64,000 nucleotides of DNA, taken from assembly GCA_027603945.1 (NCBI GenBank), contig JADIIU010000005.1, positions 62,001-126,000 on the forward strand, in the 5' to 3' direction. Below, piece after piece: positions 1-64,000 of the stretch; within the stretch, counting starts at the first letter, position 1, and the number at the start of each line of letters is the position of its first letter. The translations under genes and the position numbers were made by a program. The notes below the pieces were generated by a model. The model saw only the letters and a list, made by a program, of their open reading frames with translations, had not been told where the DNA came from and searched no databases. The stretch is from Terramyces sp. JEL0728 (lineage: Eukaryota > Chytridiomycota > Chytridiomycetes > Rhizophydiales > Terramycetaceae).

Positions 1-827
1 TGTTGGCTACCAATGCCACTGAACTGGGTGTTACCTTTAACAAAACCAGTGTGACAAATGAAACCATGGCACTGGGTGATGCTGCAGGTAATTCTGCTTA
101 CTGGGGACAATTAGTTCAATACGGCCAACCAACTCCGCTAATTTATCGAGGAAAACACAAGAATGATGTCGACCTTGTATGTTCAGGCAAGTACTATACA
201 ACATTTATCAATCCAAACTCAACAGATGACGATCTATTAAACGATTACATGGAATTCTCCAATCTAAAGCCAGTTACTCCTCCGCCTCAGGATCCATATG
301 CGAACGCATTCTGGTCCTACCAATTCTGCATGGAATTTGGCTTTTTCCAAGATTATACTTCAAAGAACACGACTTCTTTTTCGAGCTACATTACTCTTGA
401 CTACTGGAGAGATGAATGTGCAAGTTCGTTCCCGGATGCATACCAAGGCTTCAACAAATCAGATACTAATACTGTGTATGGTGGATTGAACATTATCAAC
501 AATGCAACCAATATTATCTTTGCTAACGGAGATGTAATTTATTGTTAACTCAGATTGACCCATGGCATCATCTGGGAATCAATTCCCAACCATCCACAAA
601 CAACTTTTATGTCCCAGTTGCCAAAGGACATCACTGTGGTACAATGATAATTAACAACAGGTGACATGTTTTACGCTACAGATGGAAGCATGTCAGCCGG
701 TCAAGTAGCTGCCAATAAGCAGATAATTTCGATCTATGACAAGTTGCTGGCAGCGTATCCTTCATCAAGCTCCAAACTATTTGGCACTGCACCCATCTTG
801 GTTGTACTTTTATCAATCATCTTATAG
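1..827 (+). CDS. Serine peptidase family S28, 3' part, with hydrophobic C-terminal tail
   Basis: This is the C-terminal half of a secreted Pro-Xaa carboxypeptidase-like enzyme; the 5' part lies outside the window. Exons are 1-533, 554-638 and 661-827, separated by introns of 20 and 22 nt. The spliced frame reads GD-IDPWHHLG and then GHHC-GDM, the catalytic Asp and His blocks of S28 peptidases, and aligns along its length with the neighbour at 1371-2850. Unlike that neighbour, it continues after the His block into a Ser-rich spacer and about 15 hydrophobic residues directly before the stop, the layout of a GPI-anchor signal. I infer that this copy is membrane-anchored while its neighbour is soluble. 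Tandem paralogy is seen directly; the anchor is inference. Confidence 0.85.
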
Positions 828-1370
828 AATAAACTTTCATTCAATGCCCTGCGTTATCCTGATGTCACTCGCTGCCAATGAGATTCTTTCAATATACTTG
901 ATATTGTCACCTGAAAACCTAATATAGGTAATGCCCCAGCCGTTTGTGCGAGGATATCACACACAACATCTGAAACAAGTCAATGGAAAGGCAAGTACAC
1001 AAGGTGAATGCCCTGCCACCACCTTTGTGAACTACTCTGGCATTTTTCAAACCAGCATTTTCCATTCTGGTTGGTAGTCAGCTGGGACTTTGTGGCTGCT
1101 TTAAAACAAAGAGTTGCGAAGAACAGGTAACTGCCCATATCGGGATAAAGTACAATAAAAAAAACAGGAATGTGGATATTATGCTCAACCAATCTATATG
1201 CTTTTGGTAACTTATAATGCGGCATCTATTTCCATTAGACTTTTTTCAATAAAGCACTTTTGGCTTAATTCAAACGCACATTGAAAACGCGCGGCTGGAT
1301 ATTTTTGGAAAACACATATGGTCTCCCCCCCCAATGGATTCATAAACCAGTACCAAAAAGAAAAAACGCA
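828..1370. other. Intergenic region between the two S28 genes
   Basis: About 540 bp with no gene I can support. Short open frames exist on both strands (for example a 49-codon plus-strand frame from 932 and an 81-codon minus-strand frame at 980-1225), but none shows a recognisable domain and none joins to another frame through a GT...AG intron. An AATAAA lies near 1248. It presumably carries the 3' end of the first peptidase gene and the promoter of the second. Confidence 0.4.
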
Positions 1371-2850
1371 ATGCAAATCTCATTAGCAATTCTAGTAGCT
1401 GCTGCATTTGGGGCCAAGCCAGTTAGACATGACAAACTAGAGCAACTCCAAGCATTTGCCTTAAAAGCAGACGATGGTGATAATATCGTTTCGCACTCTG
1501 CAAACCTTTCTTACGACTACTTTAAGCAACCACAGGACCACTTTGACAAGAAGAACAAGAATACTTGGCTGCAAAAATTCTTTATTGATCAACGGTATTT
1601 CAAGGAAAACGGACCAGTCATTTTGGAATTGGGCGGTGAAGGGCCAGTATCTGGTCAATATGTCAACTACCAACTGGAAACTCAATTAGCCAAGCGTTAC
1701 AATGCTCTCCATATCATTCTTGAGCACCGTTACTACGGAACAAACTCGTCCCAACCAGTTGAAAATATTGATTACCAGAACCCAAAGAAGGCCCAATTCA
1801 AATACTTGACTGCCGAACAAGCATTAGAAGATGCCGCAAACTTTATTAGAAACTACAAGTTGCCGTTCAATGCCTCTGTATGGGTTACTTTTGGTGGTTC
1901 TTATTCCGGTGCTCTCTCTGCCTGGATGAGACACTTGTATCCGGACTTAGTGTATGCTGCTCATGCTTCATCTGCTCCTGTACTTGCCAAAGAAGATTAT
2001 TGGGAATATGGCCATGCAGTTCAGTAACAATCGAAATAACGTTAGGGTTGGCTTGCCATTGACAAACGGAGGAAGTGATGCCTGCGCTAAAGGATGGCAT
2101 AGAGCTGTCAAGCTGTACGACCATTATCTTGCAGCAAACGCTACTCTTGCAAACAACACCATTGCCATTGGAGATGCTTCGGGCATTTCAAGTTACTTTG
2201 CTGGCTTTGTTCAATACGGCTGGCCATCGCAGTTGATTTATAAAGGACAAGCATTGAACGATATCGACATTGTATGCTCTGGCCACAACTACACGTCATT
2301 CATCGACCCAAAAGCTAAAGACAAGAAAGTTTTGGAGGAATTCATTGATTTTTCAAACCTTCAACCAGCAACTGTATCCGCTCCAGATGTTGTTGTTAAT
2401 GCCGGCTGGACATACCAATACTGCACTGAATTTGGATACTTTCAAGATTATGCCAAAAAGAACACCACTGCCTACTCAAAGTTCCTTTCTGTAGAATATT
2501 GGAGAGAGTCTTGTGCAGCTTCTTTCCCAGATGGCTACCACGTCTCAGGATATCACAATACCAATAAGAAATTCGGGGGATTGGATATTATCAACCAAGC
2601 TACCAACATTGTCTTTGTAAACGGCGATATTGGTAAGTAGTATTTAACCATAGATCCATGGCACTGGCTGGGAATCAACTTTCAACCAACCACCAAAAAC
2701 TATTTCGTGCCTGTTGCTCTTGGCCACCACTGCGATGACTTGTTTGTCTATGAAGATCATCCAGAATATTACACCCCCGGCCAATTGGCAGCCAACAAGC
2801 AAATCCTCGCTACTTGGGACCAGCTAATTGCTGAAATTCCAAAGAAATAA
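1371..2850 (+). CDS. Serine peptidase family S28 (lysosomal Pro-X carboxypeptidase-like), secreted
   Basis: Exons 1371-2023, 2046-2632 and 2654-2850 (introns 22 and 21 nt) encode 478 residues. The ATG at 1371 was chosen because it opens a classic signal peptide (MQISLAILVAAAFGA); in-frame sequence upstream is Pro- and Lys-rich and not secretory. The nucleophile Ser lies in GGSYSGALSAW, the Asp in GDIDPWHW, the His in GHHCDD, in the family order. S28 enzymes cleave after proline at chain ends in acidic compartments or outside the cell. Several NxS/T sequons support secretion. It is paralogous to the partial gene at 1-827 but ends without a hydrophobic tail. A role in external protein digestion is inference. 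Confidence 0.93.
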
Positions 2851-3107
2851 ACTAGATACAATAAACAGATTTAGAATCATACGCTGTTATTTACAATTGT
2901 TAATCATAATTTGTCCGTCGCATAGATTGAGCGACTTTGGAGTTGGCAAACACGCTCGGTTTTCCCATATGTTCAATCCCAAACTTCATTTGCTAATATT
3001 ATTGCTAAATCGAGATGTTTACTCCCTGTTTCATCAATTGCGAGACAAGAAAGGGTGTGGCGCACCTACATTTGACTTGATCCAAAACAAGCTTGAAGAA
3101 AAAATCA

Positions 3108-3960
3108 ATGGCATTTGAAATATTTGATTTGCCAAGCGGAGGAGTGGTTTTCAAGGGAAAATTAACGCAAAAGAAACTAACAGCGAAATCAAAAAGACAG
3201 GTTATGCTTTGTCTCCCGTACTCTATTGAGGATATTCAAGCAATTCACCATTTGCTGGGCCCAGCAAATACAAGCAATCCTTCATTACCAGATGATCAGT
3301 TGGAAGCTTTGAAAGAAAAAGACATGGAAGTTTTCGGACATTTCGCACTATCAGCAATTTCTGGTAAATTTTGATTTATTTGCAGGTTTCCCTTTACTGG
3401 TTGTCGGAACAAATGCACGAACGTTTATCCATTTTTCACAAATCCAAGGGCTATATGATGAACAGGACTTGAAGAGTGCCTGCTGTTTCTCTCTTTTGAC
3501 TGCTCAGTCTGAATACAGGTTTTTCAGCGAGACATCAATGGATTATCAAAAATGGGTAGGTGCTTTGACCAGAGCATTTGAAAATATGAATACTTCTACC
3601 AGTGCGTACAGGGCAATGTCTCCGGAATTGTCTTCTTTGCCAAGACCAGTGTCGCAGCTGTCCAGAGACCCAGAAGATTACATTGAAGCACATAGAGTCC
3701 TTTCTATGAATAGATCTAGCTCTAGAAACTCAGTTAACAGCCGCAGAAAGTCATTGATTGAAAGAGGCGGCTCAGATATCGGCCCACAGTCTGGTAGAAG
3801 AAACTCACTGTTTTCCAAGATGAAAGCCATGTTCCTCGGGAAAGAACCAGAACTCGAGGAACCAAGAGGAAGAAATGAAGAATCTCTTGTAAGCAAATTA
3901 AGAAAAAGAAGCAAGAGTGTAACTAAATTCATATCTACATTAGGAAAAAGTAGGGACTAG
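3108..3960 (+). CDS. PH-like domain protein with basic Ser-rich tail
   Basis: Exons 3108-3363 and 3386-3960 (intron 22 nt) give 276 residues. The N-terminal 150 residues have the pattern of a pleckstrin-homology fold: beta-rich segments ending in a C-terminal helix containing a conserved-type Trp (YQKWVGALTRAF). The rest is low-complexity, rich in Ser, Arg and Lys, with RRKS- and RRNS-type sites that look like basophilic kinase targets. The ATG at 3108 is the first true ATG of the open frame. It resembles small fungal PH proteins that bind membrane lipids, but I cannot name an ortholog. Its stop is 17 bp from the convergent ABC transporter stop. Confidence 0.7.
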
Positions 3961-3977
3961 CATATTAATAAAACTTT

Positions 3978-6773
3978 TTATTTCCTTTCTCTAATGTTGA
4001 ATTTAATCAAAATCCAAATAATTGACAAGAATCCAAAAAAGAGACCGACAGTAACTGCCATATCTCTATCGTAAGCATTTACATCTAAACCAAATTTACT
4101 CAGCACCGAGCTTGCCGGAACTACGAATTTTACACCAGAGATTTGATCCGACAGATTTAAAGTGGCAGAAATGTCTGCAACACAGGCTTCATAAGCATAT
4201 TTGAAAAAGGACAAGTACTGCAGCCACCCAAGGTAAGCGGGGATTGAAACTTGGTTGACAAGGATACCTGCAAACAGCATCTGGAACAGGAGCGAAATTG
4301 AGGCAACCAAAGTTGAAGTAGACATATCATTGATCAGGCAGCCGATCATCAAGCAATACAATCCACAATTGGCAGAGAATATCACCATAATGATTATATA
4401 CTTGCAAAAAACAATAGGGTCGGAGGAGAATCCAATCAAATAGAACGATATTGTGCCCATAATGAATCCAGGCAAGATTCTCAGTGGTAGAACATCAAAT
4501 AAAACCTATAGTTAAGCAATAGCTACCTTGGATAAAAAGTATGGGAATGCCCCGTAGAACCCGTTCGATCGCTCACGCACAAACAAGAGTTTATCCTTGT
4601 TCAAAGAATCAATAGCACTAAGACCAGCGAAGCCCAGTAACGATTGAGTAAAGAACACTGCGCCTAGCCTATTCTGAATACCACCAAAAGTAGGATCAGA
4701 TCTAAAATACAAGAGCCCAATAAATGTACCTAATACAACAGATAAGCCTAAATGGGACCAAAATAGAAGGGGTGATCTCCAGAATACCTTCCATGATCTT
4801 GCAAACACACATTGCAATTGCGTAAACGAGCTACTCCCTGTTAAATCATTTGGATCAAAAGTGAAACTGCTGATCGACTGTCGAAGAATTATCACAGAGT
4901 CGTGTCCAGATTCAACATACGATCCAACACTTGCGCGTTTTCGTTGCCGCAGTTCAATTTCGCTTCCATAGCCGATATCCGAGCCTGTAACATCACTTGC
5001 CCTGCTAGATATATCCATTGCAAAATCAAGGATATGATCAGCAATATGTACGTCATCCGGACACGGCATATTCTTTGACTTGCAAAAGCCAATTGCTCCA
5101 GATGCCGGTCCAAAGTAAGCAGTCTTTCCCTTTGCCAGCAGCAACAGCTGATCAAACTTGGCAAATATAGATGAATTTGGTTGATGGATACTGAATATAA
5201 TTGTTTTTCTTTGCGTAGTGGCAAGGTTTGATAGTGCTTGGATAACCTGTAAGGCGTTGTAACTATCTAATCCAGAAGTTGGCTCGTCCAAGAATAAAAT
5301 CGCTGGATTAGTCACAAGCTCAACACCAATGGATAATCTGCGCTTTTCTCCACCACTAATGCCTCTGGTAAGTGTATCGCCGACTCTAGAATCAGCAACT
5401 TTAGCTAATCCAAGTTGCAAGATGATAGCTTCCACTCTATTTACTTTATGTTTGTGAGACATTGATTCTGGCAGTCTAAGACTTGCGGAAAACATTAGTA
5501 CTTCACGAACTGTCAGGTTTGGCAAATGTACATCTTCTTGATCTACAAATCCAGATATAGCTGTAAATGTTTTTTGGTCCATTTCATCGCCGTTTACTAG
5601 AATTGATCCCAGTGCAACCCCGCCCTTATTTTTCATTGCTAGCATATCCAAACAAGTTGTTTTACCAGCCCCAGAAGGTCCCTAAATTAAATATAGAAAA
5701 CCATTATTGCCAACACTTGGCCAGGATAAACAGCACCGCTAACTTCGCTAAGAATGGTTTTATCTCCAATAACATACGATAATTTCGAGTAAGAAAGTCG
5801 AACACCAGGAATATCTGGTCTAATAGGCAAGTTTTGTTTCTTTTGTTTTTGAATCAATGCATACCCCAAAAGCAACAGACAAACGAATCCAAACCCACAA
5901 ACCAAAGAAATTGCTGCAATTCCACTGGCATCCAATCCGGAAAACTATTATTATTAATAATTACAGAATCAGATTGGGCTACACTAGGTTTGGCATATTC
6001 ACTAGCACATTCTCCAAATACACATTGAGTTAGAGAGACGCCGCTAGGAAACAGTGCAGATAAAAATCCGAAATTAAGTACACAGTCATTTGAATTACAA
6101 TTAAAAGACATTCCGCCTTTAGCTCCATTAACCTGACTAGTCAGATCAATCATTGATCCACCACACATTTTACTTCCTTTGTTACATTTACACTGCAAGT
6201 TGGAGCAGCTCCACAGTGTTTTTGTATCTTGCTGTGATTGAGTACAAGTTGAAGCGTTGCAAGAGAATTGCGGGTTGTTGTCCAGCCATAAGGTTGCGAT
6301 AGCGTTTAAATTTATATTGTCCTTGTAAAAAGTTGCTGTTGCTGGGTAAGGAAAAGCAGCACTCAGCAAATCGTCTGGATTAATTATAATTACTGCTGAC
6401 GGTACAGGAAGTGTAGTGTTTATCTAACCATGCTAAAGGTGAAGTATTGCAGACATTTGAAGCACCGAGAGCAGATGTCGGCAAATACGAACAAGAATTA
6501 TCATTCGTACAGATGTTGCAGTTAATTCCAGAGAACCCATTTGTACAGGTACAGTTTCCAGTAGTCAGTATAGGTCTATTAGAGTCTCCTAGCGATCCAC
6601 ATGTTCGTTGGGAGCAGTCGTTTGATCCAAATCCAGGCAAACAAGTACATAATTGAGTACCGCAAGATCCATAGTTTTGACAAGGCTATATTAGTAATAT
6701 TTACAGTGTCGTTACAGTTGAAGCATACTGGACATGTGCTGTTTGAGGTGCTGTTTGAAGCTCTTAAAACCAT
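3978..6773 (-). CDS. ADP1: ABCG-family transporter with EGF-like ectodomain (ADP1 type)
   Basis: Exons 6773-6705, 6685-6394, 6374-5965, 5944-5702, 5681-4527 and 4505-3978 (introns 19-21 nt) encode 898 residues. Order: a Cys-rich region with EGF-like modules (PCQNYGSCGTQLCTCLPGFG and a second one), a larger Cys-rich ectodomain, one TM helix near residue 315, an ABC cassette with Walker A GPSGAGKTT at about 339, signature SGGEKRRLSIG and Walker B LFLDEPTSGLDS, then a six-helix ABC2 membrane domain. This order matches yeast ADP1. An N-terminal signal peptide is expected but not seen at the ATG at 6773, so a further short 5' exon may exist upstream (to about 6930). Substrate unknown. Confidence 0.88.
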
Positions 6774-7009
6774 AAAATTAAAAAGCCTGTTTTTGTGCTT
6801 TTGTTGCTTTTGCCACGACCATGCGTGATTTGTTTGAAATCCATGTTTATACGGCTGTCCATTTAGAAAATGATTATACCTCTTATCCATTGGCAAAAGA
6901 ATAATCTGTAGATTTGAAAATACTATCAAAACTAGGTTTTAAACTTTTTTTAATTTATAGTTATGGAATATATTCATGCAAGGTCTAAACTTTATTAACT
7001 TTTGCAACA

Positions 7010-7297
7010 TTACTTTCCTTTTGGTATAATTACAGTTAGGAAATCTGCAAATCCCCATGCATTTCTATTCACAAAATACAAGCCCATCCAGCAAACTAGT
7101 AAAATTAAGTAAAACAGCGATCCTATCCCAGACATGACGATATATGGCTTGAGTCGAGGGTTTGTTTTGATGAATGGGAAAAACCATATGCAGTTGATGA
7201 ACCAAAAGAATGGGAGGAAGAGGAATCCCAGGTAAAAGTACTTCTTGGTCAAGTCGAGTTGTTTTTGTTGGTTCAGCTTCTCTAGTTTCACTGGCAT
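7010..7297 (-). CDS. PSENEN: Gamma-secretase subunit PEN-2
   Basis: A 95-residue intronless ORF. It matches PEN-2 along its length: an N-terminal KLDL-type segment, the motif YFYLGFLFLPFFWFIN at about 20-35, a short charged loop, a second hydrophobic hairpin with W and G residues, and the C-terminal DFLTVIIPKG that corresponds to the D-Y-L-S-F-x-x-P-x-G end of animal PEN-2. PEN-2 is the smallest subunit of gamma-secretase and triggers presenilin endoproteolysis. The start at 7297 gives the normal length; the open frame continues upstream but only through a non-ATG region. No other subunit (presenilin, nicastrin, APH-1) lies in this window. Confidence 0.9.
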   Translation of the reverse strand: MPVKLEKLNQQKQLDLTKKYFYLGFLFLPFFWFINCIWFFPFIKTNPRLKPYIVMSGIGSLFYLILLVCWMGLYFVNRNAWGFADFLTVIIPKGK

Positions 7298-7429
7298 ATA
7301 GGGAAAACTTTTGCCCCTTTTTGTTTGAACTAGTGTGCACGTGATTTCACCTTTTAAACATAAATTTAAACTGATATCGCTCAGATTCCGTAAAATCCGC
7401 ACAGCAATTAAATATAAATTCAGTTTATT

Positions 7430-8311
7430 TTACGATTGGAGCGAAGCTGCAACAGAATCCACTCTGGCATACCAATTCTGCCACAATCTTCTGCTATATT
7501 GAACCAAGTTATCGTGCTGTAGGACCAATTTTCTCAATTTAGAGTCTGAAGAGGATTTTGACATCAACGAAAGTATAATGTGAATATAAGCGAATACTGC
7601 TGCGTCTAACGTGGTTGGTCTATTAATGAGCAATTACCTGGATCCATAAAAATATTGCTGATCGCCCAGTAGTAAAGATAAGCCATCCAGACATACCTGA
7701 GCCTGTCCGTAAATCTAAATTAGCGAAAAATACTTCGCGAGTATTCAATACTGGTTTCACAGCCATCATCTCCTTGATTTTCTGATTTCTTTCGAATCGT
7801 GGGATAATCAGATTCAATGGCCACGGATATGAAATACCTCTCTGAAATAAAGTAATAGAATTGAAATGTGTGTCATACCATAGTTCTAAATCCAGACAGA
7901 ACCCTAGTTTTGTTTCTACCTGGCTTTTGAACGCATTCATTGAACTTTTCTGCGTTGGAGACAAGAACGAATCGATATCAAGACCCTTTGGTTAGAGTTA
8001 GTTTACCTGAATCAGTAAGCATCATACCTACTATCAACATAAATAACCCTTTGACTGGCTTGCTGAATAACATCTCTTCCTGCGTATACTTTACCATCAA
8101 CCATCAAGCAAGGCAATTTGCCAGAAGGAGAAAAGTTGTGTTCATGTATTTCATTCAATGAAAAGGGAAAATGCGAGAATATCAATGCAGTCTGTATTTT
8201 CAAACACTCTACTTCCATACAAGTGGACAAATTCTTTGTAGCTGGAAATGCAAACAAAATCGCTTCTTCATTGGATGCAGGTGGTGTATAAACTGCCTTA
8301 CAGCGCAACAT
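7430..8311 (-). CDS. Metaxin-type outer mitochondrial membrane import protein
   Basis: Exons 8311-8048, 7985-7734, 7714-7638 and 7619-7430 give 260 residues, nearly the length of animal metaxin-2. A thioredoxin-like N-terminal part contains FSPSGKLPCLMVDG; the GST-C-like part contains RGISYPWPLN and GDQQYFYGSRPTTLDAAVFA, all hallmark metaxin positions. Metaxins (SAM35/SAM37 relatives) work in the beta-barrel sorting machinery of the outer membrane. The last two introns are 19 and 18 nt. The first is 62 nt, the only long intron in the window, and is listed separately; without its removal there is an in-frame TGA. The start is 14 bp from the divergent EMC10 start. Confidence 0.87.
7986..8047 (-). 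other. 62-nt intron that parses as three abutting mini-introns
   Basis: Removing 8047-7986 joins CAA AGG to GGT CTT in phase 0 and restores the metaxin frame and length. The segment divides exactly into 8047-8028 (20 nt), 8027-8007 (21 nt) and 8006-7986 (21 nt), each starting GT and ending AG, with branch-like TTGAT, TACTGAT and TCTAAC respectively. Every other intron found in the window is one such unit. Alternative 5' splice sites do not give an open frame, except a GT at 8038 that would give a 50-nt intron. Confidence 0.55.
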
Positions 8312-8325
8312 TAATTTTCAAAAAA

Positions 8326-8828
8326 ATGATTTGCAATCTGCTGCTTTTCAATCTTGTTTTCGGCCACGAATTGGTTTACAGCGTTGGAAATGAAAAATAC
8401 AAGAGAGAATTTGACTCGCATTTCGTATCTAATGAAATACCTGCGTTCTTAAAGAAAAACAGCCCCTACTTTAATGTAGAATTGGTTTATAATGGAAAGA
8501 AAGTGCAGAAAGCAATAAAGACATGCTTACTACAAAACGGATTCAATGAACAGATAGAAATATTCACTGATCCGCTTTATTTTAATTATATTACAAGTGG
8601 AGATTGTGGAACTGGAATACACGGAGATTACTTTAATTCAACAGTACAAATAAGAAAGCCCGAGTATACTCCAAGGTAAAACAATTGTAATCTAGACCGC
8701 CATTATTCGAGCCTACAGAGAAGCAAGAAAAGAAGCAGGAAGAACAGTCTTTTTGGAGTAGATACTGGTATTACATCTTGCCTTTGGTTGTATTGTTTTT
8801 GATACCTGGTGGGGAAGAAAAGAAATGA
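8326..8828 (+). CDS. EMC10: ER membrane protein complex subunit 10
   Basis: Exons 8326-8675 and 8696-8828 (intron 20 nt) encode 160 residues. A signal peptide (MICNLLLFNLVFG) is followed by a lumenal domain with the paired Cys pattern of EMC10 (a Cys in TCLLQNGF and another in SGDCGTGIHG) and the F-N-S/T-V-Q-x-R/L-P block. The C-terminus has a charged linker, SFWSRYWYYILPLVVLFLIPG and a short Lys-rich tail, closely like animal EMC10 (S-F-F-A-K-Y-W-M-Y-I-I-P...). EMC inserts and folds membrane proteins in the ER. The intron sits between the lumenal domain and the membrane anchor. Confidence 0.9.
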
Positions 8829-8995
8829 TTCCAATAAAGATACATTGGCATTGTAAACCAGGTCTTGAATCCTTTAAGCGTCTGATATCGTGCAATAGAG
8901 CATGACTAACAGCAGTGCGGAAAATATATGAGAGGCTCAAGACGGTTCATAAATAGAATGTCAACACGCCCCAATTTTCCCAAAAGAAACCAAAG

Positions 8996-10097
8996 ATGGA
9001 CGTTGAAATAATGGGAACGACCTTTCACTGCCCCAATAGGTAATATTCGCTAACAAGATACCTTAACCTACAACCAATCGGTCTAGGAGCATTTGGTCTG
9101 GTCTGGTACAAATAGCTAACAACAGTTCGGCAACCGATTCACAATCAAATCAACAGCGAGCAATTAAAAAAATAGCGCAGCCGTTTACTAATCCTACATT
9201 ATCAAAACGGGCATTTAGAGAACTAATGTTGCTCGCGCATTTACAACACGAGAATATCATTTGTTTAAAAGACACATTCCTTCAAAACGATGATTTATAC
9301 TTTGTTACAGAACTACTAGGAGCAGATTTGCATCGATTATTAAGTGTTAAACCACTTGAGCCGCAGTACATTAAATTCTTTTCGTTTCAAATGCTCCATG
9401 GATTACGCTACGTTCATCAAGCAGGCGTAATCCACAGAGACTTGAAACCGGCAAATATATTGGTAAACGAGAATTGCGATTTGAAAATATGTGATTTTGG
9501 GTTAGCTCGAGTCAGTGAACAAGTAATGACTGGATACGTATCGACAAGGTATTATAGAGCACCAGAGATTATGCTGACTTGGCAGCATTATGATAATGCG
9601 GTTGATTTATGGAGTTTGGGATGTATATTTGGCGAAATGCTTGAAGGGAAACAACAGCCACTGTTTCCTGGCAAAGATCACGTCGACCAGTTCACATTTA
9701 TTGCAGAATTGTTAGGCAGCCCGCCTATAGATGTAGTACAATCAATCGCTAGTGAAAATGTAAGTAGTTTCTAACAAGACACTGAAATTTGTCCAATCGT
9801 TGAAAAACTTTAGCACCAGCACTGCGTTCCAAGAAAAATTTAGCCATATACCACATGAGGGTACTCGTTACTAACCCAGATCGTGATTTATTGTCAAAGA
9901 TGCTGCAGTGGGATCCAAAGAAGCGTGTAACCGCAAAAGAAGCGCTTGAACATCCGTATTTTGATGAATACAAGGATGGAGAAGAAGAGGCGTTGAACGT
10001 TGTGCCTTTTGATTGGTCTTTTATGGAGCAAAATATTACTACTGATGAATGGAGACAACGCATCGTTCATGTCATCAATAATCTGCAACTACAATAA
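8996..10097 (+). CDS. HOG1: Stress-activated MAP kinase, HOG1/p38 type
   Basis: Exons 8996-9039, 9058-9105, 9126-9759, 9779-9860 and 9880-10097 (introns 18, 20, 19, 19 nt, all with CTAAC near the 3' end) encode 341 residues. Visible kinase landmarks: GLGAFGLVC glycine loop, AIKKI lysine, [10 protein letters not shown] catalytic loop, DFGLA, and the activation-loop TGY dual-phosphorylation motif in [14 protein letters not shown], which marks the HOG1/p38 subfamily rather than the TEY kinases. The C-terminal [17 protein letters not shown] block is normal. The family responds to osmotic and other stress and moves to the nucleus when phosphorylated. The AATAAA overlaps the TAA stop. Confidence 0.96.
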
Positions 10098-10138
10098 ACC
10101 GCACTGTGAAAATTGCCAATCAAACTTATTTATTATCT

Positions 10139-10813
10139 TCAAACCAGTTTTTTGGAGATAAAGAATTTCTTCAGCTGGGTCAACTGCCATGCACAAGTCA
10201 AAACTAGATTACCAGCAACTTACCTAAAACAAAGATTTGAACCAACGTTATTCTATAAGCATGAGAATTCAACACTTCACTTTCCTCTCTCAACTCACCT
10301 TCACGTTCCTATATCAGCAACAATTACTGTCTGGGCTTTCAACTCATTCCTAATTGTTTCAACTCTTCTCAACAGATCTTTAGTTCTCCATTTCAATTCA
10401 TTAACATATCCTTCTTTTTTAGTGAGTTCCTTTTTCTCCACTTCCTCATCATCCTTGTCTTGGATATCCAAATAAATCTTTGCACGAGGTTTGTTCCAGC
10501 CTGACGAATGTGCAGTTAAACAAATACGGTGTTTGCCAGATTCGGCAGCAATAAACGAGAATTTGCCTTTATCTGAAGCGTTGATATCCACTAGATTGTT
10601 GTTTGTTACTTCAGAATATACGTTGATGGCTAGTGAAGCGCCTTGTAATACGTTGTAGGAATTTGTATTAGAATCGTAGAATATTGCTTTGTATGCACCG
10701 ACTATATGTGTTTCCTGGCCTAATTCTTCAGTGAAGCATCGCTGTTCTCCTGATTCTGCGTAAAAATGAAAAGCTTGGACGGAAGCTATGGTGAGGAGTG
10801 AGATGATTTTCAT
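10139..10813 (-). CDS. ERV25: p24 family cargo receptor (ERV25/TMED10-like)
   Basis: Exons 10813-10328, 10308-10224 and 10203-10139 (introns 19 and 20 nt) encode 211 residues. A signal peptide (MKIISLLTIASVQAF) precedes a GOLD domain with the two conserved cysteines (RCFTEEL and RICLTAH), a coiled coil (LLRRVETIRNE), a TM helix, and a cytosolic tail ending FFISKKLV, with the FF and dilysine signals for COPII and COPI binding. The dilysine ending points to the delta subfamily. These proteins cycle between ER and Golgi and help package secretory and GPI-anchored cargo. It converges on HOG1 with 41 bp between stops. Confidence 0.92.
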
Positions 10814-10881
10814 TTTTCTGAAAAAAGCAAACAAGTCTACAGAATGTTTATTGTTACAAAATGAATTTCACAGTATCGGAA

Positions 10882-11904
10882 TCAGCAGAACCAAGGATAG
10901 GTGTACCAGCCGTAGTATCCAGTGATATGATCAAGTAGATTAATTGCCAATGTGTCAGAGTTGCAGGAATCGCTCTCTCCAGCAGGTCCAGTAGTAGCGC
11001 AAAAGTTGGTCGTAGAGCCAAACCTCTTAATTTCATAGTTATCTATATGATGTGCAAAGTTAAAGAATGTTTCTGGCGGCAAGTGCGGAACGATATCTCC
11101 TGATTTTGCAATTCGAAAGATCTTTTTGGCATACGGTAAGCTGTCGATATAGCTGGCGAAATCAACGTTGCCGATTCTTGGTTCACCAAAAGTGTAAATC
11201 GCAATTCTATTTCCGTATTGCGGATTGTTTTGATAGAAATCCATTGCTGCCAGATTTACCACTGCACCGCCTAGTGAATGGCCAGTGAATACAATGTCGA
11301 ATGACGGGTATTGAGCAGCCAATGTGGTTAGACTCGATTGCAGAGTAGGTTGAAGTCCCATATAAGTATTTTTAAATCCTTGATGAATCTGAGCAGTTGA
11401 AGGAGCTTTGGAATTTGCAAAACCGCCAACATCAGCTGGGGTTTTCCATAATGCGATATCTTGAATGCAGGATTGCACATCTGCTGTTCCTCTGACGGAA
11501 ACAACAATCATGTGTTGGTTCGCATTGTACCCTACAAACCCGGCAGCTCCAGTAGCGCTGTTGGAATAGGACCCTACAATTACAGTGCCAGCGGTTGAAC
11601 CTTGGCATCTAACTCCACAGTTCCATGTCTTGCTGCTAGTAGTACTTGGACAGTAAGATGCAACAGCGAATTGCATCATCAACTTGAAGTTGTCGGCGAG
11701 TTGTGAATCGACTTGGCCAGCCCAATCCCTCTTTGAATTATTTGGAATGGGAACGTAGATTTGCGAGGACGGAGCCATTTGTTGCGAGTATTGCGCATAT
11801 GTCATGTTTGGGTTCAGGTTTTCATTGGCAGGAGGGGATGGCCAAGAGTTGTCAACAGCTTGAGGTAATGCAAACGATAGAGCGGCTAGAACAAAGAGTG
11901 ACAT
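10882..11904 (-). CDS. Secreted class 3 lipase, copy 1
   Basis: A 340-residue intronless protein. Signal peptide, a short Pro/Asn-rich propeptide ending in KR (SKRDWAGQ, about residue 59; a Kex2-type cleavage site), then an alpha/beta-hydrolase domain with VVSVRGT, the nucleophile elbow GHSLGGAVVNLAA, TFGEPRIGN, SGDIVPHLPP (catalytic Asp) and DHITGYYGW near the C-terminus (catalytic His). Three or four disulfides are likely. Class 3 lipases hydrolyse triacylglycerols outside fungal cells. It is the most 5' gene product of a three-copy array on the minus strand, closest to copy 2 (12451-13476), with which it also shares its promoter sequence. Confidence 0.95.
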   Translation of the reverse strand: MSLFVLAALSFALPQAVDNSWPSPPANENLNPNMTYAQYSQQMAPSSQIYVPIPNNSKRDWAGQVDSQLADNFKLMMQFAVASYCPSTTSSKTWNCGVRCQGSTAGTVIVGSYSNSATGAAGFVGYNANQHMIVVSVRGTADVQSCIQDIALWKTPADVGGFANSKAPSTAQIHQGFKNTYMGLQPTLQSSLTTLAAQYPSFDIVFTGHSLGGAVVNLAAMDFYQNNPQYGNRIAIYTFGEPRIGNVDFASYIDSLPYAKKIFRIAKSGDIVPHLPPETFFNFAHHIDNYEIKRFGSTTNFCATTGPAGESDSCNSDTLAINLLDHITGYYGWYTYPWFC

Positions 11905-11927
11905 GAATGAGGATGTTTACAGTGCCA

Positions 11928-11968
11928 TTTAAACCAAGATCATAGCGTCAAGTGAAGGAGCACAAGAC
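11928..11968 (-). promoter_or_regulatory. Conserved upstream box of lipase copy 1
   Basis: Reading the plus strand, TTTAAACCAAGATCATAGCG begins 24 bp from the lipase start and is followed after a short gap by GGAGCACAAGAC. The same two blocks recur at nearly the same distance upstream of lipase copy 2 (13504-13542) but not of copy 3. The shared block includes a TTTAAA that may act as a core-promoter element. The function is inference from conservation and position only. Confidence 0.55.
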
Positions 11969-11997
11969 CCCCAAACAAAGAAAAGGATTTGCTCCGT

Positions 11998-12231
11998 TCA
12001 ATAAACTCTGGTGCAACCATAAGGGGGATTGTTTACCGCCGACACATCTTGTTGATTTCCACATTTCCATTCCACTGTTGAGCTCGATGGCTCAGCGATA
12101 TCTACTACTGAAATCTTAAATGGCATGCTCGCGGCACAGGTTGATCCGTTAAATGAATCGAGGCCAAGAAACACCTGCCCACTGCCACTGGTCGCACAAT
12201 CGCGACTTGAACAAGACATGAAAGACAGCAT
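11998..12231 (-). CDS. Small Cys-containing ORF, hypothetical
   Basis: A 77-residue open frame in the gap between lipase copies 1 and 2, same strand. It contains five cysteines, is Ser-rich and has no recognised domain. The first residues (MLSFMSCSS) are only weakly hydrophobic, so a secretion signal is not convincing; an upstream exon could exist but I could not find a good splice pair. It may be spurious. The rest of this gap (12232-12450) shows nothing I can support. Confidence 0.25.
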   Translation of the reverse strand: MLSFMSCSSRDCATSGSGQVFLGLDSFNGSTCAASMPFKISVVDIAEPSSSTVEWKCGNQQDVSAVNNPPYGCTRVY

Positions 12232-12450
12232 AGAGAACTGGACCGTGAAAATGGCGGAGAATTAATTTCTGGTGAACCTGAATTCACTCTTTTGGCAATC
12301 TCCCTGAATCTCGCCAAAAGACTGATTTTCAGCGCTCGGCCATTGGGAAAAATGATCACTTGACCTCTTTCGAATCTTAAGGAGCGCATGGACATGCTGG
12401 AAAGGATACTCTACAAATTTAATGTTTATTGAATGAAATCTAAAAATGAA

Positions 12451-13476
12451 TTAGCAGAACCATGGATATGTCCACCAACCGTAGTATCCAGTGATATGGT
12501 CAACAAGGTTCAACAGCGTTGTATCTGAACTGCAAGAGTCGCTCTCTCCAGCTGGCCCAGTGGTAGTACAGTAATTGGTAGATGATCCGAATCTAACAAT
12601 TTCATAGTTATCAACATGGTGTGCAAAGTTGAAAAAGTTTTCTGGAGGTAAGTGTGGAACGATATCTCCTGATTTTGCAATTCGAAAGATCTTTTGGGCA
12701 TACGGTAAGCTGTCGATATAGTTGGCGAAATCAACGTTGCCAGCTCTAGGTTCGCCAAATGTGTAGATTGAAATTCTGTCTCCGTATTGCGGATTGTTTT
12801 GGTAAAAGTCGACTGCTGCCAAGTTTACTACTGCACCACCCAAGGAGTGTCCTGAAAAGATGATGTGATAATCAGGATATTTTGCAGCCAAGGTTTCTAA
12901 TCCGGACTGCAAGGTCGGCTGCAAGTCCAAATAAGTGTTTTTGAATCCTTGGTGAATTTGAGCAGAGGACGGAGCTTTGTTGTTGGGGAATCCTCCAAAA
13001 TCAGTCGGGGTTTTCCAAAATTCAATATCTTGAATACAAGATTGAATGTTGGCGGTTCCTCTTACAGATACAACAATCATCTTTTGATCTTGGTTGTAGC
13101 CAACAAACCCGGCAGCTCCAGATGAGTAGTTTTCGTGTGATCCAACAATAACAGTGCCAGATAAAGATCCTTGGCATCTAACACCGCAGTTCCAGGTATT
13201 TGAATTAGTTGTACTTGGACAATACGACGAAACTGCCAATTGCATCATCAATGCAAAGTTATTGGAGGTAGTTGCATCAACTTCGCCATCCCACGCTCTT
13301 TTACTTGCAGTGTTTGGGATTGGAACGTAGACGTGAGACGATGGGTCCATTTGTTGAGAGTATTCAGCATAAGTCATGTTTGCATTCAGATCCTCGTTTG
13401 CAGGAGGTGATGGCCAAGAATTATCTGCAGATTGAGGGACAGCTACAGCTAATGAGGCGAATAGGATAAAGGACAT
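12451..13476 (-). CDS. Secreted class 3 lipase, cop2 of the tandem array
   Basis: A 341-residue intronless paralog of the lipase at 10882-11904, clearly its nearest relative. It has the same signal peptide, the propeptide ending in SKRAWDGE, GHSLGGAVVNLAA, SGDIVPHLPP and the C-terminal DHITGYYGWWTYPWFC. The Cys pattern (SYCPSTT, NCGVRC and the C-terminal C) is the same. Differences are mostly conservative substitutions across the surface. The shared upstream box (13504-13542) shows the duplicated unit included its promoter. Confidence 0.95.
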   Translation of the reverse strand: MSFILFASLAVAVPQSADNSWPSPPANEDLNANMTYAEYSQQMDPSSHVYVPIPNTASKRAWDGEVDATTSNNFALMMQLAVSSYCPSTTNSNTWNCGVRCQGSLSGTVIVGSHENYSSGAAGFVGYNQDQKMIVVSVRGTANIQSCIQDIEFWKTPTDFGGFPNNKAPSSAQIHQGFKNTYLDLQPTLQSGLETLAAKYPDYHIIFSGHSLGGAVVNLAAVDFYQNNPQYGDRISIYTFGEPRAGNVDFANYIDSLPYAQKIFRIAKSGDIVPHLPPENFFNFAHHVDNYEIVRFGSSTNYCTTTGPAGESDSCSSDTTLLNLVDHITGYYGWWTYPWFC

Positions 13477-13503
13477 TGTTGTTTACCATTAAATTAACCG
13501 GAT

Positions 13504-13542
13504 TTTAAACAAAGATCAAAGCGTCATCAAGGAGCACACGAC
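13504..13542 (-). promoter_or_regulatory. Conserved upstream box of lipase copy 2
   Basis: The plus strand reads TTTAAACAAAGATCAAAGCG, beginning 28 bp from the start codon, and then GGAGCACACGAC. It matches the box upstream of copy 1 at nearly every position, while the surrounding bases have diverged, so it is the best-supported candidate regulatory element of the lipase array. Confidence 0.55.
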
Positions 13543-14003
13543 AATACAGGCACTGCGCATATTTCCGTCTAGTTGCGAATTCAAGCTGAATTGCCATGTA
13601 ATTTATCGGATTCTTTCGGAGATTCGTGCAGACATGATCGCATATAGTGTCGCTTTCGGGAGGTATTTCCAGCTGTCAAGTTGATCTTGATATTTATTGG
13701 CACGCTTCCCTTTCAACTGACACAGACAACCGCATCTTCCAAAAGTGTATAAAAGAATATTAGCCTCAATATTATAGCGAAATAGTTCAAAGATTCAAAT
13801 TGATTATACAGTGTGCTGTTGAACTTGCTCGATGCGATGATCACTTTTTAGATTCCAGTTGCTCTCAGGTCTTTTGACCAAAATTATTCCCGCAAGTTTT
13901 TCTGGGTCTCTTTCCGCAACAGCTGATCGTAACCATCTGTTACGATCTGTGGTTTATCACCAAATTCCAAATTCAAACATGCTTTATTCTAACAAACCGA
14001 GTC
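13543..14003. other. Intergenic region between lipase copies 2 and 3
   Basis: About 460 bp. I see no convincing ORF. A TATAAAAG occurs at about 13747 on the plus strand, but no plus-strand gene follows it, so I do not call it a promoter. The stretch presumably holds the remaining promoter of copy 2 and the 3' end of copy 3. Confidence 0.4.
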
Positions 14004-15029
14004 TTAGCATACCCATGGATATGTCCACCATCCGTAATACCCAGTGATGTGATCAACAACATTCAACAAAGTAATATCAGATCCACAGGTGTCGGATTCA
14101 CCCCCAGGCCCAGAAGTTACACAGTAGTTGGTGGTAGTGCTGAATCGGGAAATCTCGTAATTGTCAACGTGGTGAGTGAAGCCGAAAAAGTTTTTAGGAG
14201 GAATGTGAGGAACCAAATCTCCAGATTTTGCAACTCTAAAGATTCTGCTTGAGAAAGGAAGGCTGTCAATATACTTTGCAAAGTCCAAGTTGCCCACCCT
14301 TGGTTCTCCAAAAGTAAATACAGAGATCTTGTCGGCTACTGCATCGCCCAAATTGTTGTAAGTGTCCATTGCAGCCAGAGAGACAACAGCACCACCTAAA
14401 GAGTGGCCAGAGAACAAAATGTTGTAGGATGGATATTTGTGAACCAATGCGGCTACTGCAGACTGGATGGTGGGTTGAAGGTCCATATAGGTATTCTTGA
14501 AGCCTTGGTGAATGGTGGCAGTAGATGGAGCATTGCTATTGGCAAATCCTCCCATATTGACTGCAGTTTGCCATAATTCAATATCTTGAACAGCAGATTG
14601 AACATTTGAAGTGCCTCTAACCGCTACAATGATTGCCTGTTGATCATTGTTGTACCCAACATAACCTGCAGCACCAGTTGCATAATTTTCGTGTGAGGCG
14701 GTAATGACTGTATTGGAAGTAGATCCACCGCATCTAACACCGCATTTCCAAGTTTTAGTGTTGGTAGTACTTGGGCAGTAAGCAGCGGTTGCGTATTGCA
14801 TCATCAACGCAAAGTTTGAGGCGGTAGTGCTATCAACTTGTCCAGCCCAGTCTCTCTTGTCCAAGTTGGCGTTTGGATGGACAAAAGTGTGGTCGGATGG
14901 AGTTATTTGTTGAGCATATTCTTGGTAAGACATTGGGGCGGAAAGATTTTCGTTTGCAGGCGGACTTGGCCAGGTAGTGTCGACAGCAGGAGCAGCGAAT
15001 GCAGCAGCGATAAGGAGGTAAAGAGCCAT
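14004..15029 (-). CDS. Secreted class 3 lipase, copy 3
   Basis: A 341-residue intronless lipase, the most divergent of the three. Signal peptide (MALYLLIAAAFAAPA), propeptide ending in DKRDWAGQ, GHSLGGAVVSLAAMD, TFGEPRVGN, SGDLVPHIPP and DHITGYYGWWTYPW are all conserved. Because all three copies keep the catalytic Ser, Asp and His and the KR processing site, all are probably active. It lacks the upstream box shared by copies 1 and 2, which suggests it split first and is regulated differently. Confidence 0.95.
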   Translation of the reverse strand: MALYLLIAAAFAAPAVDTTWPSPPANENLSAPMSYQEYAQQITPSDHTFVHPNANLDKRDWAGQVDSTTASNFALMMQYATAAYCPSTTNTKTWKCGVRCGGSTSNTVITASHENYATGAAGYVGYNNDQQAIIVAVRGTSNVQSAVQDIELWQTAVNMGGFANSNAPSTATIHQGFKNTYMDLQPTIQSAVAALVHKYPSYNILFSGHSLGGAVVSLAAMDTYNNLGDAVADKISVFTFGEPRVGNLDFAKYIDSLPFSSRIFRVAKSGDLVPHIPPKNFFGFTHHVDNYEISRFSTTTNYCVTSGPGGESDTCGSDITLLNVVDHITGYYGWWTYPWVC

Positions 15030-15801
15030 TTTATTTTATGAATAGCCTGAGTTGATTATGGGATTTATACTTTTTTCCAGTCATTGCGCATATCGTGCGT
15101 GAACAATAAACTTGGTGAAAGTCGCTCAATGGCAAATACTACACCGAGATCACACACGTAACTCATCGAGACAATGTATTCTCTCTCGAGCAGCGTCGGT
15201 TCACCGTTCTATCCTAATTGATGGCTATTAATTCGTTTTCCATCTAGATATTGAAACAGACGCGATCAAAGACCAAATCAGGTGTGTCTGTACCCGCAAG
15301 AAAATGGTCGTGTGCACACTAGATTAACCAAATAAAAGGGCAATTATAAACAAATTGACTGTTTTAAACAGTGTTTCCAATGCGAAAATAGTCACTGCGA
15401 ATTTCAAAATACCAAATCGCCAGGTTAAACCCACACTTTTTTGCAAACGGTAGGTTCAGCATGCAAGAAAATACACTTGACGATCTGTTTGCTGCGGTAA
15501 ATTAATTAGAGGCACGCTTATCTGTGATCCAAATATAGAATCAATACAGAAGAAATATGTTAAGCACATTTATAATTTTCTATCGAGCGACTTATTGCGT
15601 GCACACTTCATGCAGCAGTAGTTTCATCGCCAGCCTTGCCGGTGTTATTATTTTTTAATGCTAAAAGACTTCAAAGACTTGTTCATTGACAGCTCGGATC
15701 ATGTGCGAATAGTGCTCGTCCGAGAAACGGAAAATAAGAAACTCTCCGCCATTGGTTATCCTATGCAACGGTACAGCGAATTAGTACATTTATTATAACA
15801 T
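15030..15801. other. Gene-poor stretch of about 770 bp
   Basis: Two short plus-strand frames attract attention: one opening at 15461 (M-Q-E-N-T-L-D-D-L-F) that runs into a GTAAATTAATTAG, and a 46-codon frame at about 15659-15798. Neither could be joined into a longer model with a 17-23 nt intron, and neither has a recognisable domain, so no gene is called. The left part presumably holds the promoter of lipase copy 3. Confidence 0.35.
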
Positions 15802-16779
15802 CTACAGTGTTGATGGTGAATCTGATTCGAAATAATCATTTACAATTACATCTGTTACAGGTACCAAATCTTCAGTTTCTTTCTTTGGTGTGTTTACAAT
15901 ATCCCTGCTTGTTTCAAATGTAGAAAGCAAGAATACATATAATTCCAATGGGTATTGGACGCATGACAAAAACAGGACGAGATCTGCTGCTATCGAAGCA
16001 TACGCAGAAGATAGTCTTACAAACGTTGCGAGTGATTTGGTTATCGCGAGTGCCGAAACTAGAAACAAATACATTACCGTTGAATTTCTTGTTATCGCGG
16101 AAACGATTTCATTCTTGTTTAAACCCGACCGGTCTGCCAAAGTAGACAAGAATACCACTGTGCCGACTGTAATTAGCAGGGCTTCCGACATGAACGAGAC
16201 TTGGTAAAGTAAGAAAATAATCTATCGTCAGAGTAGAATTACCTTTGTTAATTTGTTGCCAATAAAAAGCCTTTCAAATGCGGCATGGTTTGGCACAAGA
16301 TTGAATTCATTCAACACAAATAATTTTGGATTCTGCAGAGTGTTGAGGCTGTATATTGTCATAATAGTAGCTGCCAAATTCGATAGCGTGACAATTGAAT
16401 AAAAAATAATATGAAAGATAACCTGGTTTGACTTCCATCCATAAAAAGCCCTAATGCGACATAAAATCAGCAATCCTATAGCAGCAAGCACTACAAATTT
16501 TGCAGATAGCGAGATTTGCTTCAGTGCGAGCAACAGAAACCCCAGACTGGCCGTTCCTTGAATGAGATTAAATAGTGCAAGTGCCATTGAAAATATTACA
16601 ATCAAGTCGCAAAACATAAATACCAAACTGGCAAGGAACCCAACAGTCGCCAATTTATACACCAATGTTTTTTTCATGTCCACTCGCACCAAGTATCTTG
16701 CAACCATGAGTGTTTCAAAGATACCGGCAAGTACAAGCAAGCAGGAACAAACAATACCAATTTGGTCATCTGAAATCAT
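15802..16779 (-). CDS. Multi-pass membrane protein, unknown family
   Basis: Exons 16779-16243 and 16221-15802 (intron 21 nt) encode 318 residues with about seven hydrophobic segments spaced as in a seven-helix protein and a short acidic C-terminal tail. No GPCR signature such as DRY or NPxxY is evident. A motif CRIRAFYGWKSNQ follows the third or fourth helix; the divergent neighbour at 16985-17839 has the similar YRVKIFFGKGSAL at the comparable position, so the two may be distant paralogs. Function not known; a receptor or channel role would be speculation. Confidence 0.65.
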
Positions 16780-16984
16780 TTTCTATTTACGCGACTGTCA
16801 TAGTTTTTATCTCTCATCATCTTTAACGCCTCCAGTTTACTTTTACCCCATTATTGGCTTCGCTGGTTTTTGTCATTGTTTGGCTGGTGCATTACCCCTC
16901 TCCACGGCCAATACACATGAACAAAACTTGAAACGCTTGAGGCGCTAATTGCAGAATTCATTAAATTATTCTTTTTTAATTACA

Positions 16985-17839
16985 ATGAGGGACTTTAATG
17001 CGTATGGAGCACCTTCAGGTATTTTTCTAGGATTGGCATTCCACGACTTTGCAACGGCATCAGTAATTTTATTCAGCAAGGCAGATTCTGCAAAATCATT
17101 TCTATGGCAGTCATCATTCTTTACTTGGCTGATACTGGGAATATTCATAATATTTCAATTTATAGGGTTGGATTATTTCATGTCACCATACAATTTGACA
17201 AACATTGGGTATGTGCTGGTTGCCAACTACCTGCTCAATATCTTGACGACAATCGGCATTTCCACTATGATGGTTTACAGAGTAAAAATATTCTTTGGAA
17301 AGGGCTCTGCCCTCCTCAAAGTAATGGTTGTTTCCCAAATCATTGTCATTGCACTGAAAGGACTGGGTTCGTACTTTGGATGTCTGGTATCCTACCAATT
17401 CCAAACCGGAGTATCGCAATTGGCAACAAATGTACATTTCAGGGTAAGCGAGGATTAATCCTAGGATATTGGCTTATTTGAAGCTATTGGCCAAGCAGCA
17501 GAAGGTATTTTTTCTGCATTTGGTTCTATCGCCTTTGTCTATGCTTTGACATCGTCGCATGGCAAGCAAAGACAAAAAACTTTTGCTGATATTGCAGTGA
17601 CTCCCATTGGTATGCGCTTAATTGCAATTTTATTGCTCAACTTTACAATCGCAGTATTCGGTGTTTGGGACTATTTCGATGACAATTATATTGATCATAC
17701 TGGGTTCTTTATGCCATCTTGGACCTACGCGCTGCAGTTGCATACATTCTTGGATTTGTCGTACATTTCTGCAAAGAAAATCGTATTTGGCCAGGTAAGC
17801 TCCTCTTACAAAATGTCTGGCAAAGACAGCTCTGCTTAA
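16985..17839 (+). CDS. Multi-pass membrane protein, unknown family, possible paralog of the preceding gene
   Basis: Exons 16985-17443 and 17465-17839 (intron 21 nt) encode 277 residues. Around seven hydrophobic helices are separated by short loops; the ATG at 16985 is preferred to an earlier one at 16949 because it starts the first amphipathic segment compactly, though both are possible. R-[IV]-[RK]-x-F-[YF]-G after a central helix is shared with the gene at 15802-16779. A loop rich in acidic residues (YFDDNYIDHTG) precedes the last helix pair, and the tail is short. Divergent arrangement with about 200 bp between starts. Function unknown. Confidence 0.65.
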
Positions 17840-17856
17840 CTTAAATTTAATAAATT

Positions 17857-18502
17857 TTATTCTGAATTGTGTAATACTATTTTCAATGTATTAGTCGGGG
17901 TGATTACATAGCCGTTCAAGACGCTCAGTGCAGCTGCTGCATTTTCTAGCGATGCAAATTCTACGTATGCGATACCAGGCTTTGCCGGTACCAATCGAAG
18001 TTCAACATACCCATCATACTGTTGGAAAAGCGTAGCTATAGCGTCTTCGGAAGCTGTTGGTGGTAAATTGCTTACAAACAACGTTTGGTGGTCTAATTAA
18101 CTACACAGTACCTTGATCATCTAATTTTGTGCGCTTGTTTTCCGTCTCATCTTCATCGTCTCTAGATCGTTTCCCCCTCATAAACAATGTTCCATCCCTG
18201 ATCTTTATAACATTCGATTTGGTCTTTGAGTATTGGATTGTCTATCATGAACTCAAACATACCATAGGTTTGTTGAAAATTGCGAATCCTTGAAGCGTCC
18301 TCATTGCTGCTGCTGCCCCTTGTAGATCATCAAAACAAATAAATGCCTGTCCTCTTTCCTTGATTGTTTTCTTTGCAACGATACCCTGCACTTTTCCAAA
18401 CTGGCTAAATAGAAAGTAAAGCTGCTTTTTGAGTTGCAATTTCGGGATTTTATCGTTCAATCCTCGCACATATAAAGTCTGATTTGGTGGTATTGCAGTC
18501 AT
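17857..18502 (-). CDS. U1A/U2B''-type snRNP protein with two RRMs
   Basis: Exons 18502-18263, 18241-18112 and 18092-17857 (introns 21 and 19 nt) encode 201 residues. RRM1 has NQTLYVRGLNDKI (RNP2) and GQAFICFDD (RNP1) with the typical KLKKQLYFLFSQFG helix; a linker rich in Lys and Asp follows KPMTIQYSKTKS; RRM2 begins TLFVSNLPPTASEDA and includes GIAYVEFAS. This is the layout of U1A and U2B'', spliceosomal hairpin-binding proteins. I cannot tell which of the two it is; many lineages have a single protein for both snRNPs. It is notable next to the extreme intron shortness of this genome. Confidence 0.88.
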
Positions 18503-18532
18503 AGATTGCAAAAATTTTTAAATTTTCAAAAG

Positions 18533-19915
18533 ATGGTTCAGGAAGAGAAAAAAATAGATATCGTGCCCACTGTAGACATTTGATTAATCAAGATATCTGC
18601 TGTTCATCCTTGCGGAATCAATGCTTCAGTGGCGACAAAGAATTTCAAATGGATCTTTACAGGAGGGGAAGATGGTCTGTGAGCCTAAACATAGGTTTCA
18701 TTAGAAAATACGACACAATAGCATCAGTGAATGGAAGTGCAAACCTTACTGGCGCACAAAAACATGGCCTGGTAGACACTATTCAAAAAGGTGGTGCTTT
18801 AGTGTCTGCTTGGGAAAATGAAGATGGACCTGGAGCAACACCAGACGACCCTCCCAAATTGTCTCCTGTATATAGCATGGATGTACACTCACAAGCGGTA
18901 TGGCTAGTTGCTGGAAATCAAACTGGAAATATCAATCTGTATACGGTGCGTCATGAAGAAGGAAAAGTATGCATGCATTAATATAGCTGCAACATGTATT
19001 GAGGGGACACAAGAACGTGGTATCGGCATTGAAAATTGCACCAGACGAGCAATCACTACTAAGCGGATCCTGGGATAAACTGATTAAGCTTTGGAATTTA
19101 GATGATGGGTCTGTAATAACAGAATACTCTGACTTATCTACCCACATCACTACTTTAGACTTCCAACCGAATAGCGTACATTCTAGCTTATTTAGTCTGC
19201 TGTCTTTATGGCAAATTGCTTTGACGGGTCAATCTATATCTACGATATTCGAAAAAGAGATGGGTTTGTCAAAAAGATACCTGCTAGTGTTTCTGGAGCG
19301 CCTGCTTGGTCAATATCGTCCTGTTGGAGCCCAGACGGTGCCAGAATGTATGTAGGAAGGAGAAATGCATCAGTGGATGAATTTGATTTTAGTTCTGGAA
19401 GGCTGTTACAATCTCTAAAGCTACCAAGCAGTTCTGGACGGGTAAGTTCTGTCACCGCTTTACCTTCAAGACATTTGCTAATGTAAATCATGTTAATTCA
19501 GTGCCTCCCACGATAACATTCGATTATGGGACTTGGATCATTTAGCCCAAGAAACTACACCGGCAAAGCCAGCAAAGCAAAACGCAGATGTACCAATGTT
19601 TCATACGGAGAGCAACGATATATTCCCGACACTTACCAACAATTCATTCACCATGGACTTTTTCAGCACAAATGAATCGATACCCAAACCGGAAGAAAAG
19701 CCTGCAGAAATATCGGTGGATCAGGAGTTGATGGTTCCCTTGATTCCGTTTTCAATTATACCTGGGCACCACGGTGGTATAATTTCAGCAATGCGTAAAA
19801 TGTATTTAAATTAGATTTCAACGACAAATACTTGGTCACAACATCAGGAACTCGAGGATGGGAAGGGGTCTCGACAAATATGTGCTTAATCTACGAAATA
19901 AATAAAGGGCAGTAG
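18533..19915 (+). CDS. SPT8: SAGA complex subunit SPT8 (WD40)
   Basis: Exons 18533-18571, 18593-18674, 18695-18966, 18987-19175, 19196-19482, 19502-19794 and 19815-19915 (introns 21, 20, 20, 20, 19, 20 nt) encode 420 residues. The spliced sequence matches SPT8 closely: HPCGINASVATKNFKWIFTG, GEDGFIRKYD, LVDTIQKGGALVSAWEN, LSPVYSMDVHS, SGSWDKLIKLWNL and further WD repeats. SPT8 links TBP to the SAGA coactivator. No frame could be read through without all six introns. The start is 30 bp from the divergent U1A/U2B'' start, and the stop is 11 bp from the ARO1 stop. The long acidic N-terminal region of yeast SPT8 is absent. Confidence 0.92.
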
Positions 19916-19925
19916 CAATTTTATT
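19901..19925. terminator. Interlocked poly(A) signals of SPT8 and ARO1
   Basis: AATAAA for SPT8 lies at 19901-19906, inside its own coding sequence, 6 bp before the TAG. The reverse-complement AATAAA for ARO1 lies at 19920-19925, one base past its stop. Cleavage 10-30 nt downstream of either signal would make each mRNA run into the last codons of the other gene. Signals are seen directly; the transcript ends are inferred. Confidence 0.6.
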
Positions 19926-19926
19926 C

Positions 19927-24649
<4,723 letters not shown>

Positions 24650-24667
24650 TCTGGCGAAATTTAATGA

Positions 24668-24850
24668 CTAGAGATTTTTAGGGTGATGTTGTGGCTTAGC
24701 GGATGCGGTTGAATGGGATGTTGAATAGTCATCGATGCAGCGCAATAGGAGTTTCTGTGATGAAAGAATCTGGTCGATTAGCAAGATTTGTTCAGTGCTA
24801 GACACGTTTGAACATGGCGATACGTCCAACTTTCTAAACAAGCAATGCAT
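24668..24850 (-). CDS. 60-codon ORF upstream of ARO1: small gene or uORF
   Basis: An ATG-started frame of 60 codons fills the space between the downstream end of the acyltransferase gene (24867) and ARO1 (24649), same strand, with gaps of 16 and 18 bp. Composition looks protein-like (STEQILLIDQILSSQKLLLR) but no family is recognised and no signal peptide is present. Since it would lie in the ARO1 leader, it may be an upstream ORF controlling ARO1 translation, or simply chance. Confidence 0.3.
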   Translation of the reverse strand: MHCLFRKLDVSPCSNVSSTEQILLIDQILSSQKLLLRCIDDYSTSHSTASAKPQHHPKNL

Positions 24851-24866
24851 TTATTAATTGGGAATG

Positions 24867-26333
24867 TTAGCATTCGAGAACCTTTGGTTCATTGATTTCT
24901 ATCGATTTAATCAGTGCGCGTTCGACCATGCCAACAAAGAAATCAGCATCTTCGTCAGGCACATAGTAAGCAGGGTAGACAATATTCAAGCCCAATTCGC
25001 CGTCAATCGTAATACTGGTGACACCAAACAAACTTCGGTTGCCATTGAAATTGGTACTGGCAGTTCCGATAACACTTTGAACGGCAATTTTCGGTGCCCA
25101 ATCAACCTGTTCCCTGGTAAAGTTTCCAACATTAGACAAAAGGAAACAGTAATCCCTTTGATGGTGTAATTTTTGCATGGAATACAGTTGAGCAATGACT
25201 TGGAATCGAGTAAAGAGCAACATAGTGCAAGTAGGACCAACATACGAAACCAAATGTCTCATTCTGTCTCTAAGCTGTTTCGCATGAATCCAGAAATAAT
25301 CGTCAGACTTCATTTTGTAACCAAAATTGTTGTGGTTGAGTATAGAGTTGCCCTTCATTTCCGGAATCAAAGATGGGTCTGCGCTATATGGCCTAATGTT
25401 GACAATGTTCACATAGTTGAATGCATCCGCGCTTCCACCATTCTTTTCTATTAATTTTTTAGAAGCAACCATGCATGCAGCCTGCAATGCACTGCCAACA
25501 GTAGAGCCAGCTTCTCTTGCCTTTTTCCGAAGACTAGCCAAGCGTTCCTTGCCAATGTGCAGATATCTGAATCCATTTAAAGGATCTATTTTTTGACTTT
25601 TCAACGCTGCAGGATCCAATTTACTCTTGTATTTGTAGATTGGGAAAAAGAACCCAAACAGTATATGCAGTAGCACCAATTGGCCATAGATTGCCCTCCA
25701 CAAGAAAACAAAGATCCAAAAGATTCCAAAGTTTCCAAACCTAGGATCTAGAATCCTTTGATTGCTATATGAGCATGGCCCACCTTCAGTAGACAAGAGA
25801 GTGTCTGCAGAGATTGGTTCTTTAGAATTCATGGCCTCAGACAAGCTTTCTACAAACGACTTTAAAATCAAAGTCATCCCCATTCCATCGGTCAATGCAT
25901 GCGAGATTTTGATTCCAATATGCAATTCGATATATTTCTTGCTGTCCCGCTTGTAAACTGGCGATTTGAAGAATTCCATATGCCAAGGCAATTGCTCATG
26001 GTCGATTTTGTAATTGAGCAGGTATTCCAAGGTAGCTTGTTTGGCTTTGTTATCCCAATGCCGTGGCACTTTGGAAATGCTGCAGTTGATTACCAAATCT
26101 GACAATAGCAATCCGGCAGGGACCGTATCAAAGTTTCTAATCAGAGACGATAAGCGAGAGTTTTTTGTGATGGTTCTATAGAGAGCATCCTTTATTGTAT
26201 TATTGCTAAGGCTCCCCTGTCGTTAGAAACCAAATACCGCTTCAATTTCAATTGTGGAGAGGCCGCCAATAGCGAGTTCTGATTGATCATTTCCTGTATT
26301 CAGGTGATGCACAAGTTTGTCAAAGTAATTCAT
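24867..26333 (-). CDS. HxxxD-type acyltransferase (alcohol acetyltransferase / condensation-like), copy 1
   Basis: Exons 26333-26238 and 26216-24867 (intron 21 nt, phase 0) encode 481 residues. The first exon carries the start MNYFDKLVHHLNTG, similar in character to that of the neighbour copy. The catalytic HxxxD is HALTDGMG near residue 155. Other conserved blocks shared with copy 2 are FFPIYKYKSKLDP, NIRPYSADPSLIPEMKGNS and LLSNVGNF. A hydrophobic stretch of about 25 residues (FGIFWIFVFLWRAIYGQL) in the middle suggests membrane association. The superfamily moves acyl groups from acyl-CoA; the acceptor cannot be deduced. It lies 115 bp downstream of its paralog. Confidence 0.85.
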
Positions 26334-26448
26334 TGGTTTGTGAAAAATTTAAACCACAAAAATTTTAGTTGATCAAAGCCACCACTTTTGCTGATTGATC
26401 CGCCGGCTCAATAAATTTTTGGATAGCTATAAATGAATTTATTCGCCG

Positions 26449-27939
26449 TTAGATATTCTTCAAATCGCCTACAAGCAACTCGCCCTTATTTTCAATCAGT
26501 GCTGTCAATATTGCGCGATATGTCTTGATAAAATATTCCACGTCTTCTTGCGGCACTAGATTGTTTGGAAACACAAAACTGAATCCTAATCTCCCTTCAA
26601 TGGTCATGCAAGTGATATTGATGAGATTACGATTGCCTTCATACACATTGGATGAAGAGCCAATTACATTTAGCACTTTAATTTTCGGTGCCCAGTTTAA
26701 TTGTTCGGCGTTGAACATTCCTACATTGCTGAACAGAAAGGCGCTGTCTCTCCAATGAGTGACTTTTTGCACACAAAACAGCATTGCTGTGAGCTGAACC
26801 GGCATCATCGAAATTATTCTACAGCAAGGGCCAGCATGAAAACTTAGCCGCTGGATTTGCTTTTTAATTTGCGCAATATGCCACCAGAAGCTTTCTTCTT
26901 CATTCATTTCATATCGATACTCCAAAGCGTTTAATATTGAATTCCCCTTTAGATATGGGATCATATCTATATCTGTACAGTATGGACGAATATTGATCAT
27001 ATTTGTAAATGTAAAGAAATTCGTTTCGTTGCCATAGGATTCGGCCAACTTTGCATAAGCAATACACGCAGCAGCCTCTAACAACGATGTAATTGATCCA
27101 CCATGCTCTCTTGCAGCCATTCGCAGCTTGTCCGTACACTCTTTTTCCAATCGAACGTATCTGTGAGAATTTACACAGTCCATCGCTTTTGCTTCGATTA
27201 GTGTGGGATCAAGTTTGGACTTGTAATCAACAGTTGGAAAGAACAATCCAGCAGACGCATTTATGGCAAACCACAGCCCGTAAAGTATCCTCCAAATAAA
27301 CAAAAACGGCCAGAAAAAGTTTGAAACATGTATCCTAGGATCCAGGACAGAGACTGATGAGAATGCTTTTGGAATTTCTTTAGAGTTTAATGGTGTATCA
27401 AGGGATAGCGGCGATTTTTCAGTCATGGCAGCGTAAAGGTTTTCCACGAGCGATTTCATAATCATTGTAGCTCCTATACCATCAGTTAGAGTGTGAAGGA
27501 TTGATAAACCAATATGTAACTGGATAAATGATTTCCCGCCCTTTTGGAAAGTGGGCGAGAGGTAAAATCGTATTCTCCATGGAAGGTAGTGCGATTTGAC
27601 TGGACTATTCATTTCGCTTTCAATCACCATTTCCTGTGCTTTTTCAGACCAATTTAATGGAACATTATGTATTTGATAATCCAATTCCAAATCCTGCAAA
27701 GTGTCACCAGCTGGAACCAAATATCCATCTCTAATCAGCGCTGATAGTCTGTAATTGTCCGAGACTGTTCGGAATAAGGCATCCTTTAGAATTTCTTCCG
27801 AAAGCGCATTGGTTTCTACTTCCAAAGTTAGAATTCCATTCATTGTCAGCTGGTATTTGCTATGCGCTGTAGCGATTAAGTGTAAAATCTATATTAGCGG
27901 CCCGGCTACCTTTTCGTAGTGGTCTAGTTCGGCTATCAT
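26449..27939 (-). CDS. HxxxD-type acyltransferase, copy 2
   Basis: Exons 27939-27910 and 27888-26449 (intron 21 nt) encode 489 residues; the first coding exon is only ten codons. The catalytic motif is HTLTDGIG, and the central hydrophobic segment (FFWPFLFIWRILYGL), KSKLDPTLIEAK, NIRPYCTDIDMIPYLKGNS and LFSNVGMFNAEQLNWAP match copy 1 at corresponding positions. In both genes the single intron lies near the N-terminus, consistent with tandem duplication, although the intron is not at exactly the same residue. Function as for copy 1; different acyl or alcohol preference is likely but unproven. Confidence 0.85.
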
Positions 27940-28110
27940 TTACTGCAAGAAAAAAATTCCAGTCTGTTTGACATGTGGGCGACCGTCTAATTTCGTGGGG
28001 CGGCTGGGAGGCAAAACGGCACTTTTTGGTGTTTACCTTTCCCCATTCGTGACCATATCTGCTATATGCTGGAGATTAAAACTCTTGCAGACTTTGATTT
28101 TATCGAATGT

Positions 28111-29593
28111 TCAAATAGTTGCACTAGGAGTGGTACTATGCCCGCTTCCTGTAGGATAGAAAATAGCTTGGGCTTTATTAACAACCGAACGCAATTGACT
28201 GACGTCCTGTAATATATTTTCATTCTCTGGATCCATTTTCAATGCGTATTCGTAATCCTCCAGACCTTTTTTCAGATCACTAACCGAATACGCAGACCCT
28301 CTTCTAGCATACAGTTTTGCTTTGATCGCCAGCCGACTATTTGAGAGCCCGTCGTCGTTCTTCAATTCATCTTTGAGAATCGTCTCTTCCCGTTCAACCA
28401 GTTCCAGCGCTCTTGTGCAATCTTTTATACAGTTCTCTAGATCCTGTTTTTTCAGATGACACGCAGCTCTATTAGACAGGCAGCTGTAATTTAGCGGGTC
28501 AAGAGTCAGTGAATCGTCATAGGCATTAATTGCACCGTCAAAATTACCGAGTTTGAATTGATTATCTCCTTTAGTCTTTAATGTTTCAGCTAAATTAATA
28601 AAAGTTACATGTTTCTCCTTCTTTGATTTCCGCGGTCTTGTTTTCTTCGTTCCTGGCATGCATAGCTTTGATTAGTTTAATTCGTGTCATCCATTTTTCT
28701 AATTTAACTTAAATTTACCGTCTTCAGTTTCTCTTGCTGTTGTGGTTGGGATTGGCCCTCTTGAAGAAAATGACAGACTGACGGTTGTTGTAGTGGCACA
28801 CCTAGGAGCTGGAGTATCATCGTTGTACAATTTGGCTCTAACCGAGGCTCTGATTGCTTCAACGTCAATATCGGAATCGTCACCACTATCCAAATGCATT
28901 TGATCGGTATTTTTGACAACAATATCTTCATCGGTGAATATGACTGTTCCAATAGAGCTCTTTTTCAAAGTTGCTGCTTGATCGTCCATAGTAAATATCC
29001 CTGAATCATTCTTGTCTTTAAAGTCTTTGGGAGTTGGTGTTTCTCGAGAGCCTTTTTTCTCTGACCCAAGCTCCTTTTCTCTAATTTCATTGGACCAAGA
29101 CACTAGATTTTGCTTTGCATCTTCGAGTTCCTTGTCTTTTATTTTTTGAATACTCAACCGCTTTTCCTGTTCCACTTTGATTTGCCTTCTCACCAGATCC
29201 CGCTCTTTCTCTCTCTTTTCAACCAGCTTGGCATGTTTTTTCTGATATTAGCAGTAATATAACCTCCTTTTCAAATTTCAGGTGCTCTTCCTCTGCCTTT
29301 TGCCTTCTATCCTTTACATCGCTTCCGCGGTACCGTGTATCTGTCCATAATCTCGCTTCCCTTTTATGCAGCTTTAACATCGCTACTCCTTCTCCGATAG
29401 ACGCTACACTTTCTTCCGGGTCGATCCTGTCGAACACGTCGTACTCGAAAAAGTAGGGAGGGAAATGAACTTTAACATAGTGATCGTTACAGTATACATC
29501 GACTTTAGTTGGATGAACATTTCTTAGCGGAATAGTGATTACCAGTTGTTTTTCTGAATCGTCGATAGCTCCTTCCTTTACAACTATGGGCAT
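28111..29593 (-). CDS. DNAAF4: Dynein axonemal assembly factor 4 (CS + TPR co-chaperone)
   Basis: Exons 29593-29264, 29241-28719, 28698-28609 and 28589-28111 (introns 22, 20, 19 nt) encode 473 residues. A CS (p23-like) domain at 1-85 has VDVYCNDHYVKVHFPPYFFEYDVF split over the expected DNAAF4 positions; a basic coiled coil and a charged linker follow; the junction EDEKWMTRIKLIKAMHAR corresponds to the linker just before the TPRs; three TPRs (NQFKLGNFDGAINAYDDSL, CLSNRAACHLKKQDLENCI, RRGSAYSVSDLKKGLEDYE) end the protein. It is the HSP90/HSP70 co-chaperone that preassembles axonemal dyneins in the cytoplasm. Without splicing it looks like two or three separate genes. It implies a motile flagellum. 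Confidence 0.92.
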
Positions 29594-29661
29594 TGTTTTG
29601 TAAACAATGGCGCGTCAGATCATGGATATTTCAAGGTTGACCCACAAATCTTTGCTCGACT

Positions 29662-31034
29662 ATGGACAACGAGAACCTCTACCTGTCCACTAGATTATCG
29701 ATTCAACTATTATTTTCCGTGTTTGCGATCCCATTTTTCATTAATTTGAGAAATGAACCTGCACTTGTTCACCGTTCATGGTTGCTCGTTCAATTCCAAG
29801 GGGCAATCAACTCAATACATATCGCATGGATTCTAATGATGAACTTTAATGTAATTCGTAACACGAGTCCTAATATTGTGTTTGCTGATGTTGCTCGTAA
29901 GCGGATTTTAACCTAGAAATACTTTCAATATACGCATACACGCCAATTTATATTCGGTACTATCACCAGCAAAAGTTTTTGACGCTTCAACATCAAATCC
30001 ATCAAAAAAGAAACTCTGGATTGCCGAATAGGCTAGATGACGACTTGAAAAACGTCAAAGCTATGATCACAGCGAAATACACTTGGACGCTGTATGTTGG
30101 ATTATCATCAGCCATCATCTCACTCTATGTTTTGCTATGGATATTGATTCCTGCAGAAATGTTCAAGTTAGTTTGGAATGTGATTCTTCTGTGTTTATTC
30201 CTAATTCAAATAATGGTGCTCGCAATCATATGTAAAAGGTAATGCTTTATTAATTTAGTATTAAATTCCATGCGTTTGGAATCACGACACAGTATTGGTT
30301 GGAAATATTGGTTCTGAGTGTGTCGGCCTTTGAATCCATCGCGTATTACATCTCACCACTTGAACTTATTGCGGTTTTGCAGATATTGTGTGCCCCTGCC
30401 CTGTACTTTTTATCTGACGTCTATCCGTTGATCATAATCTTTTACAACAGATGGCTGGATACAAGGACGTTCACCACAACTATAAATCCAATTAAAACTT
30501 CAATGCATCATAGACGAAGTAGTTCAACTAGTACTGATGATACGATTTATCAATCTCCAAAGAAATTGTTTATCTTGAAACCCCAACAAGTGGTTCTTGA
30601 TTCACACTCGAAACGATCTGATCTGCGCGAACTGCTTTACAAAATATTGGCGACGCCGGCTTTGCTTGAAATGTTTAGCGAATTCTTGGCTGCCGAGTAC
30701 TGTGTCGAAACCTTACTATTTATCCAATCCATTGACCAGTACAGGAAGATTGCAAGGATGGGGAATGTGGGCTTGCTGAAGCTACAAAGAAAACGAATTG
30801 TTGATGAATTCTTGGTTGCAAACGCAATCAACGAAGTAATAAGGGTTAATTTAGATGAATATTCCTTTTAGAATGAAAGTAGAAGCCTGTAAGAAAGTCG
30901 AGCAACTTTCTAGTTTGAATGAATTGGCTATTGATTTGTTTGACGTGGTGGATTCGCACATCAAGGACTCTTTGATAGACAACAAAATTACTCGATTTGC
31001 GAATTCGGAAGCATTCAGAAAACACATTTTTTAA
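29662..31034 (+). CDS. Seven-TM protein with C-terminal RGS domain
   Basis: Exons 29662-29896, 29917-30238, 30259-30835 and 30855-31034 (introns 20, 20, 19 nt) encode 437 residues. The first 270 residues hold about seven hydrophobic helices; a Ser-rich linker (HHRRSSSTSTDD) follows; residues from about 315 form an RGS domain (LYKILATPALLEMFSEFLAAEYCVE over several helices, and AFRKHIF near the end). RGS domains speed GTP hydrolysis by G-alpha subunits; 7TM-RGS proteins are known in plants and in some fungi. It would couple a membrane signal directly to G-protein shut-off. Ligand unknown. Confidence 0.85.
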
Positions 31035-31117
31035 TACCATAATATAATACCACATTAACATTCGATTTCAGTCGATTCGTGGGATTATTTTTTTTGTTCA
31101 AAATTTTCAGGAGAGTA

Positions 31118-31828
31118 ATGGCAGACTTGGCAGAATTAGCAAAGCAAAAAGCTTCATTTCAAGCGATTGACCAACAGATAAGCGCATCAACAAAGATCAT
31201 CGGAATCGGTTCTGGTTCTACTGTTGTTTATGCTGTCCAGCGTTTGGCCGAAAGAGTAAAACTAGAATCGCTGGATATTAAAGCTTGCATTCCATCGTCA
31301 TTCCAATCACAGCAATTAATTGTTCAGCACGGGCTCCCATTAGCGACACTCAATCAATATCCAAAAATTGATGTTACTTTTGATGGTGCTGATGAAGTTG
31401 ATGATGCATTGAATGCAATCAAGGGTGGAGGTGCTTGCCAGCTACAAGAAAAGCTTTTGATTGCGAATAGCAGCAAATGGTTTATTGTTGCCGATTATCG
31501 CAAGGATTCAAATGTATTGGGACAACAGTGGAAAAAAGGAGTGCCAATTGAAGTTGTTCCTTCAGCATATGTTGCTGTGATGGAAAGTATAAAAGCAGTA
31601 GGCGGAAAACCCGTGTTAAGAATGGCTACTGCAAAAGCTGGACCAGTAGTTACCGACAATGGCATGTTTGTGGTTGATGCTGATTTTGGTGAAATTAAAG
31701 ATCCTAAAGCTTTGGATTTGAAATTGCAAGTAATTCCTGGAATTGTCGAAACCGGATTATTCTGCGGGTTTGCTGATGGGGTTTACTTTGGCATGCAAGA
31801 CGGAACTGTCAAATCAAGATTCAAGTAA
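31118..31828 (+). CDS. RKI1: Ribose-5-phosphate isomerase A
   Basis: A 236-residue intronless protein interconverting ribose 5-phosphate and ribulose 5-phosphate in the pentose phosphate pathway. Family motifs: GIGSGSTVVYAVQRL (phosphate loop), TFDGADEVD, IKGGGACQLQEK (with catalytic Asp/Glu/Lys residues in these blocks), and VVTDNGMFVVDADFG. The ATG at 31118 is chosen because it begins the family homology (ADLAELAKQKA); an earlier in-frame non-ATG start would add a hydrophobic leader over a T-tract and is unlikely. Confidence 0.97.
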   Translation: MADLAELAKQKASFQAIDQQISASTKIIGIGSGSTVVYAVQRLAERVKLESLDIKACIPSSFQSQQLIVQHGLPLATLNQYPKIDVTFDGADEVDDALNAIKGGGACQLQEKLLIANSSKWFIVADYRKDSNVLGQQWKKGVPIEVVPSAYVAVMESIKAVGGKPVLRMATAKAGPVVTDNGMFVVDADFGEIKDPKALDLKLQVIPGIVETGLFCGFADGVYFGMQDGTVKSRFK

Positions 31829-31981
31829 ATCTAATATATTTTATTTACACCAGCTCAGCAACCCTTAGTAACTACATTGATCTTGAAAATGCAACCAGAA
31901 AGGTACTATTATTTCCACTTTATGGCTGTTGATCAAGTATTCAGTGCAAGGATAAGAATTTCATCATCGCAATCGTAATTA

Positions 31982-32385
31982 TTAAAATGACATTGGTAGT
32001 ATAGGCCAAACGGCGGGATTCCGGGTTCCGCCTTCTTTGAATTGAGCATCCAGCCTGGCTTTTAATGCTTTGGTTTTGTAATCTTCGTCAATCTCCAACA
32101 CTTCTGCTTCAACAATTGGAATTTGCATCCTTGTCCGTTTTTCTAGGATTAACAACTAATACTCTCCAGTTTAAACAGCTCTGAATGTCTGAATATCTGA
32201 ATCAATTCTGGAGTTAAATATTGCAAGTCCGGTTCATCATCAGACTCTTTTTCAACCCATCCTAGATCACGGTAATACTGCTCCCACTTTCTTTTACACG
32301 GCTGGCAATAAGTCTCCCAATCAGCCTCTTTTATCTGCAGCTTCTTTGTTGGGAATAACAAGTGGTGAAAGGTATCTCTCTGCAT
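31982..32385 (-). CDS. Conserved-looking small acidic protein, unknown
   Basis: Exons 32385-32163 and 32142-31982 (intron 20 nt) encode 127 residues. It has a Cys pair with CQPCKRKWEQYY spacing, an acidic stretch (ESDDEPDLQYL), a LTPELIQIFRHSELFKLE helix and a C-terminal NPAVWPILPMSF. The intron joins two open frames cleanly, which supports a real gene, but I do not recognise the family. It starts 27 bp from the divergent RPA43 gene, so the two may share a promoter. Confidence 0.6.
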
Positions 32386-32412
32386 CCAAATTTTTTTCTT
32401 TTTTGAAAAATA

Positions 32413-33332
32413 ATGTTGGAAAGAGTTACTTTGCAGTTAAAAGTACACTTGGCTCCAAAGTTCATTTCAAACACAAAAGCAGGAATAAAAGACTATCTCG
32501 ATGCGCTACTGCAAAAGTAATTGATTGCTAACGAGATATATTCCAGAAGTAAAAGGCGTGGTATTGCAATATCAGAATATTAAATTATTATCTAGAGATG
32601 CAGTTATTAAAACAGAGTCGCCTTATATGCATTTTGACGTTCAAGTGGATTTCACAGTCTTTTCACCAAAAGTTCAGGATTTGATGATTGGTGTTGTCAA
32701 CAAAGTTTCACCTGACCATGTCGGTTGCTTGGTTTATGGTCTATTTAATGCTTCCATTGCTCGCGAAAGTTTGCCGGAATGGACCTGGGATTATGAGGAA
32801 AATGTCTGGACAGCTGGGGATGTAATCGTGCAACCTGGATCTGTCGTAAAATTCAAAGCAGAAAGGTGCCTAAAGGTGTTAATGTAGGTTTGAAACATGC
32901 AACGATATCCTATCTATTCATGGAAGTATGGTACGAGATGGAACTGGTATTGTTGACATGACAGGTATTCCAACACCGCCAATGGCAATTTTACCAACAG
33001 TCCCAGCTGACGTAGATGAAAGAGAAGGAATTGTTGATCCATATGCTGACGATACTGATTATGAAAAGACGCCAATAAGGAAAAAGATTGTCTTTAAAGA
33101 TGAAGACGAAATGGAAGTAGATACACAACCCACTGAGAAACTTGCAACTCAAGGCGAGGGAGAGGCAGATGCTCAAGATGAAGACCAAGTGCCAGCAAGC
33201 CAGCCAGATAAAGCGGAAAAGAAAAGCAGCCCAACTCTAGAAAAATCCAAGGAAAAGAGCTCTGAGAAAAAGAAAACCAAGAAGCGTAAGTTTGAAGAGC
33301 AAGATAAGGAAACAAAAAAGAAAAAGAAATAA
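32413..33332 (+). CDS. RPA43: RNA polymerase I subunit RPA43
   Basis: Exons 32413-32516, 32536-32865 and 32888-33332 (introns 19 and 22 nt) encode 292 residues. The N-terminal half matches RPA43 blocks: KYIPEVKGVVLQYQNIKLL, ESPYMHFDVQVDFTVFSPK and VVNKVSPDHVGCLVYGLFNA (an OB-like fold), then a highly charged C-terminal tail rich in Glu and Lys. RPA43 forms the stalk of Pol I with RPA14 and docks the initiation factor RRN3. RPB7 or RPC25 identity is excluded by the NKVSPDHVG and YGLFNASI blocks and by the charged tail. Confidence 0.92.
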
Positions 33333-33522
33333 AGTCAATTAATGCGTGTTTAATTCCTGGATTGAAGGGTAGCGTCTCGGCTGTTTCCTGGGATTCGTAT
33401 ATTTGGTCGGAAATAATTCATAAGACCGTCTTCTGCCTTGCCGTTGACTGTGCCGATCTGGTGTTTTCTGTCAGGACAGTTAAACTTTTTCCACAACAAA
33501 ATCACATCACAAAATAACAGAC

Positions 33523-35159
33523 ATGGACTTTGAGAAATTCTTTGAGAAACCATTCGTTCCAGCTGAAAATCCAGAAAACGGATCATTCCTGGGAAACCCT
33601 AAGGACGGATTTGGTCCAATTCTCGGGCCTTGTATATCAACAACAAAATATGATTTTGAACAGGAAGCGAAAACAATGCAAAAGGTTACGCTAGATATAC
33701 CGGATTCTATTCTGCCAAAGAAAGGAAAAGGATTTGTAGGCTGGGAGTCACCGCCTGTGGTACTTAGCGGCAACTACAATACTCCAAGAGTAAGAAGAGC
33801 TAATGTAGGGGTTCCTTGAGCAAGTGAATAATTTGGATAATGAAGTGCAGCAGTTGCTGAATAGCAAAGAAGAAAAAGCCACACCTCTAGTTCGAAAAGG
33901 TTGTTGTAATTTTACCTTAGCGTTCAACCCAAAGGATTTTATAAAAAAGGAACAGCAGGATAATATGGAAGACAGACCGCAGGAAGAAGGTGGAGATAGG
34001 AGAGGGAGGGATAGAGGGAAACGGGAGAGGACTTCTACCAAAAGCAATTCACCACCAAGGAAAAAGTCAAAAAATAGTCCGATAAAAGATAGGAGAGACG
34101 AGCGAGATGGCCGCAAAAGACAGATATCCGATCCAGATTCAATTGATGCGAAAAAAGAGCCATTCAAAGTGCCGCCAAAGGAAGACAAACGTGATGATAG
34201 AAAACGCGATCAATCTCCAACAGACAGAAAGCGTGACTACTCGCCAAGAAGTGATAAATCAGTTAAAAACACTCCAAAAGAAGACAAATCCATCAAGAGC
34301 ACCCCTAGAGATGACAGCTCCCTAAAAAACAGCCCGAAAGATAAACCAGAAGAGAATCCAAAAACACCAAAGGATAAATTAGGAAAATCGTTTAGTATAC
34401 CTGCTTTTGTACCAAATGCTGATGTTGAAAGAGGAATTGGAACAGTAATATACACTAATCCAAGGAGCCTCTTGATTGGAATCATTTAGGAAAAGCCCAC
34501 AAAAGATTTGCAGATGACAATTTGGGAGGGAAAGCGGGTAATGTATCTACAAGGATTATGGTACATTACACCGCAGCGCTATTAAGTTACTACTCTGATT
34601 TAGCTAATTCTCTTAGTAGCAAGGAATATCAGTTTCTGAACCAGAAAAAAGGGATGGAAGATTACAGAGCATTTGCAATGAAGAAATTACTGGCAAATCC
34701 AAAGTTCTCTCGCTTTTATTCTTTGGTTTGCTATTGCGAAGGCTATTTTTTGGCGTATCAATACCAACTATTACAAAATAATGTCAAGAAATATAACTCG
34801 GAATTGGGAAAGGTTCTCAAGTTGGAAGATATATCAGACAAGGAGAGAATATCAAACTTTGAAATTAAGCAAAAGAAACTGACTGAAAGCATAAGAGACA
34901 GCGAAAACATCTTTGAAAAGGTGAAAGGTATCTATTCAGACGCTTACAAATACGACCCGAAAATGCGTACGCAGTTTCTAATTTAGAATCGCCATTTTAT
35001 GGAAAGCCTTTAAGCGGAACTAGTCAGCACGGCACCAACGGAATGGGTAGAGCAAGAGCTGAGTTTGTAAAGCTGGCAAATGAAATGGGATACCACCCTT
35101 GCTTTATCAAAGAGGGAGCCAGGGATGATGTGCAGTTTATTGTTGAGAAAGACAAATAA
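33523..35159 (+). CDS. Charged repeat protein with helical C-terminal domain (possible AFF/Super-elongation-type CHD)
   Basis: Exons 33523-33789, 33809-34444, 34465-34966 and 34987-35159 (introns 19, 20, 20 nt) encode 525 residues. Residues 1-90 are ordered-looking with FGPILGPC; residues 110-290 are Arg/Lys/Asp/Ser-rich with a degenerate repeat of about 11 residues (DKSxKxTPKxD, with Thr/Ser-Pro sites). From about 305 a helical region (WNHLGKAHKRFADD, AALLSYYSDLANSL, FYSLVCYCEGYFLAYQYQLL) is reminiscent in pattern of the AF4/FMR2 C-terminal homology domain, but I am not certain. The many SP/TP and KKxK motifs indicate a nuclear protein. A transcription-elongation role is speculation. Confidence 0.65.
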
Positions 35160-35201
35160 ATTACAAAGTCTTTGTGGCTGAATCTTTTAACAAACTGAAT
35201 C

Positions 35202-35786
35202 ATGTCCCTGAACAAATTGCAATTCCAAGTAAACGGGACAGAGCCGATTTTATACTCGGAAGAGAAGCATTTTCTCGTCCAAGAAGCAGTCTCTCTCGAA
35301 TACGAGTCAGGCGGAGGTTTCCCGTATGAATCTACATTAACTCTAGCGGCCAAGGACAGATATTCCACTCGCAAGCAGGAAAAGTGTTCCTTACAAACAT
35401 TCGCATCATATATATTCCACAAAAAAAGGTCAACTTTCAATCATTCCACTTTCCGCTCCAAAACTTTACAGATTTAAAAGTCGTAAAAGGATGGATATCC
35501 GGAGGTAGCGTTTCTGGGTCTTTGCGTGCTGTGCAGGATGAAGGGTTGATACTCGAATGGGGAAGCTTAAAGCTGGGGTTCAACAAGGATGCTCTGGATT
35601 TTAAAAACTACTTTGATCATTTGAGGAGTAACCTGGGGAGTAATTCTTTTTAATGTAGCTTTGCCTGCAACTTATGTTGAGCCGCTGCCGCTTTATGATA
35701 CACTACCGTTGGAAGGTAGCTCTGCAAGTGCTTCTTTGCCACCTGCAACTCTACCTCCGCAAGATGATTTACCTCCTTATGAATAA
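35202..35786 (+). CDS. WBP2-like GRAM/PH protein with PPxY tail
   Basis: Exons 35202-35323, 35347-35639 and 35659-35786 (introns 23 and 19 nt) encode 180 residues. The N-terminal start MSLNKLQFQVNGTEPIL and the block AGKVFLTNIRIIYIPQKK, FHFPLQNFTDLKV correspond to the GRAM-type domain of WBP2. The C-terminus is Pro-rich and ends LPPQDDLPPYE, a PPxY motif that binds WW domains such as those of NEDD4/RSP5 ligases. The 23-nt intron is the only way I found to join the two GRAM halves in frame. A ubiquitin-ligase adaptor or coactivator role is by family analogy. Confidence 0.85.
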
Positions 35787-35837
35787 TAAAAATTGTTTTA
35801 ATTCGTTCAAGATCTAGCTTAAATAAGAGTAAATTTA

Positions 35838-38326
<2,489 letters not shown>

Positions 38327-38421
38327 TCAAATTTGGCAGAGAAAATTTCCTTATTAAACGATTTAGTAGATTGAATTGCCTAACTGGAGATTATTCGTTC
38401 ACTGTATAGTTGCAAGATATT

Positions 38422-38527
38422 ATATTACAATAGTAGATATTCACAATGACATATCTAAATATATTACAATGCTAGATATTCACAATGACAGATATCTAAA
38501 CATGTTATATTATAATGACAGATATTT
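38422..38527. repeat. Degenerate tandem repeat, about 40 bp x 2.6
   Basis: Units at 38422-38460 and 38461-38501 share the sequence ATATTACAAT..TAGATATTCACAATGACA..ATATCTAAA with only a few changes; a shorter third unit (38502-38527) keeps ATTATAATGACAGATAT. The right-hand end overlaps the stop codon and last codons of the BORCS5-like gene (38510), so the repeat may have grown out of, or into, that 3' end. Confidence 0.75.
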
Positions 38528-39105
38528 GGCCAGGTTGGGATACTTTTTGCTGTCCAATTTCTTTTGCAGAGGCAATTGCAGTTGCATTAAACTCAGTGAT
38601 TTCCCTACCTTTTCCAACATACTCAGCGTTTTATTTACTCCAGCTGCCAGGTCATTCACTAGCATTAATCCAAAGTACTATTTTTCAGGTTATCATTTAG
38701 GATTTGAAAAGTGCTAACACGCTGAGATATCGTATTACTAATCTTTGTCAGGGTTGAATCTAATGCAATCTTATCCGCATCTAATACTTTCTGTTCTTGT
38801 AAAAGCTTAATTATTGAATGCCGTAGGAATACTTGGAAATTCAATGTAACCTTTACGTATGGATCCGCATCTAGCAAGACTAGTCAGTAATTAATTACAT
38901 TCCGAATTCAAGTGCTTATCCTGGAATAAACTGAATGTTTTTGGTTGTATTGATGATTGAATCAACGGCGTGAATCTTGGGACTTTGTTCAATCGGTCCA
39001 GAAACCCATCTTCTACTGTTATTATTGGTCACCATCGTTTTCCGCTTCTTTATCCGAAACCTTGATTATTCCCAGGTCGGGAAATGAGGTGAGAGATTGC
39101 GACAT
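38510..39105 (-). CDS. BORCS5 (myrlysin)-like BORC subunit
   Basis: Exons 39105-39033, 39015-38899, 38879-38679 and 38658-38510 (introns 17, 19, 20 nt; 17 is the shortest in the window) encode 179 residues, against 196 in human BORCS5. The match is to the block VPRFTPLIQSS (IPTFQPLL in animals), followed by helices with QVFLRHSIIKLLQEQ, VSTFQILNDNLKN and a hydrophobic heptad run ending in SMLEKV. BORC positions lysosomes by recruiting ARL8 and kinesin-1; a kinesin-1 gene is at 54180-57037. The similarity is moderate and lies mainly in pattern, so the name is tentative. The last codons overlap the tandem repeat. Confidence 0.68.
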
Positions 39106-39733
39106 GAAAAGAATGAAAACAAAACATGGTCAAGGGAAAGATAAAAGGTTGCAGGGCATACTTTTGAAAGGAATTAAACGCAGCTTGGCAGCTTGCACAT
39201 GCTCGGAGGCGGCAATAGGAATGACCAGTGAGGCAACTGCAACCAATTAGTGGGGCAATCGCAGTGAGTGAGGGCTTTATTCCAGATATTTCAAAACACT
39301 GACTTTAAAATAATTAATGTGATGCAAGTGCACATTGACCATAAAATAAGGATGGACGAAAAATAAGGAATTTCAAGATCCGCCATAGATTAGAAATATC
39401 AAAGGCACTGCTTTTCTATTGGTGTTCTCAATTGTTCCAGAGTTATCACATGTACCTATTAATCCGTCATATCAAATCAATGCGCGTCACTTACTATGAC
39501 TCATTCAAGCTCATCTCAACAAACCAATTAAGCTATGCACTGCAGGCAGTATGGATGCGGCTAGTAAAATACTGCCAATTTCAATTACTCTCCATTTATC
39601 TTTACACAATTAAAGAGTGAGCCCGTTGTATTTCCTGGGGCCGAGCCAAAGACGGTACCCCCTCAACTCTTTATCACAACCAAGCCACACGCTGATTCAT
39701 TCAAATACCTGACGTGGAAAGTTTAACTTTTAA
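39106..39733. other. Intergenic region of about 630 bp
   Basis: I see no ORF with a recognisable domain and no tRNA-like T-arm sequence. It probably contains the promoters of the divergent BORCS5-like and zinc-finger genes. Confidence 0.4.
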
Positions 39734-40285
39734 ATGACAATTGTAATCGACACATACCAGCAAATGTACAGTAATACAAACAAAGACAGCGTAGATTCAG
39801 CTTACGGGTCTCCTAAATATTCAGAACTATACGGATCTCCTCTAAGCGATATCATGGATGATAACCCGCTTGATGACCAATGGCGATATATAATCAACCC
39901 GCAAGACGTTCTTATGGACGGAGACATGTACAAACCATATGTAAAACAAACATATTTGGGAGAGTTTGAAAATGAAACTTGCGCACCATGCCAAATATTC
40001 CAAGAAGGGTCCGACGATGAAATATTTGAGATGGAGGAAGAAGACCCGCAACCACTGCCTCGTAAAGATCCTTCCAAACCATTCCAGTGTCCTATGTGCA
40101 CAAGCAGCTTCAGTAGGAACCACGACTTGAAGAGGCATGTTCGGTAATTTGGTTTTAATATTAGAATCCATTTGGGAATAAGACCTTATAAATGCGATTC
40201 ATGTCCAAAGAGCTTTACAAGAATGGATGCACTTCACAGACATTCCACAGTAAAGGGTTGTAAAGGAATGCAAAGGAAGCATTAA
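39734..40285 (+). CDS. Two-finger C2H2 zinc-finger transcription factor
   Basis: Exons 39734-40143 and 40165-40285 (intron 21 nt) encode 176 residues. The N-terminal 110 residues are acidic and rich in Ser, Tyr and Asp (a likely activation region). Two C-terminal fingers are FQCPMCTSSFSRNHDLKRHVRIH and YKCDSCPKSF through RH (second finger: C-x2-C-x12-H-x3-H type), with a KRH/LGIRPY linker; the intron interrupts the end of finger one. Adjacent fungal-type finger pairs bind short GC-rich elements. Target unknown. Confidence 0.85.
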
Positions 40286-40536
40286 ATAGTTTTGTAATTT
40301 TGTAATAAAGTATGCACAGTTTTATTCGTGTATTAGTGCACAGTTTATCGTTTTGGTATATGTCGCGGCCATGTCCTCCATCGTATAGCACGTTCAATAA
40401 CCGGCAACTTATTTCAGTCTGTACCGAACTCATGGTACCACGACTAGAAACAGTGCACTGCTCAAGTAACCCAATCTATATCACAATCCTACGAGCAGAA
40501 AAGGAGTTATAAATAAACAAGACGTGCCATGATGAT

Positions 40537-41823
40537 TTATTCAGCCTTTGGTTCAACTAGAATGACAGTATGCTGACCACCACCAGCTGCAGAAATCACT
40601 TTTCTGCCTTTTAAATCAATCTGGAATGGAGTTGGCGCATCTTCAGATCCATTTGCTAATTGGCCCATTTCACCATATCCCCATGCGTATAAATCAGAGT
40701 CGTTGGTTACTGCTAGACTGAATGCAGCGCCACATGCGATAGATCTGATTTTTGGCAATTCCAATTTAGTAGCTGCGGAACAATGTTCAGGATATTCTGA
40801 TGCCGGTAGTCCCAATTGTCCACTATCGTTCCTTCCAAATACATACACATGTCCTGATATTAAATCCCTTTACCTTCTGCATCCAATACTACTGTGAAAT
40901 GCTCACCCCCAGCTGCTTGTTTTATCTCCACGGATCCATCAATCCCCTCGACCATATCGGGTATATCTGTATCATCTAAATGTCCAAGACCCAGTTGGCC
41001 ATAATTATTTAATCCAAATGTGAATAGACTATTGGATTCGTGGACTAGTATTGTATGATAGCATCCACAGAACACATGCGGAAACTTTGAAGTTTTTCTA
41101 TATGGCTTAAAATTGATTGGTCTTGGAATTAACGAAGCTTCAAATGCGTGACGAGACATTACCTTACGACCTAATTGATTTTGTTCGCCAATACCCCAAG
41201 TATAAATTTTACCTGTGTTAAATTAATATACCATCTTTTGCCAGCGCGACTAAATGGTTAGTCCCTGCGCTGATTTCAATAATATTCTTTAATTCTGAAA
41301 TAAGGTAGGGTGTAGCCTGAGTTTCGATTCCTGGAGCGAATCCAAAAATACCATTTGTTCCTCTAAAAGTTCCCCATGCATATACTCTATTATTAATATA
41401 AATTACAATCCAGTACTTGTTAATGCTGCAGTGATGGAATCGCCGCAAGCAACAGACACAACGGTAACTGCATCCAGTTCGTCTACAGGTGCAGGTTCAG
41501 ATTCTTCGCCAGATCTGCCTAATGCTTTTTGATCGTTGCATCCCCAAGAATACAGCTTTCCTTTTGACGAAAGAGCCATTGTATGCATCCCACCTGCAAC
41601 CACAGAAACAATGTCAAGATCATCAAAATATCCAATCTTTGCTGGTCTCTCTTTTTCAAATACGTCTGGTCCTAATCCTAACTGAGCACAATCTCCACTT
41701 CCAACAACGTACACTAATCCAACAGTTTTTTGAGGGATTTCCAGCTGCAATGCTGATATTTAAATACATATTACGGATTTTTGATGCAGACTGACTTTTT
41801 GCAAGTGGTTTTCCTCTTGCCAT
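40537..41823 (-). CDS. RCC1: RCC1, Ran guanine-nucleotide exchange factor
   Basis: Exons 41823-41775, 41752-41407, 41386-41232, 41212-40874 and 40853-40537 (introns 22, 20, 19, 20 nt) encode 401 residues, close to human RCC1 (421). Seven blade-like repeats carry the G-Q-L-G and C/A-G-x-x-H/F motifs, for example VYVVGSGDCAQLGLG, VVAGGMHTMALS, KLYSWGCNDQKALG, KIYTWGIGEQNQLG, TFGLNNYGQLGLG and VYVFGRNDSGQLG. The basic N-terminus (MARGKPLAKSQ) fits the chromatin-binding tail. RCC1 charges Ran with GTP on chromatin for nuclear transport and mitosis. Confidence 0.93.
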
Positions 41824-41981
41824 TTTGATTTTCAAAAAAAAATTTAAGAGAAATTACCACTACAGCGCCTCTCGCTACATATATCCGTCTCGAGTAATAG
41901 ATTTATGTTTTACTACCGCTCTCAATGGTCACGTGGAACAATTACATAATTGAGGACGCGTATAATTCTTGAATTATCCCG

Positions 41982-44900
41982 ATGGCGGCTCTAGCAGAAG
42001 TAGAGTTGAGCAAAAGGCTTGAGGATTACCAAAAGTCTATGGATACAATCAAATCACAGCTGTCAAGCATCAAGGAGAATCTTTCAAAAACAAGCAAGAT
42101 AGAATCCAAGCGCGTATTGACAGGAGTATTCAAAGAATTAGATGTGCTGAAATCTGACATAAGAAAGAGTTTCAAACAAAAAAATCTAGTTTACGTAAAT
42201 GAAGTGCAGTGGTGGCCGAAAAATCTTCAAGAATTCTATTCCTACACTTTTAATGTCCACGATGGCATTCGTAAATACGAACCGACTTCAACAACAGAAT
42301 GTCTCTTCCACCCGCTTTCCATGTTTTCACAACTTTGGAGCAGCTTGTTCATGATTTATCTCTGCATCTATACAGTCCTCCTGCCAAACTTTTTAGGCAA
42401 CGATGATTTGGATTTTGGCCTTGTCCCTCTATCGATTTCACTGACAGTAATGATAATATTGGACACTGTAATTACAATAAAAACTGGAATTATTCTGGAA
42501 CAGGAATTGGAAATGGAACAAAAAACCGTTACAAATTACCATATACAAAAGAAAACGCTGATTTGGAATTTCATTACTTGCATTCCTTATGTAGCTTTTG
42601 TCGGAGCGGATATTAACCCATGGAAGCCAATCTGCATTTTAAATGGATACGCATTTGTCAGGTACTTGAAAAGCAACCGAACTTCATACTTGACTGAATT
42701 GCATAAAAAGGTCTTTATCGACTACAATTTGAACCACCAGCTGAAAAATGTGGCATTGGTCGTCATTGCAATGTTTGTCTACTGGTAAACTTTTCTTAAC
42801 CGCAGGTGTTGGTATGGGGCAGGAATGAACTACATGCAATTCCTAAACGTAGTTACGTACGAGGACTCTCTGGACTCTGAGCAGTATTTTACATCCTTTT
42901 TCGAAGCCTTTTGCAGTGTCTTTAGTACCCAATGGGCAGTCTACCTTGCTTTCACCAAGGTCGAGCGGTGGCTTAAAGTATTTAATATTCTGGTGGTTGT
43001 CGTTATTCTGGCATTTTTCACTGCAAACGTTACCACATATGTGTATCAACTGGACAGCACTTTGAGGAATTTTGATGAAAAAATCAGCCAGATTAAACAG
43101 TTTATCAGATACAAAAATCTTGGGCTGGACCTGGAAGAAAAAATCATGCAATATTATCTCTTCAAGTTTCCGAAACGCAGATATTTTGACGAGGAAAAGT
43201 TGCTGAACCAATTGAACGAGCCATTAAGAAAAGTGATTTTGTGCTAATTGCTAGGATATAGCAATGAAACAGTGCAGGACCTTGATTCTCCAAGTACCGT
43301 TTTTCAAACAAGCAGATCATAGTTTCATTAGCCAAATTATTACCTACCTGAAAATTGAGCACTATTTGAGTGGAGATGTTATAATTGAACAAGGCTCATA
43401 TGGCGATGAGATGTTCTTTATCTTCTCTGGCTATGTCGAAATAATAATGTTTGGGAAATCTGTTGGGGTCTTGAAAGCTGGCCAGTTCTTTGGAGGTAAA
43501 TGCCAAATTAAGTAGAAATTGCGATTTTATTGGGGATGACAAATAGAACTGCAACTGTTAGAGCGATTTCAAACTGTGTCATCTATTCTCTGTCTCAATC
43601 TGATTTGGACCTTGTCATCGATTCAAATCCAGAAATGTCAGACATCATTAAAACTACAGCAGAAGCCAGGCTTGCAAGTGATAAAGCTAAAAGGGAAAAA
43701 GAAAATGGGCCAAAAGCAAAGCTGGAATCAACCCTGGAAGTAAATGAAAATGAGTCGCTGAAAAAGGAAGCACCAAACGAGGTAGCAATCAATATTCTCG
43801 AAAATATTATAAACAGTCCTCAAAATTACAGCAAAGATAATGAAAAAGATAACACTTCACCAGCTGGAAAGGACGATCGTTCCCCTGACATTCCCAAAGT
43901 TGGCGGCGAATCTTCTGCGGATGATTATAGCGCCGTTGCAGATGAAAAAACTCGAGCATTGGATCGTACTAGTTCAATATCCATTAGTATGAACAAAGCT
44001 GCCCAACTGAAAAAAATGAAAAACAAGGAAATTATGAACGAAAGGAACTTGGGGGTATTAAAGCATGTTCAAATGATAAACAAATCCGAAAAACAGCCGC
44101 AATTGCTCGAATCTGATCTGCAGGGCTACCCGCAACAATCAAATTCGGATGAAGAACAATCATTTTCACCATCATCCTCTCAAAAAACTAAAAAGAAAGT
44201 TCAAAGGTAATAGATTTTTGATCTAGAACCCCGGATATCCTTGACGCAATAGATTCAGAACCAGACATTTCAACCACAAAGAAAACCAAAAAGTCCAAAG
44301 CGCAGAGCGTTCCACAAGAAATAAAAGCCCAACCACCTTTTGGCGAAAATGGCGGACGTCGAAACACTTTCGAGGTAGCTTCAGCACCATCGGATACAAA
44401 AGAACCAGACAGCGGCTATAATAACAACACATATTTATCCCCAATTTTAAGCGAAAGTCTTGGCGCTCAAGCTTACACTGAAGCGGTTGATGGCATTCAA
44501 CGAGAAGCCCCTGGAGCTAAAGATAGAAACACAATCACAGAGGAAGAGAAAGAACAGTATTCCACAGAAACCCCAACTGTGGTTGTTTCAGCAATAGACG
44601 AACGCGAAAGTGCAATTAAGAATAAGGAAAATGACAACAAATTCGAGTTTTCTATCAACATTGAGCAGCCAAAGGAGGAGCTCCCACCAAAGAATATACA
44701 GATTGAAAAGCAAGTCAAAAGTGGTCTGCAGAGATCCCCAAGCAATACTAGTCCAATAGCATTGAAATTGTCGCACGATATACTCCAAACACAATTAGGA
44801 ATTTCATATAGCCCAAGCAATCTCAGAAAGAGTTCATTACAAGTCCCAAATAACAGCGTTACACCTGTGCCTATATCGGAACACTTTAAAGATGCGCAAA

Positions 44901-47444
44901 AAGAAATCTTCAATGCCGGTTCAAATGTGAAGCGTGGTGGAACAAGGTCTCGGTCTTCAAGCACCGCTTCCAGCAAAGAATTGAAAGCGCAAAGAGCTGT
45001 TGGCGTATTACATGCTATTCGAAACCGCACGCCAAGTGCTGTGACTGGTATCAATACTCATACGGAATCGGACAAAGAGCAATTTTCTGCTATATTATCG
45101 TCAGTAAAGGAAATCAAGGAAAAAAACTCTTTTAAATCTACACACAATGAAGAGGACAAAAATTTAATGAAGAACTCGGAAATCAAAGAGCTGGAAAAGG
45201 TGGTAGTATCTGTAAAAATTGATACTCCAATATCAGAGGATGGGGTTATCTCCAACTCAAAGAAATCATTCCTACCAAGAACTTTGTCCGATGACAACAT
45301 TCAGAGGAGATCTTTTGACAAACATAAAGCGCCAAAAGCTCTAACAAAACAAAAATCTCTACCAAAGCAAGAAGATCATTTGACATCGCAAGGAAATAAA
45401 TCTCCCCAAGATAGCACAAGGAAAAGCAGAGGCGATTTCAGACCTGACAGATATCAATCAGCATATCTTTCCGAAATCCAAGAGCTTGAAAAAATTCAAA
45501 ATGAAGAGATTACAAGTATTATCGGCAGTATCATGAGGAGGCAATCTCTCAACACGGCTGCGTTAGCTGACACCCAACGCAGCTCCAGAAGTGCGGTAAA
45601 AGATCCGAGACTGTCTCAAATAGCAAGACGCTCCTCTGTTTTGAGCGGAAAACGAAGACCTGGAAATAAATCTACAGGGTCAGATAGTTCAAATGTGGCA
45701 GACCAGATTGTCGAATTCATCGCAAAAACTTCGAGGTCTACCAGTAAAGCATCGGATTTTATTCTCCCAGTGGACGAAGATGATGAAGAGGTATCTGCAG
45801 CAAAAGAAGAAAAGCAAATTGCTGCTAAAGAGCCTCAAGAGGATGCAATGTCGGATATGGGAAGTGGAATTGTCTCTGATACAGGCAGGACTGCCCCACC
45901 AAAAAGGAAGAAAATCGTAAATCAAGTACTGCTGAACGCTCCAGTCGAATATTCGAGAGCAGAGCTTCTAAAACGGTTTTGGAACAAGTACCAACCTTCC
46001 ACATCCTATTGCCCGTTAACTCCATTCACACCTTTCAGCCAATACTTTTACAGCGTTTATATTATAGTGTTCTTAATTACGTCGATTCTGGTGCCTTTCA
46101 CAATTGCATTTCCCGAAGTGAACATGCTACTCGGCATTAGTTTGACGGTTTGCATCATATCTACATTTGAAGTTTTAATTAAGCTACAAACATGCTACTA
46201 TAGCGAAAAGGGGCCGGAAACTGTACCTTCCAAAGTATTTTTACACCATCTGAAAAATGGAAATCTGATCTTTGATCTAATATGCGGACTCCCATGGGTG
46301 TTTTTGGTTGATATGTATGAAAATACCAATGAAGCTGTCCGCTTAATATGCCTAGTGCATATTTTCCCTGTGTATCGCATCTTCAGCACAAATAGACCAA
46401 CTTGGATCGGGGAAAATATTCTGTACATTGTGAGGAAATATAGCATCAATGTATCCGGATTTCAGGCGGGTAAAATTTTATGTGCTATGATTTTATATTG
46501 GTAAATTGTACTTATAGTAGGCACTGGAAAACCTGTATTAAAGTTCTCATGGACCGATATCAGGATGTTAGTTACCCGATGTTTATGGAAGATGACGGCT
46601 ACATGAGTGTGTACACCTTGTATTTCTGGTCAGTTGCGGGTGAGGCAATGTATTCAAGGTAATCGGTCTTTTATGCAAGTTGCGGTATAACAACTGCTCG
46701 TTCAACTCTTGATAAATGGCTGGATGTGGTATTTTTGACTTGCAATGCAACGTTCTATGCCGTCTTTGTTGGTAATATTGCCAGTTATATAATTAGTCAG
46801 GACAGGTAATTGTTTCTTACGCAGTTCTGGTGCGAGATTCCACGAATTGATGGAAGAGGTTGAACAATATATAGATTATATGGGGCTGGGAGTGAATTTA
46901 AAGCAAAAAATACGGCACTATTACAACTTGAAATACTCTCTAGGAAAGTATTTCGACGAAAACCGAATTTTAGAAGAGTTGAATCATCCATTGCGGCTGT
47001 CCATCTGCATGAAGGAATGCAGACCTTTGATTCTAAAAGTCCCATTCTTCAGGGATGCTGATAATGGATTTTTGTCTCAAGTTGTAATGATCTTGAAACT
47101 CACATACTTTTTGCCTGGAGATATGGTGATCGAGAAAGGAACAGTTGGGGATTTAATGTTTTTCATTGCATCTGGCACCTTAGAGGTGGTCGTTGATGTC
47201 AAGCCAATTGCCCAGCTCAATCCTGGCCAATTCTTTGGGGGTATTCAGTTCTAACATAGAAATTGCTCTGCTTTTTGGAAACATGAAGAGAACTGCTACA
47301 ATCAGAGCAAAGACCGCTTGTAATTTATATTCATTATCACGAAACGATTTAAGCTTCATCTTGCAAGTATATCCAGAAATTGCAGAAAAGATGCAGGCGG
47401 TTGCAGAAGAGAGAATCAAGGGCGACACAGCAAGAAAAAAGTAA
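41982..47444 (+). CDS. Two-repeat CNG/HCN-like channel, larger copy (QWA / SCG filters)
   Basis: Nine exons (41982-42784, 42806-43232, 43255-43495, 43516-44206, 44227-46500, 46521-46658, 46680-46805, 46825-47240, 47260-47444; introns 19-22 nt) give one frame of 1766 residues. Unit A (about 75-540): N-terminal coiled coil, six TM segments, filter QWA (310-312), C-linker, and a nucleotide-binding domain with GEIAILLG and NRTATVRA. A Ser/Lys-rich linker of about 750 residues follows. Unit B (about 1300-1766): KYQPSTSYCPL, six TM segments, filter SCG (1525-1527), binding domain with KRTATIRA. Canonical GYG is absent. S4 has only one or two Arg. Frame continuity through the linker is unbroken. Which ion passes, if any, cannot be read from sequence. 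Confidence 0.9.
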
Positions 47445-47551
47445 TCCACTTACCTGTGAATCATGCTATTTAAAATAAACTCGTAGTTTTATCTTGGTAC
47501 GTCATCTACATTTTTCCCGTCACCGCGTTTTAAAATTCAAAAAGTATTTCA

Positions 47552-50500
47552 ATGCCAGCTGGAGAGGATATAAAAGCTCAAGTCGGGAAATTTCACAATG
47601 AATTACTTCAAATTAAAGCTCAGCTGACAGGAATGAGGAACGTCATAGATAATCTCCCAGAAAATGAAGCTAAATCTGCAATGATTGCTCTCAACAAGGA
47701 TGTAGATCTGCTCAAAGACTTTCTAGCGGACGATTTAAGTAAGACTGCAGCAAATAAAAAGGGTAGGCAATATTAATATAGATGTCAAATTAACTGCGGA
47801 GGAAATTAGGGCTACATCTTTGGCCAAGAAATGGTTTCCAAAGAACTTGAAACAGTTTATGCAGTATCAGTACGATGCGAATCGTGGATTAATCGAGTAT
47901 GAGTCGACAGCATCACACCAATGTGCTATTCATCCCTTATCGCTGATGTCTCAGCTGTGGTGTAGCCTTTACTCTCTATGCATCCTGCTATACGCGATTC
48001 TACTTCCACTGTCGCTAGCGTATCCATATAAACATGAAATGCTGCTGCCATTATCCATTTATATCATGGCCATCGTCATAGTTGACACGGTGATGGTGCT
48101 GAATACGGGTATTATTGTGGAGCAGGAACTGGAAATGTACCCTAAATTTGTATATCAATATCATCTGGATTCAAAGTTATTTATATGGAATGTTATATTG
48201 GGATTTCCGTACATTGTCATAATTGATGCTGCAGTTCAACCACCAGGTTCAACCCAAAACATGAACTGGTCTTTGATTTGCATGCTGAATGCTTTTATAG
48301 TGTTGCGTATGTTTACTAGCACGCGAGTTTCCTGGATATCCGAAATGGCAACTAAATTTATTCGAAAGTGGGAAATAAATTCAGCAATCGTCAAGTCAAT
48401 TTCAATTCTTTCTGGAATGGCTTTGTATTGGTAATATTTATTAATTACAGGCATTGGTTTACGTGCGCGGTGTACTTTTTGCAACTGCGAGGAGTTGTTT
48501 CGGATTTGAATCCTACGCTGCAGACTGAGGAATATGAATTTGAACACTACACGATATCGTTTTTTGAAGCTTCTAGTATCATGTTTTCCTCCGGGTAATT
48601 GTTATTAATGAAAGTTGGGGTGTTGCCGGTCCAACCTTGACATCTGATAGGTGGTCAAAGATTTTCAACATGCTCTTATCGGCATTCTTGTTAGCTTTGT
48701 TTACCGCCAATATTACCACTTTTATGCTGCGTTTGGATAGCTCTGGGAGACAGTTTACAGAGAAATTAGAGGAAGTAAATCAGTATATCAAGTACAAGGG
48801 ATTAGGACGAGATTTACAGCAAAGAATTGTACATTATTATCATTTCAAGTATTCCAAAGGAAAATACTTTGACGAAGAAAAGATTTTGGCTGAATTAAAC
48901 CATCCGCTTCGAGTGGTAGATCCAGTTTAAACATAGTCAATTTGTATGAGAGAGTGCAGACCGCTCATCCTTCAGGTTCCGTTTTTCAAAGATGCAGACC
49001 ACACTTTTATCACCCAAGTAGTTTCTCAATTGAAAGTTAATCACTTTTTACACGACGACTTTATCATAGAGCAGGGGACCACTGGCGATCAAATGTTCTT
49101 TATCGCGTCAGGGATTGTGGAAGTCATTGTAGAGGGCAAAACAGTGACAACTTTGAAAGCTGGGCAATTTTTCGGGGGTAATTTACATTTTACCTAGAAA
49201 TTTCTCTGTTGTTTGGCAATATAAAACGAACGGCGTCTATTAGAGCTATTACAGAGTGTGTTTTGTACTCGCTCGGTCAAGGCGATTTGGAAATTATTTT
49301 GGACTTGAATCCGAATATGGCTGCGATGATGAGAAAAACCGCAGAGGAGCGCATTGCAAGCAACAAGGTTGAAATAGTTATGCTGTCAAAAAATACTCCA
49401 GCTCTAATAGACCGGACATATTCAATTGGAAACATGTCAAGAAAGAATTCGCTGTTCCCAGTGAAAGGCGCGCTGGACATTTTGGCTGAAAAGAAAAGGA
49501 GAGTGTCACAAATGCAATCAGGAAACAATTCGCACTTTCATACATCTACTTTGGAGGCTCCTATTGAAAACGAAGCTGAGGAAGAGCTGCCATCTATTCC
49601 GATTAACCCGCAAAGCCCTTTCTATGCCACAGATGCTGCGTCAAAGAGTAAAATATTGGAACAAGTGGAAAACTCTGAAATCAAGGAAGTACTGAGCGCT
49701 GTTAAACGAAAGTCGTCAGTGCAAAACTTTGTTGATAGATCATTTATTAACAAACACATTAGTGTTGAAAATATGAACAACTCTGAAATATTGAAATCGA
49801 TTGAATTTTTGGGCAGCAAGAATAGCAAGAGATCGATTCTAAGTTTAACGGTGCCCGAAGAGAAAATATTGCCTGTTTCAGTTCCGGTTCTCTCCATAGC
49901 AGAAGATAAAGAAACGAAACCTGCTCCTAAAGACGGCAGCGGCAAAATTATTGCATCCGCAGAAGCTGCTACTCCTAGCAACGATGTTAAGATTGATTTA
50001 GACAAAGAAAAAGACGATTTTGATGATGAGGAAGCTAAACCTAAAGCAACACCGAAAAAAATAATGCAGCAAACCATAGATAACGACCCTGTGAAAAGTG
50101 GCAATAATACAAACACGGGCAACTTTGACCAGCAGACATTTAGTCAGAAGCTCACCAGGCTGTGGAGTAAATATCAACCGTCCACTTCATACTGTCCTCT
50201 ACATCCGAATTCGCTGTTTTCTAGAATTGCAAATAGTGTATTCACAATTATTTACCTGATTGTAGCAATTGTGCTGCCAATTTCTTTTGGGTTTGAAACT
50301 CAGACAGATGTGCTGCCCAGTATAAGCGTTGTAGTATTCATAACTTCCTGTTTCGATTTCGTGTTAAAACTGCAAACGGGCTACAAAGTTCACCAGGAAG
50401 TAGAAATGGAACCAAAGAAACTAATAGCTATTTATTGGCTGAATGGCTCTTTTCTTGTAGACTTTATTACTGGAATCCCATGGGTGTTTGTCGTTGATGC

Positions 50501-51633
50501 TGTAGTGGCCGATCCTGTCCAAAATAGCTGGTGGAGATTAATTTGCTTCGTCCACGCCTTTCCATTAATCAGGATCCTTGTTGGTAATAGATCATCGTGG
50601 ATTGCAGACTATATGACTGACTGGGTTCGCAGAAATGACGTTAATGTTTCCGCTGTGCAAGCAGGAAAGATTTTGTTCACTATGAGTTTATACTGGTAAT
50701 GTTTATCTCAAAATAGGCACTGGCACACCTGCTCCGCAAACTTTTTGATTAGAATGCAGGTTATTCCAAACGCGTTTCCTATATATGGTGAAGCAGATAT
50801 GTACACTCTCCACTTTTGGTCGTCTGCAACTGAAATGCTTAACACTGGCTGTGGTGCAGTACCACCTAAAGTACCACTTGACAGATGGCTGAAAATTCTG
50901 AATATGATTTGTAACGTATCCCTAATGTCTCTTTTTGTTGGCAACATATCTAGTTTTATGATTGGGCTGGACAGGTAACTGAAACTAATGTAGTTCTGGT
51001 CGCCAGTTTAACGAACAGCTGGAACAAGTAGGACAATACATTACATACAAAGGACTAGGCCGTGAATTAAAGAAAAAGATTTTAGACTATTACCAACTGA
51101 AATATTCACTGGGCAAATACTTTGATGAAACCAAGATTTTATCTGAATTGAACCATCCTCTCCGTCTGGTAACTTGCTGTAACTCTAGGCCATCTACATG
51201 AGGGAATGCAGAGCTTTGATTATCCAAGTGCCATTCTTTAAAGGTGCTGACAATGGCTTCATATCGCAAGTCGTGATGATTTTGAAACCAGCCCACTTTC
51301 TTAAAGATGATTTGGTCATTGAAAAAGGCACAGCTGGAGATTTGATGTTTTTCATTGCATCAGGAACATTGGAGGTTGTTGTAAATAACGTGGCGGTTGC
51401 TCAATTATCGCCAGGACAGTTCTTTGGGGGTATATATCCTTAACGTAGAAATTGCATTGCTATTTGGTAATATGAAGAGAACTGCTTCCATAAGGGCGAC
51501 CTCCTCGTGTAATTTATATTCATTATCACGATCAGATCTTAATTTCATTCTAGAAGTATATCCAGAAATGGCCGAGAAGATGCAAAAGATTGCAGAGGAG
51601 CGAATAGCAAACAACTTGGGCAAGAAAGACTAG
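47552..51633 (+). CDS. Two-repeat CNG/HCN-like channel, smaller copy (GWG / GCG filters)
   Basis: Ten exons (47552-47762, 47782-48430, 48451-48594, 48615-48915, 48937-49177, 49198-50695, 50717-50974, 50994-51168, 51189-51429, 51449-51633; introns 19-21 nt) encode 1300 residues. Unit C (about 75-545): coiled coil, FPKNLKQFMQYQYDAN, six TM segments, filter GWG (335-337), binding domain with GEISLLFGNIKRTASIRA. A linker of about 260 residues leads to unit D (about 830-1300): KYQPSTSYCPLHP, filter GCG (1059-1061), GEIALLFG and KRTASIRA. It lies 107 bp after the first channel gene and is its closest paralog (A with C, B with D). The YW|H/C and FG|E introns occur at the same place in all four units. 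Confidence 0.9.
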
Positions 51634-51648
51634 AATATTGTAGAGTAT

Positions 51649-51666
51649 AATAAACACAGTTTTATT
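51649..51666. terminator. Back-to-back poly(A) signals of the channel gene and MIOX
   Basis: AATAAA for the channel gene is at 51649-51654 (18 bp past its TAG at 51631-51633). The reverse AATAAA of MIOX is at 51661-51666, directly beside its stop (51667-51669). The 33-bp gap between convergent genes thus holds both signals, and the transcripts must overlap. Confidence 0.6.
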
Positions 51667-52452
51667 TTACCAATCGATTTCAGCAGGAAAGAATTCCGAA
51701 ATCAGATTTTGGTAGTAATTTGATACAGATAAGAGATCTACAGACAGAGCGGATTTTGAATACAAGTCGTACTTGTTGAAAGCATTCAACCACTTTAGAT
51801 TTTCATAATCACTTTGAGAAAACAATTCTTTGTATTCGCCAGCAGTATGAGCAGCGTAGAAAGAATGATACCTAATGATAAAGCAAGCTTCGGTCGGGAG
51901 ATATCTCTTTACAACTTGGTACAAGTACTCGTCATGTCCAAACGCCATCAACACATTATCTAATCCGCAATTTGCAGAATACATTCCCAGTCCTGAATTG
52001 TATTTTGGATTTTTGGAGTCTGGATTTCCCACAAAATACTCTGGGTACACTATTTTTGGAGAGAATGGAAGGCCAAGAGGAAAAGTATCCCCAACTACAA
52101 AATGCTGGGGTTCTCCAAATGTAACAAGCAGCTTTCCAAGGTCATGGATGAGGCAAGTCAAAATAAACCATCGCGGCTGCCCATCTTTCCGAGCAGCTTC
52201 CGCAGATTGTAAAGCATGTTGTATTTGAGACAAATCTGTATCTGGATCTGAATCATCCGTTATTGTGCCGAGTATTTCCATCACTTCCCAAACGGATTTC
52301 TTTCCTTTGTCCAATCTACTGTATTCTCTAGTCTTTTCTAAGGCAGTTTGAAATGTCTGCTGCTCGTGGTTCAATTTATACACATTCGCAACGGATGGCT
52401 TCACAGATCTCGCCAATTCATAGTCTCTAAATAAACTTTGGTTGGATGGCAT
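51667..52452 (-). CDS. MIOX: Myo-inositol oxygenase
   Basis: A 261-residue intronless enzyme that opens myo-inositol to D-glucuronate using a mixed-valent di-iron centre. Ligand blocks are visible: HALQSAE, LIHDLGKLLVTFGEPQ (H and D), GHDEYLYQV (H, D) and RYHSFYAAH (H), then NKYDLYSK. It ends in IDW, as MIOX proteins end in SW/DW-type tails. The ATG at 52452 follows the family start; an upstream TTG frame extends slightly. MIOX is common in plants and animals and patchy in fungi. Confidence 0.95.
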   Translation of the reverse strand: MPSNQSLFRDYELARSVKPSVANVYKLNHEQQTFQTALEKTREYSRLDKGKKSVWEVMEILGTITDDSDPDTDLSQIQHALQSAEAARKDGQPRWFILTCLIHDLGKLLVTFGEPQHFVVGDTFPLGLPFSPKIVYPEYFVGNPDSKNPKYNSGLGMYSANCGLDNVLMAFGHDEYLYQVVKRYLPTEACFIIRYHSFYAAHTAGEYKELFSQSDYENLKWLNAFNKYDLYSKSALSVDLLSVSNYYQNLISEFFPAEIDW

Positions 52453-52518
52453 TTTCGCAAATGGAAAATTAGTCAATGCACAAAACTATCCAGTTGAGCT
52501 CTTTTATTAAAACATAGC

Positions 52519-53066
52519 TTAGAAAGTAGTTGCAGGGCGCTTTCCGGCAAAGAGAGCAGCACGTTGTTTGGTGGTCTTGAGAACGCGGTGTGGAAGTGGG
52601 AACTTGAGGTCTGGTTGAAGGATTTGTTTAATGTATGGACGACGGACATCGGCAGCACTAACTTCTGCAACCTTAATAATTTGAACAGAGTGGAATCTAG
52701 CACGGTGTTTGGAAGCCATGTCTTGGTAGCATGAAGTTACTGCATCTGAACGAGTAAGTTCACGGTATTCCTTGTACATGTTGTGAGTACCAGAACGGGA
52801 GTTGTAACGAATCCAGATACCAAAGTTCTTGACGGTGTTTGGTTTCTTTTCAAAAATCTATATTAAAATTCAAATACTTGGTTGACTGAAACAACTTCTC
52901 CTGAAGCCTTCTTTACTTTGCTGTTTTGTTTTAAAAAGTACCAGAAACGGGATTTTGCTACTACTTCGTTTGGTGCAAATAGTCTCATTCTGAAGAGCTT
53001 TGGGGTTGCTTCCTTATCGGTAGGGAATTTGCGTCCAACAACTTGATATTCATTAAGGCGACCCAT
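52519..53066 (-). CDS. RPL20: Ribosomal protein eL20 (L18a)
   Basis: Exons 53066-52878 and 52857-52519 (intron 20 nt) encode 175 residues, the normal length. N-terminal [60 protein letters not shown] and the C-terminal [19 protein letters not shown] are diagnostic. It is a component of the large cytosolic subunit. The gene keeps a single intron after codon 63, like many ribosomal protein genes with an early intron. Confidence 0.97.
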
Positions 53067-53215
53067 CCTTCAAATGTAAAAAGCAAAGGAACAGACTTGA
53101 CAATTTCAAAAAAAAGACTTGTCGGAATATTTTTTTCACAGCCAATCAAATTCGCTGCTTCTCATGCGCCACACTGGGTTTACTATTGAGGTTTGAATGA
53201 AATTGTGGTGTATCT

Positions 53216-54100
53216 ATGAATTCCACACCACTTGCTGGAGCTCCAGATCAGCGTTCTGCTGAACAAGCCGATAGTAAAGAGCAAAGTCGAGTTCTTACAA
53301 GGCTAGAGAGGGCTGAAGCCATAACTGGAGAGAAGGAAATAAAAGCCAAGGAACTGCTAGCCAAGCAAGACAACCTTGCGAAAGCACCGTCCGAATTCCA
53401 CAAAGACAAGTACCTGAAAGAGGCTTCAAAAAGCTGGAACTTGTTTTACAAACGCAATACAACAAATTTCTTCAAAGATCGTCACTGGACAGAAAGGGAA
53501 TTCCCTGAACTAGGAAGAGTTGGGAACGATAGAAAACTATTGGAAATTGGATGCGGTGTTGGGAACTTTGTCTTTCCATTGTTGAAATCTAATCCGGAAT
53601 TATTTATCTATTGTTGTGATTTTTCACCAAAAGCAATTGAATTAGTGCAACAGAATGCAGAGTATGACACTGGTAGATGCAAAGCTTTTGTCTGTGACAT
53701 GACCACAAGAGATTTGTTGAATGAAATTGAACCGGGGAGCATTGACCTGCTATCATCGATATTTTGCTTGTCTGCTGTACCGCCGCAAAAGATAGATGTC
53801 TGCATGGAGAACATTGCCAAAGTGCTAAAACCAGGCGGGATATTCATGTTCCGAGATTATGGACTATATGATGCTTCCCAGCTACGATTCAAGGCGGAAA
53901 ACAAGATTGACGAACGCTTTTATGTGAGAGGGGATGGGACATTCACACTTTTCTTTACTCCTGGATATTTGCAGTCGCTGTGCGATAAAGTAGGACTGGA
54001 GATGATTGAAAACGACTATGTCCTGAAAGAAGTCGTGAACAGAAAAAGAGACCTTTCGATGGATCGCATTTTCGTGCAAGGAAGATTCCGCAAACTATAA
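53216..54100 (+). CDS. METTL6/METTL2-type tRNA N3-methylcytidine methyltransferase
   Basis: A 294-residue intronless class I SAM methyltransferase. The N-terminal part has SKSWNLFYKRNTTNFFKDRHW, followed by LLEIGCGVGNFVFPLL (motif I), YCCDFSPKAIELVQ, CDMTTRDL, SIDLLSSIFCLSAV and FRDYGLYDASQLRF. The pattern WNLFYKRNTTNFFKDRHWTEREF is split here by length, but is the signature of this family (yeast TRM140/ABP140 relatives). These enzymes make m3C32 in tRNA-Thr and tRNA-Ser. Which of the subfamilies is represented is unclear; the length fits METTL6. Confidence 0.92.
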   Translation: MNSTPLAGAPDQRSAEQADSKEQSRVLTRLERAEAITGEKEIKAKELLAKQDNLAKAPSEFHKDKYLKEASKSWNLFYKRNTTNFFKDRHWTEREFPELGRVGNDRKLLEIGCGVGNFVFPLLKSNPELFIYCCDFSPKAIELVQQNAEYDTGRCKAFVCDMTTRDLLNEIEPGSIDLLSSIFCLSAVPPQKIDVCMENIAKVLKPGGIFMFRDYGLYDASQLRFKAENKIDERFYVRGDGTFTLFFTPGYLQSLCDKVGLEMIENDYVLKEVVNRKRDLSMDRIFVQGRFRKL

Positions 54101-54179
54101 GTAACTTATTTATTTCTTTAATAAACTGACATACCAAGAAGATCGTTTTGCGTTCAATGATTTTTGTGGGGTTTCTAGG

Positions 54180-57037
54180 TTAGGGAATATTACGATATTC
54201 AAATGGGTTAATGTCTTCATCATCGTCAACGGTTTCAGTGGCAACCCCACCTCTTAGCGGTTTAGCAATCTTGCTGCTTTGAATCCATGGTGCGATTTGC
54301 TGTTGCGACTGCGATTCCTTGAGTTTGGTTCTTAATACAGCTAATTTTTCTTCATATCTACGGTAAGTACCAGTTACTCTTGATATTGTTCGCTCATTTT
54401 CCTTTGAGTATCACTTAGCAATGCTTCCAGGTTAAGAATACGTTCATTTCTCGTTGCAAGCTTTCTTTCGCCAACAGTAACCTCTTTCTTTAGGGTGGAA
54501 TTCTGCTCTACAAGCTGTTTTTGAACAATGGTGAGCTGCTCCAAATTGCGCTCCAAAAATGCCATCTTTTGCTGTTGGTTTTTAGAGTTGGAATTCTTGA
54601 GAATATTGTTATATTGCTCTCGGGTTTCATCCAAAGAAATTTCAAGCTCTACAACCTTCTCGCATCTATTTTCCAAATCCTTCATTAATCTCTTTTTCAT
54701 TCCATCAAATTCAATAAGCTGGGTTGCCATAGTTTTTCTCATCTTTTCAATTTCCTTGTCAGATTCGCTTCCAGAGGATATTCCTTTCATCGAGTCGAAA
54801 GCAGATTGCAATTGCTCATTCTTTGATACTTGCTCAGTGATCGATTTCTTCATTCTTTCAATTTCTTCTTCCTTCTTGAAGAGCTCTCTTTGTAGCTCTT
54901 CGTATTCAGCTTCTTGCAAATCGCGTTTTGCATTGTACTGAACTTCAAGTTTTGCTTTGAGGTCATGGATAACATTGGTAAATTCACCGCCAGCAACTTG
55001 CTCTTCATCTTGAATGGTTTTTTCCAACAGTTGTTCATATTCGCTCTCCAATTCGGCCAGCTTAATTTCTAATTCTTCCTTTCTATTTTTGAAGGCAGTC
55101 AAATCCATTTGTGCTTCCTTGAAATTGAAGTTGAGTTCATCAATGGTAGCTTCATGAGTGGCAATAATGGTCTTTGCTTCAATCAATTCATAGTGCTGAG
55201 CTGCGACTGTTTCAGGGTCCGATGGAGGCTCAGAGTGTTCCTTCATGTGTGATAATTTGGCCATTGTTTGGCGAAGATCCTTTTCTTTTTCATCCATAAC
55301 CGTTGTAGGATCAAACTCTGCCATCATTTGAGCCATTTTTTCTTGTTTTTTCTTTTCCTTTTCAATGCTATCCACAGGGAGGTGTTGAGGTTTTGATTGG
55401 ATGTCTTCTATTTGTTTCTAAATTTAATCAAAAGGCCACCTTCAAAGCATCAATCAGTGATTCCAATTCAACATTGTTTTCCTTCAAGTTATCCAGAGTA
55501 ATGTTGACTTCCTTGTTTTCAAACATGACTTTTTCCAACAGCAATTTCGTATCATTGATTTCAGAAGTGAGTTGTTTGTTTGCTTGCGATAATTCTCCGT
55601 CTTTTTGTTTCAAGAAAGCCAATTCTTCAGTCAAAGATTCAACGAGAGAGACTTGCGATTTCAACTCTTTTTCCTTTTCAGCAATCTGGTCTTCGAGTTC
55701 ATTTTCACGCTTCAAAAACTCTTCCTTTTCATCAGACGGAAGCTCTGCGGCAATTACTGGAGTGCCGGCTCTAGCAATGTCTAATAAGGCTGGAGCAATA
55801 TTAGATCCTAAAATTGCGTCGTCAATAGTAACCCACTCGGAAGAAGAGACTGAAGAGCCAGATCTCCAAACGTTGAGTTCCTCGACTAAATTTCCAAGTT
55901 GGTTCTGCAAGACAACAACTTCTGCTTTGGTCTTTTTCAACAAATTCTTTAATTCCGCAGGACTCAATTCGGTGTTGATCTTTGCCTTGTTCTTGATGGA
56001 TTTAGCACGCATACCAAATCTCAAGGTCCCTACAGTTTCTGATTCATTGAATGAAGATGGAGAACAGTTGATAATCAAAGTAGTTCTAGAGTTACCACCC
56101 AACGATTCTTGCAAAATCCTTGTCAACTTGGAATCACGATACGGAATGTGCGAGGACTAGATTAGTGGGTGGTTACCTTTCCATCGGTCAAGGAATTGAT
56201 GACCATTCCTAACGCTGAAAGCGACTTGTTGATTTTTTTTGCTTCCTCCAAAGTTTGCCCAGTAGCACCTGTCTTTCCGACTTTTTCTGACCCTGCCAAA
56301 TCAACCAATGATAATCTTCCGGTTTTTACCGACCCAGTTTGCAAGTTCTTTTGCGTAATTTGCAAAACAAAGATGGAATGCGAACGCGAACTTTCAGCAT
56401 TCATGTTGGTGTTTGCAACTACCCTGGCACTCTGGCCTCTACGCATCGCCTCATATACATCTTCTACTCCGCCAACAAAGATTTCCAACAGCCCTTTTAC
56501 ATACACACCTTTAGCCTTGTCTTCGTGCACTGGTAAATTGTCGTTGATTGGGTTCAATAAATCCTTGATTTTTTCCATGTATATTTCCAAATAAGACACC
56601 TTGACCGTGAATTCCAAGTCGCTGGAAGAATCCATTATAGTCTTGAATATCTTTTCCACAATACGAGGAGTCAACCCTTTCATTTCTTCATTCTCCATAT
56701 CCCCCATCATAGTGTGCGTCTTTCCAGACCCAGTTTGGCCATAAGCAAATATGGTTCCGTTGTAGCCATCCATAATATCGTTTACAATTGATTCCGCAGA
56801 GTAGGTAAAGACATCCAATTGAGTGTTATCCCAGTCAAAAACCTTGTCGAAATTGAAATTGCCAGCTGCTTCTTTGCTCTACTATTAATTCGAGGTACGT
56901 CGCATTTCACCGCTGTCATTTCCTCATCGAATCCAACTATATGAACCCCGCCTTCGGCAATTTCACGCTTATTTTGGGGTCTGAATCGACAGACTACTCT
57001 AATATTTGTATCTGCAATTAGCTTTCAACCTACCCAT
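54180..57037 (-). CDS. Conventional kinesin-1 heavy chain
   Basis: Exons 57037-57034, 57011-56899, 56878-56177, 56156-55440, 55417-54378 and 54357-54180 (introns 22, 20, 20, 22, 20 nt) encode 917 residues. The first coding exon is only 4 nt (ATGG). Motor: [12 protein letters not shown]-loop [13 protein letters not shown] at about 86, [13 protein letters not shown] (switch I) and [14 protein letters not shown] (switch II). About 500 residues of coiled coil follow, and a tail with [10 protein letters not shown], the IAK autoinhibitory motif of kinesin-1. It moves membranes and organelles to microtubule plus ends. The AATAAA-rich end faces the methyltransferase gene across 79 bp. Confidence 0.95.
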
Positions 57038-57187
57038 CTCTCAAAAAAGACAAAAGCAAAATTAGTCGTGGCGTGGGGTCAAGCCTTGAACCGCTGAAAT
57101 AGTATCAAGTTTCAATATTAATACAGATATTTAGTATTACATTCTGGCCAATTACTTTTAAATTTCACTTGCCTGAGAAAATGACTT

Positions 57188-59189
57188 ATGAAAAAATTTA
57201 GAATCTCGGGAGTTTCCCGCAGATTCAATTCAACCCAATCAGAGTGGAAGCAGAGGTTTCAATCCGGATGGGATTATACAAAGAAAGCCGGTGCATTTGC
57301 CAGATACACATTTTTAGCTGGCTCTGGCTTGGTGTTGTTGACGGGGATAGCTAGGGTGTATCAAAAAAGATTGGAAATGCTTCATATCGAGGATAACTCC
57401 ATAGTGTATTGGAAGTACAATAATATTTCCGTTACAGAAGCCCCAAAGGTCAACTCTGGCATTAGTGCCCTGGTATCTACTGCCCCGCACAAACCATCGA
57501 TTACTTTTTTGAATTTGATAAAGTTGTTGACGTGGATTCAGCAAGATCACCGAATTAAAGGGCTGTACGTTGATTTCAGCCGTACCGGTACTGCAGCGGG
57601 ATTAGGATTTGCACAATTACAAGAATTACGCGCAGGCATTGAAAATGTGAAAAAAGAAAAGGAAAAGCAAATGGGAAAAGGTGTGTTTAAAACTGTCGCA
57701 TTTACTGACAACTTTGAAAGCCAGATGGATTATTTCCTTGCCACCGTTTTCGATGAAATCAGACTGGAGCCGACTGGGAGCCTCCCATTATATGGATTTT
57801 CTTCGTCCAAGCCTGTAATTTCCATTAATCTATAGTTTTTCAAGAACTTGCTTGATAATTTAGGAGTAAAACTACGCGCATTTGCCGTTGGGGATTACAA
57901 GTCTGTTATTTCAACGTTTACTGAAACTACTCTGCCGGAAAAGCAAAAGCAAAACTTGAACAATTTATTGGGTGATTTGAACGACCAATTTAAGGAGACT
58001 ATTGGCACCTCACGCAACATTGCCATTGGTAAGGACGGAGAAAAGGTATTAGAAATTAACATCAGGCAACTTTGGAGTCATTGATGGATATTTCTCCTTT
58101 GACGGCAAAAGAATGTTTAAAATACAATTTGGTTGACAAGCTCTCCTACAAAAGGGAATTCTTGCCTCTTTTCAAGGATTCCAAGATAGATGGTCTGCCA
58201 GTTATTTCACTTGGCCGCTATTACAATGCTAAAAACACTGAAGCAATCCGTGATTCAAAGCTATTCAAGAGGAAATTGAAGATTGGCGTAGTTAATTTGG
58301 TTGGTACAATAAACCGAGGGGATGGCCCAACTGGATCTACTACAGTTACGACAGCGCTATTGAAAGCAGCGGAAGACGAAGAAGTAGGTGGTATTGTATT
58401 ACGCATTGATTCCGGTGGAGGAGATGTAATTGCCTCTGACAGTATTTGGGAAACTGTGGATTATATTGCCAAACAGTATAAAAAGCCGGTAATTTCTAGT
58501 TATGGTAACATCTGTGCATCAGGAGGTATTTCAAACTTCATCTAGGTGTTTATTCATCGTTAGCCTGTAAAACTATATTCAGTAATCCTGGTACTATTAC
58601 CGGGTCGATTGGTGTAGCGACTATGCGACCTGTCTTTTCGTCCGAAATTTTTGAAAAATTAGGAATCACATTTGATCAATACTACTTTACAGAGGGGGCC
58701 AAACATGCATCAATGATGAACGACCTCGAAGAAAACTTTTGGGAAAGATACAAGAAACAAGTTCTTGAAATTTACAAGCTATTCAAAGAAAGGGTCAGCA
58801 ATGGAAGAAGATTGTCTATGGACCAAGTTGAAAAGATAGCTCAGGGGCAGGTATGGTCAGGAAAAGAAGCAAACGATCACAAGTTGGTTGATAAACTTGG
58901 CGGGATAGGGGCAGCCATCATGACAGCAGCTAATGAAGCAGTGGCAGCCCAAAAGATCGATATAAGAGCTCCTCTGTGGATTGAAACTGAAGTATTCCCA
59001 AAAGCCCCCACGTTACTTGAAAGATTATCGAATTCTAGCAACGCCAATGATTTTGTCAGACTGATTCAGCATGAATCTGCCCAATTCTTAACTGGCGTGG
59101 TGCAGACCATGGCCTTTGACGCAATGAACGAATTCAAATCGCAAACGATTCATGATACCTCGGTGAAAGCAGACATTAATATTGAATAA
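57188..59189 (+). CDS. sppA: SppA/protease IV-type signal-peptide peptidase (S49)
   Basis: Exons 57188-57814, 57836-58045, 58066-58525 and 58546-59189 (introns 21, 20, 20 nt) encode 646 residues, the long two-domain SppA form of bacteria and plant plastids. An N-terminal basic region and a TM helix (FLAGSGLVLLTGIA) look like a mitochondrial-inner-membrane anchor. The catalytic Lys lies in FAVGDYKSVIS (E. coli VGTYKS), the nucleophile Ser in NICASGGVYSS, and RIDSGGGDV is also conserved. Both catalytic residues are present. Location inferred as mitochondrial from the N-terminus. S49 is unusual in fungi. Confidence 0.92.
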
Positions 59190-59287
59190 ACAGGATATAT
59201 TCGTATTTATACACATACTCTGCGGGTCTGCACTTTTAATTGCTGTAAGTTGCATCCAACAGTTTATGGGAGTTCAGTAGAGTGTAA

Positions 59288-60753
59288 ATGTCACCTGCAA
59301 AATACCGTCTGGAAATATCATACGTGATTTATCGATTCATAAAGACGGTGAGTAATGCGAAGCCAATGACGACTTTTTTTTCCGGGATGGAGGAAATACA
59401 AAAGATATTCAACTCAAAACCAATCCTTATAACTGCAATTACCAGCTCGTTAATAACCGCTCTGGGAATATCTGTATTCCTTAGAATCCAAAAGCAAAAA
59501 ACAATTAGAAATATAAAGTCTGAACTTTCATTTTTCAACGATGCAGACGAATATCAGGAATTAATGGAGGAACAGCTGTCCAGGAATGTTGCATTTTTAG
59601 GTAAAGAAGGAGTGGAAAAGGTACGCAAGTCGTTCGTCATTGTTGTGGGGTTAGGAGGGGTTGGGTCTCATGCAGCTCACTTGTTGGTTAGGTCTGGAGT
59701 TGAACATGTTAGATTTATTGATTTCGATCAAGTTACGCTATCTTCGTTGAATAGACATGCTGTAGCTACAAGGAAGGATGTGGGAATACCAAAGGTTATT
59801 GCCATGAAAAACCATCTGCTGCAAGTTGTACCGCATTGTAAAATTGAAGCAAAAGTAGAGTTGTTTGAGCTGGCTAAAGCTACCGCGCTTTTAAGCGGAA
59901 ACCCCGACTATGTTCTTGGTAGATTTCTTCTTATTTAGACTGTATTGATCATTTGGAAACTAAAGCAGAGTTAATTCAGTACTGCATTGAAAAGAAAATC
60001 AAGGTAATTTCTTCAATGGGTGCAGGAGCTAAAGCTGATCCTTCAAGGTAGCATTTTTATAACAAAGAATCCAGGTTGCAGATATCAGCGAAACCTTTGA
60101 AGATCCCCTTGCTAGAGCAACTAGGGGTATTCTGAAAATGAAGAACTGCCATGCCAAGTTCCCTGTGGTTTATTCCACCGAGAAGCCAGGGAGTGTTAAA
60201 TTATTGCCTTTGGAAGACTCTAAAGTCGAAGAAGCAGACCAGTATTCGACTTTGCCTACGTTTAGATCCAGGATCCTGCCTGTATTGGGAACCATTCCCG
60301 CTTTGTTTGGAAATGCAATGTGCTCTCATGTCTTGACCGAAATTGCTGGTTTCCCAACCGAACCCCTTAGCACTAAAGGAAACAAGCGAATGTTTGAGAG
60401 ATTTTACAAAGATCACTATGCCTTGGAATCCAAGCTGCAAGGCAAAGAGTAACCTTTGTTAATGTAGTGAAGTTAAAATTTTCTTGACTGCCCAAGACCT
60501 CGGATTTATTTTTGAAGATACTTGGAAAGGGAAGAGCGCTATTGACGGCACTGTCAACGATAGATTAGTCATGATTCGCTGGGATCCTACTAAACCGGCA
60601 AAGTTTGGTAATGTGATATGTTTGACCAAACAAGAAGCTCAAAAACATATGCAGATGAAACCAGCCGGGTTTGTTGAAAAGTATGGGCAAGGATTTGTTG
60701 ATTTCGTGCATTCCAGATTTGAAAAGGAGAGCCATCTAAATAAATATCGGTAA
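59288..60753 (+). CDS. E1-like tRNA N6-threonylcarbamoyladenosine dehydratase (TcdA/Tcd1 type)
   Basis: Exons 59288-59918, 59939-60047, 60068-60448 and 60468-60753 (introns 20, 20, 19 nt) encode 468 residues. An N-terminal hydrophobic helix (ILITAITSSLITALGISVFL) precedes a ThiF/E1 fold: FVIVVGLGGVGSHAAHLLVRSG, FIDFDQVTLSSLNRHA, DYVLDCIDHLETK, SSMGAGAKADPSRIQVADI and GTIPALFGNAM. The enzyme cyclises t6A37 of tRNA to ct6A, using ATP. The yeast TCD proteins are on the mitochondrial outer membrane, consistent with the N-terminal anchor. The start is uncertain among ATGs at 59288, 59366 and 59387. A C-terminal extension of about 110 residues (LGFIFEDTWKGKS onwards) is present. Confidence 0.92.
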
Positions 60754-60783
60754 TTCTGGCACCGAAATTTTTCCCAATTTTTA

Positions 60784-61230
60784 ATGTCGTTTTCAGTCCA
60801 AGTTGTTGAAGGAGTAGTAGGAGGATTCGCTCCTGCAGTCCCAAAGAGATCAGTTACTGTCGATTCAGTTAATGGTAAGGTTGGGATACAGAAATTTGTA
60901 AAATCCAGCGATCAAAAAGCTGTGGAAGGTTACTTGCAAACCAAATCATCCGAGTTGCAATCAAGCGAAATCAGCGAGCTGCACACATTTATCAATGAAT
61001 TCAAAGGGTTGCCTATGGAGCAGCCTACCGGATGTATGGATATTTATGGGTTTGATGTTTCAGTTAAAATCGATGCTGATGGCTTCCGATGGCAGAACCT
61101 CCCAAACCAAGGCTGCAACTCGTCACCTTCTTTGGTTACTCCAACTGCGGAACAAAAGAAACAATTCAAAGCAATTGTAGACAAGATCAATAAACTGGCA
61201 GATCAACACGCTACAATCGTATGGCAATAA
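60784..61230 (+). CDS. Orphan protein of 148 residues
   Basis: A clean intronless ORF with normal codon use, lying 30 bp after the E1-like gene and 52 bp before the convergent eEF3 stop. It has no signal peptide or TM helix. Features: N-terminal beta-rich GGFAPAVPKRSVTV, central acidic-amphipathic helices, a CMDIYGFDVSVKIDADGF block, and a C-terminal HATIVWQ. I do not recognise a family. A cytosolic soluble domain is the most that can be said. Confidence 0.7.
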   Translation: MSFSVQVVEGVVGGFAPAVPKRSVTVDSVNGKVGIQKFVKSSDQKAVEGYLQTKSSELQSSEISELHTFINEFKGLPMEQPTGCMDIYGFDVSVKIDADGFRWQNLPNQGCNSSPSLVTPTAEQKKQFKAIVDKINKLADQHATIVWQ

Positions 61231-61281
61231 AAGCTACTAAAATGAAAAACAATTTATTGAATTAAAAATCTGACCGTCTAT

Positions 61282-64000
61282 CTAAAAGTCTTCTTCATCA
61301 TCAGAGGACAATGGTTCGCCGTTCTTGATCTTTTGAGCTCTTCTCTTTTCCTTTGCCTTCAATTCTTTACGGGAGAGTTTACGAGTAGATTTCACTTTGG
61401 TGACGTTACCGAAAGCATCAGTGACAGTGTCGACTTCTTTGATTTCAATCTTTTCAACAGCCATTTCACGCTTGGCACCGGTAATGACCAATTTACCGTC
61501 GTTGACCAACCATTTTTCTGGACAAAGTGCATCTGTGAATTCAGCATTGTGGGAAATGATGATAACACCACCTCCAAAATCAGTGATGGCACCAGCAAGA
61601 GCACCAAGAGAGTCACGGTCAAGATAGTTGGTAGGTTCATCAAGAACCAACATGTGAGGTTGGTTCCACATACAAGCAGCCAAGACGACCTTGACCTTTT
61701 GGCCACCAGAAAGACCACGGATACGGGCGTGGGAAGCGAATTCGGCTGCGAGACCAACATCGCCCAAGTGCTTTTCGACGTTAGCGTGGGTAAGTGGACG
61801 TTGGTAAGCACCTTCAAGAGCAGCAATTTTGTCGTCGAATGCTTGGACAATCTTTTCAAAGCCCCAGTTATCAAGCTTTTCTCTGGTAACCCATTGGTTG
61901 TCATCAATTGGGCGGTTGACGAATTTCAGTTCGTATTCAAAAGACTTTTTAGCCTTACGACGACCTTGAATTTCTTCAATTTGGTATTTTTCTCCTTCGA
62001 TTTGGACGATTTTCTTCATTTGAAGTTCATCTTCTTCAGTCATTTGACGAGTGGCCTTGGCAGCAACTTCTCTGTCTTCGCCGTATTGGTATCTCCATCT
62101 GATATATTCGTTAGGAGTTTTGTCCAAATGCTGTTCGACGTGGTGGAAAGCGTGTTGGGCAACGTAAGCAACTCTCAAGTTAGGGTGCTTGACGACATCA
62201 CCAGTGTCTGGGATGACTTCTCCGGTAAGGACTTTGATGGCGGTGGATTTACCAGCACCATTTGGCCCGATAACAGCAACACGAGAGTTCAAAGAACATT
62301 GCAAGGAGACATCAAACAAGGATTGACGGGTAGCGCCAGGGTAGGTAAAGTTGATGTTGGTCATCTTCAAAATAGCCTTGTCCTTGGATTTGACACCATC
62401 GAGGAAACCAGGTTCTGGGAACTTGAAGGAGAATGCAGCAGCAGACAATTCGTAGTAAGACTTTGCTTCTGGCTTTTGTTCGACGAATTTGGACAAGTTG
62501 CCCTTGTATGCCTTCAATTTTCTGTTTTCGTAGTGGATAATGTGGGTACATACTCTGTCGAGGAAACTAGAATCGTGAGAAACAATCATGGAAGTAACAT
62601 CCTTTAATCCAACCAAGTAATCGCACAACCAAGTGACGTTGGCAACATCCAAGTGGTTGGTAGGTTCATCAAGCAACAAGATATCGGCGTTTTCCATCAT
62701 GGCTCTGGCCAATTCGAGCTTCATCTTCCAACCACCAGACAGGGAACCAACTGGTTGGGAACGACGGTATTCATCGAAAGCAAAGGATTCCAAAACACCA
62801 GCAACCCAGTCTCTTTCGAATTCCTTGTCAAACAAACAAAAGTCCAAGACAGACAAGTCAGCTTCGGAAGCTTGGAGTTTGTGTTCAACGAAAACAGTCT
62901 TGAGTTCGTCGGCCGGAGGGAAACCTTCAACTTGTCCGTTGGCAATAGCACGCATAAGAGTAGATTTACCACATCCGTTAGGACCGCAAAGACCGTAACG
63001 TTGACCTCTGGTCAGACGGAGTTTGGTGTTGTTCAAAAGAATCATACCACCGTACGCCAATGAGAATTCACAGTTACACAATTCTTCACCTTCATCAGCA
63101 TCATAGACATCAGCTTCCTTTTGGCGGAGTTTGTCCAATTCAGCGTAGTGGTCCAAAATTGGCTTGATGACTTTCTTGGAGTTTTCGTGTCCAAGAACTG
63201 GGTCAAGGTATGGAGTAACGCAAGTAGCCCAGTCAGCAAGGGCCAATACTCTGGAGTTGAACATGACAATAATCAAAGAAGCAACAAATCTGGCAGTGTC
63301 AACATCAAAAGTCTTTTCAGCAACCTTTTTGGTTTCGGCAAGAAGCATGTCAACAGCAACTTGGTGTTCTTTTTCCAAACGGGCTTCGACAGCAGCAGGG
63401 TCTTCGATTTCAGCAGAAGAACCACCACCGACTCTGATAAGAGTGGCTCTAGCGTTGGATGCAACGTTTCTAAGTTCTGGATCAGCAGCAATTTCAATGG
63501 TTCTATCTAAACCTGGCATGAGTTTAGGCAAGAACTGATGGGCATCAGCTGGGTTTTCTACAAGTTTACACATGTTATCAATAATAACACAGTTTTGACG
63601 TAAAACAGCAGGTTTACGTTCGGTAAGAGCACGAACCAACAAAGGAACCATGATGGCAAGAGTTGGAGCTTTGATTTCTTGGACAAAGGTGGTAGCAGCG
63701 AGCTTGAAAACACACTCTGGTACTTCTTCTGGTCTAGAGATACAAGAAATAAGAGCTGGCAAGAATGGAATAACGTCAATGTTATCCAAAGTGCCGCAGA
63801 CTTGGGTCATGCACTCGGTAGCAGCAACTTTAACCTGTTGTTAATCATTCTTCTTACTTCAGGTTTAGTAGCCCACATAGTGTCAGAGACAACTGGGACA
63901 ATTAGTGGTAAACATTCTTGAACTTGTGAAGCAGAGGTTTTGGTGAGGTTGCCCAAGAATTGAAGGGCAGCAAACTTTGTTTGCCATTTCTTTTCGTTGG
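61282..64000 (-). CDS. TEF3: Elongation factor 3, partial (5' end outside window)
   Basis: Exon at 63834-61282 and the visible end of an upstream exon at 64000-63858, joined by a 23-nt intron (63857-63835). About 900 residues are seen. HEAT repeats lead to a four-helix region and two ABC cassettes, ABC1 with YGLCGPNGCGKSTLMRAIAN, LSGGWKMKLELARAM, LLLDEPTNHLD and ABC2 with VIGPNGAGKSTAIKVLTG, LSGGQKVKVVLAACM, LVLDEPTNYLD, interrupted by a chromodomain-type insert (VNRPIDDNQWVTREKL). The Lys-rich C-terminus is present. eEF3 is the fungal ATPase that frees E-site tRNA. The start is beyond 64000. Confidence 0.97.

Follow-up and report, generated by a model that had tools for sequence, protein, structure and literature searches.

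Two adjacent genes lie head to tail on the forward strand of the window (the whole 64,000-nt stretch of DNA analysed here), and each is predicted to encode a chain with two complete HCN-like channel units, designated A and B in gene 1 and C and D in gene 2. Each unit comprises six transmembrane segments (6TM), a pore, a C-linker, and a cyclic-nucleotide-binding domain (CNBD). The gene models and the unit limits, with the matches of the units to solved HCN structures, are as follows.

41982..47444, forward strand: gene 1, encoding an HCN-like channel protein of two units (1766 aa) in 9 exons; its 8 introns measure 19-22 nt
42294..43685, forward strand: unit A, residues 105-547, 6TM, pore, C-linker, and CNBD; matches HCN1 (E 3.1e-44 across residues 4-439 of 443)
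46004..47441, forward strand: unit B, residues 1314-1766, 6TM, pore, C-linker, and CNBD; matches HCN1 (E 4.9e-53 across residues 7-447 of 455)
47552..51633, forward strand: gene 2, encoding an HCN-like channel protein of two units (1300 aa) in 10 exons; its 9 introns measure 19-21 nt
47916..49367, forward strand: unit C, residues 116-572, 6TM, pore, C-linker, and CNBD; matches HCN4 (E 2.9e-60 across residues 5-452 of 457)
50187..51630, forward strand: unit D, residues 846-1300, 6TM, pore, C-linker, and CNBD; matches HCN1 (E 6.5e-60 across residues 5-456 of 457)

Intron length was 19-22 nt in all 17 cases, and no internal stop codon was found in either spliced gene, in agreement with the first-pass annotation, which had removed 8 and 9 introns to obtain uninterrupted frames of 1766 and 1300 aa. 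Its claim that two adjacent genes each encode two complete CNG/HCN-like units per chain was upheld by the matches to solved HCN structures (E 3.1e-44 to 2.9e-60), in which homology covered S1-S6, the C-linker, and the CNBD of all four units. A flagellated-fungus lineage for the two-unit genes was likewise upheld, Terramyces being a Rhizophydiales chytrid. The loss of GYG, the loss of most S4 charges, the third tandem gene, and the merged four-unit GenBank record described below did not appear in it.

A profile made from the four units reproduced their limits. Pairwise identity was 54% for B-D, 48% for C-D, 42% for B-C, 40% for A-C, 35% for A-D, and 33% for A-B, and the gene 1 protein was 61% identical to P0004 from Boothiomyces sp. 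JEL0838 over 1894 alignment columns. When the two proteins were searched against Pfam, cNMP_binding scored above the cut-off twice in each and was the only family to pass; Ion_trans did not reach its threshold in either. The gene models were also derived with a splice-path script. Under intron rules that were set after the introns of both genes had been seen, the script recovered both models exactly when given the codon usage of gene 1 and gene 2 themselves; given a table from 13 open reading frames (ORFs) outside the region, it found every one of the 8 gene 1 introns and all but one of the 9 in gene 2. With the latter table, the gene 2 path ended at 51443 inside the last intron and tied with the full model (128 bits as printed), because the last exon contributes only ~0.6 bits.

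The stretches that join the two units of each chain are listed below, together with the intron inside the longer one.

43686..46003, forward strand: A-B linker, 766 aa, coding; contains the intron at 44207-44226 and is conserved in Boothiomyces records
44207..44226, forward strand: intron GTAATAGATTTTTGATCTAG, 20 nt, within the A-B linker, between exon 4 and exon 5; chosen by the splice script
49368..50186, forward strand: C-D linker, 273 aa, single open exon (ORF 49182-50699)

When the intron at 44207-44226 was kept in, the frame of gene 1 stopped at codon 722. After splicing, the frames ran without a stop from A to B and from C to D, as had been read in the first pass. The A-B linker was 54% identical to P0004 (386 of 721 aligned pairs), and 50 shuffled A-B linkers gave at most 176 identical pairs with the same record. 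Identity to P0102 from Boothiomyces sp. JEL0866 was 51% for the A-B linker (374 of 727 pairs) and 67% for the C-D linker (181 of 272 pairs), the Boothiomyces records being themselves predicted proteins. With the codon table from the 13 outside ORFs, the coding scores were +0.187 (A-B) and +0.158 (C-D) bits per codon; in both linkers the score was not below that of the units and was positive in the used frame only. A chance open frame in the A-B linker was ruled out, since the frame contained 0 in-frame stops versus 19-50 in the other five. Furthermore, GenBank record P0103 agreed with our reading at 766 of 766 residues in the A-B linker and 273 of 273 in the C-D linker; it derives from the same genome, and thus from the same DNA, not from independent sequencing. 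A frameshift or assembly artefact in the linkers was ruled out by their conservation in other records and by the same linker reading in P0103. The JGI metagenome protein P0002, known from protein alone, combines, within a single record, a first unit, a linker, and the transmembrane part of a second unit. Judged by conservation and codon usage, both linkers are coding.

A third tandem gene was found on contig C43 of the same genome. It contains two units (E and F) followed by about seven more CNBDs, and the GenBank records P0001 and P0003, the latter from Terramyces sp. JEL0728, have nine CNBD stretches each. A maximum likelihood tree (LG+F+R4, supports given as SH-aLRT/UFBoot) was built from 28 units, comprising our six (A-F), 11 other tandem-type units, six chytrid single units, three animal HCN-type units, and two bacterial units. 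First units were separated from all others at 99.8/100 and second units formed a group at 98.9/99; relations within the clades were partly weak, with supports as low as 20/31. All six units of the three genes also had in common a phase 2 intron in S5 and a phase 1 intron in the CNBD, the latter offset by 7 columns in unit F, where the model missed an intron. With its separate clades for first and for second units, the tree points to one fusion followed by gene duplications: a single unit would have been duplicated and fused once, and the two-unit gene copied later.

The selectivity filters of the four units in the window are located as follows.

42927..42938, forward strand: unit A filter TQWA, without GYG
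46654..46686, forward strand: unit B filter SSCG, with the intron 46659-46679 inside
48590..48621, forward strand: unit C filter SGWG, with the intron 48595-48614 inside
50844..50855, forward strand: unit D filter TGCG, with Cys in place of the GYG Tyr

The filters of gene 1, TQWA and SSCG, are the most degenerate. In the third gene, the filters were SEWA (unit E) and, after corrected splicing, NGCG (unit F), and GYG was present in the filters of 0 of the six units. At the position of the GYG Tyr, all 9 first-type units had Trp or Phe and all 8 second-type units had Cys; the type was set by similarity for P0007 and P0034 (first) and P0009 (second), without which the counts are 7 of 7 and 7 of 7, and several rows of this table are orthologues rather than independent events. 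All six single-unit chytrid relatives also carried Trp or Phe at this position. Outside the table, inspection by eye found Trp in P0104, P0106, and P0107 and Tyr in P0108 (SGYS). The altered filters could mean that conduction has been lost, above all in unit A.

The S4 stretch of the six units contained 0-4 basic residues versus 7 in two vertebrate HCN rows, and the Arg/Lys-rich S4 of HCN was absent from all six. The CNBDs kept key residues: the Glu, Arg, and Thr of the phosphate-binding cassette (PBC) were present in all six. The C-helix position scored here, which we take to be that of CNGA1 D604, was occupied by Asp in units A, B, E, and F (4/6) and by Asn in units C and D (2/6). As a residue assignment, Asp or Asn at this position is no proof of a preference for cGMP.

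On contig C47 of the genome, coding sequence for a guanylate cyclase and for a type I rhodopsin shares one strand, and a 20-nt intron, placed by eye, joins the two; once spliced, this piece was matched by Bac_rhodopsin at E 7.8e-30 and by Guanylate_cyc at E 7.9e-50. For class I phosphodiesterase, the genome yielded 15 matches at the level of exons. Among the matches listed (at least nine for Ion_trans and at least 36 for the CNBD), no Ion_trans match lay within 11 kb of a CNBD; the tandem-channel units evade Ion_trans, so such a search could also miss other divergent channels. The bacterial channel query P0039 had 23 genome matches, six of which lay outside contigs C5 (holding the window) and C43. 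Four of these were CNBD parts (on C50, twice on C75, and on C45) and two were transmembrane parts (on C11 and C98). No CNBD match was among those listed for C11 and C98, and no channel was seen by eye in the 2.5 kb surrounding the C50 CNBD. The genome was also checked for a canonical CNG channel at another site, and this candidate was set aside, as no listed Ion_trans match was near a CNBD; divergent or split genes may escape this search, and of the CNBD loci, the one on C50 was inspected.

In Globomyces pollinis-pini, a rhodopsin-cyclase has been found and BeCNG1 has not (PMC9616733, available text). Globomyces and Terramyces both belong to the Rhizophydiales, and the Globomyces record P0007 is a first-type unit of this tandem family. 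Since the Terramyces genome encodes a rhodopsin-guanylyl cyclase and has no listed Ion_trans match near a CNBD, the tandem proteins appear to be the strongest candidates for a cGMP-gated effector in this fungus. Since Globomyces has the cyclase, lacks BeCNG1 in that report, and has P0007, we propose them as the cyclic-nucleotide effector of the Rhizophydiales. The tie between the rhodopsin-cyclase and the tandem channels is one of co-occurrence only.

We consider it probable, at roughly 0.6, that the two-repeat subunits pair into one cyclic-nucleotide-gated pore, likely responsive to cGMP and hardly voltage-gated, that serves the steering of zoospores. The adjacent head-to-tail paralogues would each give a two-repeat HCN/CNG-type subunit, and a homodimer of either chain or a heterodimer of both would make up one four-fold pore; the pairing of two chains in one channel had also been inferred in the first-pass annotation. 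In that pore, first-type units with an aromatic filter would alternate with second-type units with a Cys filter. Binding of a cyclic nucleotide, most likely cGMP, to the CNBDs would lead to gating, and voltage would hardly contribute, given the few charges in S4. The rhodopsin-guanylyl cyclase and the other cyclases of the genome would supply the cGMP, so that light or chemical steering of zoospores would be the natural setting. The gene 1 product may be mainly a modulatory partner of gene 2, whose filters are SGWG and TGCG.

Alternatively, the 6TM regions might be non-conducting, and the chains might act as membrane receptors for cGMP or cAMP or dominantly modulate another channel. The missing GYG in all six units, the failure of Pfam Ion_trans to recognise the proteins, the charge-poor S4, and the extra CNBDs of the third paralogue are consistent with this possibility. 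However, the residue at the filter position is kept by unit type across records, which does not resemble random decay. In addition, the single-unit chytrid relatives hold G-W-G or G-F-G in five of six cases and S-W-G in the sixth, and the HCN matches span S5, the pore helix, and S6. We regard loss of the pore as unlikely, while giving it serious weight beside the conducting channel of paired chains.

A further possibility concerns the number of genes at the locus, which are separated by a short stretch.

47445..47551, forward strand: spacer between gene 1 and gene 2, 107 nt; no coding signal in three frames

GenBank presents the two genes as one: P0103 (HDV01_005664, Terramyces sp. JEL0728, 2892 aa) joins genes 1 and 2 into a single four-unit chain, and P0102 (Boothiomyces sp. 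JEL0866, 3134 aa) is likewise a joined four-unit record. The product would then be a four-repeat, CNGK-like chain A-B-C-D, with the stop codon after unit B spliced out. One in-frame intron of 104 nt (47441-47544) with a GTAA donor is possible, and the last two P0102 residues before the Met of gene 2 match the spacer reading of the window. The likeness of CNGK repeats 1 to 3 and 2 to 4 (PMC7576140, available text) is also comparable to that of A to C and B to D. Raising the intron limit to 60 or 150 nt made the splice script prefer joined paths (313 and 329 versus 212 for gene 1 alone), with either two introns (46 and 58 nt) or a single 104-nt one; this higher score is expected under either model because the script puts no charge on entering a second gene. 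With introns up to 24 nt, by contrast, no path led from gene 1 into gene 2, and an intron of 104 nt would stand against 19-22 nt for every intron of both genes. The spacer scored negative in all three frames with the codon table from the 13 outside ORFs, P0004 ends at the same place as gene 1, and both genes open with an N-terminal stretch of their own. Except for the last two, the 28 residues of P0102 at the join have no counterpart in the spacer.

When P0103 was compared with gene 1 and gene 2, all aligned residues were equal in seven of eight segments and 104 of 105 were equal in the eighth, and the differences consisted of skipped stretches. Its join omits the last exon of gene 1, which carries about half of the unit B CNBD, and in all 103 residues of unit B are absent. 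The missing half of this domain is probably due to very short introns having been overlooked. We judge the fusion of genes 1 and 2 in GenBank to be an annotation error and a single four-repeat gene, which we hold to be improbable, to be less likely than two genes; the record is flagged here as leaving out half a binding domain.

It is very improbable that the units are made separately, through alternative ends or linker cleavage, and assemble as ordinary four-subunit channels: the 766-aa linker might be cleaved, but the linkers are coding and conserved at 54% and 67%, P0002 holds a first unit, linker, and second-unit transmembrane region together, and first and second units fall into separate clades.

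The preferred reading, a pore formed by two two-repeat chains, gives a testable candidate for the cGMP reader of the Rhizophydiales. The conservation of a unit-type-specific residue at the filter position across records may serve as a natural experiment on the need for GYG, and the adjacent A-B and C-D pair would correspond to the state expected just before fusion to a four-repeat channel. An extended version, in which A-B and C-D form an obligate heterodimer of four different units with aromatic and Cys filter residues in alternation, replace BeCNG1 as the cGMP-gated rhodopsin-cyclase effector in the Rhizophydiales, and represent an intermediate between two and four repeats, seems doubtful to us.

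The nearest relatives of the tandem units are the single-unit HCN-like chytrid proteins P0010, P0011, P0030-P0032, and P0035, in which S4 is charge-poor as well. These six proteins differ in having one unit per record and fall outside both the first-unit and the second-unit clades. Animal HCN channels gave the best solved-structure matches of units A-D and are alike in the C-linker and CNBD, whereas they have one unit per chain, a CIGYG filter, and 7 basic S4 residues in place of two units, non-GYG filters, and 0-4. BeCNG1 of Blastocladiella emersonii is a fungal cyclic-nucleotide channel from a genome with a rhodopsin-guanylyl cyclase, as here, but by its description it carries the K+ signature GYGD (PMC4046227, available text), which is absent from our units. 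CNGK, a sperm K+ channel, also consists of fused CNBD-channel units, with repeats 1 and 3 and repeats 2 and 4 resembling each other, as do A and C and B and D (excerpts of PMC4749565). CNGK is described there with four repeats per chain and GYG or GFG pores, whereas each gene as modelled here has two repeats, a stop codon separates the genes, and the units have neither GYG nor GFG.

The closest architectural parallel had already been published: two-repeat tandem CNBD channels were reported in 2020 in dinoflagellates and oomycetes (PMC7576140, available text), and the two-repeat form is therefore not the new architecture that the first-pass annotation had supposed. These channels resemble the products of genes 1 and 2 in having two 6TM-CNBD repeats in one chain and, by description in the same source, first and second repeats in separate clades. 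In the available text of PMC7576140, fungi appear as owners of Kv-like channels only and the word "chytrid" is absent from the main text, and the literature searched (open-licence papers) did not yield a report of any fungal two-repeat CNBD channel. The present genes thereby extend two-repeat CNBD channels to fungi. The same source describes filter deviations of note as rare, with animal CNG channels as the only clade-wide exception in its data set, and also names plant CNGC for a filter deviation. Because the published two-repeat channels keep TVGYG or near variants (PMC7576140, available text), whereas all units described here deviate from it by unit type, what is new in these predicted proteins is not the two-repeat architecture but a pore without GYG whose filter residue differs between first and second units.

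A third gene with two channel units in one chain was modelled on contig C43 of the Terramyces genome (locus L056), and a cyclase fusion gene was located on contig C47 (locus L057).

L056:1796-9006 (G000:C43), third two-unit channel gene, gene model
L057, G000:C47:52500-57500, minus strand, rhodopsin-guanylyl cyclase fusion of the CyclOp type

In the C43 gene, the two units are followed by ~7 extra C-terminal cyclic-nucleotide-binding domains (CNBDs), giving a product of ~2320 aa in a model that missed one intron. Its GenBank version, P0003, leaves out TM segments. The rhodopsin and guanylyl cyclase parts of the C47 gene are connected by a 20-nt intron. A pair of cyclase genes was also observed on G000:C26 at ~20532-21127 and ~38923-39518 (L011-L014 and L016), spaced ~18 kb apart with identical exon layout and almost equal scores.

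Within the window, inspection by eye revealed three consecutive, mutually similar lipase-like ORFs (10882-15035), an AROM-like multifunctional enzyme split over two ORFs (19927-23978) and, directly downstream of the second channel gene, a myo-inositol oxygenase-like ORF (51667-52485), all on the minus strand.

The metagenomic channel records P0002, P0008 and P0034 were each listed with a contig size of 353972; P0034, assigned to the first type by similarity, and P0008 look like two parts of a single gene split at the FFG-E intron. Because these records suggest that one metagenomic contig carries two or more tandem channel genes, the clustering of such genes may be conserved. Another metagenomic protein, P0025 (1564 aa), contains approximately three CNBD-channel modules within a single chain and apparently lies outside the chytrid family.
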